From an archaeon (GTDB lineage: Archaea > Thermoproteota > Nitrososphaeria > Nitrososphaerales > Gagatemarchaeaceae): a stretch of DNA of 64,000 nt. Position 1 is the first letter of the stretch, and every line of letters starts with the position of its first letter. Made by a program: the position numbers and the translations under genes. Location: positions 62,001 through 126,000 of the forward strand of contig JAJYMY010000002.1 of NCBI GenBank assembly GCA_021786575.1, given 5' to 3'. Shown here piece by piece: positions 1 through 64,000 of this stretch. Under the pieces are notes generated by a model. That model was not told where the DNA came from and did not search any database. It worked only from the letters and a program-made list of their open reading frames with translations.

Positions 1-531
1 CTCTATGACCATTTCAAGCGGCCTTCCTCGAAGAAAGTGACGGTCCAGAACCCGAAGAGCCTCGATCACTCCATACTCAGAGACACTCTCCTGCCGTCCT
101 TGATGGATGTCCTTTCTCGAAATGTGAAGTCTGATTATCCCCAGCGGGTCTTCGAGATAGGCAGGACGTACACTAGGACGCACGACGGCGTCAAAGAATC
201 CTGGCATCTCGGCTGCCTAGTGGCCCATTCGCAGTCCACCTACACAGAGGGGAAGATGTACCTGGAAGCGGTCCTCAGGGTGGTGGCCGGGCTGGAGGCG
301 ACCACTCGGGCGACTGAGCACTGGGCATTCTCAGCCGGTAGGTGTGCGTCTATCACTGTAAAAGATGAAATGCTGGGATACATTGGGGAGTTGAAGCCTG
401 ACACCATAAGCGCCTTCCGGGTCGGGGTGCCTGTGTCGGGGTTCGAAATCGACCTGTCGAAGCTCTACGAATTGCTAAAACAGAGTGGGCCACCCTCCGG
501 TGCAGACGGCCTTCGTTCTAAAGCGCATTAG
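1..531 (+). CDS. pheT: Phenylalanyl-tRNA synthetase beta subunit, C-terminal part (5' truncated by window)
   Basis: This is the end of the beta subunit of the cytosolic alpha2beta2 enzyme that charges tRNA-Phe. The reading frame is open from base 1, so the gene starts before the window; a GTG at 37 is internal. The visible part carries the family's NPKSLDHSILRDTLLPSLM stretch followed by FEIGRTY, typical of the class II-like core of archaeal PheT, and ends at a TAG at 529-531. About 176 residues are visible. PheS would be expected upstream, outside the window. The call rests on motif recognition and I am confident. Confidence 0.9.
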   Translation, partial: LYDHFKRPSSKKVTVQNPKSLDHSILRDTLLPSLMDVLSRNVKSDYPQRVFEIGRTYTRTHDGVKESWHLGCLVAHSQSTYTEGKMYLEAVLRVVAGLEATTRATEHWAFSAGRCASITVKDEMLGYIGELKPDTISAFRVGVPVSGFEIDLSKLYELLKQSGPPSGADGLRSKAH

Positions 532-597
532 TAGCCTTGTGCATCTAACAACTCGCAAGCTAGGTGCCGTGGGTCGGATGTTCACTCACAATATCCC

Positions 598-1533
598 GTG
601 AACGAGCTCGAACAGGCAGGACCCGGGTGCGGTAGGTTATTCAGCCCCGACCAGTCAGCTCAGGTGTTGCCTCGCGGACAGAAAACTAACGACGGGTACA
701 GGAGGGCAAACGTCTCCCTGTGGGACGAGTGGGCGGAATTGCACAGGGGCTCCGCGATGTACGACTTGGTCGGGTTCAAGAAGGGGAGGACGTCTCTTAA
801 CGGTATAGAGCTCGACGAGGTCGGGGACGTAAGGGGGAAGACTCTCCTCCATCTTCAGTGCCACTTCGGCCTCGATACCCTCTCGTTCGCCAGGTTGGGC
901 GCGAAGGTGACCGGGGTGGACTTCTCTGACAGGGCCACTAGCCTCGCCTGCTCGGTTAGGTCAGAGGTCGGGATCAAAGAAAGCGATGCGAGGTTTGTCT
1001 GCTCCGACGTGTACGACTTGGAGGGGAAGCTGGACGGTCGCTTCGACATTGTTTACACCTCGTATGGAGTCCTGGCATGGCTCCGAGACCTCGACGAGTG
1101 GAGCAGGCTCGTCACCCGGTTCCTGAGTCCCAAGGGATTCTTCTACATGGTAGAGCTGCACCCCTTCCTGAATTGCTTCGATCAGGACTCTCCAGACCCT
1201 TCTCTCCTGAGGGTGAGATTCCCCTACTTTCCCGAGAGCGGCCGCCCCCTCAGAGTGAGGACACACGGCTCCTACGCCGATAGGACCGCCCACGTCAAAG
1301 AGCCGTTCAGCTACCAGTATGACCACCCTTTGTCGGAGGTAGTCAGCGCTCTCACGAAGCATGGGTTACGGGTCGAGTTCCTGCACGAATTCCCCTTCTG
1401 CTACCACCGGATCTTTCCCTGGCTCGTGCAGAAGAAGGGGGACAACAGGTGGGTCTTCCCGAGAAGGGTCCCGTCATTTCCTTTGTTGTTCTCCATCAAA
1501 GCGAGCCGTCCCCTGGGAAAGGGACGAACATGA
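598..1533 (+). CDS. Class I SAM-dependent methyltransferase
   Basis: This 311-residue protein has the Rossmann-type SAM-binding fold. Motif I is seen as LLHLQCHFGLDTLSFARLG (about residues 81-99) followed by an acidic strand end in VTGVDF, and a motif IV-like FDIVYTSYG near residue 149. The N-terminal YRRANVSLWDEWAELH is typical of small-molecule or unassigned methyltransferases of the Methyltransf_25 type. The substrate is unknown. The first 25 residues look unconserved, so the start may be the in-frame GTG at 664 or TTG at 667 rather than the GTG at 598. It follows pheT by 66 bp and nothing in the context points to a substrate. Confidence 0.75.
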   Translation: MNELEQAGPGCGRLFSPDQSAQVLPRGQKTNDGYRRANVSLWDEWAELHRGSAMYDLVGFKKGRTSLNGIELDEVGDVRGKTLLHLQCHFGLDTLSFARLGAKVTGVDFSDRATSLACSVRSEVGIKESDARFVCSDVYDLEGKLDGRFDIVYTSYGVLAWLRDLDEWSRLVTRFLSPKGFFYMVELHPFLNCFDQDSPDPSLLRVRFPYFPESGRPLRVRTHGSYADRTAHVKEPFSYQYDHPLSEVVSALTKHGLRVEFLHEFPFCYHRIFPWLVQKKGDNRWVFPRRVPSFPLLFSIKASRPLGKGRT

Positions 1534-2270
1534 TGGCCTATTGTTCCCTTACGAGCCTCGCGTCACTTCTTTGGTTCCGACCAACTTCCGAGTCCGTCGG
1601 TAGCCCAGTAGACCACTCGAATCAGACCGTCGACGTCGCCAATTGGTCCCAACTTGCAACCCCGAGCAGGCTTGGTTTCGCGTGGTAAACCCATCGAACC
1701 CAGGCGACCCCACGTTTGCCTTCAGTTCAGTTCAGGCTAGACGGACTTCGAGCTTCATGGGCATCCACGAAAGCTCTCCCTGAAGACTGAGTCTCCCTGC
1801 TCAGGGTCAAGGCCGCAGCACGCAACCTGCTTCCACTTGGCAGCCCGGCAAGAATGGTGATTCTCGCAGAAGGCGATACACTCCCCTTGAGGAGGCCCTG
1901 GCCAAGTTCGCGGTCTTCGACCGGCTCCTTACCATGGAGCTGGCTCCGTCGACAGCCCGAGGTAGCCGCACGGGCCCGACGCCTTCGGGGCAGGAACCGG
2001 TGTGATTATGGTTCCCAGCGAAAGCCCGAAGAATTCAGTGAACCGACCGAAGCCACGCTTATAAGCCGCAACCCGCTAAACTGACATTGACGGCTTTCAA
2101 AAGCGCGCCAAACGGCCACCTGCGAAGGCGGAGACGCTTTGATGAGCGGATGGTTTACCCAGGCGTGCGACAGACGGAAGCCGTTTGCCCGTTGAAGAGG
2201 CTCGGTGATGCACCCTGCTTTGAGCTGGGACATGATCCGTGCTCGTCAGAGACGGGCAACATTCACTAGG
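1534..2270. other. Gene-poor stretch with an orphan TATA-like box
   Basis: I see no coding frame with a recognisable domain in these 737 bases; short open frames on both strands have no family features. At 2057-2064 there is a good TATA-like palindrome (CTTATAAG), which predicts a transcript starting near 2085. That lies about 185 bp ahead of the TOPRIM gene, so the transcript either has a long leader or contains a small RNA or a very small ORF. I could not identify a C/D box pair or a tRNA fold in it. Confidence 0.4.
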
Positions 2271-2774
2271 ATGGTGAGAATTGTGAGTGGGAGGATCTAC
2301 GAAGACTTCGGGGTGTTTCTTTCTAGTTTTGTGCGCGACCTCAACGATAAGTCGGAAGAGGGGTGGTCTCTACTCGTGGAAGGACCCCGGGACTACGTGG
2401 CTCTCAAGGAGCTCGGCTACAGAGGACAGGTCTTTACAATCTCAGTCTTGGGGAGGGGTGGCTACGCCGCGCTCAGGGGAGTAACGAAGGTGGTTATCCT
2501 CACGGACTTGGATAGGGAGGGCACCCTCCTCGCCTCAAAGTATCTTAGGCTCCTTGCCCACGAAGGCATCAAGGCATCGTTGAGCGAACGGAGAAGGCTC
2601 AGGTCAGCGTCACGCGGGGTTTTCCTGCACATCGAAAACCTGAGCCGGTTCTCAGAGTCAAGCACGGCCCGTGTTGAGCCCGACGGCCCGCCGCGTGAGA
2701 TAGAGAACCTTCGGAAGGCCGGCCCACAAGAATACAGGCGGAGACGGACGCCAGGGGGGACGCTTCAGCCCTGA
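2271..2774 (+). CDS. Small TOPRIM-domain protein (RNase M5/primase-like)
   Basis: The protein of about 167 residues contains one TOPRIM domain: LLVEGPRDYVALKELG gives the catalytic-type glutamate, and VVILTDLDREG gives the DxD metal-binding pair. TOPRIM domains support nicking, nucleotidyl transfer or RNA cleavage with Mg2+ (primases, topoisomerases, RNase M5, OLD nucleases). Standalone archaeal versions are known but poorly characterised. I prefer the ATG at 2271 over one at 2205 because the extra 22 residues look like leader translation. The C-terminal ~50 residues are basic, Arg-rich and low in complexity. It lies directly upstream of dnaG, itself a TOPRIM enzyme, but dnaG has its own TATA box, so they may be separate units. 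Confidence 0.7.
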   Translation: MVRIVSGRIYEDFGVFLSSFVRDLNDKSEEGWSLLVEGPRDYVALKELGYRGQVFTISVLGRGGYAALRGVTKVVILTDLDREGTLLASKYLRLLAHEGIKASLSERRRLRSASRGVFLHIENLSRFSESSTARVEPDGPPREIENLRKAGPQEYRRRRTPGGTLQP

Positions 2775-2797
2775 CGACAGCACCAGAAAACACGAAG

Positions 2798-2849
2798 TTT
2801 ATATCCCTGACAAATTCGGTGGGAACCAATTAACGATTAACACCGTTAA
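2798..2849 (+). promoter_or_regulatory. dnaG promoter and leader inverted repeat
   Basis: A TATA box (TTTATA, 2798-2803) predicts transcription from about 2825-2830 and a leader of roughly 60 nt before the TTG start at 2887. The leader opens with an inverted repeat, TTAACG (2830-2835) and CGTTAA (2844-2849), separated by 8 bases. It could be a small hairpin or an operator. A purine-rich GGAGAG at about 2874-2879 serves as ribosome binding site. The repeat's role is inference. Confidence 0.45.
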
Positions 2850-2886
2850 GGACGAGTGAAACAGAAATTGATCGGAGAGAAAGAAA

Positions 2887-4059
2887 TTGCCAGATTCAGG
2901 TATAGTAAAGTATCTAGTCAGACTGAGATTTGAAGTAGACGGGGTCGTTGAAAGGGCTGATGTGATCGGGGCGATCTTCGGCCAGACCGAGGGTCTATTC
3001 GGGCCTGAGATGAATCTGAACGAGCTTCAGAAGAGTTGGAAGGTCGGCAGGATAGAGATCAACCTCGAGTCGAAGAACGACCGGACGAGGGGCGAGGTCA
3101 TCATACCGATGTCCACTGACATAGGTACTGCTGCTCTTATCGCCGCAGCAGTCGAGAGCGTGGATAAGGTCGGACCTTGCAGCGCCCGATTCAGCGTGGG
3201 AAACATCGAGGACGTGAGGGCTGTGAAGCGCAAGCAGATTGTCGACAGGGCGAAGCTGATTGTACGGGATTGGAGTTCCAAGACCTCAAGCGAAGGGGAG
3301 AACCTCCTCAAGGACGTCACCGAGTCTACTAAGAGAGCCAAAGTAATCAACTACGGTCTTGAAAACCTTCCGGCGGGTCCTGGAGTCTACTCCTCAGAAT
3401 TGGTCTATCTGGTCGAAGGGAGAGCCGATGTGGTCCTATTCCTGAGGGCCGGCATCGAAAATGTGGTCGCGCTAGAAGGAACGAGCATCCCCGATTCGAT
3501 AATAGAGCTTGGCAAGAAGAAGAAACTCATAGCTGTTTTGGACGGCGACAGGGGAGGAGAGCTCATCGAGAAGGAGCTCAACCAAGTGATGCATGTAGAG
3601 AAGGTTATACACGCGCCTCAGGGGAAGGAAGTCGAAGACCTAACCCCGATAGACGTGATTAACTTGCTGAAGGCGGAGAAGGTCGACGTAGCGCAGCTGA
3701 GCTCGAAAAGGCAGAAGCCAGTCGACAGCGCTCCTCCGCGCCAGCAAGACGAAGCGGACGAGCCCGTAGTCGCAAAGACTAGGGAACTATACCCTAACCT
3801 CAACGGCACGCTAGAGGCAATACTGCTCGACCAGGGATTACAGGAAGTTGGAAGGTTTCCCATCAGTGAGTTGGTCCAGAAGATGGAGGGCAGCAACGGG
3901 GCGCTTTACCTGATATTCGATGGGATAGTGACCCAAAGGCTGGTCGAGTCTGCGGCGCGGGTAGGGGTCAAAGGGATTATCGGACATCGGACAGGTGAGC
4001 TCGGTCGTGTCCCCGAGGACGTAAGGATTGGGACTTTCAGAGACCTTGGGCTCGAGTAG
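2887..4059 (+). CDS. dnaG: Archaeal DnaG primase-like protein
   Basis: 390 residues, the usual length for archaeal DnaG. The family N-terminal region (1-165) is followed by a central TOPRIM domain with the catalytic EGRAD at about 177-181 and DGDRGG at 219-224. In bacteria DnaG makes replication primers; archaeal DnaG is associated with the RNA exosome as a poly(A)-binding subunit and retains primase activity in vitro. Start: TTG at 2887, giving the conserved GIVKYLVRL onset and preceded by GGAGAG. It is 9 bp from pelota, so DNA/RNA quality-control genes are co-transcribed. Confidence 0.93.
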   Translation: MPDSGIVKYLVRLRFEVDGVVERADVIGAIFGQTEGLFGPEMNLNELQKSWKVGRIEINLESKNDRTRGEVIIPMSTDIGTAALIAAAVESVDKVGPCSARFSVGNIEDVRAVKRKQIVDRAKLIVRDWSSKTSSEGENLLKDVTESTKRAKVINYGLENLPAGPGVYSSELVYLVEGRADVVLFLRAGIENVVALEGTSIPDSIIELGKKKKLIAVLDGDRGGELIEKELNQVMHVEKVIHAPQGKEVEDLTPIDVINLLKAEKVDVAQLSSKRQKPVDSAPPRQQDEADEPVVAKTRELYPNLNGTLEAILLDQGLQEVGRFPISELVQKMEGSNGALYLIFDGIVTQRLVESAARVGVKGIIGHRTGELGRVPEDVRIGTFRDLGLE

Positions 4060-4068
4060 CCTGGTCCG

Positions 4069-5124
4069 TTGAAAGTCAACGACTTCAATCCCAAGCACGG
4101 TTACTGTTCACTTACGATAGAGTCAGCTGAGGATCTCTGGACCCTTAGAAGGCTTATCGGTAAAGGGGACGTGGTGGTCACGAGGGGATCGAGGGTGGTT
4201 AAGAGAGAAGAGGAGTATTCCAGGCCGGACAAGGGTGAGCGCATCAAAGTAACAATGGCTCTCACGGTGGAGGAGGTGCACCTGGACAGCAGCATCGAGA
4301 GGATCCGGGTCAAAGGGACCATCATAGAAGCCAGCGACGAAAGCGTGACGAAGGCAGGTTCGCATTCAGTCACCCTGTCTTTGGGTCACTCCATGACGCT
4401 CAGAAAGAGCCACTGGTCGCAACTCGATATCCAACTCGTCCGCGCATCTGGGCCGTCGTCTTCTAGGTTCGTCTTGGTGGCCGTCGACAGACGCGAGGCT
4501 GGAATAGGCCTACTCAGTGGTTCTCATCTCTCGGTCGTCACTACCATCGAATCAGGCCTGGGAGGTAAGCAGGGCGAGGAGCGCAGCCCAGGTCCCTTCC
4601 TCTCCAAGGTGGCTGAGACCGTCTCCCAACTGGTCCAACACGGGGACACTGTGGTCGTGACCGGGCCCGGTAACTTCAAGAACTCGGTGGCTAACCAGAT
4701 CAAGGACGCTCTGAAGTCCGAGAAGGTCAGCGTGGTAGATGGTCCCGACCTGACTGGAGGGGACGGCATTCGTGCGATAATCAAATCCCCCTCCTTCCAG
4801 GCCCTGGCCAAGGGGTCAGTGACCGTCGAGATGCAGCAACTTGTAGGCGAGATTGTGAAAAGGATTTCCATCGGGGACCCAAAGGTTGCCTACGCGCTCC
4901 CGAGAGTGGCAGAAGCCGCCAACGCAGGAGCTGTGGAAGCGTGCGCGGTCTCTGACGACGTCTTCTCGCTCGGAGTAGACGAGTCCCGTCTGGTCGGTAC
5001 GCTGAACGAAATCGAGGCGAAAGGCGGGAAGGTGTTTCTTGCCGACTCCTCGATGGAGTTCGGCAAGCAGGTATCTTCTTTCGGGGGCATCGCTGCCCTC
5101 CTCAGATACGCTCTCAGATCTTGA
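4069..5124 (+). CDS. pelA: Pelota (aPelota/Dom34), ribosome rescue factor
   Basis: 351 residues, full length for archaeal Pelota, which enters the A site of stalled ribosomes with aEF1A and, with ABCE1, splits them. The N-terminal Sm-like domain is seen (DLWTLRRLIGKGDVV and the basic RVVKREEEY segment), followed by eRF1-like central and C-terminal domains (VTGPGNFKN in the centre; FGGIAALLRYALR at the end). As expected for Pelota it lacks a GGQ loop. Start TTG at 4069, 9 bp after dnaG. Its 3' end overlaps the convergent membrane-protein gene by 11 bp. Confidence 0.93.
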   Translation: MKVNDFNPKHGYCSLTIESAEDLWTLRRLIGKGDVVVTRGSRVVKREEEYSRPDKGERIKVTMALTVEEVHLDSSIERIRVKGTIIEASDESVTKAGSHSVTLSLGHSMTLRKSHWSQLDIQLVRASGPSSSRFVLVAVDRREAGIGLLSGSHLSVVTTIESGLGGKQGEERSPGPFLSKVAETVSQLVQHGDTVVVTGPGNFKNSVANQIKDALKSEKVSVVDGPDLTGGDGIRAIIKSPSFQALAKGSVTVEMQQLVGEIVKRISIGDPKVAYALPRVAEAANAGAVEACAVSDDVFSLGVDESRLVGTLNEIEAKGGKVFLADSSMEFGKQVSSFGGIAALLRYALRS

Positions 5125-5380
5125 CGAGCCACGGGACCACGAACTCAGAGATTATCGCAAGTGCGATTCCCCCTTTGATCAGATCCTTCCCCAGCCTCTG
5201 AGCGACGTGGGAGTAATATAGAAGGATGCCAACCACGAGGAGGGAGACATAGGCGATCCTCATCAGGTCTATCGCCGTGGTGTCTACGATTGAAAGAAGA
5301 AAAGTCATAGAAGAAGTGAACTGCTGAGCAAACTGTTGGATTTGGGCTTCGACTCCACCAGTGGGCTGCGCGCTCGACAT
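5114..5380 (-). CDS. Small two-helix membrane protein of unknown function
   Basis: 88 residues: a polar, Gln-rich N-terminus (about 1-22), then two hydrophobic segments (about 40-57 and 70-86) separated by a short basic loop (HVAQRLGKDLIKG). This suggests a small inner-membrane protein with both ends on the same side. I do not recognise a family; it resembles short conserved archaeal hypotheticals. It is convergent with pelota (11 bp overlap). No function is proposed. Confidence 0.6.
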   Translation of the reverse strand: MSSAQPTGGVEAQIQQFAQQFTSSMTFLLSIVDTTAIDLMRIAYVSLLVVGILLYYSHVAQRLGKDLIKGGIALAIISEFVVPWLVKI

Positions 5381-5461
5381 CGGAGGACTATCTGAGAATC
5401 GTATTTAACGCGCCACCCTTCACCGCACCCAGGCGGCAAACTGCCGCCCTCTTACTAGCTA

Positions 5462-6742
5462 TTAGCCGAACATGTACACATAGAAGTAAGGTCCCACGAT
5501 TATTGCAAGAAGAAAGAGAAGCACTACCATCGTCGCCGCCATGGTAATTCTCATGGTGCCTGCCTCTGACAGGCGGCCTCTCCCTAGCGCCTCGACTCCG
5601 ACCCCGAAAGCCTGGCCGCCATCAAGTGGGAAGATTGGAAGGGAGTTGAAAATGGCGAGGTTGAAGTTGAGGAAGAACAACCAGTAGAGCACGTTAGCTA
5701 ATGGGACTAGTGCGCCTCCCAAAGGAGAGGTGTAGAACACCGAGTCCGAGTTTGAGAACGGCACCGCTTGCTGGCAGTTTCCTATGTTGAGCGTCGGGAT
5801 GCACCCGATGTAAAGGAGGGGGTCGCCGAAGAGGTCTGTGTACGTGGATACGGCAGAGCGGAGGCCCCCCTCCGAGATTGAGTTTACCCCAATGTAGGGG
5901 TAGCTTGCAAGCGTCTTGTTCGTACTCGTGTCAATGATTTCCTGGCAGCAGACGAGCTTTATGTTATTGATTTCGATGGTCTGTCCATCCCTGTAGACAG
6001 TGAAGTTGATCGACTGCCCTGCACTAAGGCTTGTGTTCGGGCCGAGTACCGTGTCGAGGTTGGTTATCGGTTTCCCGTCGACGGCGGTAACTATGTCTCC
6101 TGGGTGAACACCGCTCTCGTAGGCAGGCGTTCCTTGACCCACTCCTGTAATCCCAGCGCCGCGGGCCAGGGGGGACATGGTACTCACAATCCCCACGAGC
6201 AGCAGCAGGCAGAGAACCGCTAGGACTAGGTTTGTACCGGCTCCCGCCGCGAGGACCCTGGCCGAGTGCCTCTTCGGCACTTGCTTGATTGCTGACTCTT
6301 CGATGTCAACAAAGGCGCCAATAGGTATGACGAAGAAGAGCAAAATTAACCCCGAATTCTTCACGGGGATGCCTAGACTGCGGGCTATGACCCCGTGGGC
6401 GCCCTCATGTACGACCATCCCTATGACCAAGGCAATCCACCCGTACAGGATTGGGATGTACGGGTTCAGCCCAGGTATCCCAAGGTTGACCAGAGGACCG
6501 AGGCTCACGATGCCTTGGGCTATCTGCGGTCCTCTAGATGAAATCAGCCCCCTGAAGACGCTAATGAAGATGAAGAACGCCACAGACGCCGAGACAGGCA
6601 TGAGGTAGAGCAGTACCCAGCTCAGAGGCTTTGAAATGCGACTACGCCCCATCCTGTCCATAGCGGAGAGAAAACTCTTGGTCCTGAGCATCAGGATAAT
6701 CCCATAGTGCAACTCGAACCTCTTGAACCCCTCCTGCGCCAT
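5462..6742 (-). CDS. Site-2-protease family (M50) membrane metalloprotease with PDZ domain
   Basis: 426 residues with several transmembrane segments. The zinc-binding HExxH is HEGAH at about 112-116 inside a hydrophobic helix, and the third-ligand motif FPLDGGQAF lies near residue 370. A PDZ-like segment (GTPAYESGVHPGDIVTAVDG) sits between them. S2P enzymes cut membrane-anchored regulators inside the bilayer; the PDZ domain gates access. The substrate is unknown. Start ATG at 6742; the gene is divergent from the tRNA-thiolation gene with about 70 bp between starts. Confidence 0.88.
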   Translation of the reverse strand: MAQEGFKRFELHYGIILMLRTKSFLSAMDRMGRSRISKPLSWVLLYLMPVSASVAFFIFISVFRGLISSRGPQIAQGIVSLGPLVNLGIPGLNPYIPILYGWIALVIGMVVHEGAHGVIARSLGIPVKNSGLILLFFVIPIGAFVDIEESAIKQVPKRHSARVLAAGAGTNLVLAVLCLLLLVGIVSTMSPLARGAGITGVGQGTPAYESGVHPGDIVTAVDGKPITNLDTVLGPNTSLSAGQSINFTVYRDGQTIEINNIKLVCCQEIIDTSTNKTLASYPYIGVNSISEGGLRSAVSTYTDLFGDPLLYIGCIPTLNIGNCQQAVPFSNSDSVFYTSPLGGALVPLANVLYWLFFLNFNLAIFNSLPIFPLDGGQAFGVGVEALGRGRLSEAGTMRITMAATMVVLLFLLAIIVGPYFYVYMFG

Positions 6743-6815
6743 CTCAAACGGCGCCGAAGGCGCTCTCGCTTTAAGCGTTGATAGCTTAAATCGAAGTCAC
6801 CCCGGTTCCAGTCGA

Positions 6816-7745
6816 ATGGGCGAGTGTTCGCGCTGCGGAGGGAGGCCTTTCTACTCAAGGCGCTACTCCGGCGAGGTCCTCTGTGTCACATGCTTCAACG
6901 ACTCCATCGTGGAGAAGACCCGCAGGACTATCTCGAAATATGCGATGATAAGGTCGCGGGAGAGGGTCGCTGTCGCTGTATCTGGTGGAAAGGACAGCCT
7001 TTCGCTGCTCAAGGTGCTTGTAGGCCTCTACACGCCAAACAGGAATAGCATGGTGGCTGTCTCCGTGGACGAGGGGGTGGCAGGATACAGGGACGAGGCC
7101 ATCTCTCACGCCCGTCAGCTTGCGAGGGAGCTCAACATCGAACACTTCGTAATTTCATACAAGGAGATGTTCGGGTTCTCGCTGGACGAAGCGCTTGATT
7201 GGGAAGGACGCGAATCGTCCTCCTGCAGTTTTTGTGGGGTCTTCAGGCGAAGGGCCATCGACGAGGCTGCGCTCAGAGTGGGCGCCTCGGTGGTGGCTAC
7301 GGCCCACAACCTCGACGACTTCATCCAGACGTTCATGATGAACCTCATGCACGGAGACGTCACTCGACTCGGATGGCTCGACCCGAACCACTCGGACGGC
7401 TCCTTTCCTATAAGGCGGATCAAACCTTTCATGGAACTGTACGAGGAGGAGGTGGCTCTCTACGCTCACCAGGTAGGAGTTCCACCGCAGAGCGTGAGTT
7501 GCCCCTACATGCACGAAGGGCTCAGGAGTGAGGTCAGGGACTACCTCAACATGATGGAGGCGAACCACCCTGGGCTCAAGAATGTCCTGCTGGCCAGCGG
7601 GCTCGACGTGATCTCTAGGTATTCAGGCTCTGGTGAGAGGCACTCTGTCCCCTGTACGCAGTGTGGTAAGCCCTCATCCAGCGGTCTTTGCGGTGTGTGC
7701 AGGATGAAGTCGGCCGTGGAGGAACACGTTAAAAGCCGGGTCTAA
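6816..7745 (+). CDS. tRNA 2-thiolation protein, TtuA/Ncs6 (CTU1) family
   Basis: 309 residues. Two zinc-binding Cys clusters flank the catalytic core: N-terminal Cys 4, 7, 23, 26 (CSRCGG and CVTC) and C-terminal CTQCG/CGVC. The PP-loop SGGKDS at 56-61 binds ATP to adenylate the target uridine, and CSFCG plus a later Cys provide the Fe-S/catalytic cysteines of this family. It thiolates U34 (Ncs6 type) or U54 (TtuA type); I cannot separate these by eye. I start at ATG 6816, 31 codons inside the longest frame, because a TATA-like CTTAAAT (6785-6791) lies about 28 bp upstream and the Cys cluster begins there. Confidence 0.87.
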   Translation: MGECSRCGGRPFYSRRYSGEVLCVTCFNDSIVEKTRRTISKYAMIRSRERVAVAVSGGKDSLSLLKVLVGLYTPNRNSMVAVSVDEGVAGYRDEAISHARQLARELNIEHFVISYKEMFGFSLDEALDWEGRESSSCSFCGVFRRRAIDEAALRVGASVVATAHNLDDFIQTFMMNLMHGDVTRLGWLDPNHSDGSFPIRRIKPFMELYEEEVALYAHQVGVPPQSVSCPYMHEGLRSEVRDYLNMMEANHPGLKNVLLASGLDVISRYSGSGERHSVPCTQCGKPSSSGLCGVCRMKSAVEEHVKSRV

Positions 7746-7758
7746 CCCACTGCGTTCG

Positions 7759-8078
7759 GCGGTGGGTAGGGCCGGGATGGTAGCCGTATCCCAGAGTGCT
7801 GAAACCGGCTTCACGCAGAGGCCAGCAACCTCCGGGTAAATCCATCTTCCTCGTCACCCGCGCCGGGCAGGGAAGACGAACTCACGCCGGGGTGGGCGGT
7901 CATGAGGGGCAGCCCTCTCGAAGGAGAGGGCCTGACTCTTGATTGCCGAACCGGGCGAGGTCCGGGAGGGAGCAGCCCTATGGCGACGTGGCCACGCTGC
8001 CTCGTCTACGTGGGGGATTCCCAGTCCGGTGAGATGGGGGCGGAGAGCGGTGGAGAACTCCGGATGAGCTACCGCCGC
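7759..8078 (+). ncRNA. Signal recognition particle 7S RNA
   Basis: The SRP54-binding helix 8 is plain at 7945-7984: the asymmetric loop AGGTCCGGGAGGGAGCAGCC matches the universal SRP RNA signature, closed by GCCGAACCGGGC upstream and TATGGC downstream. A helix-6-like hairpin (GCCCTCTC...GAGAGGGC, about 7911-7933) lies upstream. The ends pair as archaeal helix 1: GCGG and GGTAG at 7759-7769 with CTACC and CCGC at 8069-8078. A TATA-like GTTAAAAG at 7728-7734 inside the preceding gene predicts a 5' end near 7756-7760. Length about 320 nt fits archaeal 7S RNA. The ends are inferred to within a few bases. Confidence 0.9.
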
Positions 8079-8083
8079 TCAAG

Positions 8084-8090
8084 CTTTTAT
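8084..8090 (+). promoter_or_regulatory. TATA box of tRNA-Ser
   Basis: TTTTATC lies about 30 bp upstream of the mature 5' end at 8117, the usual distance for archaeal tRNA promoters. It starts six bases after the inferred SRP RNA 3' end. Confidence 0.55.
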
Positions 8091-8131
8091 CGGCCAGGAT
8101 TCGGCTTGCTCCCCGCGCAGGGGTAGCCTAG

Positions 8132-8147
8132 AGTCCAAGACGGGGAG
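8132..8147 (+). other. tRNA-Ser intron 1 (D-loop, 15/16), 16 nt
   Basis: Removal restores the D-stem GCCT/AGGC and an A14-G15...GG D-loop. The fold is a relaxed bulge-helix-bulge: inner helix GTC (8133-8135) with GAC (8139-8141), central pairs CCT (8127-8129) with GGG (8142-8144). The fourth central pair is missing and the second bulge is four bases. A TAG/GAG near-repeat lets the cut slide by up to two bases; this placement fits the fold best. Confidence 0.75.
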
Positions 8148-8162
8148 CCTGGTAAGGCGCAG

Positions 8163-8176
8163 CCACGCGGGCGCAA
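8163..8176 (+). other. tRNA-Ser intron 2 (anticodon stem, 29/30), 14 nt
   Basis: Removal joins CAG to GC and makes a perfect anticodon stem with GCCTG. The junctions form a clear bulge-helix-bulge: outer helix TAAG (8153-8156) with CTTG (8178-8181), central helix GCGC (8157-8160) with GCGC (8171-8174), bulges AG^C (8161-8163) and AA^G (8175-8177). The intron itself can form only a minimal closing loop. Confidence 0.85.
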
Positions 8177-8218
8177 GCTTGCTAAGCCTGTGTCTCTAAC
8201 GGGACTCGTGGGTTCGAA

Positions 8219-8244
8219 ACCCGCCTGACAAGGACGGGCGAAAG
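8219..8244 (+). other. tRNA-Ser intron 3 (T-loop, 59/60), 26 nt
   Basis: Canonical bulge-helix-bulge: outer helix is the T-stem GTGGG/CCCAC, central helix TTCG (8213-8216) with CGAA (8239-8242), inner helix CCCG (8220-8223) with CGGG (8235-8238), bulges AA^A (8217-8219) and AG^T (8243-8245). Excision yields the standard seven-base T-loop TTCGAAT. Confidence 0.9.
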
Positions 8245-8263
8245 TCCCACCCCCTGCGCCTGT

Positions 8264-9541
8264 CTAGAGATTCTTCCCTGCGTACTTCGCCCTTGGACCA
8301 AGCTCTTCCTCTATCCGGAGGAGTTCGTTGTATTTGGCTATCCTTTCTCCTCTCGCGGGAGCGCCTGTCTTGATGAATTCAGATCCAAACGCCGTCGCAA
8401 GATGAGCGATGAACGGGTCCTCTGTCTCACCTGACCGGTGAGAAACCACCACGGTCCAACCAGCGCCTCGTGTAAGTTCGACCGCATCTTCCGTCTCCGA
8501 CACTGTGCCAACCTGGTTCAGCTTGATAAGGACGGCATTGGTCGCCTTTGCTTGGATCCCTTTCTTGATGCGCTGCACATTGGTGACGTATATGTCGTCT
8601 CCAATAACTTTCGTCCTGGCGCCGAGCCTCTTGGTTATCGAAGAAAACGAGTCAAACGCTTCTTCATCAAAGGGGTCCTCTAGGGTGAGAAGTCCGAACT
8701 CATCGCGCAGGGATGAGTAGAAGTCCTCTAACGCGTCGTGTCCCATCGACTTTCCATCTATATTGTACCGTCCCGTCTTCTCGTCGAAGAACTCGGATGC
8801 TGCGGCATCTATACCTAACCTCACTTCCGCCTCAGCGTGCCCAGATTGTGAGATGGCTTCCCATATGGCCCGGAGGGCATCGCGAGTCGACTTCAAGGGT
8901 GGCGCGAATCCTCCTTCGTCGCCAACGTTGATGGCGCTCCTTCCGTATTTTTCGACGAGGACTGTCTTCAAGGACTGATAGACTTCCGAGCCCACCCGTA
9001 TCGCTTCTGAGCAGGAGTCTGCATCTACCGGTTCTATGAGGAACTCCTGCACGGCGAGATTGTTACCCGCATGCTCCCCACCGTTTATGACGTTCATCAT
9101 GGGAACCGGGAGCGTGTAAGATGTCCCTCCTCTAAGTTTCTCGAACAGGCTGACCCCATCACCATTAGCTGCAGCCCTGGCGGCTGCCATGGAAACGGCA
9201 AGCATCGCGTTGGCCCCCAGATTTCCCTTGTTCGGTGTTCCGTCGAGTCGGATCATCACTTCGTCAATCCGTCTTTGATCAGCAGGGTCGATGTCCCTGA
9301 GCCTGGGGCCCAGCACATGCGCTACGTTGTACACCGCCTTAGAGACTCCCTTCCCATGGAACCGATTCGGGTCCCCGTCTCTCAGTTCGAGCGACTCGTG
9401 ACTTCCAGTCGACGCCCCAGATGGGACGCTCGCCCTCCCGCTCGCGATTGTAGTCAACACTTCTGCTTCCACGGTCGGGTTTCCTCTCGAGTCGAGCACC
9501 TCCCTCGAGGTGACGGAGACTATCTTCGATGGCCTGGGCAT
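8264..9541 (-). CDS. eno: Enolase (2-phosphoglycerate dehydratase)
   Basis: 425 residues, normal length. It interconverts 2-phosphoglycerate and phosphoenolpyruvate in the cytosol with two Mg2+. The N-terminal REVLDSRGNPTVEAEV and capping-loop SGASTG are plain, as are metal-ligand segments (IDAAASEF, LTLEDPFDEEAFD, VIGDDIYVTN) and the catalytic LIKLNQVGT lysine region near the C-terminus, followed by SHRSGETED. Start ATG at 9541. In this genome it would take the 2-phosphoglycerate made by the glycerate kinase at 44.9-46.2 kb. It ends only 5 bp from tRNA-Ser and faces it. Confidence 0.97.
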   Translation of the reverse strand: MPRPSKIVSVTSREVLDSRGNPTVEAEVLTTIASGRASVPSGASTGSHESLELRDGDPNRFHGKGVSKAVYNVAHVLGPRLRDIDPADQRRIDEVMIRLDGTPNKGNLGANAMLAVSMAAARAAANGDGVSLFEKLRGGTSYTLPVPMMNVINGGEHAGNNLAVQEFLIEPVDADSCSEAIRVGSEVYQSLKTVLVEKYGRSAINVGDEGGFAPPLKSTRDALRAIWEAISQSGHAEAEVRLGIDAAASEFFDEKTGRYNIDGKSMGHDALEDFYSSLRDEFGLLTLEDPFDEEAFDSFSSITKRLGARTKVIGDDIYVTNVQRIKKGIQAKATNAVLIKLNQVGTVSETEDAVELTRGAGWTVVVSHRSGETEDPFIAHLATAFGSEFIKTGAPARGERIAKYNELLRIEEELGPRAKYAGKNL

Positions 9542-9630
9542 CAGCTAGTCTGCCTCCCCCAGGCTGTTAAAATCTGATTCGCTACCCTTGCCGCTCCAAG
9601 GCTTAATACTGATGGGCAGTCGCGCCCTTC

Positions 9631-9721
9631 GGGCCGGTGGTCTAGCCTGGTTATGACGTCGCCCTTACACGGCGAAGCGTTCCGTGCGCCAAAGTCGGCG
9701 GTCCAACTCCGCCCCGGCCCA
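9631..9721 (+). tRNA. tRNA-Val(UAC) with one intron
   Basis: Acceptor GGGCCGG (9631-9637) pairs with CCGGCCC (9714-9720), discriminator A 9721. D-arm GTC...GAC; anticodon stem TCGCC/GGCGA with loop CTTACAC, anticodon TAC (9666-9668). T-stem GGCGG/CCGCC has the loop TCCAACT, where T55 is replaced by C. A 16-nt intron interrupts the variable region; without it the variable loop is the normal five bases AAGTC. A TATA-like TTAATA near 9603 fits the start. CCA is not encoded. Confidence 0.92.
9677..9692 (+). other. tRNA-Val intron (variable loop, 44/45), 16 nt
   Basis: Bulge-helix-bulge: central helix GGCG (9671-9674) with CGCC (9687-9690), bulges AA^G (9675-9677) and AA^A (9691-9693), a weak inner helix 9678-9680 with 9684-9686, and an outer CA/GT pair. 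Cutting here leaves the five-base variable loop expected for a class I tRNA. Confidence 0.85.
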
Positions 9722-9780
9722 TGCCTTCACCCAAGGCCTCCATCTAACAGTTAACTACGCAGGGCAGGCGGCACTATGGC

Positions 9781-10272
9781 ATGCCCAACTTCAGGTACAT
9801 CAGTTGGTCGGAGTATGGTAATCTTGCAGAGGCTCTGGCCGAGAAGGTGCGCGCCAACGGCAGGCACTATGACCTGGTAGTGGGAATCGCGAGGGGGGGG
9901 ATTCCAGTGGCTATGGTGGTCTCAGACCGCCTGAACGTTAAGATTGATTTCGTGAATGTGAAGTCCTACAACGACATCGGGAAGAGAGCCCCTCCAAAAA
10001 TCCTCTCGACTCTCACCGAAGGCATCGTAGGGAAAGACGTCCTGTTGGTCGACGACCTTGTCGACGAGGGGGACACCATGGCGTTCATGAGGAAGTACCT
10101 TGCTGAACAGAATCCGAAGTCACTCGAGACCGCGGTGATGTTCAGGAAGCCCTGGAGCCGAGAGGAGCCGGACTACTTCCTCGAGATAGTCTCAGAGTGG
10201 GTTGTCTTCCCATTCGAGCTTGGCGAAGTCGGGCGGCAGAGAGCTACCATGGATGAGTCTCCGAGACGTTGA
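9781..10272 (+). CDS. Phosphoribosyltransferase (purine salvage type)
   Basis: 163 residues with a type I PRTase fold. The PRPP-binding loop is VLLVDDLVDEGDTM (about residues 83-96), and VVGIARGGIPVA is the pyrophosphate loop near 38-49. Such short archaeal enzymes usually convert hypoxanthine, guanine or xanthine to the nucleotide using PRPP (Gpt/Hpt-like), but base specificity cannot be read here. Start ATG at 9781; another ATG at 9776 is out of frame. It follows tRNA-Val by 59 bp and is convergent with the NRAMP gene. Confidence 0.85.
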   Translation: MPNFRYISWSEYGNLAEALAEKVRANGRHYDLVVGIARGGIPVAMVVSDRLNVKIDFVNVKSYNDIGKRAPPKILSTLTEGIVGKDVLLVDDLVDEGDTMAFMRKYLAEQNPKSLETAVMFRKPWSREEPDYFLEIVSEWVVFPFELGEVGRQRATMDESPRR

Positions 10273-10290
10273 GGTTAGGGCAGGTCCCCC

Positions 10291-11685
10291 TCAGACGAAG
10301 TTAGCAATCAGGTACCCGTTGAGCCCTAAGATGATGACGACGACTACTGCGGCAAGCACCGCCACCGCCCTCCCGTTCACTAACTCCCCCATGAATCTGC
10401 CCTTGGACGTGTAGTACACAAGAGGGATTGCCGGGAGCGGAATCATCAAACTGAGAATGACCTGGCTGTAAACGAGCAGGACGAGTGGGCTGAGGCCAAG
10501 GAGTATAGCCACGGTAGTGGGGAACACGTTCACGAATCTCGTGATAAGCCTCCGGGCCCAGATGTTCCACTTCTTGCCGATAAGCCCCTCCATTATGACC
10601 TGCCCTGCGATGGTCCCCAGGGCCGAAGACGACAGCCCAGAGGCTAGGAGCGTAAGGGCGAACAGTATCCCGATGAGGGGGCCGTAAATCTGGGTCAGGC
10701 TGGATATGAAACCACTGACAGTCAGGTTCACGTTCACCCCCGTTCCTTGGAACAGGGGGACAGCCACCAGCAGAATCCCTGCGTTTACGACCCCTGCTAC
10801 GGTGAGTGCGACTATCGTTTCGTCTCTGTGGAGCCTGTTGGTCTTCTTCTTCTCTTCTATTGAGTGGGGCCTCGGGGTTGGCCCTCCGTTCCTCAACGAG
10901 TCGGTAATCGTGGGCGCGGGGGTGCCGGTGATTCTGCCTTGAATCATGTCCATCTTGTTCTTGGTCAGCCATGAATGGACGAAGAGCGCGTGAGGCATCA
11001 CTGTGGCCCCGACCATCCCGACAACTATCAGGAGCGCGGCGTTGCTCGGCGCAAGTGGAATGACGGACCCAATCGCCGCCCGAGTCAGGTCAGGCTTCAC
11101 GACGAACAGGTTGTAGAAGATTCCGACGACCAAGATGCTGATGAGCAGGGCGAAGTACTGTTCCACCAGGCGGAACCGCCTGGTCATCATCGTGAGCAGG
11201 AGGATGACGTCAAGGGCTCCGAAGATAGCACAGTAAATGAGCGGGATGGGATGCCCCATGAATCCGCTCAAGATGTTCAATCCCAGGACAGTACCAAGGT
11301 ACTCGGCCAGGTCCGTGGCCGCCGCTGCCGCCTCCGACGCCAGCCAGAATGGTATGACGTATCTCCTCTGCCTGAGCGACGATCTGACCAGCTCGGGGAG
11401 CGAGCGACCCGAGGCAATCCCAAGCTTTCCGGAAAGGTACTGGAGGAGCATGGCCATCCCCGAAGCTAGCCACCCTGCCCAAAGGAGCGTGTATTGATAG
11501 CCGGCTCCTGCAGTTATGTCGGTCCCATAGTTTCCGGGGTCCATATACGCTATGGACACCATTAGGGCGGGCCCGATCCAGAGCAGGAATTGCAACTGAG
11601 GGTGTCTATTCTGCGACGCTCGCGACCCTTCCTTCCGAGGGCGCTCCTCGGGATTGGTCGGAACGCTCCTCCATGGTCGCCTCAA
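10291..11685 (-). CDS. mntH: NRAMP-family Mn2+/Fe2+ importer
   Basis: 464 residues with about 11 hydrophobic segments. The family's metal-site motif DPGN is at residues 49-52 in the first helix, and MPHALF near residue 230 supplies the second helix-break motif. NRAMP proteins bring Mn2+ or Fe2+ into the cell by proton symport. A hydrophilic segment (about 250-285) lies between helices 6 and 7. Start is TTG at 11685; a TATA box at 11711-11717 is spaced for a leaderless transcript. An MntR-type regulator lies about 0.9 kb away in the opposite direction, so Mn-controlled expression is likely (inference). The symbol is by family. Confidence 0.88.
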   Translation of the reverse strand: MRRPWRSVPTNPEERPRKEGSRASQNRHPQLQFLLWIGPALMVSIAYMDPGNYGTDITAGAGYQYTLLWAGWLASGMAMLLQYLSGKLGIASGRSLPELVRSSLRQRRYVIPFWLASEAAAAATDLAEYLGTVLGLNILSGFMGHPIPLIYCAIFGALDVILLLTMMTRRFRLVEQYFALLISILVVGIFYNLFVVKPDLTRAAIGSVIPLAPSNAALLIVVGMVGATVMPHALFVHSWLTKNKMDMIQGRITGTPAPTITDSLRNGGPTPRPHSIEEKKKTNRLHRDETIVALTVAGVVNAGILLVAVPLFQGTGVNVNLTVSGFISSLTQIYGPLIGILFALTLLASGLSSSALGTIAGQVIMEGLIGKKWNIWARRLITRFVNVFPTTVAILLGLSPLVLLVYSQVILSLMIPLPAIPLVYYTSKGRFMGELVNGRAVAVLAAVVVVIILGLNGYLIANFV

Positions 11686-11710
11686 GCGGCCGCCACATCT
11701 TGGACGTCGA

Positions 11711-11717
11711 TATATAA
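11711..11717 (-). promoter_or_regulatory. TATA box of the NRAMP gene
   Basis: TTATATA on the minus strand, 26-32 bp before the TTG start at 11685, so the mRNA is probably leaderless. The adjacent AT-rich DNA is the likeliest place for an MntR operator. Confidence 0.65.
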
Positions 11718-12566
11718 GTTAGATAAGCAAAACATAGATTTGTCTCTCTTAGAATGCTCTGGCAGTCAAACCTGCAGGGTTTCGCGACAGTATAGTGTCC
11801 TCCTAACTGTGCTTGCCTCCATGACGATGCCCATTAGTCGCTTGGGTCCGTATTACGAGCCGGCGCACCTACCGACGCCTCAGTGGTTAGGCGACCAATG
11901 GCCCATTTTCACCCTGCCTAGCACGCCATCCTGTCGACGAGTCGGAGCTCTCGAAGTAGGAGCGGGGGCGACGCCCTCCAGTGCAGCGTGGGGGGAAAGA
12001 AGTTGTCTCCAGGTTTCCGATTACGCGGGGCCAACGGGCTCGTGGTAGCCATGACCGGAGTCAGAGAATACATCGACATGTCGTCAGCCAACTCGCCCCT
12101 GGGCCCCGCCGTGACGTGAGCTGTATGCCTATAGTCCAGCACGTTGAATCGCCAACCTCCCATTCAGTATCAGGCCAGCTTCGGAATCTCGAGCAGGATG
12201 GCAGCGGACCTGGTGCGCTTGTTCAGGGCGTATGAGTCTTGACCTAATTCAGGCACGAGATGATTGAGAATACGCATGACCCGGCCCGGCGCAGCTCAGT
12301 GAGGCGCAACGAATGATCAACCGGTACGACAACTCCTAATGTGATGCCATCACATCCGCCGGGACCGGAGCTCAGACCAAGGTCAAACACTAGGCGTGTC
12401 CGCTTCAGGCGGTGAGGATAGAAGAAGGGTACACTGCTGTGCTTCTTTGTCACCCCGGCGACGCCTCTGCCACCAAGGTGATGTCGAACACTAGCCCTAC
12501 CTAATGCCGGAACTTACCATGTCGATACCCTGCTAGTGACACCGCAACCCCCAGAGTCTTGGAACC

Positions 12567-12573
12567 CTTTTAT
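12567..12573 (+). promoter_or_regulatory. TATA box of the MntR-like gene
   Basis: CTTTTAT about 30 bp before the ATG at 12603, spacing that implies a leaderless or nearly leaderless mRNA. Confidence 0.6.
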
Positions 12574-12602
12574 CGCGTATCGGAGGTTCGGTTTCGGCGA
12601 GC

Positions 12603-13037
12603 ATGGCAGCGCTTATCCGATCAGGGAAGGACGTTTCGCGCGTCGAAGATTATCTTGAAGCGATCTACAGTCTCAATGAAGAGAAAGGCTATGTCAGCGC
12701 AGCCGACATCTCGGAAAGACTCGCAGTAAAGCCTCCTACCGTCTCAAATATGATAAGGAACCTGGCCGACAAAGGGTTCCTCGAGCACGAGAGATACAGG
12801 GGGATGAGACTCACGCCATCAGGAGAGAAAGTCGCCCGTTCGGTCATCAAAAGGCACGAGGTGATTTCAACTTTGATCTCCATGCTGGGCGTGGATGACA
12901 CGACGGCGTTCGTCGACACTGAGGGAATAGAGCACCACGTCCACCCAAGCACCCTCCGGAAGTTCGAGCGCCTTGCCGAGTTCCTGCGGGACAACCCTAA
13001 GATACTGAAGGAAATTCGCGAATACTCTGGGGACTGA
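12603..13037 (+). CDS. mntR: MntR-type (DtxR family) manganese-responsive repressor
   Basis: 144 residues. The N-terminal winged helix (EDYLEAIYSL through RYRGMRLTPSG) is followed by the dimerisation/metal domain. Compared with Bacillus MntR the six metal ligands are all present: Asp16 and Glu19 in VEDYLEAI, His in KRHEV, and Glu, Glu, His in DTEGIEHHV. An Asp at the first position and Glu in place of the DtxR Cys mark the Mn-type rather than the iron-type. It lacks the SH3-like third domain, as MntR does. The NRAMP gene nearby is the probable target. Start ATG at 12603, leaderless. Confidence 0.9.
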   Translation: MAALIRSGKDVSRVEDYLEAIYSLNEEKGYVSAADISERLAVKPPTVSNMIRNLADKGFLEHERYRGMRLTPSGEKVARSVIKRHEVISTLISMLGVDDTTAFVDTEGIEHHVHPSTLRKFERLAEFLRDNPKILKEIREYSGD

Positions 13038-13113
13038 CATTGTTCCTTCCATCTGACGGTGCGACGTCGATCAGTAACAGACTCTGCTTCTCGCCACCTC
13101 ATGAAGCGCGGTC

Positions 13114-13716
13114 TCAGGGCGGCCACAGCGCTGATAGGATTATCCTGTAAGTCAGTCCCCAAATCAAGTAGCCCCCGACTAAGATTGCTGGCATGACGAC
13201 CGACTTGCCATCGACTTTCACGGTGTAACTCGACTGCGACTTCGACGAACGCAACTCCTCGACGCCTATCCAACGGAATGAGGCCACTTCGCTGTTCGGT
13301 TTGACGGTGACGTCGTCTCTGAGAAGGAAAATTGAGGGGACGACTCCCATCGTCCCGATGTGGGTCGTGGCCATTTGTCCATAACCGAGAAACTCAGCCG
13401 ACCTTTCGAGGTCTACCCCTACTTCTTCAAAGGTCTCCCGGACTGCGGCGTTTCTGGCGGTGCCGTCTCCCGCTCGCATCTTTCCCCCCGGGAGAGCGAT
13501 TTGCCCTGACCATGGATCCCCCGCCCTTTCGGCCCTCTCGATTAGGAGCACCGCAGGGCGCTTGGGGTCGCGGAAAATCATCGATACTGCGGCCATCTCT
13601 AATTGGACTGGTGTCGGCTCGGCGACGGAAAGTGTCCTGGCGACCTTCTCGACAATCCCCTCTGCCACGTCAGCTCTTTCAGTTCTGTCCCAACTTAAAT
13701 ATCCGCCGGGACCCAC
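13114..13716 (-). CDS. Nudix hydrolase (CoA/ADP-ribose pyrophosphatase-like)
   Basis: 200 residues. The Nudix box spans about residues 76-98: GGKMRAGDGT then AVRETFEEVGVD, which fits the consensus except that the first Glu is Asp. The preceding segment SGQIALPGGK resembles the CoA pyrophosphatase (NudL/YeaB) signature, so CoA or nucleoside-diphosphate derivatives are likely substrates. A C-terminal hydrophobic stretch (AILVGGYLIWGLTYRIILSA) is also typical of that group. Start ATG at 13716; only 15 bp separate it from the divergent thioredoxin gene, so the two promoters overlap. Confidence 0.85.
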   Translation of the reverse strand: MGPGGYLSWDRTERADVAEGIVEKVARTLSVAEPTPVQLEMAAVSMIFRDPKRPAVLLIERAERAGDPWSGQIALPGGKMRAGDGTARNAAVRETFEEVGVDLERSAEFLGYGQMATTHIGTMGVVPSIFLLRDDVTVKPNSEVASFRWIGVEELRSSKSQSSYTVKVDGKSVVMPAILVGGYLIWGLTYRIILSALWPP

Positions 13717-13731
13717 TGTGGGGAATCTGGT

Positions 13732-14088
13732 ATGTCACAAGGGCACAGTCAAACAGACCTCATTATGGAGCTCACGGAAGAAAACTTCGACAGCGTCGTG
13801 TCTGGACCAACGCCCGTCCTCGTTGACTATTGGGCAACATGGTGCGGACCGTGTAGGATTATGGAGCCTGTGATAGAGAAGCTTGCGAAGAAGTACTCGG
13901 AAAGGGTGCTCTTCGGGAAGGTGAACGTTGACGAAGAGATGAACATCTCTTCCCGATTCCAGGTCTTTTCCATCCCCACGTTCATGATCTTCAAGAACGG
14001 ACAGCCTATGGATGTGGTCATCGGGGCCGTGGGAGAGGCGTCCCTAGAGAAGCTTGTCGCTGGTGCCATCGGCGTCGGAATTCCATGA
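13732..14088 (+). CDS. trxA: Thioredoxin
   Basis: 118 residues. The active site WCGPC lies in VDYWATWCGPCRIMEPVI, and the cis-proline segment is FSIPTFMIFKNG. It is a cytosolic disulfide reductase. The first 10-12 residues look unstructured; an internal ATG in LIMELTEENF could be the true start. A TATA-like CTTAAATAT at about 13694-13702 fits a leaderless start at 13732. It is convergent with the metallophosphoesterase gene (1 bp gap). Confidence 0.93.
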   Translation: MSQGHSQTDLIMELTEENFDSVVSGPTPVLVDYWATWCGPCRIMEPVIEKLAKKYSERVLFGKVNVDEEMNISSRFQVFSIPTFMIFKNGQPMDVVIGAVGEASLEKLVAGAIGVGIP

Positions 14089-14089
14089 G

Positions 14090-14848
14090 TTAGGTCACCC
14101 TGGTCCCATCTGTCAAGAATATGTCCGCCTCTTCGAGCCTTATCGATTTCGAGGATAGGATTGGCCCGAACTCGAACGACTTACTCCTGTTGATTGGTTG
14201 TCCGCCGACCAGCCTGTTGAATGGGGGCATCACCGTGAGCCTGCCCTTCCCCCTGAGCTTCGAACTATATCCCGCTCCTTCCATCAGATTGGCGACGTCG
14301 TATCCCGCGGTCACCCACACTGACTCTTTCGTCCGGGTTCCCATGCCGTCACGCATCTCGTATGTGAAGTGGGAATGACCTATAACGAGGTTCCTCGTCG
14401 CAATCGCCTCCTCTGAGGGCCATGCATGCCCATGCGCAACCCCGATTCGCTCTCTCCCTTTACCTAGCACGGTCCCCTGGGACCCATCCAGCTTCACGCG
14501 CGGCGGGAGGACCGCCTTGATGTTCCCGTCGTGGTTCCCCGGGACGACCTCCACTACCTCGAAGAGATCCAACATTGTATCGAAGAACCACGGGACCACC
14601 CCCCAGTCTATGTCCTCCACCTTGCCAACCGTGTGCTTGACGTCTCCTAGCACTACAAGCCTGGTGGCAGAGTATTCCTCAGCAACCTGCTTCACCCTTT
14701 CAACCATCCTCACGGAGTAGGCGGGGAGAAGGAAGCCCTTCTTCGCCATCTCTTTCTCCAGGCCGAGGTGTAAGTCTGATATCAGAAGGGTCTCGCTCCC
14801 GGCCGCAGAGAAAACGAGCGCAGCTTCTTTAGGAACTATCTTCAGCAA
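14090..14848 (-). CDS. Lhr-associated metallophosphoesterase (PdeM/MJ0037-like)
   Basis: 252 residues of the calcineurin-like phosphoesterase fold. The metal motifs are in order: SDLHLG (about 24-29), LGDVKH, PGNHDG, AHGHAWP and IGHSHF. Archaeal proteins of this type are linked by gene context to Lhr helicases and in bacteria to a ligase-associated repair operon (PdeM). Here it is the last gene of an operon behind an Lhr helicase and an unknown protein, with a 1-bp gap to the latter. It may be a DNA/RNA phosphodiesterase or nuclease; the activity is inferred. Confidence 0.85.
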   Translation of the reverse strand: MLKIVPKEAALVFSAAGSETLLISDLHLGLEKEMAKKGFLLPAYSVRMVERVKQVAEEYSATRLVVLGDVKHTVGKVEDIDWGVVPWFFDTMLDLFEVVEVVPGNHDGNIKAVLPPRVKLDGSQGTVLGKGRERIGVAHGHAWPSEEAIATRNLVIGHSHFTYEMRDGMGTRTKESVWVTAGYDVANLMEGAGYSSKLRGKGRLTVMPPFNRLVGGQPINRSKSFEFGPILSSKSIRLEEADIFLTDGTRVT

Positions 14849-14849
14849 G

Positions 14850-15533
14850 CTACGCGATCAGCGGGAGTACCTGATTCCCAACGAAATTCTTGAACTCCGA
14901 CAGCTCCATCTTGCTGAATCCCGTCAAGATGCAGTTCCTTGTGAGCCCGAACACGTAGCCGTATTCCCTGCTCTTGAACACGATGTACCACAACTTCCCA
15001 TGCGTGAGGTAATCGGTATAGAGGCTCGTGTTACCTAATTCAGCGCCATAAAGTGAGAGCTTGGTGATGTTAGGCAGGTCGACATCCGAATAGAATATCA
15101 CTTTAGTGTCATCAAAGTTCGCCTCATGGAACTTTCGTAGCGTCTCCGGGTCAATCCTGGCTTCGACCACCTGGCCGAGACTCATGAACACCGCCTTGCT
15201 CATCTCATTAGCTATGTTATTGGCCCGATTCTTTTTGTCGTAGACGGTGAGGAACATCCTGTCCTTGTACGTCTCGAAGGAGAAAGGCGCTTCATAGGTC
15301 CTAGGGACTGGGACCGGTTCGCCTCTGTGGGGGACCACGAAGACTGAATCGAAGGAGAATTTCCCTTCGAGCGACCCTTTGCCTACCTCAAGGTCAGTTA
15401 TCTCCGACACGAGTTTGAACTCCTTCCCCTCTACGCTCGTCTCCGTCTCTATCCTGAACGACTTCAGCTTCTCTGCGAGGGTGTCGATCTCATAATTCTC
15501 CCTCACGAGGAACACCTTCCCTGCTAGGACCAA
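14850..15533 (-). CDS. Conserved-looking protein of unknown function in Lhr operon
   Basis: 227 residues, soluble, no signal peptide or membrane helix. I recognise no domain. The middle has several alternating hydrophobic strands (FSFDSVFVVP, MFLTVYDKK) and a helical segment (NIANEMSKAVFMSL), suggesting an alpha/beta fold. Position is the strongest clue: 36 bp after the helicase stop and 1 bp before the phosphoesterase, so the three are co-transcribed and probably work together on nucleic acid. Start GTG or ATG near 15533 (ATG used). Confidence 0.6.
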   Translation of the reverse strand: MVLAGKVFLVRENYEIDTLAEKLKSFRIETETSVEGKEFKLVSEITDLEVGKGSLEGKFSFDSVFVVPHRGEPVPVPRTYEAPFSFETYKDRMFLTVYDKKNRANNIANEMSKAVFMSLGQVVEARIDPETLRKFHEANFDDTKVIFYSDVDLPNITKLSLYGAELGNTSLYTDYLTHGKLWYIVFKSREYGYVFGLTRNCILTGFSKMELSEFKNFVGNQVLPLIA

Positions 15534-15569
15534 TCCATCCCGCCCCCTAAGGTTCCTGTTATTGGGCTT

Positions 15570-18416
15570 TCAGCCTCCCCAGTACTGCCTGGTAGTGACG
15601 AACCTGATTTTCGCTTCGAGCAAATCCCTGTAGAACGCCTCCTCGTCGTCGTGCATCTCCGCTAGAATCCTGGACGCGGTCTGGGGACCTACACCATAGA
15701 CGGTCTGAGCAACGACCGCCTTCTTGCCGTACGACAAGACTAGGTCCGCCCCGCGTCTGGCTCGCGAGAGCTCCGAGCGGTCCTCCTCGCTCAACTGCGC
15801 CCTTGCTTCTCTCTTCTTGATTAGGTCTGACACCTTGGTTGTCCCCCAATAGCAAGGGACCAGTAGCCCCGACCCGCAGTTTCCGCACCGAGGCTCCTCG
15901 GGGACTTCGCCCACCGTAGTCTGACCCTGGTTGTAGCCACACTTGACGCAAAGAAGGCTCACCTCTGTCCCGAATATGGTCGCCTTCAACCTCTGATACG
16001 ACGACTTTCCCAGTGAGTCAGGGGCTACGGCTTCTGGAACCTCGAGGTACCTGTAGAGGAGACTGTATGCGATGGGGGTGGGCCTCTCGCCCGCCTGAAA
16101 AGTCCCAACCGCAATCTTGCCGCCCCCTACTGCTAGTAGGACTCCTTTCGAGTGCTCCATGTCGATTAAGTCTCTCCCGCTCTCCTGCAGCGCCTCTTCG
16201 AAGATTGGGGTCTTCTCAAAGCGGGTCGGGAGCGAACAGAGGTTGGGGTGGGCAATCAGCTTCCCTCGCTTCAACGCTCCGAACCTCTCGGCCACGAACT
16301 TGACCCGTGCGGGGAAGGGGAAGTTTCTCTGAACAGCGACCGCGTAGGTCCTTTCTAGCTCCTCTGGCGACAGTCCCATCAACTCTCTGGCCATTACCTT
16401 CAGGTCCAGCTCCGCCGTTTCAGTCGTGAGCTCCATCAGAAGCCTATATCCATCGAGCCACCAGACTCTCACCAGCCCCCGCCTGGACAGGATTTCCTCA
16501 AAAACGTAGGCGAAGGTCCTGTTTACCGACTCCCCGAAGCATAGGTGGATGATCAAGTATCGGCCAAACCCTTCGAAAAGGACCAGCTTGTCCGACGGGA
16601 CGGGCGCCCCCATCTTTTTTTGTTCGGCAATCTGGTCTACGACGAGGGCCCGAGCAGCAGAGTCTCCGGGGATGTGCCTCTCAACCCTCTCGACCACGTC
16701 TTGACCTGCATCCAGCGCATCTGAGACCTCCCTCCTCAGCCTCCCCGTCTCCATGGCGAGCTCGTATGGAATCGGCAGCATCTCGCCATCCCACCCCGGT
16801 ACAGCTGCGAGTGGGTCTTCCACCGGGGTAACGTAGATCTTCCTGTCTTCCGCTATCTGTTCCACCTGCCACACCCGTCCCTTGATTATGAAGTGTATCC
16901 CCTTTTTCGCCTTCAGGAGGACGAACTCCTCACCCAGTATACCTACGGTCTGGTTGGTAGACACGTCCGCCACTAGGTATCTCGTCTCATCTGGAATCAT
17001 CGATAGGTTCTCGTAGTAGTATTCCCTCGTCAGCCTGGTCCTGGATAGCGTCTTCCCGTCGAACCTGACCTTCCTGAGCTCTGCGAGGTAGCTTACCGTT
17101 CTGAAGAAGGTGTCCTTCTGGATGTCCTTGAACGGAGCTGCCTTCCTCACCTCCGCGAGCATCTTATCTGCTTCCATCGTCTCGAAGTCCATGAGGTATC
17201 CGGCAACTTGGTGGGCCAGGACATCCAAAGAGTTCGAGTAAGGCCTCGTGGGTTCTATTCTCTTCTGGGCGGCCGAGCGAATGCTGGCGGAGGCCTCCAG
17301 AACGTCATCTGCCGAGACTGTGACAAGCACCCCCTTGGAAACCTTCCCAAGCCGGTGGCCGCTCCTTCCGACGCGCTGCACGAGGCTGGTCACCTGTCTT
17401 GGTGACATGTACTGTATCACCAGGTCTACCGACCCCACATCGATGCCCAGCTCCAGTGTGCTGGTGCAGACAAGGGCCTTCAGCTCTCCGGCCTTGAACG
17501 CCCGCTCCACCCGCTCTCGCTCCTCCCTGGGCAAAGACCCATGATGGACCCCCACATCACTCCTAAGCCTGGTCAGTTTCTCTCCCAGCATTTCGGCGAG
17601 GGTCCTGCTGTTCACGAAGATGAGGGTTGATGTGTGGCAATCGATCAAAGAGTTGATTCGTGTGAGCCTGGCTGCCAGGTCGGGCGCCGAGTATGTCTCC
17701 TTGGCCGCAGACTGGCTCGATTGGTCTGGGGCGGGGTATTCTATGGTGTATGAGAACTCCTTAGGAGCGTCCGCCACCACAATCTTAGCACCTCTATCTC
17801 CGAAGAGGAACTTGGCCGCAACAGCCGGGGTGCCGACGGTAGCAGAGAGCGCGACTAGCTGGAAGTCCGGAGCCACCTTCCTGAGCCGCTCCAGCCCTAC
17901 GCAAAGCTGTACTCCCCGCTTGCTCTCTACAAGGTTGTGGAGCTCGTCCACCACCACAGCCTTCAAGCACGACATATTGGCTCTCATCCTCCGACCTGGG
18001 AGTAGCGCCTGCAGAGTCTCCGGCGTAGTTACCATGACGTCGGGGGGGTGCGTCGACTGCCTCGCCCTCTGGGACCTGGGTGTGTCACCGTGCCTAATGT
18101 CGACTCTGAGCCCGAGTTTGGCGCACCATGCCTGTAGCCGTTTCAACATATCACGGTTCAGGGCACGCATGGGAGTGATGTACAGCAGTGAAATCCCATC
18201 CCCCTGTCCTTCAGAGACCAGCCTACTGAGCAACGGAAGCACTGCGGCCTCAGTCTTACCTGACCCTGTGGGGGCAACCACGAGGACGTCTTCGCCTCGA
18301 GAGACGATGGGCCACGCCTCGACCTGAGGGGGTGTTGGTTCAACTATCCCTGTGTCTGTCAGAAAACCCCTCACGGCTGGGGCAAGCGCCTCGAACGCGG
18401 ACTGCCCAGTCAACAA
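15570..18416 (-). CDS. Lhr-type superfamily 2 helicase, paralogue A
   Basis: 948 residues. Two RecA domains: motif I TGSGKT (50-55), motif II DELH (157-160), SAT in ALSATVG, and motif VI QRVGRSGH. Then the Lhr winged-helix and beta-barrel core, a four-Cys zinc-binding segment near 823-848 (CVKCG...CGNCG), and a helix-hairpin-helix-like VYGVGPQTASRIL near 904-916. Lhr enzymes are 3'-5' DNA translocases implicated in replication-coupled repair; some archaeal forms act on RNA. It heads an operon with the unknown protein and the phosphoesterase, and is divergent from the SMC-like gene (117 bp between starts). Confidence 0.93.
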   Translation of the reverse strand: MLTGQSAFEALAPAVRGFLTDTGIVEPTPPQVEAWPIVSRGEDVLVVAPTGSGKTEAAVLPLLSRLVSEGQGDGISLLYITPMRALNRDMLKRLQAWCAKLGLRVDIRHGDTPRSQRARQSTHPPDVMVTTPETLQALLPGRRMRANMSCLKAVVVDELHNLVESKRGVQLCVGLERLRKVAPDFQLVALSATVGTPAVAAKFLFGDRGAKIVVADAPKEFSYTIEYPAPDQSSQSAAKETYSAPDLAARLTRINSLIDCHTSTLIFVNSRTLAEMLGEKLTRLRSDVGVHHGSLPREERERVERAFKAGELKALVCTSTLELGIDVGSVDLVIQYMSPRQVTSLVQRVGRSGHRLGKVSKGVLVTVSADDVLEASASIRSAAQKRIEPTRPYSNSLDVLAHQVAGYLMDFETMEADKMLAEVRKAAPFKDIQKDTFFRTVSYLAELRKVRFDGKTLSRTRLTREYYYENLSMIPDETRYLVADVSTNQTVGILGEEFVLLKAKKGIHFIIKGRVWQVEQIAEDRKIYVTPVEDPLAAVPGWDGEMLPIPYELAMETGRLRREVSDALDAGQDVVERVERHIPGDSAARALVVDQIAEQKKMGAPVPSDKLVLFEGFGRYLIIHLCFGESVNRTFAYVFEEILSRRGLVRVWWLDGYRLLMELTTETAELDLKVMARELMGLSPEELERTYAVAVQRNFPFPARVKFVAERFGALKRGKLIAHPNLCSLPTRFEKTPIFEEALQESGRDLIDMEHSKGVLLAVGGGKIAVGTFQAGERPTPIAYSLLYRYLEVPEAVAPDSLGKSSYQRLKATIFGTEVSLLCVKCGYNQGQTTVGEVPEEPRCGNCGSGLLVPCYWGTTKVSDLIKKREARAQLSEEDRSELSRARRGADLVLSYGKKAVVAQTVYGVGPQTASRILAEMHDDEEAFYRDLLEAKIRFVTTRQYWGG

Positions 18417-18533
18417 AGGTGAGAAAGCTTCCCGCCGATTTAAGTTATCATGGGAGGGAGGTCAGTGAAACTGTATTGTGGCCTCTGGGGGGACAAGGTC
18501 TAAAAGCGCCTTGAGCACGCGCAGGCTGGAAGC

Positions 18534-20540
18534 TTGTCTCGAAGCGTCAGAGAGGTCTCTCAGGAGAGGCCGTCGCATCTTACCGCAGTCAAGGAGATAA
18601 TCCTAGAGAATTTCATGAGCTACGAGTATGCCAGGATACCACTCCGCGAGGGGTTGAATCTAATCGTCGGCCCCAACGGGGCCGGGAAGTCGTCTGTACT
18701 TCTTGCCATTTCCGTAGCCTTCGGGCAGGCGTATACGGAAAGGTCGAGGAAGCTCTCAGATCTCATCAGGCGCGGCAAAGACATCGCCAGGGTCTCTCTA
18801 ATCTTCGACAACGCCCAGCAGGCGGGGAGGAGGCCAATTCCTTACTCGAAATCCGACACCTTCATGCTAAGCAGGTACCTGAGGCGCGACGGTTCGTACT
18901 GGTTCGAAGCGGACTACAAGGAGATAGACAAGAGCGAAGTCGTGAGGCTCCTCCATGAGTTCGGCATCAACCCGGACAACCTGCTCATTATAATGCACCA
19001 GGGGATGATAGAAGAGCTGGGCGCCGTCACACCCCAAGAGCGCCTGAGGATGGTCGAAGAGGCAGTGGGGTTCTCCGAGTACAGACAGAGAATCATGACG
19101 GCCGAGCAGGAGCTGGGAGGGCTAGTGGGGGAGGAGAGTTCCCTCCTGCAGCTCATAGACAACGCTAACCAGGCCCTCGAATACTGGAAGCAAGTATATG
19201 ACCGCTACCAGGAGAAGCGGAGCCTAATCGAACACAGGGACCTCCTGGCGAAAGAACTTCTCTGGAGCACTGAAAATAAAATCAACAAGGCCCTCCAAGG
19301 CGCCGAGGAGAAAATCGCTTCGAAGTCCAAAGCGCTTGAAGACCTGAAGTCGCAGCAGGCTGAGGTCTCTTCAGATGCCGAGCAGGCGCACCAATCACTT
19401 CTGGACAAGCAGGTGGAACTGCGCAAGCTCTACTATGCCCTTGTGAGGGCTGAGTCGGAAAAGGCGAAGGACGCATCGGCACGCGACGTCTACCGGTCGA
19501 TAAAGGATGACTTTTCAGGACTTACAGCCACAATCGACGAGATCCTGTCGAAGGGAGGCGACAGGAACGCGAGGAGGCTCAGGGAGTTAGCAGCATATAT
19601 CGGACAGAAGAGCCAGTCGGCAGAAGAGGACGCCCAGCGCCGCAAGATGGAGCTAGACCGAGAGGTCTCTTCATTGCAACCAGAAATCACCAAAACCGAG
19701 GACCTAATCAGCCGCACTACCGACAGTTACGTGTCATTCAGGGTCAAAGCTGAGGTCCTTTCTTACCGCATCAAGGTGACCGAATCAGACCTACATGACA
19801 TCGAGAGGGCCGCCAGAGAGTACAAGGCAGAACTGGACAAGTTGGCTCAGGACCTCGAAAGAGCTGGTGCCAAGATGGAAACGGCGCGCCAGCCATACGA
19901 AGTCTCGGAGGAGTTGAAACTCGTGTCAGCTCATATCCAGAAGATGCAGGACGTGCCAGACGACGCCGAGAAGATCTACAACGACTATTCGGGTAACATC
20001 GAAGAGCTGAAGACGAAGCTCGCCAAGCTCCAGGAGAACAAGAAGTCGATGCTTTCGGAGCTGGAATCGCGTAAAGGAGTCTGGAAGAAGGCCATAGAGG
20101 ACCTCATCGAAACTGTGGACCCATCCTACCAAGCGGTCCTATCCGCGGCGGACGCGAGCGGTTTCATAAAGTTCGAGCAGGCGGACACCATCGAAGAAGC
20201 TGGCCTCGACCTTTATGTCGGGTTCAGGGGAGGCGCACCTACCACCCTCGATCCTTTCACCCAGAGCGGAGGAGAGCGGTCCGTCGCCCTAATGGCATTC
20301 ATCCTGTCGCTCCAGGCGAGGATAGTCTCACCGCTGAGGGCGATGGACGAGTTCGATATACATATGGATCCCAAGAACAGAGAAGCAATGTTCAAGATGA
20401 TCCTGTCACAGATGAAACAAAGGGAAGCCTCCCAGTACATCGTCATAACCCCGTCCATACTGACGGTGTTCGACAAGAGGGCCCACGTCATTACGGTCCA
20501 GGCGGTCCACGGCTCGTCAGAGGTCAAGGAACTGAGATAA
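18534..20540 (+). CDS. Short SMC-like ATPase (archaeal Smc5/6-related)
   Basis: 668 residues. The N-terminal head has Walker A GPNGAGKSS (46-54) and the SMC-type QGMIEELGAVTPQERL...VEEAVGFSEY segment. A coiled coil of about 195-540 follows. The C-terminal head has the ABC signature QSGGERS (577-583) and Walker B AMDEFDIHMDPKNR (from about 603). The MDPKNR and TQSGGERS forms resemble Smc5/6 more than canonical SMC or Rad50. There is no room for a full ~150-residue hinge and no Rad50 zinc hook (CxxC), so the coil apex is minimal. Start TTG 18534. One base separates it from the kleisin-like gene. Confidence 0.85.
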   Translation: MSRSVREVSQERPSHLTAVKEIILENFMSYEYARIPLREGLNLIVGPNGAGKSSVLLAISVAFGQAYTERSRKLSDLIRRGKDIARVSLIFDNAQQAGRRPIPYSKSDTFMLSRYLRRDGSYWFEADYKEIDKSEVVRLLHEFGINPDNLLIIMHQGMIEELGAVTPQERLRMVEEAVGFSEYRQRIMTAEQELGGLVGEESSLLQLIDNANQALEYWKQVYDRYQEKRSLIEHRDLLAKELLWSTENKINKALQGAEEKIASKSKALEDLKSQQAEVSSDAEQAHQSLLDKQVELRKLYYALVRAESEKAKDASARDVYRSIKDDFSGLTATIDEILSKGGDRNARRLRELAAYIGQKSQSAEEDAQRRKMELDREVSSLQPEITKTEDLISRTTDSYVSFRVKAEVLSYRIKVTESDLHDIERAAREYKAELDKLAQDLERAGAKMETARQPYEVSEELKLVSAHIQKMQDVPDDAEKIYNDYSGNIEELKTKLAKLQENKKSMLSELESRKGVWKKAIEDLIETVDPSYQAVLSAADASGFIKFEQADTIEEAGLDLYVGFRGGAPTTLDPFTQSGGERSVALMAFILSLQARIVSPLRAMDEFDIHMDPKNREAMFKMILSQMKQREASQYIVITPSILTVFDKRAHVITVQAVHGSSEVKELR

Positions 20541-20541
20541 A

Positions 20542-21300
20542 TTGGCGCAGACTAAGCTAGATGACTATCTCAGGGTGATAGAACTGTGCCATGACGTCGA
20601 AACCAGCAGCGCTAACCCCTTCGATGTGGATATAAAGGAGAAGATACTCTTGTTGAAACAGAGGCTCCCGGAGCTCAAGCTCCTAGACGAACTACTGGTG
20701 GACTCGGAGGCAATGCTCGAGCTGGCGCAGATAGTGAAGCTCCAGGACCAGTGGTTGAAGTCGAGAGCTTCAGCTCTTTTTATCGATCCACTTCTCATCC
20801 AGCTCAAGGTGAAGCTCCTCTCCAAGGAGGCTCTCACAGAGGCGTTCGTCAAGAGCTGGCACCCCGTAGCCCAGGTGGATCAGCTGTCTCCTAAGGGGCT
20901 CGAGAGGGCCTTCGTTTACTGGCGTGAGCTCATCCCTATATCTGAGCGGTTCAAGGACCAATTTGGGAGCTACGGGGTCAGGCCGGGGATGGTTGACTAC
21001 ACCGACCTGGTCAGCCTCGGCGTCTTCACCAAGGAAGAGTTTGAAGACGAACTGACACGATTGCACAGAGAGCTCCTGGTGAAGTCCGGCGGAGGCTGGG
21101 TCGACTACCGCCAGTTCATAGAGGACGAAAGCTTCGAGACCAAAGTCAGGAGGGCTTATCTCATCGCATTCCTCATAAGCGAAGGGAGGGCGCTGCTGAA
21201 GACCGAGCCCCTAACAGGAAGAATTTGGATCCTAGGCCTGGCAGAGAGGACGAAGGGGGTGCCGAAGTCAGTCGCTATATCCATTACCGGTGAGAACTGA
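20542..21300 (+). CDS. Kleisin-like (ScpA/Nse4-type) partner of the SMC-like protein
   Basis: 252 residues. The N-terminal segment NPFDVDIKEKI followed by a helix ending in LKSRASALF parallels archaeal ScpA, where DPWDIDI precedes a helix ending in RMKSE. The C-terminal ~50 residues (AYLIAFLISEGRALLKTEP then GRIWIL) look like the kleisin winged helix that binds the cap of the second SMC head. The middle is variable, where KITE subunits bind. This is pattern-level similarity, not proof. TTG start 1 bp after the SMC gene; the stop overlaps the next ATG, so the three are translationally coupled. Confidence 0.65.
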   Translation: MAQTKLDDYLRVIELCHDVETSSANPFDVDIKEKILLLKQRLPELKLLDELLVDSEAMLELAQIVKLQDQWLKSRASALFIDPLLIQLKVKLLSKEALTEAFVKSWHPVAQVDQLSPKGLERAFVYWRELIPISERFKDQFGSYGVRPGMVDYTDLVSLGVFTKEEFEDELTRLHRELLVKSGGGWVDYRQFIEDESFETKVRRAYLIAFLISEGRALLKTEPLTGRIWILGLAERTKGVPKSVAISITGEN

Positions 21301-21860
21301 TGGAACCAGAAACTGCCGACAGGGCGCTCCTAGAAAGGAAGGTCAGGCGAGCTTTTCAGGTTCTAGTTCTCCAGCGCGGCCGTAACCCCGGAGTCAAGGG
21401 GTGGGAGATGAAGCGGCACCTGGGAAGGGACTACCGCAAGATAATCGAGGTGCTCTCAGAAGACGTTGCTCCCCTGGGTCTAGAGGTGTTCGAGGTGAAG
21501 GGCATCGACGGGACCGACGATTCGTCCCGCTTCCTCCTGAGGTTCAAGGAGCCCCCCACGATAGCAGAAGCGGAAACGTCAGGCATCAGGATAGACGACC
21601 TGGCTGTCCTCGCGGCAACCATCGCCTTCGTCAACTCCAAGGCCGGCCGTGCCGCCAGGCGTGAGGCCGAACAATTCCTCAGAGAAAAGTTCCCGAGGTG
21701 GCGGATCGACTACTCACTTGACCGGTATGTCAAGCGAGGCTACCTTGAGCAGGACGAACGGGCGATGCTCCACGTAGGCTGGAGGACCAGGGCAGAGGTG
21801 GACGAGAAGACTCTGATGACGCTTATTCTGTCGCGCGCTCAGGAAGCAGCGAAAAAGTAG
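21300..21860 (+). CDS. KITE-like tandem winged-helix protein (ScpB/Nse1-type)
   Basis: 186 residues, apparently two winged helices: about 10-85 (FQVLVLQRG, GWEMKRHLG, SRFLLRF) and about 95-165 (DDLAVLAATIAFVNS, REAEQFLREKF, RYVKRGYLEQDE). The latter ends in MLHVGWRTRAEVD, reminiscent of the GPRxxxEL motif closing Nse1 and Nse3. KITE proteins bind the kleisin of SMC complexes. No RING domain follows, unlike eukaryotic Nse1. ATG overlaps the previous stop by one base. The 3' end overlaps the convergent Lhr gene by 22 bp. The assignment is inference from pattern and operon. Confidence 0.6.
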   Translation: MEPETADRALLERKVRRAFQVLVLQRGRNPGVKGWEMKRHLGRDYRKIIEVLSEDVAPLGLEVFEVKGIDGTDDSSRFLLRFKEPPTIAEAETSGIRIDDLAVLAATIAFVNSKAGRAARREAEQFLREKFPRWRIDYSLDRYVKRGYLEQDERAMLHVGWRTRAEVDEKTLMTLILSRAQEAAKK

Positions 21861-24709
21861 CGCTTGCGCAGCGCCTCCCTCTCACCTTCGATGATGAGGT
21901 CGACGACGTCCGTCCCTTCCTTCCTCATCTTCGCGGCCAAGCCAGAGGCTTCTGCCAGCTTTATCCCTCTCCCAGCCATGATCATATCCGCGGCATGGCC
22001 GTATTCCTTCCTCAGGTCGGACGACCTCCTGAGCGCTTCGACTAGTTTCAACTTGGCTCCCGTGAGGACGGTCCTGCTCCTTGCCTTCATGGCCAGCGAG
22101 AAGGCGTTCTCGTAGGAGTCGGTAGAGAGCCCCAGTGCCTGCTTCCCGCACGCCGGGCAGCTCTCGAGCCCCTCTAGGTCTGTGACTTTTCTCAGCTCCA
22201 GGAAGTTCCAACAGTTTGTGCAGACCGCCACGAGGAACGTCTCGTTGATCCTGGCCCTGGTCGATTGCCTCAGGAGGGCCCTCAGTCTCTCTGGGGCGAC
22301 TATCTCCCCCCGCCTGCTGATCTCTTCCACCCCGATTCTGGCGATGGGAGTGAGCCCTTCGTATTCCACCAATCTCACCTCGATTGCACCAGCGTGGATT
22401 TTCTCGATCACATCGGCCGCCGCCGAAAGGTCGAAGTCATCGTGGAATATCATGCTCATCGCCTCTTCGTAGACGGGGGTGTCCCTGAGGGCCTCAATAA
22501 TCCCCGTTATTGAGACGCTCGCGTAGTCCGCGTCTTTGGCGATGGCGCCGCACTTCTTCCCCGCATGGATGAGCCGTCGCTTGAAGATGCCACTCCTCTC
22601 CACTGCGTTCTCCGTCACGGTTTTCAGGTCGAACGTATGGAGCTCCTCAATCACGGAGAGGACGGTGGCGGGGGTAACCTCGGCCTCAATCACTATCCTG
22701 TAGGGGTCCTGATGGACTGCCACCGATTGGCCCGTCCGTTCCGATACTAGGTGCCCAATCACCCTTGCCAAAAGCCTGTTCACCCTGTGCCCGAAAGCCG
22801 CCTGTATGATCAGATACTTGTCCCACTTCTCGATGGTCACCAGCCTCTCCGAGGGTATGGGGAGCTTAGCCGCCTGCTGTTCCGCGACCTCCTTCAGAGA
22901 TTCCTGGAGAGCGTCTCTGGGGACCGGGTACGTCCTGGCAAGCTCGTCCAAGTATTTCTCCTCTATCCCTTTCTCTAGCTCTTCAGCGTATCTCCTCCGC
23001 ACAGCACCCACTTCTGCAGCGACTTCCCTCGGGACTGGTATCTCATCCCCGACCCAGTGGGGGACCGCTCCCGTCGGATCCTCTTCCGATCTCACATACA
23101 CCTTGTTCCCATAAATCTGCTCTATCTTCCAGCACCTCCCCGCCTCCACGAACTTTACCCCGACCTCCCCGTATTCCGACACGAATGCTTCGTCAAGGGT
23201 GCCGACGAACGTGTCCCCTTCGATGACCATGTACTGCTTCTCGTCTGGAATCATCGAGAGGTTATCGAAGTAGTATTGGAAGAGCGGCTTAACGTCCCTC
23301 GCTCGGAAGACCCTCCCATCTGATTCGCTGTAGTATGCCAGGCGGGGATAGCGCTCCCTCATGTAGGTGAGCACCTTCCTCATCTTCTCTTTATCGAGTT
23401 CAGCATAGGCGTAACTCCTCTTGAAGAGAGCCATCAGATCATCGAAGTTCCAGTTGCCCTGCTCGATGAGCAGCCCGGCGACCTGATGTATGGCTACGTC
23501 ATAGGGGTTGAAGATTGGTTCGAGGGGCTCGAGTTCACCCATCACCGCCTTCCTGCAGAGAACAGCGGCTTCCAGCGTGTCATCAGAATCCTGGGTAATC
23601 ACCAGCCCGTTGGAGACCTCGCCTACCTTATGCCCGCTCCGCCCTACCCTCTGAATCAGCCTAGTTACCTGCCTCGGGGAGTTGTACTGGACTACGTACT
23701 CTAGGAATCCTATGTCAATACCGAGCTCAAGGCTGCTAGTGCATATGACTCCTAGCAGCTTCCCTTCCTTTAGGCTCCTTTCGACGGCCTCTCTGGTCGC
23801 CTTGGACAGCGAGCTGTGGTGGACCGCTATGGCGAATTCTGGGTCCCACACCCTGAACCGATTCGACAGCGCCTCCGCCTCAGACCTAGTGTTCGTGAAG
23901 ATGAGGACCGATCTGTACTTCTCTACCAGCTCCCTGACTGTCCTGAGCCTTGCTGCCACCTCGGGGTATGAATATATCGCGTCGGCGAGGATTCTGTCAT
24001 CCCCGGTCGCCCTGGGGGATGCGACTTTCAGAGACAGGCTCTTTTCGACTGGGACGCGTACCACCTCGCACTGTCTCCCGCTCCCCACGAGGAACTGGGC
24101 GACCTTTTCGGGGGAACCTATAGTGGCCGAGAGCCCGATGACCTGGAGCTCCTTCTCTGCCACATCTCTGAGCCTCTCTAGCCCAACGCTCAGCTGGCTC
24201 CCCCTCTTGTCCTCTGAAAGCTCGTGGACCTCGTCTACCACTACCCATCTAAGTTTCACCAGGTTCTGCCTGATTCGCCTCCCTACAAGGAGGATTTGGA
24301 GAGTCTCCGGTGTCGTGATAAGTATGTCGGGAGGGGCGAGGCTCAGATTGGTCCTCTCAGCCTGGCTGCTATCTCCATGCCTCACTCCAAGCCTGATGTC
24401 GAAGCGCTTGCACCACCACTGCATCCTCTCAAGCATGTCCCTGTTGAGGGCCCTAAGCGGGGTAATGTACAGTAGTTTCGTCCCCTTTTCTCTCGACTCG
24501 CCCTCACGGATGAGGGCGTCTAGGATTGGAAGCAGCGCGGCTTCAGTCTTCCCGGTCCCTGTTGGGGCCATCAGAAGCGCATTCTTACCTTCTCTGACTA
24601 CAGGGAGGAGCTTAGCCTGGGGATCAGTGGGCACTTCGAAGCCTCGCTCCCTTAGCGCCGCAAGCAGGGGGGGCGAAAGCAGTTGGAAGACATTCTGTTC
24701 CTGCACCAC
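21839..24709 (-). CDS. Lhr-type superfamily 2 helicase, paralogue B
   Basis: 956 residues, same architecture as paralogue A: TGTGKT (50-55), DEVH (159-162), LSATIG, QRVGRSGH, winged-helix and barrel core, and a four-Cys segment (CTNCW...CPACG, about 830-855) followed by a helical C-terminus with a helix-hairpin-helix-like IMAGRGIKLAEASGL. It differs clearly in sequence from A, so the two are ancient paralogues (aLhr1/aLhr2-like) rather than a recent duplication. It converges on the SMC operon with a 22-bp overlap. Confidence 0.93.
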   Translation of the reverse strand: MVQEQNVFQLLSPPLLAALRERGFEVPTDPQAKLLPVVREGKNALLMAPTGTGKTEAALLPILDALIREGESREKGTKLLYITPLRALNRDMLERMQWWCKRFDIRLGVRHGDSSQAERTNLSLAPPDILITTPETLQILLVGRRIRQNLVKLRWVVVDEVHELSEDKRGSQLSVGLERLRDVAEKELQVIGLSATIGSPEKVAQFLVGSGRQCEVVRVPVEKSLSLKVASPRATGDDRILADAIYSYPEVAARLRTVRELVEKYRSVLIFTNTRSEAEALSNRFRVWDPEFAIAVHHSSLSKATREAVERSLKEGKLLGVICTSSLELGIDIGFLEYVVQYNSPRQVTRLIQRVGRSGHKVGEVSNGLVITQDSDDTLEAAVLCRKAVMGELEPLEPIFNPYDVAIHQVAGLLIEQGNWNFDDLMALFKRSYAYAELDKEKMRKVLTYMRERYPRLAYYSESDGRVFRARDVKPLFQYYFDNLSMIPDEKQYMVIEGDTFVGTLDEAFVSEYGEVGVKFVEAGRCWKIEQIYGNKVYVRSEEDPTGAVPHWVGDEIPVPREVAAEVGAVRRRYAEELEKGIEEKYLDELARTYPVPRDALQESLKEVAEQQAAKLPIPSERLVTIEKWDKYLIIQAAFGHRVNRLLARVIGHLVSERTGQSVAVHQDPYRIVIEAEVTPATVLSVIEELHTFDLKTVTENAVERSGIFKRRLIHAGKKCGAIAKDADYASVSITGIIEALRDTPVYEEAMSMIFHDDFDLSAAADVIEKIHAGAIEVRLVEYEGLTPIARIGVEEISRRGEIVAPERLRALLRQSTRARINETFLVAVCTNCWNFLELRKVTDLEGLESCPACGKQALGLSTDSYENAFSLAMKARSRTVLTGAKLKLVEALRRSSDLRKEYGHAADMIMAGRGIKLAEASGLAAKMRKEGTDVVDLIIEGEREALRKRYFFAAS

Positions 24710-24998
24710 TCACCGACTCCAAAGACATGCTGGGTGTGGCGTCAAGAACCGGCAGAAACTCTCGGCCCCCTCCAATAAGTTTGCGGTCAGTTAGGCATGA
24801 GAGGAGTCAAAGCGGCGAAAGTGAACTGCGGATTCAGCACGGGTTTAACGTAACTTAATTAGCTAAAGCGGCTCAAATCAGCCCACCTCCAAGCGGTTAA
24901 CAGGGAGAAAAAGAAGGATGAGTAGTCTCCAATCAAGTTACCAGAACCCCGAGCATCGCCTTAAATAACTGACTATAACATAAGTTATCGAACGGATA
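24710..24998 (+). promoter_or_regulatory. Promoter and palindromic operator of the lipoate/PDH operon
   Basis: No gene is seen in the first ~240 bp. A TATA box TTAAATA (24961-24967) predicts transcription from about 24990. Immediately downstream is a perfect inverted repeat, ATAAC (24975-24979) and GTTAT (24984-24988), spacer 4, covering the start site. The first gene of the operon is a DNA-binding regulator, so autoregulation by blocking RNA polymerase is plausible (inference). Confidence 0.55.
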
Positions 24999-25433
24999 TT
25001 GCCTCGACTCATCAGCCCCTATGAGATAGTCGCAAAGTCCGCCCTACCTGCCCTGAGGGCCATGGTCGCGAGAAGGCTCCAAGATGGGTACCATCTCACC
25101 CAGCAAGATATTGCGAGACGTCTTGGGGTCACCCAAGCGTCTGTGAGCAACTACGCGAGAAAGACGAGGGGGATTATGGTCAACCTCGAGGGAGACCCGA
25201 CCGTGACGAAGGCGGCAGACAAGATAGCCAAGGAGCTCTCCTTGGATCGCCCTGACGTCAGAGAGGCGCTCCGGTCGATGACTGAGGTCCTCGACTATAT
25301 CAGATTCAACAAGATGATGTGCCTCCTCCACAGCGACCTTGAGCCCGACTTCAAGGTGGAGGGGTGCTACGCCTGCGAAGGGACGTTTTCCGTAAAGGAT
25401 TTTGACAGGCTGAAGTTGGTCGTCGACAGCTGA
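24999..25433 (+). CDS. Helix-turn-helix transcriptional regulator (COG2522-like)
   Basis: 144 residues. A Cro/Xre-type helix-turn-helix is clear: LTQQDIARRLGVTQASVSNY (about 34-53). The C-terminal part ends with a Cys cluster (CLLHSD...GCYACEG) of the kind seen in the COG2522 group of archaeal regulators, which could bind metal or an Fe-S cluster or sense redox. Start TTG at 24999. It is the first gene of the LipA-E1 transcription unit (2-bp gap to lipA), so it may sense lipoate, pyruvate or redox state; the effector is not visible. Confidence 0.8.
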   Translation: MPRLISPYEIVAKSALPALRAMVARRLQDGYHLTQQDIARRLGVTQASVSNYARKTRGIMVNLEGDPTVTKAADKIAKELSLDRPDVREALRSMTEVLDYIRFNKMMCLLHSDLEPDFKVEGCYACEGTFSVKDFDRLKLVVDS

Positions 25434-25435
25434 AG

Positions 25436-26362
25436 TTGCTATCCGGTACAAAGCCCAGCTGGCTTACGGTAAAAGCACCCATCGGGGAGAACTACGACGA
25501 TCTGAAGGCCCTCTTCGGTCGCCTGAACCTGCACACAGTCTGCGAGGAGGCCCACTGTCCGAACATCAACGAATGCTGGGGGGGCGGAACGGCTACTTTG
25601 ATGCTGATGGGAGACGTCTGTTCTCGGGCATGTCGTTTCTGCATGGTCACGCCTGGAAAACCTCGGGGGGTCCTCAACGAGCTCGAGCCAGATAACGTAG
25701 CTTACGCCCTCTCTCAGATGGGCCTGACTTACGTGGTGCTGACTTCGGTGGACAGAGACGACCTGCCTGACGGCGGAGCTTCCCACATCGCCCGTACAAT
25801 CAAACTCGTGAAAGAGGAGAACCCAGAGATGCTCGTCGAAGTCCTGATTCCTGACTTCCAGGGGGATATCGACGGTCTAAGGGAGATTGTCGATGCGCGG
25901 CCGAACGTCATAGCACATAATATCGAGACCACCATCTACCTCACTGAAAGAGTCAGGGACCCAAGGGCGAATTACTGGCAGTCGCTATCGGTACTACGGA
26001 ACGTGAAGAAGCTGGACGGTGGCATCTATACGAAGTCTTCCATAATGGTCGGCCTCGGGGAGTCAGAGGAGCAGGTCTACCAGGCGATGACGCACCTGAG
26101 ACAGGTGGACGTGGACTTCCTCACGGTGGGACAGTACCTCCGCCCTTCCGCGCGCCACCTAGGGGTAGCCGAGTATGTCGACCCCATGCAGTTCGGACGA
26201 TACCGAGCCATGGGGGAGGAACTCGGTTTCCTATACGTCGCTTCCGGTCCGTTGGTGCGAAGCAGCTACCGCGCGGGGGAGTTTTTCATCAGGACGGCCA
26301 TCCAACGTAACTCGAGAGCTCACCAATCTTATATGGGCGCCGGGGCCGGAAAGAATCATTGA
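25436..26362 (+). CDS. lipA: Lipoyl synthase (radical SAM)
   Basis: 308 residues. It inserts two sulfurs into protein-bound octanoyl groups. The auxiliary cluster motif is CEEAHCPNINEC and the radical SAM motif is CSRACRFC, both in the right order and spacing. The C-terminal RSSYRAGEF supplies the conserved RSSY serine that ligates the auxiliary cluster. Full length, start TTG at 25436. The stop overlaps the E1 start by four bases (TTGA), so LipA is made together with the enzyme it modifies. Confidence 0.96.
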   Translation: MLSGTKPSWLTVKAPIGENYDDLKALFGRLNLHTVCEEAHCPNINECWGGGTATLMLMGDVCSRACRFCMVTPGKPRGVLNELEPDNVAYALSQMGLTYVVLTSVDRDDLPDGGASHIARTIKLVKEENPEMLVEVLIPDFQGDIDGLREIVDARPNVIAHNIETTIYLTERVRDPRANYWQSLSVLRNVKKLDGGIYTKSSIMVGLGESEEQVYQAMTHLRQVDVDFLTVGQYLRPSARHLGVAEYVDPMQFGRYRAMGEELGFLYVASGPLVRSSYRAGEFFIRTAIQRNSRAHQSYMGAGAGKNH

Positions 26363-28509
26363 CCGAAGAAGATTCCATGCAGAGGTCTGGCCGCGACGTG
26401 GTACCAAGAATCTTCAGCGAGTCAGATTTCAAGTTCGCCACTCCTGAGGAGTTCCTCTTTCGGAGGCTATCCCTTGACGGGAGTATACGTGGGAAAGACC
26501 CAAACCTATCGCCGGAGGCCTTGAAACGGATCTACGAGCAGCTTGTCTTCGGCCGCCTCTTCGACGAAAAGGCGACTAATCTCTCGACTCTCAGGGAGAT
26601 TGGGACCTACGCGCCAGGTAAGGGGCAAGAGGCGGCGCAGATTGGGCCTGTCAACGCGCTAGAGCAGGGGGACTGGTATGTCCCGATGTATAGGGACTCT
26701 GCGGGAATGCTGGCCTTCGGGATGCCCCCAATCAAGCTGCTGCAGTACTGGGGCGGGGACGAGAGAGGGATGCAAACACCTGATGACCTGAACATGCTTC
26801 CGCTCGCTGTGCCGGTGGCCACCCAGCTCCCTCACGCCGCAGGGCTCGCCATGGCGAAGCGCCTGCAGGGGGAGAAGTCTGTCGTTTTCGTGGTCACGGG
26901 GGACGGCGGCACCTCCAAGGCTGATTTCCACGAATCCATGAACATAGCGGGAGTCTACGACCTGCCAGTGATCTTCGGGGTGGAGAACAACCAGTGGGCA
27001 CTGTCCGTCAGAAGGGACGCCCAGACAGCATCGAAGACCATCGCCCAGAAGGCCGTCGCCTACGGTTTCGAAGGAATCCTGGTCGACGGGAACGACGTAA
27101 TCGCATCATATGAAGCTACCAAGTACGCGGTGGACAAGGCGAGGAGGGGCGGGGGACCCACCTTGATCGAGTACACGACGTACAGGCTCGGCCCGCACAC
27201 GACCGCGGAGTTGGTCTCGAACAAGCTGAAGGCACCGGACGAGGTCGCTGAATGGGAACGGAGGAATCCCATCATCATGTTCGAGAAGTATCTGAGGTCG
27301 CGTGGCCTGTTGGACGACAGGATGAAGGAGGCTGTCGCTGCCGCAGCTCAGGATAGGATGAACGAAGCGATAGCGGCCTACAGAGAATTGTCACCCGTGG
27401 ACCCGGCGGCGATATTCGACTACACCTACTCCTCCCTCACCTCCGCCCTCGCCATGGAGAAGGCCGAGTTCCTTGGGGAACAGTCTGGTCCATCCTCTCC
27501 GGCATCTGAGCCTGTGACCACGGGCGGGAAGCCGGGGGTGAACATCAGGAACGCGGTCAACATGGCCCTCAGAGAAGGCCTTCAGCGTGACGGCAAGGTG
27601 GTGTTATTCGGGGAGGATGTGGCCAAGAACGGTGGTGTATTCCAGGTGACCCGCGGGCTTTTCGACGAATTCGGCCCCGGAAGGGTCTTCGACACGCCCC
27701 TAGCCGAGCTCAGCATAGCGGGGATATTTGTGGGTCTCTCCATCGGCGGCATGGTACCCGTGGCAGAATTCCAATTCGATGGCTTTACTGTCCCTGCATT
27801 CGACCAGATTTTCAGTCACATAGCTAGGATGAGAAACAGGACCCGGGGAAGGTTTGCCCTAAGAGGCGTAATACGGTTCCCGTACGGGGCAGGGATACGG
27901 CCCCCTGAGCTACACTCCGAGTCCCCTGAAGCCTACTTCGCCCACACGCCGGGGCTGAAGGTCGTCATCCCCTCAACCCCGTATGACGCCAAAGGCCTCC
28001 TCGCGTCCGCCCTGACCGACCAGAACCCGGTAGTGTTCATGGAGCCCAAGAAAATCTACGACTCCCCCAAGACTGAGGTCCCAGAGGAGGAGTACCGTAT
28101 CCCCATAGGAAAGGCGAAGGTGGTGAGGGAGGGGAGCGACGTCACTCTCGTCTCCTATGGTGCTATGATGACCCCCTCCACACAGGCGGCTGACGCGCTA
28201 CATAGTGAGAGGTCGGTCTCTGCCGAGGTGATTGACCTGCGGACCGTCTCACCAATCGACTTTGAAACCGTGGTTGAATCGGTACAAAAGACGGGAAGGC
28301 TCGTAATCATACACGAAGCGCCCCGCAGCGTCGGCATAGGAGCGGAGATAGCGGCGACCGTGGCTGAAAGGGCCCTGGACTACCTGAAGGCGCCGATCAG
28401 GAGGGTCACTGGCTATGACATACCAATACCTCTGGCCAAGCTCGAGGACAACTACATTCCAAACAAGGCGCGTGTCATGAAGGCAGCGCTCGAAGTGGTT
28501 GGCTACTAA
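26359..28509 (+). CDS. Pyruvate dehydrogenase E1, alpha and beta fused in one chain
   Basis: 716 residues. The first ~370 are E1-alpha (GTYAPGKGQEAAQIG; thiamine diphosphate motif from GDGGTSKADF to ENNQ; HTTAELVS phosphorylation-loop region). A flexible Ser/Pro/Gly linker (about 373-395) joins them to E1-beta (FGEDVAKNGGVFQVT; DTPLAELSIAG; VAEFQF). It decarboxylates pyruvate (most likely) and transfers acetyl to E2 lipoate. In most bacteria and archaea with this complex the subunits are two genes. The start overlaps the lipA stop. Substrate preference over branched 2-oxoacids rests on resemblance to Gram-positive PdhA and is not certain. Confidence 0.92.
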   Translation: MTEEDSMQRSGRDVVPRIFSESDFKFATPEEFLFRRLSLDGSIRGKDPNLSPEALKRIYEQLVFGRLFDEKATNLSTLREIGTYAPGKGQEAAQIGPVNALEQGDWYVPMYRDSAGMLAFGMPPIKLLQYWGGDERGMQTPDDLNMLPLAVPVATQLPHAAGLAMAKRLQGEKSVVFVVTGDGGTSKADFHESMNIAGVYDLPVIFGVENNQWALSVRRDAQTASKTIAQKAVAYGFEGILVDGNDVIASYEATKYAVDKARRGGGPTLIEYTTYRLGPHTTAELVSNKLKAPDEVAEWERRNPIIMFEKYLRSRGLLDDRMKEAVAAAAQDRMNEAIAAYRELSPVDPAAIFDYTYSSLTSALAMEKAEFLGEQSGPSSPASEPVTTGGKPGVNIRNAVNMALREGLQRDGKVVLFGEDVAKNGGVFQVTRGLFDEFGPGRVFDTPLAELSIAGIFVGLSIGGMVPVAEFQFDGFTVPAFDQIFSHIARMRNRTRGRFALRGVIRFPYGAGIRPPELHSESPEAYFAHTPGLKVVIPSTPYDAKGLLASALTDQNPVVFMEPKKIYDSPKTEVPEEEYRIPIGKAKVVREGSDVTLVSYGAMMTPSTQAADALHSERSVSAEVIDLRTVSPIDFETVVESVQKTGRLVIIHEAPRSVGIGAEIAATVAERALDYLKAPIRRVTGYDIPIPLAKLEDNYIPNKARVMKAALEVVGY

Positions 28510-28533
28510 GGTTCCCGTGGACGGGCTGCACAG

Positions 28534-28540
28534 TTTTTAA
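28534..28540 (+). promoter_or_regulatory. TATA box of the E2 gene
   Basis: TTTTTAA, 28 bp before the TTG at 28569, in the 59-bp gap after E1. It implies an extra leaderless transcript for E2. Confidence 0.6.
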
Positions 28541-28568
28541 CCCTCCGTCGGGCCGCCTCACTTCGGCC

Positions 28569-29780
28569 TTGGAGTTCAAACTGCCAGACCTTGGCGAAGG
28601 CATCACTGAAGGAGAGGTTATCAGGTGGATGGTGAAAGAAGGGGACCAAATCAAGGAAGACCAGCCAATCGTTGAAGTCATGACGGACAAGGTGAACGTC
28701 CAGATCCCGTCTCCCCGGAGCGGGAAGGTGTCTAGGATACTGGTCAATGAAGGGGACGTGGCAAAGGTAGGCCAGACGATTCTGGTGATAGACGATGGGG
28801 AGGCAAGCGCTCCTACCGCCTCTCCCGTAGCGGCGTCCGCCGGGTCGGTGCCGGCTCAAGCGGCCGCCCCGCTCCAACGTATCTCTCCGGTCACCGCTCA
28901 ATCGGTCCTCGCTACTCCGGCCACGAGAAAGCTGGCAAGGGAGCTCGGCGTGGACATCGAGAAGGTCCACGGGTCGGGACCCCAGGGGAGGGTCACGGAC
29001 GACGACGTCAGGGAGTCAGCGCAGAAGCCTGCCAAGCCCACAGCGGCTCTCCAGCCGAAGCCATCGAGTGGGGGTCCTAGGGAAGAAATCGTCCCGCTGA
29101 GAGGCCTGAGGAGGACCATATCTGAAAGAATGGTGAAGTCGCAGAGGTCAGCAGCCCAGGTCACCCACGTTGACGAGGCAGACATGACAGAGCTGGTGCT
29201 ACTGAGGGAGGCGTTCAGAGGGAGCGCCGAGAAGAGGGGGGTGCGCCTGACCTACCTCCCGTTCATTATCAAGGCGCTGGCGCCCGCGCTCAAGGAGTTC
29301 CCCTACGTCAACTCTTCACTAGACGAGCAGACAGGGAACATTGTCCTAAAGAAGTACTATAACGTAGGAATCGCCACCGACACCGAGCAGGGGCTGGTCG
29401 TGCCGGTCGTCAAGGATGTGGATAGGAAGGACATCTTCGAGCTGGCAGGGGAAATCGCTACGCTATCGGAGAAGGCCAGGGCCGGACAGCTAGGCCTCGA
29501 CGATGTTCGGGGCTCCACTTTCACCATTACCAACGTCGGTGCGATAGGTGGGCTCTTCGCTACCCCTATCATCAACCTCCCCGAAGTCGCCATCTTGGGT
29601 CTCCATAAGATAGCGAAGCGACCGGTCGTCCGCGACGGCAAGATAGAGATTAGAGACACCACCTACTTCTCGCTTTCGTTCGACCACAGGGTGATGGATG
29701 GCGCCTACGCGGCGAGGTTCACCTCTCGGTTGATTGAGACGATACAGGACACGAAGAAACTGCTGGCAGAAGTCCTCTAG
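28569..29780 (+). CDS. Dihydrolipoamide acyltransferase (E2)
   Basis: 403 residues with the classic layout: one lipoyl domain (1-77, modified lysine in MTDKVNV near 42), an Ala/Pro/Ser linker, the E1/E3-binding domain (about 117-152, ATPATRKLARELG...GRVTDDDV), a second linker, and the catalytic domain with SFDHRVMDGAYA carrying the active-site His and Asp. E2 forms the core of the 2-oxoacid dehydrogenase complex. TTG start, leaderless. Confidence 0.95.
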   Translation: MEFKLPDLGEGITEGEVIRWMVKEGDQIKEDQPIVEVMTDKVNVQIPSPRSGKVSRILVNEGDVAKVGQTILVIDDGEASAPTASPVAASAGSVPAQAAAPLQRISPVTAQSVLATPATRKLARELGVDIEKVHGSGPQGRVTDDDVRESAQKPAKPTAALQPKPSSGGPREEIVPLRGLRRTISERMVKSQRSAAQVTHVDEADMTELVLLREAFRGSAEKRGVRLTYLPFIIKALAPALKEFPYVNSSLDEQTGNIVLKKYYNVGIATDTEQGLVVPVVKDVDRKDIFELAGEIATLSEKARAGQLGLDDVRGSTFTITNVGAIGGLFATPIINLPEVAILGLHKIAKRPVVRDGKIEIRDTTYFSLSFDHRVMDGAYAARFTSRLIETIQDTKKLLAEVL

Positions 29781-29796
29781 CGCGCCTCCCAGCAAC

Positions 29797-29804
29797 TTTT
29801 AAGC
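29797..29804 (+). promoter_or_regulatory. TATA box of the E3 gene
   Basis: CTTTTAAG, about 25 bp before the TTG at 29829, in the 48-bp gap after E2. Confidence 0.6.
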
Positions 29805-29828
29805 CCGCAGGCGGCGGCAACAATCCGC

Positions 29829-31232
29829 TTGCCCATGATAGAAGCAGACGTCGCCATAATCGGAGGAGGGCCAGGTGGCTATGTCTGCGGCATCAGGTCC
29901 GCCCAGTTGGGCCTGAAGACTGTGGTCATCGAATCCGACAGACTCGGAGGAGAGTGCCTGAACTACGGATGCATACCGTCTAAATCCCTTATAACGATCT
30001 CCAAGCTTGTAGACAAGGTCAAGGAAGCCGAAAAGTTCGGCCTAAAGACCTCTGGGGTCTCAGTAGATTTCGCACAGCTGCAGAAGTGGAAGTCTGAGGT
30101 CGTCTCGAAGCTCGTCAGCGGCGTGGAGGGGCTGCTGCGGGGTTACCGGGCCTCGGTCGTCTTCGGTGTGGCGGAAGTCGTGTCGAAGGAAAGGCTAGTG
30201 GTGACCACCTCTCTAGGGATGGAAGAAATCTCGTTCAGGAACCTGGTAATCGCCACTGGGACCAGGACATCGAGCCTGCCAGGCCTGGAGTTCGACGGCG
30301 ACTTGGTGATCAGCTCGAAGGAGGGGCTCGAACTGAAGGGACCCCCTGGCCGCCTGGTGATAGTAGGGGGAGGCGCCATAGGGCTGGAGTTCGCTTCGAT
30401 GTTCCAGAAGCTCGGGAGCCAAGTCACTGTCGTTGAGATTATGGACCAACTCCTGCCGGGGAGCGACCCCGAGGTCGTCAGAGTCGTCCACAGGAAGCTC
30501 GAGGCAAGGGGTGGGAAGGTTCACCTGAAGTCGAAGGTAGCGCGAATTGTGAAGAAGGGGTCCGAGGCCAACGTAGAGATAGAGACCCCCGAGGGGACGC
30601 TGGCCCTCGTTGCGGACAAGGTCCTCGTGAGCGTCGGACGGAAGCCCAGGACAGAGAAGCTCAACCTCGCAGCCATTGGCGTCCGGACCGACCCAAGGGG
30701 GTACATCCTCACCAATGAGAAGATGCAGACGAACGTCCCAGGCATCTATGCCATCGGGGACGTGAGAGGCCCCCCGCTCCTGGCGCACAAGGCTTCCAAG
30801 GAGGGGATAGTGGCAGCTGAGTGCATCTCGGGTCTTCCCTCCGCCGCTGACTGGAAGGTCATCCCTGACGCCGTCTTCTGCGACCCAGAGGTAGCCAGCG
30901 CGGGCCTAACCGAGGCGAAGGCAACTGAGGCGGGCTACAAGGTGAAGCGAAGCAGGTTCCAGTTCGCAGCATTGGGGAGGGCCCTTTCGGCAGGTGAGCC
31001 TGAGGGGTTCGTCAAGGTCGTCTCGAACGAGGACAACGGCCTGGTCCTCGGCGTCCAGATTGTCGGACCTGACGCCTCGAACCTGATAAGCGAGATAGCC
31101 CTTGCTATAGAGATGGGAGCCACAGTGGATGACATCGCCCTTACGGTCCATCCTCACCCTACCCTCCCGGAAGCAATCATGGAGGCGTCAGAGTCCGCCG
31201 CGGGTCACCCAGTTCATCAGCTCAAGACATGA
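29829..31232 (+). CDS. lpd: Dihydrolipoyl dehydrogenase (E3)
   Basis: 467 residues. FAD-binding GGGPGGY at the N-terminus, redox-active disulfide in GGECLNYGCIPSKSL, NAD-binding GGGAIGLEF, second FAD segment YAIGDV, and the C-terminal HPHPTLPEA with the catalytic His-Glu pair. It reoxidises lipoamide with NAD+. The start may be TTG 29829 (leaderless) or ATG 29835. The stop overlaps the lipB start (ATGA). Confidence 0.95.
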   Translation: MPMIEADVAIIGGGPGGYVCGIRSAQLGLKTVVIESDRLGGECLNYGCIPSKSLITISKLVDKVKEAEKFGLKTSGVSVDFAQLQKWKSEVVSKLVSGVEGLLRGYRASVVFGVAEVVSKERLVVTTSLGMEEISFRNLVIATGTRTSSLPGLEFDGDLVISSKEGLELKGPPGRLVIVGGGAIGLEFASMFQKLGSQVTVVEIMDQLLPGSDPEVVRVVHRKLEARGGKVHLKSKVARIVKKGSEANVEIETPEGTLALVADKVLVSVGRKPRTEKLNLAAIGVRTDPRGYILTNEKMQTNVPGIYAIGDVRGPPLLAHKASKEGIVAAECISGLPSAADWKVIPDAVFCDPEVASAGLTEAKATEAGYKVKRSRFQFAALGRALSAGEPEGFVKVVSNEDNGLVLGVQIVGPDASNLISEIALAIEMGATVDDIALTVHPHPTLPEAIMEASESAAGHPVHQLKT

Positions 31233-31867
31233 TTTCCTTCCTCTTTGACTTCGGCACGATGGAGTACGCCGAAGCGTTGGAGATTCAGAGGGAGTTCGTC
31301 GCCGAGAGAGCCAGGGGGGATATCCCTGACGCGATGATACTGGTAGAGCATCCGCATGTGGTCACCCTGGGGCGGAAGACGAGCCCTGACAACTTCAGGT
31401 CCCAGAAGATACCCGTCTTCCAAGTAGAGCGCGGTGGCGACGCAACGTACCACGGGCCAGGCCAGCTCGTCGGGTATCCGATCTTCTTCCTGAAGGACCA
31501 CGATGTCCGCCGTCATGTCAGGGGTATCGAGGAAGCAATCATCAGGACCACAGCAGCGTACGGGATCAGCGGGAGGAGGCTGGAGGGGCACCCCGGGGTC
31601 TGGGTGGGGGAGAAGAAGCTCGCTTCCATCGGGGTGGCTGTCACGGACTGGGTCTCTTACCACGGGTTCGCGCTCAACGTCAACACCAATCTGTCATACT
31701 TTGAGCTAATCAGGCCCTGCGGGCTCGACCCCTCAACCATGACCTCGATGCAGAAAATCTTAGGCAAGGCGCTCCCCTTCGAGGAGGTGAAGAGCCGTTT
31801 CGTCAGGGAGTATTCTGCAGTCGCCGGGACGGAGTTCTCTCACCAGCGCCTGGTGCGCCACAGTTAG
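31229..31867 (+). CDS. lipB: Octanoyltransferase / lipoate-protein ligase B
   Basis: 212 residues. It places the octanoyl precursor on the lipoyl domain, which LipA then sulfurates. Family motifs are plain: HPHVVTLGRK, the RGGDATYHGPGQLVGYP signature, the catalytic lysine in GEKKLASIG, and the catalytic Cys in RPCGLDPS. Start ATG overlaps the E3 stop. The octanoyl donor in an archaeon without a classic acyl-carrier-protein pathway is an open question. Confidence 0.95.
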   Translation: MISFLFDFGTMEYAEALEIQREFVAERARGDIPDAMILVEHPHVVTLGRKTSPDNFRSQKIPVFQVERGGDATYHGPGQLVGYPIFFLKDHDVRRHVRGIEEAIIRTTAAYGISGRRLEGHPGVWVGEKKLASIGVAVTDWVSYHGFALNVNTNLSYFELIRPCGLDPSTMTSMQKILGKALPFEEVKSRFVREYSAVAGTEFSHQRLVRHS

Positions 31868-31905
31868 GCGACAAGATTTTAGCTCGCCACTACACAGCGG
31901 CGTCT

Positions 31906-33507
31906 ATGCCCAAGAAGCGTCCCTCCTCCGGGAGCAAGCCCGCCCGCAAGGTCACTTATGTCACACTCTTCGCCGATGAGAGCCTCAACCCGAAGTACGA
32001 GGCAGCCCTGAAAAGGCTCGAGGGGAGGCTCGGCGAGAGCCACCCGATGCACATCGGTGGGCGAGAGGTCTGGTCAGATGCCGGCGAGTTCGAGGTCAGG
32101 AGCCCTATCGACACCTCAATAGTCGTCGGGAGGTTCCAGGTCGGGACGAAGGAGCACGCTCGTGCCTCCGTCGCCGCGGCGAAGGTGGGATTCGACCTTT
32201 GGGGGGCGAAGACGTGGAAGGAAAGGGTGCGTGCCTTCGATAGGTACGCGAGGCTTGTGGATGAAAGGAAGTTCGACATCGCTGCTGCGATAACTTACGA
32301 GGTGGGAAAGAACAGATTGGAAGCGCTTGCCGAGTGCTGGGAGGCCATGGACGCCGTCAAATACTACACCGGGGTCATGCGTAAGGAGAAGGGTTACGCC
32401 ATCAAGATGGGGCCAGGGGGCCCGGGCGAGCGCAACAAAGACATCCTGAAGCCTCACGGCGTGTGGCCCATCATATCTCCGTTCAACTTCCCGTTCATGC
32501 TCGCGAATGGAATGGCCATGGGCGCCCTTATGACAGGGAATTCGGTGATACTGAAACCGACAAGCTCGGCGCCGCTCACCGGGTTGATGCTCTATCAATT
32601 GTATGTAGACGCCGGCGTCACTCTGGGGGCTGTCAACTACGTGACGGGCCCGGGCGGCAACTTCGAGGACGAGTTCGTCTCCAATCCTGACGTCGACGGA
32701 ATCGCTTTCACGGGCTCGCGGGACGTCGGGATGAGGCTCTTCAGACGCTTCCACACGGAGCAGCCTTACCCCAAGCCTATCCTTCTGGAAATGGGGAGCA
32801 AGAACCCTACCATCGTCACAGCGAAGGCCGACATCGCCAAGGCCGTGGAAGGCACTGTCAGGGCCGCTTTTGGTTACGGAGGCCAGAAGTGCAGTGCGAC
32901 TTCCCGCATTTACGTCCAGAAGGAGGTAAAAGATAGGTTCTTGGCTGCGCTGAAGGAGAGGGTGGAAAGTGTCACCGTGGGGGACCCCAGGCAGAAAGAG
33001 ACGTTCATGGGACCGGTGATAAACGTAAAGGCGGTAGATACGTTCAGGAGGGCGGTCGACGACGCGAAGCGGTCGGGAGGACACGTTGTCGCCGGGGGGA
33101 GCGTCCTCGAGGGAGGAAAAGAGGGGAACGGCTTCTATGTCTCTCCCACGGTCGTGGCCGACTTGCCCGAGGAAAGCAGGCTAGTCAAAGACGAGCTGTT
33201 CATTCCATTCGTGGTAGTGAATGGTTTTACAGGGCTCGACGACGCGCTCCACATGGCGAATTCGACGGACTACGGCCTCACCGCAGGCATATTCACCAAA
33301 GACAAGGAGGAGATCAAGAAGTTCTTCGACGAGATAGAGTTCGGTGTGACCTACGCGAACAGGAGCGGAGGGTCGACCACTGGCGCCTGGCCCGGAGCCC
33401 AGTCGTTCACAGGCTGGAAGGCGAGCGGGGCGACGGGGAAAGGGGTAGGGAGCCCGTACTACCTGTTGACTTTCCTTAGGGACCAGTCGCAGACAGACGT
33501 AGCCTAG
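31906..33507 (+). CDS. Delta-1-pyrroline-5-carboxylate dehydrogenase-like aldehyde dehydrogenase
   Basis: 533 residues, NAD(P)-dependent aldehyde dehydrogenase fold. SPFNFPFML and KPTSSAPLT mark the cofactor site, LEMGSKNP the general base Glu, and GGQKCSATSR the catalytic Cys. The C-terminal SFTGWKASGATGKGVGSPYY and FLRDQ tail and the length match the P5C dehydrogenase (RocA/PutA-C) branch, which oxidises glutamate semialdehyde to glutamate. A basic ~15-residue N-terminal tail precedes the fold. ATG at 31906, with an ATTTTAG TATA-like box about 30 bp upstream. With the hut genes this points to amino-acid catabolism. Confidence 0.85.
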   Translation: MPKKRPSSGSKPARKVTYVTLFADESLNPKYEAALKRLEGRLGESHPMHIGGREVWSDAGEFEVRSPIDTSIVVGRFQVGTKEHARASVAAAKVGFDLWGAKTWKERVRAFDRYARLVDERKFDIAAAITYEVGKNRLEALAECWEAMDAVKYYTGVMRKEKGYAIKMGPGGPGERNKDILKPHGVWPIISPFNFPFMLANGMAMGALMTGNSVILKPTSSAPLTGLMLYQLYVDAGVTLGAVNYVTGPGGNFEDEFVSNPDVDGIAFTGSRDVGMRLFRRFHTEQPYPKPILLEMGSKNPTIVTAKADIAKAVEGTVRAAFGYGGQKCSATSRIYVQKEVKDRFLAALKERVESVTVGDPRQKETFMGPVINVKAVDTFRRAVDDAKRSGGHVVAGGSVLEGGKEGNGFYVSPTVVADLPEESRLVKDELFIPFVVVNGFTGLDDALHMANSTDYGLTAGIFTKDKEEIKKFFDEIEFGVTYANRSGGSTTGAWPGAQSFTGWKASGATGKGVGSPYYLLTFLRDQSQTDVA

Positions 33508-33912
33508 CTAGAACGGCAACAAAAAGAGTGTAGCGGCCACCGCTAGGTCGATGGGCCACCACACTGGGATTTCCATCTTGCCCAACCTAAAGCTCCCCAT
33601 CAGAGTGGTGGTCCAGTCCTTCTTAGAAACAGGGCTCCCCCTCCAGGCGAAGTAAAACATGTCTTCGAGCACTGCGAGAAAGAACGTGTTCCCCGCCCAG
33701 GCCGTGAATGAGGTCGAGTATGAAGCAATTACGAAGAGGGGGAGGAGTAGATAGAGGTGGTACGGGGAAATCTCCCAGAAGACAGGCTTCTCCACGAAGC
33801 CCTCTGCCGTCTTGGTCCAGTCCCGCTCGTACCTGTTGACGTATCTGTACTCTATCCCAGCGTAGACTATCCCGAATGCTACGACCCTGATGAAAGCAAC
33901 AGGGTCGAACAA
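33508..33912 (-). CDS. Small multi-pass membrane protein of unknown function
   Basis: 134 residues with about four hydrophobic segments (near 5-20, 50-66, 70-86, 118-132) and aromatic-rich loops (EYRYVNRYERDW, YFAWRG). No family recognised. It lies 1 bp downstream of the S19 gene on the same strand, so it is the last gene of the ribosomal-protein transcript. Convergent with the P5CDH-like gene. No function proposed. Confidence 0.65.
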   Translation of the reverse strand: MFDPVAFIRVVAFGIVYAGIEYRYVNRYERDWTKTAEGFVEKPVFWEISPYHLYLLLPLFVIASYSTSFTAWAGNTFFLAVLEDMFYFAWRGSPVSKKDWTTTLMGSFRLGKMEIPVWWPIDLAVAATLFLLPF

Positions 33913-33913
33913 A

Positions 33914-34309
33914 TTACTTCAGCGGCACGTAGAGGCTCGAGCGGCTGGCGCCGATGCCTGGCGTGCCGTGGACGACCTTCTTGTTCGTGACCACGTATTC
34001 ACCCAGGTACCTTCCAATCATCTCCGGCCTGACTTCGAGGGGGACAAACTCCCTCCCGTTGTGGACTGCTATGGTGAGCCCGACCATGGTAGGGAGGACA
34101 ATCATGTCCCTTGCATGGGTCTTGATTTGACTCTGGAGCTTCCCTTCCTTAAGGGCCCTGGCGTCTTCGAGGAGCTTCCGCTTGTCTTCGGACACCCCGC
34201 GGTTTAGGGAACGCCTAGCCCTTGACGGGAGGAGTTCGAGAAGCGCCTCGGTCGACATCAAGTTGAGTTCATCCATCGTCTTCCCTCTGTACCTGAACTC
34301 TTTTGGCAT
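33914..34309 (-). CDS. rps19: 30S ribosomal protein uS19
   Basis: 131 residues. The family signature [20 protein letters not shown] is visible at the C-terminus (SRSS near 122), and [17 protein letters not shown] in the body. It sits in the small-subunit head next to uS13. It immediately follows L2 (adjacent, no gap) in the conserved order L3-L4-L23-L2-S19. Downstream members of the usual operon (L22, S3) are absent here, so the cluster is broken after S19. Confidence 0.96.
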
Positions 34310-35050
34310 CTACTTTGAGACCTCGGCGCTGGCCCTGGCCAATCTCTTCCGTCCTGTCTTTCTAGGCGCTATTAATCCTACCTTTCTCCCAGGGGGAGCG
34401 TTCCTGGATGTGCTGGTCGACTTGCCCGGATGCTGGTGCCTTCCGCCCCCGAACGGGTGGTAGACCACTGCCATCGCAATCCCTCTCATGCGCGGGTAGA
34501 CCCGTCCCGAAGCCCTCATGGCGTGGTGTCTCGCCCCGGCTGTCAGAAATGGTTTCTCCCTTCTTCCACCCCCGGCCACCTCGCCGACTGTCGCCCTGCA
34601 GGTATCGCTAACAAGGATGTTCTTCCCGGACGGCAGCTTGATGATGGCCCTTCCATTCGCCTTAGAGAAGAGGACTGCGGACGTCCCAGACGCCCTGACC
34701 AACCTTCCCCCGTCTCCCGGCCTGATCTCGACGTTGCACACGCGGGTTCCTTCAGGAATCTTGGAAAGTGGCATAATGTTCCCTCCGTTGACCTGTGAGG
34801 ATGGTCCCACCGACACCTGCTGCCCGACTGACATTCCTGCGACCGCTGGGACGTAGGTGTACCTGTCTTTATCGAGCTTAAGCTGAGCCAAGGGGGCGCT
34901 TCTCCCTCGCTCGTCCAGAATCGCCGTCACCGTCGCCTGTTCATTGAACCCTCGTTTCGGATACCTGACTGGTGCTATTTTCCCTCTGACGGGCGCCCTG
35001 AACTGTATCCCTGCCTTACCGCGCCTCCGCTGAAGTATCCTCTTGCCCAT
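34310..35050 (-). CDS. rpl2: 50S ribosomal protein uL2
   Basis: 246 residues. The GRVYPRMRGIAMAVVYHPFG segment includes the conserved region near the peptidyl-transferase centre, and HQHPGK follows. Archaeal length and N-terminus (LQRRRGKAGIQFRAP). 3 bp after L23. Confidence 0.97.
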   Translation of the reverse strand: MGKRILQRRRGKAGIQFRAPVRGKIAPVRYPKRGFNEQATVTAILDERGRSAPLAQLKLDKDRYTYVPAVAGMSVGQQVSVGPSSQVNGGNIMPLSKIPEGTRVCNVEIRPGDGGRLVRASGTSAVLFSKANGRAIIKLPSGKNILVSDTCRATVGEVAGGGRREKPFLTAGARHHAMRASGRVYPRMRGIAMAVVYHPFGGGRHQHPGKSTSTSRNAPPGRKVGLIAPRKTGRKRLARASAEVSK

Positions 35051-35053
35051 CTG

Positions 35054-35320
35054 CTACACCAGCCCCATCTTGGTGGCGAGTTCAGCCGCTTTCCCCGCTT
35101 CGACCAGCCTGACGAACGCCTTCTTCCCTCTGGACGTCCTTGAGGTGTTCACTGCGTCTACTTCGACCTCGTAGAGTGCCTGAACGGCATTGGCTATCTG
35201 TGTCTTAGTCACCCTGTCGTCGACCACGAAGCAGAGTTTGTTTTCGCGCTCTATCTGGTCAAAAGTCCGTTCTGTCACGTAGGGCCTCTTCAAAATCTTC
35301 TGCGCGTCCTCGAGCCTCAC
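35054..35320 (-). CDS. rpl23: 50S ribosomal protein uL23
   Basis: 88 residues, short archaeal form. LKRPYVTERTF and the FVVDDRVTKTQIANAVQALY helix are family features. It lies at the tunnel exit, where SRP and translocon dock. GTG start, overlapping the L4 stop by 4 bp. Confidence 0.95.
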   Translation of the reverse strand: MRLEDAQKILKRPYVTERTFDQIERENKLCFVVDDRVTKTQIANAVQALYEVEVDAVNTSRTSRGKKAFVRLVEAGKAAELATKMGLV

Positions 35321-36111
35321 GCAGCCACCCCCTTCGCCTTCGAACCCAGCGCACCGAGAGCCGATTCAGTCCAGATTGTGAGCCTTCCGGGGACTCCTCC
35401 AGGGGCCAGGTCTAACACGCTCAGATTCTCGACCCTGGCGACCCAAACTCCGGGTATCCCATCGGCGGCCTTCCCGACTCCCCGGTCATTGGTCACCACA
35501 ATCAGTGGTCCCACACCGGTCCTGTACGCCCTCCCTCTGAGTCGGCGCTTCCCCGAATTGCGCTTGATGTGGGCGTCGACCCTCCGGAGCTCATCCTTCA
35601 GGTCGACCTTCTCAAGGAAGGAAACGAGCTCTCCAGTTTTCTCCATGGTCTCGATGTCGTCTGCCACCACCATGGGGAGGGAAATCTTCGTGACCCTATG
35701 CCCTCTCGCCTTGACCGCATCGGCATTGGCGGTAAACGCGATTGCCGAGTTGGTGGCGAGCCTCCTCTCCTTCTTGTTCACGCCTAGGTGGATGACCTTC
35801 TCGGACCTCGGCGGGTGAGCAAGTCTCCCTTTCACTACGCTTGCCACCCCGGCCGCGAGCCCACTCCTTGAGTATCTCTCCCCCTTCACCCTGGGGATTC
35901 TAGACTGCCCAGTGCCCGTGGGCGGGCTGTGGGTCTCCGCAGTCGTCCTCTCACCGGCCATCGGATCCCTCCCCTTTGGCTGAAGGTGATGAGACCCTAC
36001 GAGCCAGAACATACGCTTCACCAGGTCTGGTCTGAGTTGCGTGGAGAACACCTCGGGGACCTCAACCTCGCCCGAAGGCTTCCCGTTCATATCGAGGACT
36101 TCTGCCTTCAT
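35317..36111 (-). CDS. rpl4: 50S ribosomal protein uL4
   Basis: 264 residues, archaeal/eukaryotic L4 type. A long basic loop (about 50-95) reaches into the exit tunnel (GQSRIPRVKGERYSRSG). RLATNSAIAFTA and the VVTNDRGVGKAADGIPGV segment are conserved. Overlaps L3 and L23 by 4 bp each, so tightly coupled. Confidence 0.96.
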   Translation of the reverse strand: MKAEVLDMNGKPSGEVEVPEVFSTQLRPDLVKRMFWLVGSHHLQPKGRDPMAGERTTAETHSPPTGTGQSRIPRVKGERYSRSGLAAGVASVVKGRLAHPPRSEKVIHLGVNKKERRLATNSAIAFTANADAVKARGHRVTKISLPMVVADDIETMEKTGELVSFLEKVDLKDELRRVDAHIKRNSGKRRLRGRAYRTGVGPLIVVTNDRGVGKAADGIPGVWVARVENLSVLDLAPGGVPGRLTIWTESALGALGSKAKGVAA

Positions 36112-37061
36112 CTATTCCTCGCCATCGTGCTCACTTCGATCACTTGGGGCGGGTTCTGGCTCTTCGATTGCCCTCTCGCCCTCATCCTGACCATGACGAA
36201 CCTGCTCGCGGGTCCAGGGACTGAGCCTCTAACCACAGCATATTCCCCGACCACGTTGCCGAAGTGCCCGAAGCCGCCGCTGGGCGTCACCTGGTTCGCC
36301 GAAGCGTTCCCGACCAACAGAATCCTCTTCCCGGTTTCAGTCCTCTGGTGGAAGCCCATCTGCCCTGCTCTGGCTATCGTGTACATCACGGCCGCCGGAT
36401 GCCAGGGGCCAATCACTCCCACCGCCCTAACGCTCTTCCTGGATTTGTGCTGCTTTCTCTTGACCCCAAACCTCGTGATGGGACCCTCGTAACCCTTGCC
36501 CTTTGTGATGCCGAGGACGTCCACATACATCCCGGCCTTGAACGTGTCAGTGAACTTCACCTTCTTGCCAATCAGGCCAAGGACATATTCCGCTTGTCCC
36601 TTGAGGTCCCCTCCGGACACGCCTACCTCCATGACAATCGGTTTCTTTTGTGACAGCCCGACGTCGCGGGGGATGGATGATATCAACGCCGCCACTCTGC
36701 TCGCTCTGTCGATGGGCAGCTTGTCGACCGTAGTCTGGTTTGTTTGTTTGGTGTCAGCTATGGCCATGTCTTGGCCGTTCTCATGCCTGTATAGCCTCAG
36801 CCCCACAACCTGGGAGTCTGGGAGCGCTAGGACGCTGGAGAGGTTGAACAGTGGCTTCCCGAAGTTGGGGGTCTTCGCCCTGTCGTCCACTGTAATGACA
36901 TGGGCTGTGCCTGCTTTGTAACCAGGAAATCCCAGAAGCGTTGGCTTGTCGGATTCTACCTTGGGCCAAGTCCTGACCCTAGGCACGAAACTCTTGGCGC
37001 GTCCCCTCGGCCTGTATGCGAGACTACCTCTGCGAGGTGCAGAATGCTTCCTATGGCCCAA
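36108..37061 (-). CDS. rpl3: 50S ribosomal protein uL3
   Basis: 317 residues. The archaeal N-terminus (GHRKHSAPRRGSLAYRPRGR) and the central VDVLGITKGKGYEGPITRFG and HPAAVMYTIARAGQMGFHQR segments are unmistakable. First ribosomal gene of the cluster, 46 bp after the SPOUT gene. Confidence 0.97.
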   Translation of the reverse strand: MGHRKHSAPRRGSLAYRPRGRAKSFVPRVRTWPKVESDKPTLLGFPGYKAGTAHVITVDDRAKTPNFGKPLFNLSSVLALPDSQVVGLRLYRHENGQDMAIADTKQTNQTTVDKLPIDRASRVAALISSIPRDVGLSQKKPIVMEVGVSGGDLKGQAEYVLGLIGKKVKFTDTFKAGMYVDVLGITKGKGYEGPITRFGVKRKQHKSRKSVRAVGVIGPWHPAAVMYTIARAGQMGFHQRTETGKRILLVGNASANQVTPSGGFGHFGNVVGEYAVVRGSVPGPASRFVMVRMRARGQSKSQNPPQVIEVSTMARNR

Positions 37062-37107
37062 CTCACGCTAAACCTTCCTTTTCAAGGGCCCGTTTTACGG
37101 TTCGCAC

Positions 37108-37932
37108 TTAAGCTTTCCCGACTGAGGCGACCCCCACAAGCGCCAAGCCAGCGAAGATCGCCTCCTCAGTCCTCACCGTCTCAACGTGCTGCTCCGGAAA
37201 GAGGTTCACTGAGAAGTCTACCTCATCCACCAGCTTTTGCCCGAATATCTGGTAGAGCCCTCTCGATGGGGAACCGAAGATCAGCTTTACCCCCGTCGCC
37301 CTCTTTATGGCCCCCGCAAGGGATTCGACGACGCTTCCTAGGGGTTGACCGAGGCGCGACGTCGCGATTTTGATCTCGAACCTTTTGTCATCCAACACCC
37401 CGGCACAAGCCTTCTCTTCTACGTTGTACCCCCAGTACTCTCCAGCCTCCTCCCTAGTCGCCAATGCCGCGGCAAGGGGCCTGACTGTGACTATCTTCGC
37501 TGTGACACGTTTCCCTGCGGAGACCTTCTCGGCTAGCCTCGCGTTGACATCAAGTCCGATGTCGATTGTCCCGTCGTCGTTGGCGACACCTTCCCTTATG
37601 TCTCCCACGCCCACTCGGTCAAGACTGACCTTCGCCTTATGGGATGGAATCCTGAGAGGCGGGAGGATGCCCGCATATTTCAGCGACTCGTCTAGAGGAT
37701 AGAGCCTTCGCCTCAAGTACTGAGGCGTCTCGAGGTATTCAAGCACCCTTCGGACCAGCGGTCCCTCTCCTCTCCCTCTGTCGTCTCGAAACACTTCGAT
37801 GATGTCGACGCCGTATATCGCGCAGGCTCTTGCAATGGTTCCCAACTTCGCCGTCTTCTCTCTCGGCGACTCCTTCTCCTCCATGATTGTGTCCGGGATC
37901 GAAATGGCCAGCTTCTTGCCTAGGAAGGCCAT
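37108..37932 (-). CDS. SPOUT-class RNA methyltransferase (COG2106)
   Basis: 274 residues. The C-terminal trefoil-knot segment is seen as LFPEQHVETVRTEEAIFAGL, with IFGSPSRGLYQI earlier in the knot. An OB-like insertion (about 85-165) is typical of this archaeal/eukaryotic family (human C9orf114/SPOUT1 relatives). These proteins methylate RNA using SAM; the base is unassigned. The gene regularly precedes L3 in archaea, as here, suggesting a link to ribosome assembly. Confidence 0.87.
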   Translation of the reverse strand: MAFLGKKLAISIPDTIMEEKESPREKTAKLGTIARACAIYGVDIIEVFRDDRGRGEGPLVRRVLEYLETPQYLRRRLYPLDESLKYAGILPPLRIPSHKAKVSLDRVGVGDIREGVANDDGTIDIGLDVNARLAEKVSAGKRVTAKIVTVRPLAAALATREEAGEYWGYNVEEKACAGVLDDKRFEIKIATSRLGQPLGSVVESLAGAIKRATGVKLIFGSPSRGLYQIFGQKLVDEVDFSVNLFPEQHVETVRTEEAIFAGLALVGVASVGKA

Positions 37933-38021
37933 GCGTCTTTGGTTGCTGCGCCCGATAATTCAGTCTTCCGCGAACGCCTCCATGCAAAGCAGATGAACCG
38001 AGGCGCCGAGGGGCAGGACTC

Positions 38022-39326
38022 ATGGCGGCGGAATCAAGACCAGGGAAGGACAGATGGCTATACAGCACCTTCCCGGTCTCCGTGGCCACCGGCCCGCTGG
38101 GGACCATGGTGCTCCTCTATCTGATATCACAGAACGGGCAGGCGTTGGGGACCATCTATGGTGGCTTGGCTTCGGCCGTCTACAACGGCATCAGCATCCC
38201 AGCGGCTCTGTTCTGGGGGGTCACCATTGACAGGTTACACAAGCGGAAGGCATTGATCGCATTGAGCTATGCCTTGACGGCCGCGGCGCTCGCCTCTTTC
38301 TTCTTCGGTGACTCGGCGGCCGGGACGATCGTGAGATACGGGGTAATCTCTTTCGTCTCCTTCGCGTCGGCGACCCCTCTGAACCTCCTGATTATGGAGA
38401 CGGAGCAGAAGAGCAGGTGGGCAGACGCCTTCGCGAAGCTCTCGATGGTCTCGAGCGTCGGGAATGTCGTCGGTTTAGTCGTAAGCACCCTGTGGACCGA
38501 CATATTGCCCAGACAGCTCGTGTTCCTATTCGTCCCAATGGGCGCCCTGTCCTTGACTTCTTCGGTGATGGCTCTCCTGATGATCAAGGAGCCGGCTTTC
38601 GTGCTAGAGCGGGAGACCGTCGCGGCGAGGAGACCCAGCTTCTTCAGCCGACTCTTGGCCAACCCCGTCTTCTTCGTCGTCGTCCCAACACTTTCTGACT
38701 TCAAGCGCGCCTTTCGGGGCTTGCGTTCGACCCTGACAAGGCGCGTCCCTCTGTTCTATATCTCCACCATCCTCTTCTATGCGTCGAGCGGGCTGTTCAA
38801 CACTTCGTTCGTCCCTGCCATGCACCTCTTCTCGCTCCCGGATCAGGAAGTCTTCGCCGTCATCTTGGTGGGGATGGCAGTCCAGACCATGGCATTCAGA
38901 GTGTCCGGGCGCTATGTGAGGACTCGGAGCCTTGTGACCTCTTCAGTCCAAGGGCTCATCCTCAGAGGATGGATGTACCTGGGGCTAGGCGTGGCTGCGC
39001 TGCTGCTTACTGGTCCGTTGTTTCTGGTACCTGCTCTCGTCCTGTATCCAGTGGCAGGCGGGGTCGCCTTCGCCGTGTATTATACGTCTGCAAACACCAT
39101 GATGTTCACATCTGTGCAAAGCAGGTCCGCCGGTGCTGCGCTGGGGGTGTACTCTGCGGTGGTGGGAATCGCCTCGATGGTCGGGTCGTTCGCTTCCGGG
39201 TTCGTGTCGGTGTATGAAGGGTACTACACTACGTTCATACTTGCTGCCTTGCTGCTCTTCGCAGCTGTAGCCGTCGTGGGGCGCCTCCCCACCCCCTCGA
39301 GCCCAGATGAAAGCGCCCTCCAGTAG
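38022..39326 (+). CDS. Major facilitator superfamily transporter
   Basis: 434 residues, 12 predicted membrane segments in two halves with a basic central loop (about 195-240). The loop after helix 2 is DRLHKRKAL, the MFS motif A position, and YGGLASAVYNG and VGNVVGLVVSTLW fit helices 2 and 5. The substrate is unknown. Divergent from the SPOUT gene with about 90 bp between starts; alone in its unit. Confidence 0.85.
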   Translation: MAAESRPGKDRWLYSTFPVSVATGPLGTMVLLYLISQNGQALGTIYGGLASAVYNGISIPAALFWGVTIDRLHKRKALIALSYALTAAALASFFFGDSAAGTIVRYGVISFVSFASATPLNLLIMETEQKSRWADAFAKLSMVSSVGNVVGLVVSTLWTDILPRQLVFLFVPMGALSLTSSVMALLMIKEPAFVLERETVAARRPSFFSRLLANPVFFVVVPTLSDFKRAFRGLRSTLTRRVPLFYISTILFYASSGLFNTSFVPAMHLFSLPDQEVFAVILVGMAVQTMAFRVSGRYVRTRSLVTSSVQGLILRGWMYLGLGVAALLLTGPLFLVPALVLYPVAGGVAFAVYYTSANTMMFTSVQSRSAGAALGVYSAVVGIASMVGSFASGFVSVYEGYYTTFILAALLLFAAVAVVGRLPTPSSPDESALQ

Positions 39327-39370
39327 TCAACTGTAATGAGTGACCGGTCCCGGCCGGCATAAGCCTTAAA

Positions 39371-39397
39371 TTAGGTATCACCTAACCAAGTTAGGTG
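39371..39397 (+). promoter_or_regulatory. Overlapping double palindrome: operator of the DtxR-like gene
   Basis: Two perfect inverted repeats overlap: TTAGGT (39371-39376) ATC ACCTAA (39380-39385), and CACCTAAC (39379-39386) CAA GTTAGGTG (39390-39397). Their centres are 10 bp apart, one helical turn. The half-site TTAGGT is the known DtxR/IdeR-type half-site. A TATA-like CTTAAAT (39365-39371) is just upstream, so the operator covers the start site. Cooperative binding of two dimers and autoregulation are inferred. Confidence 0.8.
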
Positions 39398-39823
39398 AAG
39401 ACTAAGATGAGCGCCAAGCTCAGCAGGAGAGAGCTGGACTGCGTCGAGGCAGTATGTTCTCTCTCTTCGAACGGCTGGCCTGCAAGGGTGAAGGACGTCG
39501 CAGGAAGGATGAATGTGACTTCGCCGACAGCCGTTCAGTTCTTGGACAAGCTGATCGAGACAGATTTAGTCGCGAAGGGACCAAGCGGGTATAAGCTCAC
39601 GGAGAGGGGTATTGAGTACCTCAATGGGGCGACAAGGGTTCACAGGATCTTTGAGACACTTCTGGTGAGGAACGGCTTCCCCCTGGATGATGCGTGCAAG
39701 GTCTCGTCTTCTCTTACAAGTGCGATAGACGACGCCGCGCTGGAGGCGCTCTGTGCGCACATGAGCCACCCGGACAAATGCCCGCACGGGAGGCCGATTC
39801 CTGGAGGCGCAAAGCATGTTTGA
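39395..39823 (+). CDS. DtxR-family metal-dependent regulator, divergent metal site
   Basis: 142 residues. Winged helix at 10-75 (MNVTSPTAVQFLDKLIETDLV) then a dimerisation helix with RVHRIFETLL and a C-terminal HPDKCPHGRPIP, a segment common in DtxR relatives. The Glu-His pair that follows the DtxR Cys is replaced by Ser-Ser (DDACKVSSSL), so the metal site differs from classic DtxR. GTG at 39395 lies inside the operator; ATG at 39407 is an alternative start. It overlaps the permease gene by 8 bp, so the two are coupled. Confidence 0.85.
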   Translation: MKTKMSAKLSRRELDCVEAVCSLSSNGWPARVKDVAGRMNVTSPTAVQFLDKLIETDLVAKGPSGYKLTERGIEYLNGATRVHRIFETLLVRNGFPLDDACKVSSSLTSAIDDAALEALCAHMSHPDKCPHGRPIPGGAKHV

Positions 39824-40727
39824 CTTGAACGCCCTCCTTCATCCCGCGTCCGGTCTCGCCATCCCGGTGGTCCTGGGTATCGCTTTGATCTTGGGGATGC
39901 TCCACGGGCTGACGCCTGACGAGCACACATGGCCGATTACGTTTAGCTACTCCGTGGGGAGCTACAGCACCAGGGGCGGAATGCGGGCGGGGTTCATGTT
40001 CTCAGGCGGGTTCACGGTCCAAAGGACCATCTTGGCGGCCCTCGGCTTCGCCGGTCTCGCCGCGGTCTACGAGACCTACAACTTGGACGGATACGTCTAC
40101 GTTCTGGTAGGCATAGGGATGCTTCTCGCTGGGTATTATCTCCTGAAGGGGACAGACGTGCATGTCCCCTTGGATCGGCTCCTCGGCGGCAAAGAGCACC
40201 ACACGACCAAGGCGGAGAGGGTCCCCATGCACGAATCCGAGGACAGAGCCAAACCCGTGCCGCTGAAGTTGGCCACCGCTCACGGGTTCATCGCCGGTTG
40301 GGGCATAGGCGCCTATGCGAGCATAATCGTGTTCATCCTAGCCCCTCAGATGCCCAACATTTTCTATGCCGCCCTCGTCGGCACTTTCTTCGGGATAGGG
40401 ACAATGTTCATGCAGATAATCATCGGTTCTATCTTCGCCAACATAATGAAGGTCAAGAAGCTCACCATCGAGCAGATAAAGTACGTCGGCAGGTCAGCGG
40501 CCGCCAGGACCCTCTACCTTGGCGGTATCGCGTTCGCAGCTATCGGCGCTCTGATAGTTGCCTTCCCATTCGTCGATACTCTGGGCGTAAGCACTGGGAA
40601 CCCCATCCCCAACCTGTCCTCTGTCGGCGTCTCATCCGTGTTGGTCCTCCTCACGGTGGGGGTAATCGGGTTTGGGAACCTCTATCTTGGGTACAAAGAA
40701 ATCACAAATCCTTCCCGAGCCGTGTAG
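39816..40727 (+). CDS. Membrane permease, probably for a metal ion (NicO/RcnA-like)
   Basis: 303 residues with about seven hydrophobic segments. The first helix is followed by HGLTPDEHTWP, resembling the HxxxxDH motif of nickel/cobalt transporters, and a second His (TAHGFIAGWGIGAY) recurs in the next repeat. A His/Lys-rich cytoplasmic loop (KEHHTTKAERV, about 127-140) could bind metal. It overlaps and follows a DtxR-like regulator, supporting metal transport (inference). Import versus export cannot be decided. Confidence 0.7.
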   Translation: MFDLNALLHPASGLAIPVVLGIALILGMLHGLTPDEHTWPITFSYSVGSYSTRGGMRAGFMFSGGFTVQRTILAALGFAGLAAVYETYNLDGYVYVLVGIGMLLAGYYLLKGTDVHVPLDRLLGGKEHHTTKAERVPMHESEDRAKPVPLKLATAHGFIAGWGIGAYASIIVFILAPQMPNIFYAALVGTFFGIGTMFMQIIIGSIFANIMKVKKLTIEQIKYVGRSAAARTLYLGGIAFAAIGALIVAFPFVDTLGVSTGNPIPNLSSVGVSSVLVLLTVGVIGFGNLYLGYKEITNPSRAV

Positions 40728-40772
40728 ACACAAAGGTGGACCGGGGGGGATTTGGACCCCCGACCTCTCCCA

Positions 40773-40785
40773 GTCTGGACTTCTT
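40773..40785 (-). other. tRNA-Ala intron 2 (canonical 37/38), 13 nt
   Basis: Central helix TTGG (40791-40788) with CCAG (40778-40775), outer helix CCC/GGG of the anticodon stem, bulges CA^A (40787-40785) and AC^T (40774-40772). This is the usual archaeal intron site one base 3' of the anticodon. Confidence 0.85.
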
Positions 40786-40795
40786 TGCCAAGGGA

Positions 40796-40812
40796 CTGGA
40801 CGGAGCGACCCA
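40796..40812 (-). other. tRNA-Ala intron 1 (anticodon stem, 27/28), 17 nt
   Basis: Bulge-helix-bulge: central helix GGAT (40818-40815) with GTCC (40801-40798), inner helix GGG (40811-40809) with TCC (40804-40802), bulges AC^T (40814-40812) and AG^T (40797-40795). Excision completes the stem CTCCC. Confidence 0.82.
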
Positions 40813-40906
40813 GTATCCTACCAGACTAGACGACCGGCCCTCGATTCCGAGCCTGTGAGCACGCCATTAAAAGAGTTGGAGGATCCGCGCGGAAGGGGCG
40901 CTGGAT

Positions 40907-42013
40907 TCAACCACGTAACTCCTTTAAGGTCCGCCCATATGCATACCAGGCCCTCTTGGGGCCCTCTTTCTCGTCTATGAGCCCGAAGTGGTTCTCCTGA
41001 GGGGGGAAGGACGTCCAGGAGGTGTCCAAGTATCGCCAAATGCCGATGCCTATCACCCCGTCCAGCGAGTGAGCTTCCTTCAGCGCCTGGCCTATGTAGT
41101 CGGCCTGCTTCTCCTCGTTGTAGCCGAGTACAGACGGGCCGCTGGGATACCCGGTCTCTGCGATCATCAAAGGCTTCCCTGTGGCGTGGGCGAGGTCACG
41201 CGCCCTCCTCACCGCTGAAGCGTCCACAGGCTCCGACGACTTGTAGTTAGGATAGAAGTCGAGGCCCAAGACGTCACAGAACTTCGTGTACTGGGAGACA
41301 TCGAGCTCCCTCTCGTCGGCCTCGAGGTTCACCATGGTTGACGCCCCCTGGTCCTCCAGGTGCACGGCTTCGTCCAGCGTCCTGAGGAGGGCAGCTCTAA
41401 ATCCGCTCCCTTCCAGCCAAGATGCGCCCGAGCGCCATCCTCCGGCTTCGTGCATTGCCCACCAGTTCGGTTCGTTCTCTATCTGCCAGGTACTTACGTC
41501 CCCCTTGTAGTGTCGCACCAAGAGCCTCGTGTGCACTTGCGCCCTCTTCAGATAGTCGTCGGGCCCTGCGTCAGGGCTCAGCCCCGCGGGGAGCATCCGC
41601 TGATAGCCGCAGGCGAGGACTGGGAGGACGGATATCCCTTGATCCTTCAGCGCCTTCACCATGCCATCCATCGGCCACCTCTCGTACCCCTCGTCCAGCG
41701 CCGTTTCAAGGGCACCAAAGGGGAGAGGGACCGGCTCGAAGTACTTCCAAGGGAACCAGCACCTGACGAAATCAGCCCCGACTGATTTCAGGCTGTCAGC
41801 GAGGGCGAGAGACGCTCTGTCGGCCTCGTCCCGGGGGATGGGCTGGTGGTGCAGCGCTATCGTCGCCTCCTCCACCCTCTCGAACCCCCCTCTTTCCCTC
41901 AGGCTCAGGGAGAGCAGGTGGGGGAATATGATCGACTTCGGTTCTTCAGCCCCAGCGTACCTCCAAGGATCGTCTAAGTTTATCCCAAAGGAGAACCTCC
42001 GTTTTGGGTCCAT
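40907..42013 (-). CDS. Clan GH-A glycoside hydrolase (TIM barrel)
   Basis: 368 residues, no signal peptide, so probably cytosolic. The acid/base Glu is in TWQIENEPNWW (about 176-186) and the nucleophile Glu in LMIAETGYPSG (about 284-294), the paired Glu of clan GH-A after strands 4 and 7. FVRCWFPWKYFEP near residue 81 is a barrel strand-2 segment. The exact family (GH5, GH39, GH42 or GH53-like) and substrate are not clear. Start ATG at 42013. Divergent from the sugar-acid operon, so it may supply glucose or galactose to it. Confidence 0.78.
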   Translation of the reverse strand: MDPKRRFSFGINLDDPWRYAGAEEPKSIIFPHLLSLSLRERGGFERVEEATIALHHQPIPRDEADRASLALADSLKSVGADFVRCWFPWKYFEPVPLPFGALETALDEGYERWPMDGMVKALKDQGISVLPVLACGYQRMLPAGLSPDAGPDDYLKRAQVHTRLLVRHYKGDVSTWQIENEPNWWAMHEAGGWRSGASWLEGSGFRAALLRTLDEAVHLEDQGASTMVNLEADERELDVSQYTKFCDVLGLDFYPNYKSSEPVDASAVRRARDLAHATGKPLMIAETGYPSGPSVLGYNEEKQADYIGQALKEAHSLDGVIGIGIWRYLDTSWTSFPPQENHFGLIDEKEGPKRAWYAYGRTLKELRG

Positions 42014-42092
42014 GGCGACGTCCTCCTGCCACTCAACTTACGGGTTTCCATCTCCGAAAAGCCGTATTACCTATCAGCCACCCAGCATCACC

Positions 42093-42767
42093 ATGAGCGT
42101 CACCATCAGAGTGGGGGCGGCGACAGATCTTACCCACACAATCGAGAATGGAATGACCGTCTATGTGGGCGATGCCATCCCACGCGTGTCGAAGTACAAG
42201 ACGCTTGCGAAAGACGGCGTGAACCTCTCAGTCATCACCCTTGGTTCTCACACTGGGACCCACGTTGACGCTCCAGCCCACTTCGTCAAAGGAGGGCGGA
42301 CCCTAGACGAACTCCCCGTTGAAGCCTTCGTTGGGGAGGCGGTGGTTCTCGACCTCTCAGGGTTGAAGGCCGGGTCGGCAATCCGAGCTTCGGATCTGGA
42401 CTCGCGCGGGGACGAGGTTAGGGCGGGGGACATCGTCCTCATCAACACGGGTTACGGCATGAGATGGAGCGACCCGCGCGCGAGGAGGAGGTACACCTAC
42501 CTGGCGGCAGACGCCGCGGATTGGCTCGTGAAGAAAGACGTGAAGGCGGTGGGCATTGACTATCTCTCGGTAGAGAAGTTCGGCGCCCGCAAACCGGTCG
42601 CGCACGTCACGCTACTCTCGCATGGAATTCCCATCATAGAATCGTTGAACGAGAATATCGCTTCGATAGGCCGCCGGGTCTTCTTTGTCTGCCTTCCTAT
42701 CAAGGTCGGGAGGTGCGACGGTTCGCCCGCCAGGGCCATGGCCTACCAATTGGGGAGCGACCGTTGA
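42093..42767 (+). CDS. Metal-dependent cyclase/hydrolase family (COG1878), first gene of sugar operon
   Basis: 224 residues. The family signature HTGTHVDAPAHF (about 50-61) supplies the metal ligands, and a later His (HVTLLSHGIPIIE) completes the site. Relatives open rings by hydrolysis: kynurenine formamidase, isatin hydrolase, and uncharacterised lactonase-like members. I start at ATG 42093; the frame is open far upstream but antisense to the GH gene. The stop overlaps the KDG aldolase start (TTGA). Its place ahead of the Entner-Doudoroff genes suggests hydrolysis of gluconolactone, the one step otherwise missing; this is inference. Confidence 0.8.
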   Translation: MSVTIRVGAATDLTHTIENGMTVYVGDAIPRVSKYKTLAKDGVNLSVITLGSHTGTHVDAPAHFVKGGRTLDELPVEAFVGEAVVLDLSGLKAGSAIRASDLDSRGDEVRAGDIVLINTGYGMRWSDPRARRRYTYLAADAADWLVKKDVKAVGIDYLSVEKFGARKPVAHVTLLSHGIPIIESLNENIASIGRRVFFVCLPIKVGRCDGSPARAMAYQLGSDR

Positions 42768-43648
42768 CTCTGCGACTCCACGGCATAATCTCGCCAATGC
42801 CCACGCCGTTCGACCGGAACGGGAACATCGACGAGACGAGGCTTGGGGAGCTCACTGACTTCCTCATACAGGGAGGCATCGACGGGCTCTTCCCGCTTGG
42901 GACGACGGGGGAATTCGCTCTCCTGGACAGGGGGGAGCGGAAGCGCGTGCTCGAAGTCGTAGTCGACAGGGCGGGCTCCAAGGTCCCGGTCCTCGCGGGT
43001 GTCTCAGACCCATCCCCTCAGAATGTTATCTCCTACGCGAAAGATGCAGAGGATGTTGGAGCGGACGCTGCAGTGGCCACTACACCGTACTACTACCGGA
43101 CGAGTGAGGAGGGGTTGTACCTACACTTCAAGATGATTCACGAGGGGATTGGCCTCCCGCTTATCTTGTACAACATCCCGGAGTGGACCCACAACTACGT
43201 CCCTCCGTCCGTAGTCCTTCGCTTGGCCGACGAGCAGATAATCGCCGCGATGAAGTACACCGAAAACAACATGCTCAACCTGACCAACTTCATAGAGTCT
43301 GTCGGTGACAAGGTGGCGGTGTTCACCGGCTCCGATGCGATGGCGTTCGCATGCCTGGAGGCAGGAGGAGCTGGCGCGGTCATCAGTGTTTCAAACGTGG
43401 TGCCCAAGGCCGCAGCGAGCATATTCGACCTGGTCGAATCTTCGAAGTTCGAGGATGCTCTTTCAGTCCAGAAGGCTCTACTCCCCGCCATACAAGCGGT
43501 AGGGATGGGTTACTTCCCGGCAGGGCTCAAGGAAGCCATGAAGGCTGTGGGCTTTCCAGTAGGGGAAGTGAGGAAGCCTCAGACTTCCCTCTCTGAGGGC
43601 GAGAGGAAGGAGGTCGCGAGGCTGATTGAAGCGGCGAGGTTGAAATAG
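42764..43648 (+). CDS. 2-keto-3-deoxygluconate aldolase (DapA/NAL superfamily)
   Basis: 294 residues. It cleaves KDG to pyruvate and glyceraldehyde through a Schiff-base lysine. Motifs: GTTGE (substrate carboxylate loop, about 41-45), catalytic Tyr in LILYNIPEW, and Lys in AAMKYTEN. DapA-family folds catalyse several reactions; the neighbours (gluconate dehydratase, glycerate kinase, glucose dehydrogenase) specify KDG. Start TTG at 42764 overlapping the previous stop, with GGGGAG nearby upstream. Confidence 0.88.
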   Translation: MTLRLHGIISPMPTPFDRNGNIDETRLGELTDFLIQGGIDGLFPLGTTGEFALLDRGERKRVLEVVVDRAGSKVPVLAGVSDPSPQNVISYAKDAEDVGADAAVATTPYYYRTSEEGLYLHFKMIHEGIGLPLILYNIPEWTHNYVPPSVVLRLADEQIIAAMKYTENNMLNLTNFIESVGDKVAVFTGSDAMAFACLEAGGAGAVISVSNVVPKAAASIFDLVESSKFEDALSVQKALLPAIQAVGMGYFPAGLKEAMKAVGFPVGEVRKPQTSLSEGERKEVARLIEAARLK

Positions 43649-43703
43649 TTGGACGATTTCGAGTGCACCAGAGGCGAGTGAGACGAGGATCTCGAGTTTT
43701 GAA

Positions 43704-44867
43704 GTGTTCACCTTAGGTGAATCCGCCAAGGCGGGCGGTGCCACCTGGGCGGGGATATCTATCATTCTGAGGCTTACAACCTCGAATGGCCTCGTCGGAT
43801 ACGGGGAGGCCGTCCCGACCTTGAGGGTCAGGCCGGTGGTTGAGTCTCTCCGAGAGGTTGGGCGCCTATACAAGGGCAAGGACCCGACCGACTTTGAGCT
43901 CAACCAGCATGAGTGGCACAAGCACGACTTCTATCTCCCAGTCTCGTTCGAGTCGACTACAGCCCTCAGCGCCTTCGACATTGCCTGCTGGGACATACTC
44001 GGGAAGCAGCACGGCGTACCAGTGCACAAGCTCTTGGGCGGCTCATTCAGGGAGTCGGTTCGGATGTACTCCAACGGATGGTATTCGGGTTGCGTGACCC
44101 CCGAGCAGTTCGCGAGTCAAGCCAAGAAGTACGCGGCCATGGGCTATACGGGGCTGAAGTTCGACCCGTTCGGAAAGTATTATGATTGGATCGATGCGCC
44201 GGGGCTCGAGCTCGCCTACGAGAGAGTGAAAGCTGTTAAAGACGTGACAAAAGGAAAGGTCGAACTCCTCATCGAGCATCATGGTAGATTCAACCCCAAC
44301 TCGGCCATCATGGTTGCACGTAAGCTCGAGTCTCTCGACCCGCTCTTCGCCGAAGAGCCGATTCACCCAGACAACGTGGAGGGCCTCAGGAAGTACAGAT
44401 CGTCGACAAGGATTCGCGTCGCCCTGGGAGAGAGGATACTCACCAAGGAGCACGTCGCCTACATATGCTCAAACCACCTCGCTGACTTCCTGCAGGCAGA
44501 CCTAACTAACATCGGAGGCATCACACAGGCGAAGAAGGTGAGCGCCATCGCTGAGGCCTACGGGATAGAGATGGCTTTCCACAACGCTTTCGGCCCAATT
44601 CAGAACGCCGCGACGCTCCAGATGGACGCTACCTTGCCCAACTTCCTCATCCAAGAGTCGTTCTATGACGTCTTCCCGGAGTGGAAGAGGAAGCTCGTGA
44701 AAGGCGGGACCCCTGTTCTCAACGGGCACTCTAAGGTGCCGGGAGGCCCCGGTCTCGGAGTAGACGTTGACGAGAGGGTGCTGAAAGAACACGCCTTCGA
44801 CGGACAGGAGACTTTCGATCCGGACGAACCAGTCTGGATAGTGAAAGATACCTGGAAGAAGGCCTAG
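43704..44867 (+). CDS. Gluconate/galactonate dehydratase (enolase superfamily)
   Basis: 387 residues from GTG 43704. It dehydrates gluconate to KDG with Mg2+. It closely follows Sulfolobus gluconate dehydratase: GGATWAGI, GYGEAVPTLRV, HEWHKHDFYL, LKFDPFGKYYDWID, IEHHGRFNPNSA, AEEPIHPDN, GERI and AFHNAFGPIQNA. The frame is open to 43644, and residues matching the family N-terminus (RISSFE) precede the GTG. The codon at the expected initiator Met (43683-43685) is ACG. Starting at the GTG would remove the first beta strand, so the true start may be ACG 43683. Convergent with glycerate kinase (2-bp gap). Confidence 0.92.
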   Translation: MFTLGESAKAGGATWAGISIILRLTTSNGLVGYGEAVPTLRVRPVVESLREVGRLYKGKDPTDFELNQHEWHKHDFYLPVSFESTTALSAFDIACWDILGKQHGVPVHKLLGGSFRESVRMYSNGWYSGCVTPEQFASQAKKYAAMGYTGLKFDPFGKYYDWIDAPGLELAYERVKAVKDVTKGKVELLIEHHGRFNPNSAIMVARKLESLDPLFAEEPIHPDNVEGLRKYRSSTRIRVALGERILTKEHVAYICSNHLADFLQADLTNIGGITQAKKVSAIAEAYGIEMAFHNAFGPIQNAATLQMDATLPNFLIQESFYDVFPEWKRKLVKGGTPVLNGHSKVPGGPGLGVDVDERVLKEHAFDGQETFDPDEPVWIVKDTWKKA

Positions 44868-44869
44868 GA

Positions 44870-46213
44870 CTACGCCCTTATCGCAATCATCACGTCGTTG
44901 ACGTTTGTCCCGGTGGGGCCTGTCACGACAAGGTCCCCCAACGCTCCGAAGAACGAGTTCGAGTCGTTGTCTTCCAAGTAACGAGACGGTTCGAGAGCCA
45001 ACCTCCTGGCCCTCTCGACTGTGGTCGAGTCAGCGTATCCCCCCGCCGCCGTCGTCGACCCATCGACACCGTCGGTGCCGAAGGATAGAACCGCGGCATC
45101 TGACGTGCCCTCCAGGCGAATCCCTGCTGCCAGTGCCAGTTCCTGGTTCCTCCCTCCCCTCCCTCTCCCTCTCACCGTGACCGTAGTCTCACCCCCCCAG
45201 ACCTCGGCCGTGTGCCTCCCATGCCTCGAGAGCACCTGACGAGCCAACCTGTCCCCCACAACTCTCGCCTCGCCGATGACCTCGCTCGCAATGCGCGCCC
45301 TATACCCAGAGCTTCGCAGGGAAGCCTTGGCCGCCGTGCATGCGACGGCGTTGTTTCCGACCAGGACGTTTGTCACCTTTCTGAAGATTGGATCCCCTGG
45401 TTTCGGTGTCTCGCTGATGACTCCTTCCATTCCCGAGGTGATTAGCTTCCTTACTGAGGCCGGCACCTTCTTCCACACTCCATGTCTTTCGAGGACTTTC
45501 TTCGCGTCAGCGAAAGTAGTGGAGTCAGCAACGGTCGGGCCGGACGCGACGGAGCTCAGGTCGTCTCCTACGACGTCTGAGATTATCAGCCCGACGACTT
45601 GGGCGCCGCCTGTGCCTTCGACCAGTCTTCCTCCTGCTATCTTAGAGAGGTGCTTCCTGACGCAGTTCACCTCTCTTATCTCTGCCCCCGCCTTCAAGAG
45701 AAGACTAGTGGTCCGCTCTAGTTCCCCCATGTCTAATCCTTCGAGGGGTGCAGGCATCAAAGCCGAGCCGCCTCCAGAAGAAAGTACAATCACGAGGTCC
45801 TCTTCTGACACCCCGTCCAGGGCGTGGAGCATACTCTCCACCCCTCTAACTCCCTTCAATGAAGGGAGCGGGTGGGTCGACAGCGCAAAGCGTATCCTCT
45901 CCAGTCTGGGGAGGAACGTCTGGTATTCGGGGACAACCACGACACCACGATCAATCCTCTGTCCCAACACGCGCTCCAGCTCCGCAGCCATCAGCCCTGA
46001 CGCCTTCCCTCCTCCAACCACCACGACCTCGCGGAAGCTTGCAAGGCTTAGACCGACACCGCCGACCTCTAGCGTCCCGTCGCCAACCTTCACGGCTCTC
46101 TTCACGAGTAGGCGGGGGTCCGCGGCGTCCAAGGCTGCCTTGGCTGCGACGAGCGCGTCCCTTCTGATGCCGCGCGCTTTCTCGATGGCAGACTGCAGAC
46201 CTCCGCTCATCAC
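44870..46213 (-). CDS. Glycerate 2-kinase (MOFRL family)
   Basis: 447 residues. It phosphorylates D-glycerate to 2-phosphoglycerate. Family segments: VVVGGGKASGLMA near the N-terminus, LSSGGGSALMPAP, the REVNCVRKHLS region, LIISDVVGDDLSSVASGPT, and the C-terminal MOFRL part GGRNQELALA...GTDGVDGSTTAAGG. With the aldehyde dehydrogenase and enolase it completes the non-phosphorylative Entner-Doudoroff pathway. Start ATG at 46213; only 35 bp separate it from the divergent aldehyde dehydrogenase. Confidence 0.93.
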   Translation of the reverse strand: MMSGGLQSAIEKARGIRRDALVAAKAALDAADPRLLVKRAVKVGDGTLEVGGVGLSLASFREVVVVGGGKASGLMAAELERVLGQRIDRGVVVVPEYQTFLPRLERIRFALSTHPLPSLKGVRGVESMLHALDGVSEEDLVIVLSSGGGSALMPAPLEGLDMGELERTTSLLLKAGAEIREVNCVRKHLSKIAGGRLVEGTGGAQVVGLIISDVVGDDLSSVASGPTVADSTTFADAKKVLERHGVWKKVPASVRKLITSGMEGVISETPKPGDPIFRKVTNVLVGNNAVACTAAKASLRSSGYRARIASEVIGEARVVGDRLARQVLSRHGRHTAEVWGGETTVTVRGRGRGGRNQELALAAGIRLEGTSDAAVLSFGTDGVDGSTTAAGGYADSTTVERARRLALEPSRYLEDNDSNSFFGALGDLVVTGPTGTNVNDVMIAIRA

Positions 46214-46248
46214 AATCGGACCTCTTCACACCCCAAGATGTAAATACG

Positions 46249-47748
46249 ATGGCCGCACCCTTTACAGGATTGCCCTCTAGCGCTGAGAAGTTGTACATCG
46301 ACGGCGAGTGGGTGAAGGGCTCCCGCGAGGAAACGATCGACGTAATCAACCCGGCGACAGAGCAAGCTTTCGCAAAGGTCACCAGGGGCTCAAGGGAAGA
46401 CGCAAAGAGGGCCTTGGATTCTGCCGCAGACGCACAGAGGGGGTGGGAGAAATTGCCTCCCCTCGAGCGCGCCGCTTACCTGGAGAAGATGGCAGAGCTC
46501 ATCAGGGCCAAGAGCGAGGAGCTAGCGAAAGTGCTAACATCGGAACAAGGCAAGCCTCTCTTCGAGGCAAGGCTGGAGGTAGAGGGTGCGGCGGCTCACT
46601 TCGACTATTACGCCGATTTCGCCCGCAGGATTGAAGGGGACGTACTCCCCAGCGACAACCCTGCGCAGATCGTAATGATTCTCAGGCTTCCGATTGGCGT
46701 GGTGGCAGCAATCACTCCATGGAACTTTCCTTCGGCCATGGTGGCAAGGAAGTTGGCACCTGCGCTCGTCACTGGGAACACAGTCGTAGTCAAGCCATCG
46801 AGCAACACCCCGCTCAGCGCAATCGAGATTGTCAAGATAGCTGAGCAGGCTGGGATTCCAAGGGGGGTCGTCAACCTCGTCACCGGGGAGGGCTCCGAGG
46901 CGGGGGATGAACTGTGCGGAAGCAAAAAGACGGGCCTGGTGACCATGACCGGCAGCACTGAGGCTGGGAGAAAGATAATGCAGCGGGCTTCGGCCCAGAT
47001 GAGCAAGCTGATCCTCGAGCTCGGCGGGAAGGCTCCCCTCATCGTGTGGCGGGATGCCGACCTAGGGTGGGCCTTGAAGTGCGCGTTATGGGCACGCTAC
47101 TGGAACTGTGGACAGACCTGCATAAGCGCCGAAAGGATGTACCTGGACAAGGAGGTCAAACCGAAGTTCATGTCGAAGTTCTTGGAGATGTCAAAGGGGC
47201 TCAGGATAGGAAACCCCGTGTCTGCGGGAACTGATTTAGGCCCAATGGCCAGCGCCCGTGAAAGGGAGACAAGCGAACGTTTCATAGAACTGGCTAAGAG
47301 CGCTGGATTTTCCATTGAGCTTGGCGGGGCACGTCCACCCTCGATGGCTAAAGGATGGTACCTAGAGCCGACTGTGATTGACGACGTCGTCCAGGATTCG
47401 CCGCTCGTGCAGAAAGAGGTTTTCGGGCCCGTCGTACCGGTACTGGAGGTCGAGTCCTTCGACCAGGCCATCGAGCTGGCAAACGACTCTGAGTACGGGC
47501 TGGCGTCTTATGTTTTCACCAGAGACAACCGTAACGTGATGAAGGCGATGCAGGAGATAAAGTTTGGTGAAACGTACATCAACCAGGTCGGGCCGGAGCA
47601 ACTACAGGGGGCACACACTGGATTCAGGATGTCTGGCCTTGGCGCCGAAGGCTCCAGGCATGGGCTCGAGCTTTACACCCAGCTGAAGACGTGCTACGTG
47701 GACTGGAGCGACAATCATACACTGTCGTACCTGTTCCCCTACAGGTGA
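46249..47748 (+). CDS. Aldehyde dehydrogenase, probable glyceraldehyde dehydrogenase
   Basis: 499 residues. NAD(P)-dependent fold with ITPWNFPSAM, KPSSNTPLS, LELGGKAPLI (general base Glu) and NCGQTCISAER (catalytic Cys). The C-terminal GFRMSGLGAEGSRHG segment resembles the Thermoplasma/Picrophilus glyceraldehyde dehydrogenases and E. coli AldA. Placed between glycerate kinase and glucose dehydrogenase, it most likely oxidises glyceraldehyde to glycerate. Lactaldehyde is a possible alternative substrate. ATG at 46249. Confidence 0.88.
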   Translation: MAAPFTGLPSSAEKLYIDGEWVKGSREETIDVINPATEQAFAKVTRGSREDAKRALDSAADAQRGWEKLPPLERAAYLEKMAELIRAKSEELAKVLTSEQGKPLFEARLEVEGAAAHFDYYADFARRIEGDVLPSDNPAQIVMILRLPIGVVAAITPWNFPSAMVARKLAPALVTGNTVVVKPSSNTPLSAIEIVKIAEQAGIPRGVVNLVTGEGSEAGDELCGSKKTGLVTMTGSTEAGRKIMQRASAQMSKLILELGGKAPLIVWRDADLGWALKCALWARYWNCGQTCISAERMYLDKEVKPKFMSKFLEMSKGLRIGNPVSAGTDLGPMASARERETSERFIELAKSAGFSIELGGARPPSMAKGWYLEPTVIDDVVQDSPLVQKEVFGPVVPVLEVESFDQAIELANDSEYGLASYVFTRDNRNVMKAMQEIKFGETYINQVGPEQLQGAHTGFRMSGLGAEGSRHGLELYTQLKTCYVDWSDNHTLSYLFPYR

Positions 47749-47769
47749 GCAGCAACGAAAGCGGTAACA

Positions 47770-48831
47770 GTGACCCCAGGCATACGGGGTTCCGTCTCGC
47801 TGAAGGACGTCCCAGACCCAGTACCAAAGACCGGCCAGCTTCTGCTCAAAGTCCAGAAGGTGGGGATTTGCGGCACAGACATGGATATCGTAAACGGGTT
47901 CTACGGTGAAGCCCCTGTGGGGTCTCCATATCTAATCGTTGGTCACGAGTCGCTGTCTAGAGTGGAGCGCGCGGGGCCAGGATGCGAGGGGTTCAAAGAA
48001 GGCGACTTGGTGGTACCAACTGTACGGCGGGGTTGCCCGGAGAACTGCCTCAATTGCAGGAGTGGGGAATCAGACATGTGCCTCTCTGGGCACTATAAGG
48101 AACACGGAATCAAAGGCCTCCATGGGTTCGCCAGCGAGTTCGCCCTGAGCGACTCGCAGTATGTAGTCAAGCTCCCCGAGTCCTTGTCTGAAGTGGGAGT
48201 CCTACTCGAGCCGCTAACCATCGTGGAGAAAGGAATTGAACAGGCGTATCGCATCCAGAACGCACGGATGAAATGGAAGCCGAACACTGCTCTTGTCCTC
48301 GGCTCCGGGCCCGTAGGTCTCCTGGCGACTGCGGTTCTGAGACAGATAGGGCTAGATGTGACCACAGTCGCCCGAAAGCCAGCAGACACTCCCAAGGCAA
48401 AACTTGCAGCGTCCATCGGCGCGACCTACATCGACGTCCAGAACAAGCCTTTGGCTTCAATGGACGGCAAGTTCGATTTGGTCTTTGAAGCGACCGGCTC
48501 CACTGCGGTAGCCTTGGAAGCCCAAAACCTCTGCGGCACCAATGGCGTGGTGTCGTACGTAGGGATCTACAAGTCGCAAACTGGGTCCGAGGATGCGGGG
48601 AAGGTGTTCACGAACCTCGTGCTGGGAAACCGAGTCTATTTCGGGTCTGTCAACGCCAACATCTCTTACTTCAGCAAGGGGGGGATGGACCTGTTGAACA
48701 TCACGAAGAGGTGGGGCGGCTTTCTTGAGAAGATGCTGACCAATAGGGTCCCACTGGAAGAGGCGGAATCTGCATACCACCCCAAGGGAGACGAAGATGT
48801 CAAGACCATCCTTGAAATCGGACCAGGGTGA
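47770..48831 (+). CDS. gdh: Glucose 1-dehydrogenase (zinc MDR family)
   Basis: 353 residues from GTG 47770. It oxidises glucose (and probably galactose) to the lactone with NAD(P)+. VGICGTDMDIVNG holds the catalytic zinc Cys, GHE the His, and CPENCLNCRSGESDMC the four structural-zinc cysteines; GSGPVGLL binds the cofactor. Compared with Sulfolobus GDH, the N-terminal KAVTV strand lies before the GTG. At the expected Met the codon is ACG (47755-47757), with GGTGA six bases upstream as ribosome binding site, so ACG 47755 is a candidate start. Co-oriented with the preceding dehydrogenase. Confidence 0.9.
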   Translation: MTPGIRGSVSLKDVPDPVPKTGQLLLKVQKVGICGTDMDIVNGFYGEAPVGSPYLIVGHESLSRVERAGPGCEGFKEGDLVVPTVRRGCPENCLNCRSGESDMCLSGHYKEHGIKGLHGFASEFALSDSQYVVKLPESLSEVGVLLEPLTIVEKGIEQAYRIQNARMKWKPNTALVLGSGPVGLLATAVLRQIGLDVTTVARKPADTPKAKLAASIGATYIDVQNKPLASMDGKFDLVFEATGSTAVALEAQNLCGTNGVVSYVGIYKSQTGSEDAGKVFTNLVLGNRVYFGSVNANISYFSKGGMDLLNITKRWGGFLEKMLTNRVPLEEAESAYHPKGDEDVKTILEIGPG

Positions 48832-49059
48832 CCGGGCAGGTTCGCCCTTCCAGACTCTGGTAAGAGTACTCACAAACCTAGGCCGCCTGTCCGGGCTAGT
48901 CGTCACGAAACGTAAATACCGGTCCGGTTCAGATTCAGTGAACAAACACTTGCATCGACATAAGCTCGAAGCGATTAGCCCGCCGCTGGCGGCAAGGATT
49001 GGAGCAGATCGCCGCGCCCCTGCACTCGCAGCTGGGCCCGTCCTCTAGACCGCGTCAAG

Positions 49060-50934
49060 GTGTCTAAACAAACGACCGAGAAAGAAGCGACGCAAGGGAG
49101 ACGTAACCAGAAAACGTTCTCTTTGCCTCCCTCAGGAGAGTACAAGCCAATCTCTGGATATGGAATCATCGGGAACACAAGAACGGCAGCCCTCGTAGGG
49201 TATGATGGGTCGATTGACTGGTGCTGCATGCCTAAGTTCAGCTCTCCGAGCATCTTCGCTGCCATCCTCGACAGAGGGAAGGGAGGCCGATGGGCGATAC
49301 AGCCCACTGCAACCGCCACCTCGACTCAGTATTACCTAGAGGATACCAACATCCTGAGGACCGAGTTCCGGACAGCGACCTCCAGGGTCCTCTTAACCGA
49401 CTTCATGCCTTGTTCGGTCACTCATGAAGCTTGGTCTGCGCCGCCGGAGATCCACAGGACGGTGCAGAGCCTCAGCGGCACGATGAAGCTCAGGCTCGAG
49501 TTCAAGCCGGTGTTCAATTATGGCTACGTGACCCCCAAGTTCGAAGAGACAGTGTTCGGGGCTAAGGTGAGGAGCAGGAAAGAGGAGATTGTTCTTTCGA
49601 GTTCTGTCCAGCTCAATATCTCCGAGTCAGACGCGTCGGCGGAGTTCGCCATCTCTCAGGGCGAAAAGAAGGTGTTCGTGCTGAGTTACGGGGAAGACGA
49701 GCCGCGGAAGATACAGGAGTATCACACCGAAAGGCAGCGGGCAAAGACCGAGGTGTTTTGGATGGATTGGGCTTCGCTTCTTAGGTATAGAGGAAGGTGG
49801 AAGGACGCTGTGGTGAGGTCCGCCCTGACCCTGAAGCTTCTCATCTATTCCCCGACCGGGGCCATGGTCGCTGCTCCGACAACTTCGCTTCCAGAGTCGA
49901 TTGGAAACGCGAGGAACTGGGACTATAGATACTCCTGGCTCCGTGACTCGGCCAGCGCCCTCTGGGCGTTCCACAACATAGGCTACAGGAGCGAAAGCGA
50001 AGCGTATCTACGTTGGCTGATTGACAACAATCCCTCACTGGACATGGACCTGAGGCTGATGTATGACGTCGACGGAGGTAGCGACTTGAAGGAGAAGGTC
50101 CTAGACCAACTCGAGGGTTACAGAGGGTCGCGCCCGGTGAGGGTAGGGAACCAGGCCGTCAGCCAAGTACAATACGACGCCTATGGATACATGCTCGACG
50201 CCCTCTATTTCTCTTCCAAGCACGGGCGTCAGGTGGACGACGAGATGTATTTCAGATTCGTAAAACCGCTTGCTGACTTCATAGTAGAGCACTGGTCCGA
50301 GCCAGGGAACGGGATCTGGGAAATCAGAGGCGAGCAGAAGCACTATGTCTACACAAAGGCATGGTGTTACGCGGGTTTGCACAGGGCTGTGAAGATAGCC
50401 GAGGCGACAGGACATGAAGACGAGATACCATCATGGAAGGCTGTCATGAGGCAGATCAAGGAAGAGGTCATCCACGAGGGATGGAACGCAGAGAAGAACT
50501 CCTTTGTCATACACTACGGGTCGGAACACTTGGACGCTGCGACCCTAATGCTCCCTCTCATAGGCTTCTTACCAGTGAATGACGAGAAGATGCAGGCGAC
50601 CATCGAAGCTGTCAGAAGGGAACTCTCAGAAGGAGCGCTTGTCTACAGGTACAAGGCTGATGATGGTCTCAAGGGGGAGGAGGGTGCTTTCCTGCTGTGC
50701 GGCTTCTGGCTCGTGGCCTGTCTCGCCAGGCTTGGTAAGGTCGAAGAGGCGACGAACAATTTCGAGGAGCTTCTGACTCACGCGAACCACCTGGGTCTCT
50801 ATCCAGAGGAGGTCGACCCCAAGTCGGGCGAGGCGCGTGGCAATTTCCCTCAGGCATTTAGCCACATGGGGCTGATACTCGCGGCCAAGGAATTGGGAGA
50901 CGCCATCGTGAAGAAGGAGAAGCCTCCAGAGTAG
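49060..50934 (+). CDS. GH15 glucoamylase/trehalase-type glycosidase
   Basis: 624 residues, no signal peptide. Beta-sandwich N-domain (ISGYGIIGNTRTAALVGYDG, IDWCCMPKF) then an (alpha/alpha)6 barrel: NARNWDYRYSWLRDS near 283-297, the general acid in GNGIWEIRGE, and the general base Glu in LYPEEVDPKSGEARGNFPQ. Archaeal GH15 enzymes release glucose from glycogen-type glucans or split trehalose. Intracellular location and the adjacent glucose dehydrogenase suggest glucose supply to the Entner-Doudoroff route. Start GTG at 49060; a GTAAATACC box near 48912 would give a leader of about 120 nt. Confidence 0.88.
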   Translation: MSKQTTEKEATQGRRNQKTFSLPPSGEYKPISGYGIIGNTRTAALVGYDGSIDWCCMPKFSSPSIFAAILDRGKGGRWAIQPTATATSTQYYLEDTNILRTEFRTATSRVLLTDFMPCSVTHEAWSAPPEIHRTVQSLSGTMKLRLEFKPVFNYGYVTPKFEETVFGAKVRSRKEEIVLSSSVQLNISESDASAEFAISQGEKKVFVLSYGEDEPRKIQEYHTERQRAKTEVFWMDWASLLRYRGRWKDAVVRSALTLKLLIYSPTGAMVAAPTTSLPESIGNARNWDYRYSWLRDSASALWAFHNIGYRSESEAYLRWLIDNNPSLDMDLRLMYDVDGGSDLKEKVLDQLEGYRGSRPVRVGNQAVSQVQYDAYGYMLDALYFSSKHGRQVDDEMYFRFVKPLADFIVEHWSEPGNGIWEIRGEQKHYVYTKAWCYAGLHRAVKIAEATGHEDEIPSWKAVMRQIKEEVIHEGWNAEKNSFVIHYGSEHLDAATLMLPLIGFLPVNDEKMQATIEAVRRELSEGALVYRYKADDGLKGEEGAFLLCGFWLVACLARLGKVEEATNNFEELLTHANHLGLYPEEVDPKSGEARGNFPQAFSHMGLILAAKELGDAIVKKEKPPE

Positions 50935-50941
50935 TCTCGCC

Positions 50942-52288
50942 TCAGCGGTATCCCGCGGCCGTCTCTTCCAACACCGCTCTTACTTTCTTAGACGCGTCGC
51001 CCACAAGGCACCTCTTCACCGTCTCAGCCCCATTATCACCCAGATGCTCGCCACCTGGGCCTATCGCCTTGAGTGCGCCCTCCGCCAGCCCTTCGTCGTC
51101 GCCAGGTCTAAAGGTGTACCCATTAGATCCATCGATGACCAGCTCCGACACTCCCGCCCCCTCGCTTACCACCGCCGGCTTCCTATTGATCCACCCTTCT
51201 AGCACCGTGATGCCGAACCCTTCGATTCTGGAAGGCAGCACCACCGCAGCGGCCAGGGAATAGGCAGCCCGGATGTCCTCTGCGGTGGCGTATCCCAGGA
51301 ATACAGTCCTGTCCCTGACCTTGAGCCTCTTAGCCGTCGTGATGAGATGCTCCTTCCAGAGTGTGCCCTTGTCCCGGCCCAGCCCACCGGTCCTACTCGA
51401 AGAGAAGCTCCCATTCCCGATCAGTAGGAGTTTGACCTTGGTTTTGTTCTTCATCTTGGCTAGAGCTCTGATAGCTACGTCCTGGGACTTTACTGGGTCC
51501 ATTCGTGCGACTGTAAGAAGGAGTTTCTCGTCTGCCTTCAGACCAATCTTATCTCTCAGGGCTGCCTTCGCCGCCGGAGATGGCGCCTTCCATTCCGCCT
51601 CGTCGATGTACGGATAGAGTTGGTGAGCGTGACCTCTGTATCCTATCTTTACTAGTCCCTCGAGGTCTCTCTTCGTGCTTACTATGACCGAGTCGAAGCC
51701 CTCGAGCGCTCTCCGAACAAACCCCCCTAGGTGTCCGAGATTTTCGGGCCTAAAGGGGACGTGCCAGCGAAGCACGGCAGGCGCGGAGATTCCAATTAGC
51801 TGCCCTGTCTGTATGAGCTGGAAATCGTGGATGTAGAAGATGTCGACATCCCCGACATAGTGGAAAATCTTCTCTGTGTTAGCCCAGTTGTAGTGCACGT
51901 ATCCGAGGTATTCCTTCCTGTTGAATGGCCGTCCCCCAAGTCCGTGTATGACCGACCAGAACTCCTCCTTGAAGGAGCCGTAGTCTCTGAGGTGCCGTTC
52001 TCCGAGCTCAACATGCGAGATCAGTACGCCGTCAAGCCTCACCCGAGGAGGATACTTGATCCCAAGACTGATCCAGATAGAGTCTCTCGCAAGTCCATCC
52101 CTCGAAAGGCGCGAGAGGAGCGGGAGCACCATCGCCGTGACCCCGCCGGGGGCATAGACGTAGTCGACTCCCTCATGCAACGACTTCAGGTCGACCGGAT
52201 CGTCCAGCTCGCCATATTTCTTCTTAAGCGCGGAGTAATCAAGCCTGAACCGTATCGGCGGAGTCTGAGTGTTTACGCAGATTCTCAA
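50942..52288 (-). CDS. GT4-family glycosyltransferase (GT-B fold)
   Basis: 448 residues. The C-terminal nucleotide-sugar site is plain: TVARMDPVKSQDVAIRAL, then the E-x7-E motif in RIEGFGITVLEG (Glu residues about 362 and 370). The N-domain has IHDFQLIQTGQ and RWHVPFRP, similar in layout to trehalose glycosyltransferring synthases. It overlaps a HAD phosphatase by 4 bp, which could instead mean a two-step sugar-phosphate route (synthase plus phosphatase). Product unknown: trehalose, glucosylglycerate or a glucan. Confidence 0.78.
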   Translation of the reverse strand: MRICVNTQTPPIRFRLDYSALKKKYGELDDPVDLKSLHEGVDYVYAPGGVTAMVLPLLSRLSRDGLARDSIWISLGIKYPPRVRLDGVLISHVELGERHLRDYGSFKEEFWSVIHGLGGRPFNRKEYLGYVHYNWANTEKIFHYVGDVDIFYIHDFQLIQTGQLIGISAPAVLRWHVPFRPENLGHLGGFVRRALEGFDSVIVSTKRDLEGLVKIGYRGHAHQLYPYIDEAEWKAPSPAAKAALRDKIGLKADEKLLLTVARMDPVKSQDVAIRALAKMKNKTKVKLLLIGNGSFSSSRTGGLGRDKGTLWKEHLITTAKRLKVRDRTVFLGYATAEDIRAAYSLAAAVVLPSRIEGFGITVLEGWINRKPAVVSEGAGVSELVIDGSNGYTFRPGDDEGLAEGALKAIGPGGEHLGDNGAETVKRCLVGDASKKVRAVLEETAAGYR

Positions 52289-52983
52289 GAAGGCCGCCTC
52301 GGGCTTTCAACAAACAGGTCTCTGATCGCTTCCAAGGCCCCCTCTCCAGCGCTACCATCTGCGATGTAATCAGCCATTCGCTTAAGGTCATCCACTGAGT
52401 TTCTGAGTGCGATTCTGAACCTGCAGATTTCGAACATAGGTATGTCATTCTCTCCGTCGCCGATGCACGCTGCGCTCTCAGGTGTAAGATTGAGCGACTT
52501 GAGGACCGCGGAGAGCCCTGTCCCTTTGTCCACACCGACGGGGACTACCATCAGTCTATCCTTGTTGACTTGGATGCTTGCCAATCCTGAAACCAGGCTT
52601 CGCGCGAGGGGAAGGTTCTCAATAGGCGACGAGACTATCACCTCTTCGCATCCTTCTTCGAGCCGGCTCAGAATCCGCCTTCTTTCTCTCGCCCACCCCT
52701 TTGGCGCACGTCGCTTTTTTGCGGTTCCCACTGTGAGCACTGCCCCATTTTCCACTACGAGGGCGTCAAACAGTGAATCACCTGTGATTCTAATTGCTTC
52801 GCTTGCGCACCTGCCAGTCACCAGGATCAGTCTAGTGCCGTTTGCCTTCAGTCGCTTCATGGCTTCAACCAACCCTGGCGTAAGTGGCTGTCCGCGCGAT
52901 GTAAGTGTCCCGTCTAGGTCTGTCGCGAGGGCATCTACTCGTAAACGCCGGACCGGCTCTTTCATGCGTCGGAAAACCACCAA
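52285..52983 (-). CDS. HAD-superfamily sugar phosphatase (Cof type)
   Basis: 232 residues. Motif I DLDGT (nucleophile Asp, about 22-26), motif II TGR, and motif IV GDGENDIPMF. The Cof-type cap lies between. It overlaps the glycosyltransferase start (ATGA), so the pair is co-translated; it may dephosphorylate the transferase product, as in sucrose- or trehalose-phosphate pathways, or phosphoglycolate. A shorter start at the second Met (residue 7) is possible. Confidence 0.82.
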   Translation of the reverse strand: MVVFRRMKEPVRRLRVDALATDLDGTLTSRGQPLTPGLVEAMKRLKANGTRLILVTGRCASEAIRITGDSLFDALVVENGAVLTVGTAKKRRAPKGWARERRRILSRLEEGCEEVIVSSPIENLPLARSLVSGLASIQVNKDRLMVVPVGVDKGTGLSAVLKSLNLTPESAACIGDGENDIPMFEICRFRIALRNSVDDLKRMADYIADGSAGEGALEAIRDLFVESPRRPS

Positions 52984-53033
52984 CTACCTGCACTTATTTC
53001 TTTGCATATCGAATCGTTATGATAATATCGAAC

Positions 53034-53042
53034 TTTTAAATA
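53034..53042 (+). promoter_or_regulatory. TATA box of the cupin gene
   Basis: TTTTAAATA about 28-35 bp before the ATG at 53069, giving a leaderless mRNA. It also settles the start, since the open frame runs back to 52442. Confidence 0.6.
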
Positions 53043-53068
53043 GGCGTGGCTTCCAGAAACCTCCAGAT

Positions 53069-53488
53069 ATGCTACTGACGATGGAGGAGGTCAGGTCGAA
53101 GGGGAGGCTAGTTGTTGACAACTACAGATATCGGATCCACGACTATGACCTCGATGACCTGACAGTCTCTTTGACTGAATTGAAGGAGGGCCAAGGAACT
53201 CGAGGACATTCTCATAGTTCCAACGCAGAGGTCTATTTCTTCACAGGTGGGAAGGCAGAAATGGAAATCGGCGGTGAGACGTTTGACATCGACGAGGGCG
53301 TCGTTCTCATCCCGAGGGGCGAGTTCCATAGGGTCCAGAATAGGTCCACTGACTCTGAATTGACCTTCGTATCCGTGTTCCCGGGGAAGCGGAAAAACTC
53401 GAATGCCCGGTATTCTCAAGACAGACGAGGGGGTGTGACGGATAAAAGCGCACCCATTCGACGTCGTGAGCCGTCCGGCACCTCCTAG
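53069..53488 (+). CDS. Single-domain cupin protein
   Basis: 139 residues. Cupin motif 1 is GHSHSSNAEVYFFTGG, with the metal-binding His, His, Glu pattern, and motif 2 is IPRGEFHRVQN with the last His. Small cupins of this type bind a metal and act as isomerases, sugar-modifying enzymes or sensors. The C-terminal 30 residues are basic and disordered-looking. Followed 2 bp later by an open frame leading into an ArsR-like regulator. Function not assigned. Confidence 0.82.
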   Translation: MLLTMEEVRSKGRLVVDNYRYRIHDYDLDDLTVSLTELKEGQGTRGHSHSSNAEVYFFTGGKAEMEIGGETFDIDEGVVLIPRGEFHRVQNRSTDSELTFVSVFPGKRKNSNARYSQDRRGGVTDKSAPIRRREPSGTS

Positions 53489-53610
53489 GCGTGGAGAGTT
53501 TCGGCTTGGCTCCTGTCCCGGCTCCAGAAGCCGAACGCAGTCGGAACGTGCGCACTGTGTCAATTCCCCTCTCGAAGGCGAGTAGGGGGAACAAACACCC
53601 GCATGTCGGC

Positions 53611-54144
53611 ATGAAACTGGTTGAGATAATCAGGGACAGCGAAACTGCAAGACTGATTTCAGACCCCATGCGGAGGGCAATCTTGAACCTCCTCCGACGA
53701 AGAGCCATGTCCCAGTCTGAACTAGCCGAAAGCCTGGGCCTTACCGACGGGACAGTGAACTATCACCTGAAGCTCCTTCGGGACGCAGGATTCCTCAGAG
53801 TCGCCCGAGCGGAAACGGAAGAACACGGGATAATGCAGAAGTTCTACGTCCCGACGGCGTACCTATACCTTCCAGATGTCGAGTCACTACCACTGGAGGC
53901 GGCTAGGTACTACTATCCTGTGAACATCGAGAGAATCAGAGGGGTGATTGGCGCGGGGGGCCAGGTATGCGCACGGCTCCCGGACCGGGACGTCGATAGA
54001 CTGGCAGAAGACCTTGCGAAGGAAATAGTGAAGGTCGCCGAGGAGTACATGGGGAGGAGAGTTTCTCTTGGGAAGGGCGAAGAGCAAGTGAATGAAATCT
54101 ACTCCAGGGCGCTCGCAAGGCTCGTCCGTCAGGCCGTGCGGTAG
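53611..54144 (+). CDS. ArsR-like winged-helix transcriptional regulator
   Basis: 177 residues from ATG 53611. The helix-turn-helix is MSQSELAESLGLTDGTVNYHLKLL, preceded by ISDPMRRAILNLLRRR, typical of ArsR/HTH_20 proteins. The C-terminal half is helical and uncharacterised, with no Cys pair for metal sensing. A GTG at 53491 would add 40 low-complexity residues; I prefer the ATG but a GAC-GGATAAAAGC box near 53440 would fit the GTG. Likely co-transcribed with, or just downstream of, the cupin gene. Confidence 0.75.
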   Translation: MKLVEIIRDSETARLISDPMRRAILNLLRRRAMSQSELAESLGLTDGTVNYHLKLLRDAGFLRVARAETEEHGIMQKFYVPTAYLYLPDVESLPLEAARYYYPVNIERIRGVIGAGGQVCARLPDRDVDRLAEDLAKEIVKVAEEYMGRRVSLGKGEEQVNEIYSRALARLVRQAVR

Positions 54145-54207
54145 GCTGGAGCGGCATGTCGGTATGAACACCGACAGTTAGTCACAACCATTTCAGCCTC
54201 CCAACAT

Positions 54208-55704
54208 TCAGTCGGGCGGTAGTTGCTCTTCTTTCCCATCCAGCATGCCTTGATATGCGTCTTCGGTCGTTCGTTTGGTATAGTACTGCTCGTAGAGAGA
54301 CATGTGTCTGTTTTCAAGTCCCATCAGATATTCATGGACCCGCTGTGCGGCTTCTCTGCCGTGCCCCATGGCTTTCACCACCAATGTCTCGCCAGTAGTC
54401 GCGTCACCAGTGGCGAAGACCTTGGCCATGGAAGTCGCGTATCTCTCATCAACCACAATCGCCCCTTTAGGCCCTGACTTGAGCCCCTCCTTCTTCGAAA
54501 GGAAAGAATCCGGACCCCTCCCCACAGCGAGGATGACGCTGTCACACTCCACATCAATTGTCGCTCCAGGGACCGGCTCTGGGTGCTTCCTTCCTGTCGC
54601 GTCTGGTGTGCCCAACTGCATGGTCTGCAACATCGCCCCGGTTAGCTTCCCGCCTTGGCCCAGATACTTGGAGGGGTCCGACAGGAACTTGAACTTGACC
54701 CCCTCTTCTTGGGCCTCTTTCACCATGATGGGGTCGGCAGGCATCTCCTTTTCATCTCTTCTGTAGATGATTGTAACATGTCCCTGGGTCAACCTGAGCG
54801 CGGTCCTCGCGCAGTCGAGGGCGGTGTCCCCTCCGCCGACAACGAGGACATCTTCACCTAGGTCCCTTTGCTTTCCTTTGAGGTACGATTCCGGCCCTGC
54901 TCCATACACCCCGCGTAGGAACTCGTATCCATCGAGGACGCCTTCGAGGTCAGAGCCCGGCGTGTCGAGCTTCTTCACGTCCCTCGAACCGGTGGCGATT
55001 AGGACCGCATCCGTGTCAGAGAGAAGAGAGGTGATAGAGATGTCCTGGCCTACCTTGACTCCCCTCCTGACCACCGCACCCTGGGCTGCGATACGTTCGG
55101 CTTCATATGTCAGGACGTCCTTGGGGAGGTGGTAGTCAGGTATGCCATACCACGCAGTCCCTCCGAGATTCTGTGACTCTTCGTATATGGTCACGCTGTG
55201 ACCATAGCGGAGCAGGAGTTCCGTTGCGGCAAGGCCGGCTGGACCTGCTCCCACTACTGCGACCCTCTTCCCTGTTGCAGCTTCAGACTCAGGGTCGGGC
55301 TGTCGTGACTCGTCCTGCTCCCAATCTGCGACGAATCTCTGAACCATGCCGATGGAAAGCGGTTGTCCTCCCCACCTGACTACACACGCGTCTTCACAGA
55401 GGCCTTGCAACTGCGGGCAGCATCTCGCTGTCACCCCAAGCAAGGGGTTGGTCTCTCTGATGCGATGATAGGCTCTCTCAAAGTCCCCATTTGCTACGGC
55501 GTCCATCATCCCTCTCACATCCAGTTGCACGGGGCAAGCGTCGATGCAAACAGGCGTGCCGCACCTGAGGCAACGGTCGGCCTCCAACATCACTTGCTCC
55601 TTGGTATAAGGCAGTTCGACCTCTGAAAAGTCGCGCTTCCTTACTTCAGGGTCTGACTTCGGAAAGGGGAAGGGACCAACCCTGTTGGGTTTGATTATTA
55701 CCAC
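54208..55704 (-). CDS. GltD-like NAD(P)H-dependent flavin/Fe-S oxidoreductase
   Basis: 498 residues, the glutamate synthase small-subunit architecture. N-terminal Fe-S cysteines are in CLRCGTPVCIDACP and RCCPQLQGLCEDAC; FAD-binding GAGPAGLA; NADPH-binding GGGDTALD; FAD segment VFATGDATTGETLV. Such proteins pass electrons from NAD(P)H to a partner (GltB, or the NfnAB/sulfide dehydrogenase type). No large subunit lies next to it, so the partner is unknown. Its start overlaps the upstream hypothetical gene by 7 bp. Confidence 0.87.
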   Translation of the reverse strand: MVIIKPNRVGPFPFPKSDPEVRKRDFSEVELPYTKEQVMLEADRCLRCGTPVCIDACPVQLDVRGMMDAVANGDFERAYHRIRETNPLLGVTARCCPQLQGLCEDACVVRWGGQPLSIGMVQRFVADWEQDESRQPDPESEAATGKRVAVVGAGPAGLAATELLLRYGHSVTIYEESQNLGGTAWYGIPDYHLPKDVLTYEAERIAAQGAVVRRGVKVGQDISITSLLSDTDAVLIATGSRDVKKLDTPGSDLEGVLDGYEFLRGVYGAGPESYLKGKQRDLGEDVLVVGGGDTALDCARTALRLTQGHVTIIYRRDEKEMPADPIMVKEAQEEGVKFKFLSDPSKYLGQGGKLTGAMLQTMQLGTPDATGRKHPEPVPGATIDVECDSVILAVGRGPDSFLSKKEGLKSGPKGAIVVDERYATSMAKVFATGDATTGETLVVKAMGHGREAAQRVHEYLMGLENRHMSLYEQYYTKRTTEDAYQGMLDGKEEQLPPD

Positions 55705-56234
55705 TCGCGCACACCCTGGCCTGAAGTATAGAGGAGATACAACGCGGCCGAGAGTTGGATTCCAATCTCTTCTAGTTCGTTAGAAAGGGCTACCCTGAAC
55801 TCCTGAGGGTTATCCCCGTCAATCTCGCCTACCGATGCCCCTCTGTGCAATCTGAGCCGGCCCCACGTCTCAGGGTCTACCTCCTTTAGGTTCGAGAACG
55901 GGAATGAATCGAGTCGGATGACGTGGCGCTTCCCTAGGACGTGGTCGGCAGGCTTGGCATCTTCGGGTATTCCAGCGAGCAGGTAAGCGGCCCCCTTGTA
56001 GAAGAAAAGGCGGTTCTTGATTTTGAGCACAGGATCCTTCGAGTTCGCGCCTGTGATTTCCGCCGAGAACGGCTTCATCTCCCCGTGGTCCCGGAGCTCA
56101 ATCCTCCACTCTCCGCGCGTCTCGGAACGAATCGCGAACGATGCCTTCCTTTCAGAGCTGACTGTCGCAACCTCTCTCCCTCCGATGAAGACCGTCGCGA
56201 ACGGCTCCTTCGCTCCCTTTATGGTAAACTCCAT
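55698..56234 (-). CDS. Protein of unknown function upstream of GltD-like gene
   Basis: 178 residues, soluble. The N-terminal half is beta-rich (EFTIKGAKEPFATVFIGGRE, EWRIELRDHGEM) and resembles a lipid- or ligand-binding sandwich; the C-terminal helix contains LEEIGIQLSAALYLLY. No family recognised. The stop overlaps the GltD-like start by 7 bp, so the two are translationally coupled and may form one system. Confidence 0.6.
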   Translation of the reverse strand: MEFTIKGAKEPFATVFIGGREVATVSSERKASFAIRSETRGEWRIELRDHGEMKPFSAEITGANSKDPVLKIKNRLFFYKGAAYLLAGIPEDAKPADHVLGKRHVIRLDSFPFSNLKEVDPETWGRLRLHRGASVGEIDGDNPQEFRVALSNELEEIGIQLSAALYLLYTSGQGVREW

Positions 56235-56626
56235 TGTCCAGTCCAGGCTCGGACGTTCGCCGAGGCCTAAATGACTTTCGGCTTCGTTGATAGGTAAGCG
56301 TTTTCTTGCCGCTTCGACCTTGCTCCATCCGAGGGCCTGGGTTGCCGCACGGAGGGGGCACGTGGCTCGTGACTGGGCGCTCCGCGGGTTAATTAGCTAC
56401 ACCCGCCTTCAAATTCTTCCCGTGCCGGGATTTACTGACCTCCAAAAGACTTAGCCCAGTCACCTCACGAACCGCTTGAAACCAATCCCTTGTCTTATCC
56501 TCAAGCCGCATCACTCGCTGTAATCGTGTTCATGAGCAACATGACGAGAATTACCACGGTCAGGGTAGGGCACGATGGCTCGTCCTAGGCCAATCCTTAA
56601 CTTCCCACGACGAGACTCGGAGGAGG
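56235..56626. other. 392-bp intergenic region
   Basis: No coding frame or RNA fold was recognised. The right end holds a TATA-like CTTAAC (about 56595-56600) some 30 bp before the CsaA-like start. On the left it includes the upstream region of the minus-strand hypothetical gene. Confidence 0.4.
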
Positions 56627-56956
56627 TTGCCCATCCCCATCACAGACTTTGCAAAGTTGGAGATGAGAGTCGGTAGGGTTGTTTCCGTCGAGGACATCCC
56701 CGAAGCCCGCAAGCCTATGTATAAGATGAAGCTAGAGTTCGAGGAAGGGGTGACCCGGCAGTGCGTTGCAGGGATTAAAGGGACTTACTCTAAGGAAGAC
56801 CTGGTGGGTAAGGTGGTGGTGGCGGTCGTGAACCTCGAACCCAAATCGGTTGCGGGTGTAGTGTCTGAGTGTATGCTACTGGCTGCCTCTGACGAGAGCC
56901 GGCTCTCTCTCCTCGCGCCAGAGAGACAGGTCAGAATCGGCTCCAGGGTCAGTTGA
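56627..56956 (+). CDS. CsaA/MetRS C-terminal-like tRNA-binding protein (OB fold)
   Basis: 109 residues, one EMAP-II/Trbp-type OB fold: DFAKLEMRVGRVVSVED at the start, then CVAGIKGTYSKEDLVGKVVV and VSECMLLAASDE. This is the standalone form that binds structured tRNA, as in CsaA or the detached MetRS dimerisation domain of archaea. Start TTG 56627, directly after a GGAGGAGG tract. It is 49 bp ahead of tRNA-Gly. Confidence 0.85.
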   Translation: MPIPITDFAKLEMRVGRVVSVEDIPEARKPMYKMKLEFEEGVTRQCVAGIKGTYSKEDLVGKVVVAVVNLEPKSVAGVVSECMLLAASDESRLSLLAPERQVRIGSRVS

Positions 56957-57005
56957 GCGACATCCCGCAACCTTTTAACCTCCAAAAACACGCGACTTGA
57001 AACGA

Positions 57006-57103
57006 GCGGTGGTCGTCTAGCCTGGTCCAGGACAGTAGCCTGCCACGCTACTAACTCGGGAAGTCATGAAAGTGACTCGAGAATTCAAATCCCGGCCACC
57101 GCA
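57006..57103 (+). tRNA. tRNA-Gly(GCC) with one intron
   Basis: Acceptor GCGGTGG (57006-57012) pairs with CCACCGC (57096-57102), discriminator A. D-arm GTCT...GGAC; anticodon stem GTAGC/GCTAC with loop CTGCCAC, anticodon GCC (57042-57044). After splicing, the T-stem is TCGGG/CCCGG with loop TTCAAAT and a four-base variable loop. A 23-nt intron separates T-stem from T-loop. A TTTTAAC box (about 56972-56978) is correctly placed. CCA is not encoded. Confidence 0.93.
57061..57083 (+). other. tRNA-Gly intron (53/54), 23 nt
   Basis: Textbook bulge-helix-bulge: central helix CTCG (57055-57058) with CGAG (57078-57081), inner helix AGTCA (57062-57066) with TGACT (57073-57077), bulges GG^A (57059-57061) and AA^T (57082-57084). 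Confidence 0.92.
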
Positions 57104-57337
57104 CTTACGCTCATCAACATAACGCGCGCCGCTACGTTTCGTCCGTCCGACAGGGCAGACACCGGCTAATGCACCATGCTGGGGTGCAACTTTGGCTGCG
57201 GCCTGGCGCTTAAGCACGAAGTGCACTTGCTTAGGTTCCACCTTGTCGCGTGGTGCGTCCAGCCTAGTTCCCCTGACAATGCCGGCGACTGCTGGCGTAA
57301 TGCCTATACAACATACTTAGCGACGGTTGAGGGAGTC

Positions 57338-58279
57338 ATGATCTCGATAGTCGGAAGTGGCAAGATAGGAGCCAATGTGGCGGTGCACCTCGCCATGAAG
57401 GGATACGACGACCTCACTCTGGTCGACGTGGTAAAAGGGCTCCCGCAGGGCGAGGCAATGGACATCACCCACATGCTTTCGGCCTACGGAGCTGAAACCA
57501 GGGTTGTCGGGAGCAACGATTACGGGGCTCTGAAGGGTTCAAAGTTGGTTATAGTGGCAGCCGGGTTCGGGCGAAAGCCTGGCCAGACTCGGCTTGACCT
57601 GATGAACTCCAATGCCGGGATAATCAAGGACGTCAGTGAGCAGGTGAAGAGGAACGCACCTGACGCGGTCTTGTTGATGGTAACAAACCCGCTCGACGTA
57701 ATGACATACGTCGCCTACAGGGTCACGGGCTTCGATAGGCACAGGGTCCTTGGCATGAGCGGGACCCTCGACGGCTCTAGGCTCCGTCACTTCGTGGCTG
57801 AGGGGTTGGGTGTCGCGCGATCTTCTGTGACGCCGATGATCATCGGAGAACACGGCGACAGCATGGTCCCCATTCCGGAATACACGACTGTAGGTGGCGT
57901 CCCGGCCTCCAGACTGTTTAGCCCTGACAAATTCGAGGGGGTGGTCAAGAATACGCGGGAGGTAGCCGCGGAAGTCATCGCCAGGAAGGGGGCTACAATC
58001 CACGGTCCCGCGGCGGCTGTAACGGTCCTAGTCGATGCCATCGTCAACGACAAGAAGGCCGTCTTCAACGCGTCGACCTATCTGAACGGTGAGTACGGTT
58101 TCTCAGGCATCGTGATGGACGTCCCGATGGTCATCGGCAAAGGAGGGGTGGAAAGGATACTCGAAATAGCTCTCACAGACCTCGAGAGAAGCGCACTCAA
58201 CACTAGCTACAGCACGCTGAAGGAGGCAATTTCAAAGCTACAAATCGAACTTCCTCCATTGCCTGACAGCAACCGCTGA
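57338..58279 (+). CDS. mdh: Malate dehydrogenase (LDH/MDH superfamily)
   Basis: 313 residues. NAD-binding VGSGKIGANVA at the N-terminus; the substrate-binding GFGRKPGQTRLDL loop carries the Arg pair of malate rather than lactate enzymes; VTNPLDVMTY and the catalytic His in IIGEHGDSMVP follow. It interconverts malate and oxaloacetate in the cytosol. I use ATG 57338, preceded by GAGGGAG; the open frame upstream to 57176 does not look coding. Confidence 0.93.
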   Translation: MISIVGSGKIGANVAVHLAMKGYDDLTLVDVVKGLPQGEAMDITHMLSAYGAETRVVGSNDYGALKGSKLVIVAAGFGRKPGQTRLDLMNSNAGIIKDVSEQVKRNAPDAVLLMVTNPLDVMTYVAYRVTGFDRHRVLGMSGTLDGSRLRHFVAEGLGVARSSVTPMIIGEHGDSMVPIPEYTTVGGVPASRLFSPDKFEGVVKNTREVAAEVIARKGATIHGPAAAVTVLVDAIVNDKKAVFNASTYLNGEYGFSGIVMDVPMVIGKGGVERILEIALTDLERSALNTSYSTLKEAISKLQIELPPLPDSNR

Positions 58280-58544
58280 CTCGAACGCGACTCTGCTCTA
58301 GGCGAGGGATGCTATCTTACGAGAGGCGGGAGACGTACCGAGGTCGCGGCGTCCTGGTTCAAACGCCCCCTAAGGTAGTATGCTGAGGAGGTGCTGCAAA
58401 GACCTTCTTAGTAAGGGAGGGGGACGACCGATGTATCTAGGTGGCCCGTAGAGTGTTGCGCAAACTGCCTACTCTTGCCGCTTTCAAGGTGCCGATATGA
58501 CGCCCTGTGTCAATAACGGTGGGCTGGCCTTAGCTGACTAAACG
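58280..58544. other. Intergenic region, nothing firm recognised
   Basis: No frame has family features. A GGTTCAAACGCC string near 58352 resembles a T-arm, but no matching acceptor or anticodon arm was found, even allowing introns. It may be a degraded tRNA or chance. Confidence 0.35.
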
Positions 58545-58574
58545 TATAAATTGCAAAGCAGACGAAAAAAACAG

Positions 58575-59507
58575 GTGGAAGGAAGCAGGAATTCATACCG
58601 TCAGAAGCTTGTGGAAGCGCTCGTAGTAATAATCGCGGCGTTTGTTCTCCTCTATTTCGTAGTATACTTCGCTCGCGACCTGCCTATCAACGGCTTGGTC
58701 CTAATCAAAGTGGTCGTCGCGATCGTTGCAGGGTATCTGGCGATTGGAATCGTCGCGAACGAAATCAGGCGAGGCGTTTCGAAGACTTCTGGGCGGGAGA
58801 GGGGGGCGACAGTGGCTATCGCATTCAGGTTCATCGGATACATTGGGCTGGCTTTCGTCGCGCTTGCGCTCGCGGGTGTCACCGGGACAGAACTACTTGC
58901 AGGAGGGACTGTCACAGGACTAGTCGCAGGGCTTGCAAGCCAGCAGACGCTTTCGAACATGTTCGCAGGCCTACTCATACTCACTTCAAGGCCATTTCTA
59001 GTTGGAAACAGGATAACCATCTCGACGTGGCAGTGGGGGTTCGACATACCCTCCTATCCGCCGAAGTTCTTCTCTGACAATCTGCTGATACCTGGATACA
59101 CGGGGGTCGTGGAAGACATCAGGCTGAACTACACCACCCTCAGGCTCGATGAGGGGGTCCAGGTCAAGGTCCCAAACAGCATAGTCATCCAGGCGTCAGT
59201 GTTGGATCACGGCGTCAAAGAGAGGCTCGTAAGGGTACGGTACGACATCCTGAAGCCGGTCGACACAGCCGCGTTGGCGACTATGCTGCATGAGGTGGTA
59301 GCGAAAAACGCCTTCGTCACGAAACCGGATGCGGTGTCTGTTTACTTCGAAAACATAACTCCCACAGATGTGATAGTGCTGATTGAGGCGTTCTGCGCTG
59401 GAGCCTATGAAGCCCCTGCCAGGAGTTCCATTCTGCTGGACATCGAGAAGGCGACAGCAGAGCTGAGGGAAAGCCAGCGCTCAAAGAAACAGCCGACAGA
59501 GCAATGA
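58575..59507 (+). CDS. MscS-family mechanosensitive channel
   Basis: 310 residues from GTG 58575. Three hydrophobic helices; the pore-lining third helix is glycine/alanine rich (GGTVTGLVAGLASQQTLSN), then the beta domain (FLVGNRITI, TGVVEDIRLNYTTL, VKVPNSIV). Between these is an extra loop of about 25 residues rich in Trp, Pro and Phe that classic MscS lacks. It opens under membrane tension. A TATA box TATAAAT at 58545-58551 places transcription near 58573, so GTG 58575 rather than TTG 58551 is the likely leaderless start. Confidence 0.87.
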   Translation: MEGSRNSYRQKLVEALVVIIAAFVLLYFVVYFARDLPINGLVLIKVVVAIVAGYLAIGIVANEIRRGVSKTSGRERGATVAIAFRFIGYIGLAFVALALAGVTGTELLAGGTVTGLVAGLASQQTLSNMFAGLLILTSRPFLVGNRITISTWQWGFDIPSYPPKFFSDNLLIPGYTGVVEDIRLNYTTLRLDEGVQVKVPNSIVIQASVLDHGVKERLVRVRYDILKPVDTAALATMLHEVVAKNAFVTKPDAVSVYFENITPTDVIVLIEAFCAGAYEAPARSSILLDIEKATAELRESQRSKKQPTEQ

Positions 59508-59528
59508 AACAGCACCCGCGGTGATGTC

Positions 59529-60404
59529 TCAGCCGCCGACGGGTGTGCGCTCTGCCTGGCGAGGTATCGGACACCCTCCGCTGTATGCGCGAGCAAGGCT
59601 GCGTGACACCAGATACAGAGTCAGCAGCAATGCCGGGAGACTCGCTGCTATGAACTCAGGTTGGTAGTATGAAACCAGCGAGGCAAAGGCGACGGCCCCA
59701 GTCCCGCCTATCGACCCGGCCAGGAAGAGTCCCGCGCACGCGGGGCACCCTGTGAACAGCCCCACCATAGCCCCAATCCCTCCGAGCCCGTACTTCGACG
59801 CCCCTCCTGCGCCGGCGTCGCGAGCGAAGGCGGCGAAGGCGACGTTTAGCCCGACCAACGGCGCGACAGTAAACAGCAGGAGGACATCGAAGGGGACGAT
59901 GTAAAGACCGACATGGTTCATGAGGTAAGCTGTGACGGTGGGGACCGAGAGAGGGGGGCCGCAACAGACTGAAACGAATGCCGAAGGGAAAGTTGCATTG
60001 TAAACCTGGGCGAAGTTCACTGTAGGCTGGTACACGACCATGCTGGTCACGAATGCATAGAGCACCCCGTACAGGATAGTGGACGCCAAAAAATAGCGCC
60101 TGTAGCGCTTTGTCGAGAGTAGGTAGGGGATGAAAAAGCTTGGCGTGACAGGGATGGATGAAACCCCCACAAGCCCTCTGGCCTGGTCACGGACGTAAAG
60201 TCCTAGCCCGATGCCAATGAGCAATAGTCCGGCTAGGAAAACCGCCGCGAAGGCGTATGACCCTAGGAGCATGCTTTTCACCTCTGTTGGGCTCATGACA
60301 GGGAGCCCGTCCACTACAAAGGCATAGACCGCCGCCACTCCCCCGACGGCCCCTGCGCCGCTGAGGACCAACGCTGCAACCTTTGTCTGTAGCGCCATGC
60401 CCAA
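59529..60404 (-). CDS. Multi-pass membrane protein with intramembrane Cys motifs
   Basis: 291 residues, about seven hydrophobic segments. CCGPPLS begins one segment (near residue 147) and GCPACAG another (near 219), the latter a CxxC motif as in thiol-redox membrane proteins. Extended N-terminal region with two helices and a basic loop (LLSTKRYRRYF). No named family recognised. It is divergent from a second Cys-motif membrane protein with 117 bp between starts. A role in metal or electron/disulfide transfer is a guess. Confidence 0.65.
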   Translation of the reverse strand: MGMALQTKVAALVLSGAGAVGGVAAVYAFVVDGLPVMSPTEVKSMLLGSYAFAAVFLAGLLLIGIGLGLYVRDQARGLVGVSSIPVTPSFFIPYLLSTKRYRRYFLASTILYGVLYAFVTSMVVYQPTVNFAQVYNATFPSAFVSVCCGPPLSVPTVTAYLMNHVGLYIVPFDVLLLFTVAPLVGLNVAFAAFARDAGAGGASKYGLGGIGAMVGLFTGCPACAGLFLAGSIGGTGAVAFASLVSYYQPEFIAASLPALLLTLYLVSRSLARAYSGGCPIPRQAERTPVGG

Positions 60405-60521
60405 GCCCGACTGGGTAGCCGCGAGCCCCCTCCATGGTATTAATCATTCTGCGACAGCGCAGGGCCAGGCCTTGTAAGATGGCTGTAAATACCGCATGCG
60501 GCGGTCTAATCTCTGAGATCG

Positions 60522-61355
60522 ATGACTGAAGCAGGGATGAGGCTGGGTTCGTCGGCTCAGCAGGCTATCCTCATTTCCTTGACTGGAGCCCTCGCCCTAG
60601 GACTCGTCCTCTCCTATTTCGGCTACATTTGGGCAGCGCCTTCAGTGGATCCGGGGGAACTCGCGGGAGCCCTGGTATTCTGGGTGGCCGTCGTATCCAT
60701 GCTGTTGGCATTCCCGCTTCGCGCCGCCTTCCAAGATTTCGTCAGGTCTCTTAGAACGGCCGTGGGTCCAGCCGTCTTCGTGACGTATCTCGCGTCACAT
60801 CTCCTACTCTACGGATTCGTTTTGGAAGGGATAGTGACCGCCTTTCAAGGTCCCCAACTCCTCGGCATCTCCACGCCAGGTCTGCTCGTCTACACGGACA
60901 CCTTTGTGCCACCATCGCTTTTCAGCGCGCTGCTAGATCTTTCCTACAACCCCGCCATAATATTCACCTATCCTCCCGAGTTCTCCGCCGCTCTCAGCTT
61001 CTACAGTATCTCTATGGCACTCATCATCGCCACCTTGGTCGTGGCCAATGTAGTAAGGACCAGAGAATTGGGGAAACTCTGTACTGTTTCCAAGAGAGCG
61101 AGGGCGTATGTCCTCGCGCCGATGGTGGGGATAATCCTCGGGTCTTCCTGCTGTTTGTCTGTCGCAGGGGTCGTCAGCCTCTTCCTCCTCCCAGCGGCCC
61201 TGGCAGACACGCTCGCTTCAAACCTCGTTGTGTATTATTTCACCTACTTCATCCTCCCTGTCTTCGCCGCGGTCGTGCTCTATCTCAACTACATCTCAGT
61301 GACGAAGTTCTCTTCGACTCTCAGGGCACCGACTGGTGAATCACCTCTTCAGTGA
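60522..61355 (+). CDS. Multi-pass membrane protein with GSSCC motif
   Basis: 277 residues, about seven hydrophobic segments. The motif GSSCCLSVAG (near 209-218) sits at the start of a helix, at a place comparable to GCPACAG in the divergent neighbour; overall layout and length are similar, so the two may be distant paralogues. A TGTAAATACC box near 60483-60492 gives a near-leaderless start at ATG 60522. Function not known. Confidence 0.65.
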   Translation: MTEAGMRLGSSAQQAILISLTGALALGLVLSYFGYIWAAPSVDPGELAGALVFWVAVVSMLLAFPLRAAFQDFVRSLRTAVGPAVFVTYLASHLLLYGFVLEGIVTAFQGPQLLGISTPGLLVYTDTFVPPSLFSALLDLSYNPAIIFTYPPEFSAALSFYSISMALIIATLVVANVVRTRELGKLCTVSKRARAYVLAPMVGIILGSSCCLSVAGVVSLFLLPAALADTLASNLVVYYFTYFILPVFAAVVLYLNYISVTKFSSTLRAPTGESPLQ

Positions 61356-61472
61356 GGCTCGTTGACTTTGGTCAATAGACCTCTGAGACGGCATGGAATT
61401 CGACCAATCAGTCGTCTCTGGTCTCACCATGTTGGAACATTACGTCGGGGAGACCGGCAATCGCAGTACGGT

Positions 61473-62438
61473 TCATCTCCCCCGGGCCACTTTCTCGCCT
61501 CTGGCGGAGTACCCTGCGATGGTGTAAGCTACGACAGTGGCCGCAACCCTTGAGGATCGCCCTGTTGGGTCCAGCGACGGGGCAAGTTCCACCACATCAG
61601 CGCACTTCACTTTGTCGTTCCGAGAGATCTCGTACACAAGTCTGAACAGCTGTTCAGCGGAAACGCCTCCCGCGCTGGGTGCGCTGACCCCGGAGACGTA
61701 CGCAAGGTCAACGGCGTCTAGGTCGACACTGAGATAGACCGCTTCCGCGTTCCTGGCCGCTATCTCGTACGCCTGTCGTGCTATGGCCTCGGGCCCCCTC
61801 TGGTAGACCTCCATTGCGGGGACCACCGTTATGCCGAGCTCTTCGGCCTTCTCGAAGTAGCTCTTCGAGTTTAGGAATCCGTGCATGCCGACCTCTACTA
61901 CTCTCCGAGGGTCGAGGTCCTTCAACTCGCGCAGTGCGAGCCCATACGACGACCCGCTCGTTGGCTTCCCATCTATCTCCCCCCGTAGGTCAAAGTGCGA
62001 GTCGATGACTACTAGGCCTAGTGGCCCTAACCTCTTGGAGGCGGCGCGGAGACAAGGGAGGGACACGCTGTTGTCCCCCCCAATGACAATCAGGAGTGAA
62101 TCCTGACGTATGTCATCCGACGCCTCCGCTTCTAACTGTCGATGGGCTGCGAGCGTGTCTGAATTGTCCAGTATGAGGTCTCCCAGGTCAAAGATTTTCG
62201 CCCCCTCGAGGCCCACGCCCAACTCAACATTATAGTTGGAGAAGGCAGACATCGCTTCGCGTATGGCTGCGGGCCCATCAGCGGCCCCCCTCCTCCCGAG
62301 AACAGCCCCGTCGAATGGGGCCCCAATGATGTTCACACAGCCCCTTTGCGCTTCAGTCGCTGTCTTGATAATCTGTGTCAACCGCGTGTCTTCGGGGTCG
62401 TTGTATCTTGGGACCGGATAGCGCGCGGGTGACTTCAA
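61473..62438 (-). CDS. hutG: Formimidoylglutamase-like ureohydrolase
   Basis: 321 residues of the arginase/agmatinase fold with two-Mn2+ site. Motifs: IGGDNS (usually GGDHS, so one metal His is Asn), DSHFDL and SVDLDAVDLAYVSGVSAP. It likely hydrolyses formimidoylglutamate to glutamate and formamide; the divergent histidine ammonia-lyase supports this over agmatinase or arginase. As I recall, a His-to-Asn change at this ligand is known in a protist formimidoylglutamase. Start TTG at 62438; a minus-strand CTTAACTTAA box lies about 25-30 bp upstream. Confidence 0.83.
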   Translation of the reverse strand: MKSPARYPVPRYNDPEDTRLTQIIKTATEAQRGCVNIIGAPFDGAVLGRRGAADGPAAIREAMSAFSNYNVELGVGLEGAKIFDLGDLILDNSDTLAAHRQLEAEASDDIRQDSLLIVIGGDNSVSLPCLRAASKRLGPLGLVVIDSHFDLRGEIDGKPTSGSSYGLALRELKDLDPRRVVEVGMHGFLNSKSYFEKAEELGITVVPAMEVYQRGPEAIARQAYEIAARNAEAVYLSVDLDAVDLAYVSGVSAPSAGGVSAEQLFRLVYEISRNDKVKCADVVELAPSLDPTGRSSRVAATVVAYTIAGYSARGEKVARGR

Positions 62439-62508
62439 CGGGGTGTAGGCGGGGGCCGCTTAAGTTAAGGATATGTGATGTATTTATTGACGCGGGCTAG
62501 GGGCAACC

Positions 62509-63987
62509 GTGTTGGCAGTCGTAGTCGACGGGCACTCCCTTACGCTACGTTCAGCGATGGACGTCGCGGAAGGCGGCGCACTCGTGAAAGTGAGCCCGGG
62601 CAGCTTGAAGAGACTTGAGAGGTTCCGCGCCCTCCTCGAGCAAAAGCTCGCCAGCGGCGAGGTGGTCTACGGCGTCAACACCGGTTTCGGGTCGCTCGCC
62701 AACGAAGTGGTGAGTAGCGAGAACCTCGAAGAACTGCAGCTCAATCTGATAAGGAGCCACGCATCAGGAGTCGGGTCGCCCCTCCCACTCGGCGTGGTGC
62801 GCGCAGCCATGCTGATTCGTCTCAATAGCCTCTTGAACGGGAACAGCGCAGTCAGGCGGGCGGTGGTCGAGCTCATAGTGGGCCTGCTGAACATGGGGGT
62901 TACCCCTTTCGTGCCTGAGTTCGGGTCGCTCGGGGCGTCAGGGGACCTGACCCCCTCGGCACACATGGCGCTCACCCTGGTGGGGGAAGGGAAGGCCTTT
63001 CACAACGGGAGGCTGACAGATTCGAGCAGCGCTCTCAACGCGTCTGGGTTGAAACCGATACCACTAAGGGCAAAGGAGGGCCTGTCACTCATCAACGGGA
63101 CCGCTTTCACGACCGCCCTGGGGGGCGTGGCAGTCCACAAGGGACGCACGCTGCTCGGGGCGGCCAACTCGGCCCTAGCCATGACCGCGGAGGCGCTGGG
63201 GGGTTGTTCGCAAGCCTTCGACGAACGGTTGGTCGGCATCAAGCTCGACCCAGGCCAGAGGTCCGTGGCGGGGGAGTTGCGTACTCTTTTGAAGGGGAGT
63301 CGTAGGATGCGAGCGGAGCCGGTCCCCCAGGATCCTTATTCAATCAGGTGCGCGCCGCAGGTTCATGGCTCTCTGGTGGATGCGCTAGAATTTGCGGAGG
63401 AGATAGTGGTCAACGAGATGAACTCTGTCTCTGATAACCCTGTCCTCCTGGAGGACGGGGAGGTCTTGCACGGGGGGAACTTCCACGCACAACCCGTTGC
63501 CATGTCGCTCGACCTTCTTTCGCTCGCTCTTTCGTATCTGGGTGTGATATCCCTGGCGAGGATCCACTACCTGCTTTCAAAGACCCCGCCTGGGAAGAAG
63601 TACATGGCGGGCAAGCCTGGCCTGGAGTCTGGACTCATGCTACTGGAGTACACCGCGACCGCGTTGAATGCAGATAACGCCAAGAACATCTACCCTGAGT
63701 CTTCATACCCTTCGAACGTATCCGGCGGGATTGAAGATCACGCCAGCCACGGCGTGAACGCCGGGGTGAAGGCGCTCCAGGTAGCCACAAACGTCTCCCG
63801 AGTCCTGGCGGTAGAACTAATTTGTGCTTCTAATGTTCTAGGGTCTGACACCGGAGGTCTTTCCGAGCACACCAAGAAGGTATCTAGGTTCGTCAGATCC
63901 TTTTCTCCCCTCCTCCGAGGAGACAGGTCACAGGGCTCAGAGATTGAGACCCTTGCAGGAGAGATGATGGCTGGGAGGCTCCCCTAG
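62509..63987 (+). CDS. hutH: Histidine ammonia-lyase
   Basis: 492 residues, complete. It removes ammonia from histidine to give urocanate. The MIO cofactor forms from ASG at 143-145 in GSLGASGDLTP. YGVNTGFGSL (about 54-63), QDPYSIRCAPQVHG and the NFHAQP segment are family hallmarks. GTG start at 62509; a GTATTTATT box near 62478-62486 suggests a leaderless transcript. It shares a 70-bp divergent promoter region with hutG. Urocanase and imidazolonepropionase would be expected elsewhere. Confidence 0.95.
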   Translation: MLAVVVDGHSLTLRSAMDVAEGGALVKVSPGSLKRLERFRALLEQKLASGEVVYGVNTGFGSLANEVVSSENLEELQLNLIRSHASGVGSPLPLGVVRAAMLIRLNSLLNGNSAVRRAVVELIVGLLNMGVTPFVPEFGSLGASGDLTPSAHMALTLVGEGKAFHNGRLTDSSSALNASGLKPIPLRAKEGLSLINGTAFTTALGGVAVHKGRTLLGAANSALAMTAEALGGCSQAFDERLVGIKLDPGQRSVAGELRTLLKGSRRMRAEPVPQDPYSIRCAPQVHGSLVDALEFAEEIVVNEMNSVSDNPVLLEDGEVLHGGNFHAQPVAMSLDLLSLALSYLGVISLARIHYLLSKTPPGKKYMAGKPGLESGLMLLEYTATALNADNAKNIYPESSYPSNVSGGIEDHASHGVNAGVKALQVATNVSRVLAVELICASNVLGSDTGGLSEHTKKVSRFVRSFSPLLRGDRSQGSEIETLAGEMMAGRLP

Positions 63988-64000
63988 CTTTCTTCGCCGT

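Follow-up and report, generated by a model that had tools for sequence, protein, structure and literature searches.

The tRNA-Ser(GCU) locus

The window (the whole 64,000-nt stretch of DNA analysed, from a 755-kb, two-contig archaeal MAG that is ~49% complete) carries a tRNA-Ser(GCU) gene at 8117-8258, between an SRP RNA gene and a convergent enolase gene. Three introns interrupt the gene, and the seven segments account for the interval letter for letter (exon and intron lengths of 15-16-15-14-42-26-14 nt, in order). The features are as follows, with the basis for each intron and exon.

7760..8074, + strand: SRP RNA gene, upstream neighbour (RF01857, 115.8 bits)
8085..8090, + strand: TATA-like box at -32, TTTTAT (22/22 orthologues tabulated have TTTT(T)A between -34 and -31)
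8117..8258, + strand: tRNA-Ser(GCU) gene with three introns
8117..8131, + strand: exon 1, tRNA positions 1-15, GCAGGGGTAGCCTAG (identical in all 17 three-intron orthologues; 7/7 pairing with exon 4)
8132..8147, + strand: intron 1, 16 nt, D-loop 15/16, relaxed HBh' (intron-less orthologues; motif across orthologues)
8148..8162, + strand: exon 2, positions 16-29, CCTGGTAAGGCGCAG (orthologue comparison)
8163..8176, + strand: intron 2, 14 nt, anticodon stem 29/30, hBH (intron-less orthologues; central helix GCGC/GCGC)
8177..8218, + strand: exon 3, positions 30-59, with anticodon GCU at 8181-8183 and a long variable arm (orthologues; ARAGORN)
8219..8244, + strand: intron 3, 26 nt, T-loop 59/60, full hBHBh' (intron-less orthologues; compensatory changes; minimum-energy fold)
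8245..8258, + strand: exon 4, positions 60-73, TCCCACCCCCTGCG, CCA not encoded (orthologues; ARAGORN)
8264..9541, - strand: enolase gene, convergent neighbour (TIGR01060, 554 bits)

A sequence-only reading of the window had proposed this identity, with introns of 16, 14, and 26 nt whose removal would leave a class II tRNA. The spliced product of 8117-8258, GCAGGGGTAGCCTAGCCTGGTAAGGCGCAGGCTTGCTAAGCCTGTGTCTCTAACGGGACTCGTGGGTTCGAATCCCACCCCCTGCG, is indeed a complete 86-nt class II tRNA-Ser, which ARAGORN calls as tRNA-Ser(gct) with a 7/7 acceptor stem; as judged from sequence, the interval is thus confirmed as a canonical tRNA-Ser(GCU) once the three introns are removed. ARAGORN made no call on the unspliced gene, nor after partial splicing (only intron 1, only intron 3, introns 1 and 2, or introns 1 and 3 removed), and with introns 2 and 3 removed and intron 1 left in place, it called a tRNA whose acceptor and D-arm were damaged. 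When run on the 64,000-nt window, ARAGORN reported the neighbouring tRNA-Val and nothing at 8117-8258. The unspliced gene has a partial match of 18.1 bits to RF00005, below the 29-bit cut-off, and so goes unreported. Because the unspliced gene is silent in ARAGORN and falls below the RF00005 cut-off, ordinary finders easily miss it, as the sequence-only reading had anticipated. The same lack of a call would suit a decaying pseudogene, in which insertions have broken the tRNA, Ser(GCU) being supplied by another gene; the evidence bearing on this alternative is given below.

Conservation among orthologues

Across 151 genomes of the order, a search followed by parsing of the loci recovered 23 orthologues of the tRNA-Ser(GCU) gene; the SRP RNA gene adjoins 23/23 of these and the enolase gene 22/23. 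All three introns are present in 17/23, all within the same genus. These include the single-contig complete genome G005, with the same neighbours, and G002, which is public contig JASHOZ010000033.1 of Nitrososphaerales archaeon JOPF036 (same gene sequence); given this congener, the host is not a member of Thermoproteales. That the gene structure is an assembly or binning artefact of a single MAG might be suspected from a genome that is 49% complete, but the same structure and neighbours recur in 16 further genomes, among them complete G005 and the public contig, which makes this a negligible prospect.

Among the three-intron orthologues, mean pairwise identity is 99-100% for the exons, vs. 90% for intron 1 and 71% for intron 2 (equal-length copies), and intron 3 is anywhere between 17 and 52 nt long; the 40 nt upstream of the gene are 50% identical (ungapped). 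Because 23 orthologous loci keep the exons while the introns vary, the three-intron structure is not a product of chance. The (near-)invariance of the exons across 17 genomes while the introns vary also argues against a pseudogene, as does the position of the insertions exactly at endonuclease-type motifs, and a search of the complete congeners G005 and G015 found no other Ser(GCU) gene; we consider a pseudogene highly improbable.

Natural alleles lacking introns

Intron content differs among the remaining orthologues: those of G023, G003, and G116 keep introns 1 and 2 and lack intron 3; G016 has intron 2 alone, without introns 1 and 3; G106 has intron 3 alone, without introns 1 and 2; and the G057 orthologue is intron-free. 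Where an intron is absent, the exons meet exactly at 8131/8148 (G016, G106, G057), 8162/8177 (G106, G057), and 8218/8245 (G003, G016, G023, G116, G057), which are the junctions predicted from the window for sites 15/16, 29/30, and 59/60. This exact joining, read from the genomic alleles, is the strongest support short of RNA for the junctions. At intron 1, a repeated AG creates a 2-nt ambiguity at the DNA level, by which the mature product is unaffected, and the ambiguity is resolved to 8131/8148 by the register of the splicing motif (see below).

The intron-free G057 gene differs from the spliced tRNA at 6/86 positions; judging from sequence pairing, the differences at 3/83 and 47/58 read as paired changes in the acceptor stem and variable arm, respectively. 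In the sister genus (G121, G129, G147), the Ser(GCU) gene has one anticodon-loop intron instead, which we infer to sit at 32/33. An enolase tree, built to order the gains and losses, has 4/17 inner branches well supported; on this poorly resolved tree, the minimum numbers of changes for introns 1, 2, and 3 are 3, 2, and 4, respectively. Because of the poor resolution, we do not claim a direction of change (gain vs. loss). An origin of intron 3 by duplication of the T-arm was considered, prompted by the G010 intron, which starts with the exon's own TCCCACCCCC; it was set aside, given that intron 3 starts with unrelated sequence in several orthologues and that the inner helix alone could explain the likeness.

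Splicing motifs

A bulge-helix-bulge (BHB) motif or a relaxed form of it is found at every exon-intron junction: full in intron 3, hBH in intron 2, and a relaxed (and weak) HBh' in intron 1. Introns 2 and 3 had both been described as full BHBs with four-base central helices; the central helices hold for both introns, and the full motif for intron 3 only. Intron 3 has outer (GTGGG/CCCAC), central (TTCG/CGAA), and inner (CCCG/CGGG) helices, with bulges AA|A and AG|T, and the BHB appears unprompted in the minimum-energy fold of the isolated stretch. Across all copies of this intron, 70/72 central-helix cells are paired (35.6 +/- 4.1 in shuffles), and there are compensatory changes: CG, GC, and AT or GT replace one another at inner pairs 1 and 2, as do TA and TG at central pairs 1 and 2. 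In intron 2, the central helix GCGC/GCGC has 4/4 pairs in 20/20 introns counted (80/80; shuffles 29.2 +/- 4.4), and the outer helix and bulges are present; because the inner helix has 0-2 base pairs, this intron is assigned to hBH rather than to the full BHB.

The relaxed motif attributed to intron 1 is upheld as HBh', with 3/4 pairs in the central helix (4/4 in G003), an inner helix GTC/GAC, and no outer helix. In the window alone, 24% of shuffles reach 3/4 central pairs, and slid registers pair nearly as well; the motif is weak by itself, and the case for intron 1 depends on orthologue comparison. An unlikely alternative is that the gene is correctly identified and that cleavage at intron 1 falls as much as 2 nt from 8131/8148, or proceeds by a non-BHB process, given that the TAG|..GAG repeat leaves the DNA junction ambiguous and that most orthologues have 3/4 central pairs. 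Against this, bulges of AG|A and AG|C, C-G, C-G, and T-G pairing, and an inner helix (at least 3 bp long in all orthologues but one) occur together only in the 8131/8148 register, and the 15/16 introns of tRNA-Asn and tRNA-Ile share the arrangement; moreover, the identical mature product results from all three registers. The two other registers permitted by the AG repeat were tried and gave no better motif.

Gene copy number and splicing machinery

The sequence-only reading had left room for an intron-free second copy of tRNA-Ser(GCU). The search for further copies used RF00005 hits, the string TTGCTAA, and a gapped anticodon-to-T-arm pattern. In the host's own assembly (~49% complete), TTGCTAA occurs in a tRNA context at the 8117-8258 locus only; the gapped pattern finds one Ser(GCU) tRNA per genome in 13 genomes of the genus, including complete G005 and G015. 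No second Ser(GCU) gene, intron-free or other, was found in the host's assembly or in these two complete congeners, and the three-intron gene is probably the only Ser(GCU) gene of the host. A candidate second copy, called as Ser(gct) by ARAGORN when long introns were allowed (L012), was rejected; its sequence reads as tRNA-Ile(GAU) with a D-loop intron.

Cleavage by EndA and ligation by RtcB are the established route of archaeal tRNA splicing. Two EndA paralogues (PF01974) are encoded in each of G005, G015, G003, and G057, one with the catalytic Tyr-His-Lys set and the other without the His (residues judged by eye). In the host's own assembly (~49% complete), only the non-catalytic (structural) kind was found. 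RtcB is encoded in the host genome (G000:C1:199215-200528, 564 bits) and in three relatives. The alpha2-beta2 type of EndA is tied to broad motif use (PMC4090602).

From these sequence data, the gene is very probably a functional, and probably the sole, tRNA-Ser(GCU) gene of a Nitrososphaerales archaeon, with three BHB-type introns that would be cut by EndA and exons that would be joined by RtcB. A pre-tRNA containing all three introns would be transcribed from its own TATA-like promoter, and each intron would present a BHB or relaxed form to a heterotetrameric (alpha2-beta2) EndA, which would cut both bulges per intron, at six sites in total. The exons would then be ligated by RtcB, a mechanism that is invoked here because it is established for archaeal tRNA splicing, and the mature tRNA-Ser(GCU) would read AGC/AGU codons. 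The introns themselves appear to be removable passengers, gained and lost singly within the genus.

Introns in other tRNA genes

Introns at the same sites are present in other tRNA genes of the host genome, in tRNA-Asn(GUU) and tRNA-Ile(GAU) at 15/16 and in tRNA-Ser(GGA) at 29/30 plus 37/38, and a tRNA-Ser of G126 has an apparent 59/60 intron (read by eye). At the sequence level, this suggests transposition between tRNA genes, by which the introns may have spread; convergence is also possible, because part of each intron (the short 3' strand) must pair with the exon. Transposition of tRNA introns has been proposed in Thermoproteales (Fujishima et al. 2010, as cited in PMC4033280), where, as here, different tRNA genes of a genome share similar introns at a common site. 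In the present case, the exon constrains the short 3' strand, so that convergence may account for the likeness. We hold tentatively, at somewhat less than even confidence, that this genus, which is without reverse gyrase, has had its own burst of tRNA intron spread, comparable to that in Thermoproteales, in which introns at recurrent sites (15/16, 29/30, 59/60, and the variable loop) moved from one tRNA gene to another.

Several further tRNA genes of the genus have unusual structures. The tRNA-Val(UAC) gene at 9631-9721 has a 16-nt variable-loop insertion which, taken as a 44/45 intron, has a 4/4 central helix GGCG/CGCC (by eye), and similar variable-loop insertions occur in the Ala(CGC), Ala(UGC), and Arg(CCG) genes of the host genome. 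A tRNA-Arg(UCG)-like gene (L024, G000:C1:182826-182907 with flanks) has a long D-loop insertion, perhaps two introns, and a variable-loop insertion, and is possibly another three-intron gene. A tRNA-Trp(CCA) gene (L025, G000:C1:54679-54752 with flanks) has a long canonical-site intron with C and D box-like strings. A guide RNA in the tRNA-Trp intron occurs in other archaea, and by analogy this intron may encode one.

Position 55 of tRNA is normally U. In several tRNA genes of the genus, the T-loop has TCC rather than TTC, and thus C at 55 (9631-9721; L009, L016, L148, L193, L198, L200, L206); there are three such genes in the host genome and 4/30 loci in G005/G015, plus the Ser(GCU) gene of G023. 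In the host genome, a tRNA 3' half is repeated ~7.5 kb apart (L018, G000:C2:130845; L021, G000:C2:138385), as if a mobile element had integrated at a tRNA 3' end. A 154-kb contig of the nearest relative carries five tandem tRNA-like genes (G015:C2:150895-151549; L198, L208), at least one of which has an odd T-loop, TTGGAGT; a plasmid, viral, or integrated-element origin is possible.

Lineage and relation to known systems

Reverse gyrase gave nothing over the cut-off, and amoA was not found, in the relatives searched; because neither was found, hyperthermophily and ammonia oxidation are both improbable for this lineage. The host is possibly a member of the Group I.1c Thaumarchaeota (Gagatemarchaeaceae, GTDB family UBA183, PMC10640624), with which the amoA and reverse gyrase results are consistent, without being diagnostic.

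Three-intron tRNA genes are known for tRNA-Glu(UUC) of Pyrobaculum calidifontis and tRNA-Pro(UGG) of P. islandicum (Sugahara et al. 2008, as cited in PMC4390854), and multi-intron tRNA genes come mostly from Pyrobaculum and Thermofilum (PMC3218864, PMC4390854). The view that three-intron genes are mainly a feature of Thermoproteales thus agrees with published accounts (PMC4390854, PMC4033280, PMC3218864). Like those of Thermoproteales, the gene described here is an archaeal tRNA gene interrupted by three BHB-type introns, but it is for another tRNA and from another lineage, with relatives that are without a full reverse gyrase, and the presence or absence of each intron can be traced within one genus. 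Some tRNA genes of Crenarchaeota and Thaumarchaeota hold multiple non-canonical introns, according to the available portion of the description of the tRNAscan-SE 2.0 models (PMC8450103); these Thaumarchaeota introns belong to the same broad lineage and intron class as those of the tRNA-Ser(GCU) gene, and that portion names neither a three-intron tRNA-Ser(GCU) nor this genus.

Caldiarchaeum subterraneum (PMC3293823) is likewise intron-rich and outside Thermoproteales, with introns in the D-, V-, and T-arms and gain among close relatives. There, the tRNA-Thr(GGU) of the population variants described has one or two introns, and a mobile element plays a part (PMC3293823), whereas here the variation, of up to three introns, is between species and the locus shows no sign of an element. 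In the literature searched, which was covered in part, no report was found of a three-intron tRNA gene in the Nitrososphaerales group. Three-intron archaeal tRNA genes and non-canonical introns of Thaumarchaeota are already known; the gene described here adds to them an unusually complete presence/absence series.

With this finding, three introns in one tRNA gene are seen beyond Thermoproteales, in a lineage that is apparently not hyperthermophilic. Because close relatives have or lack each intron separately at a single conserved locus, intron gain and loss are datable and testable for each site. In such genomes, an essential tRNA would be scored as missing by ordinary finders. The tRNA-Ser(GCU) locus is a clean natural record of tRNA introns coming and going and, if the genus has indeed had its own burst of intron spread, would constitute a stepwise 0, 1, 2, and 3-intron record of gain and loss at fixed sites.
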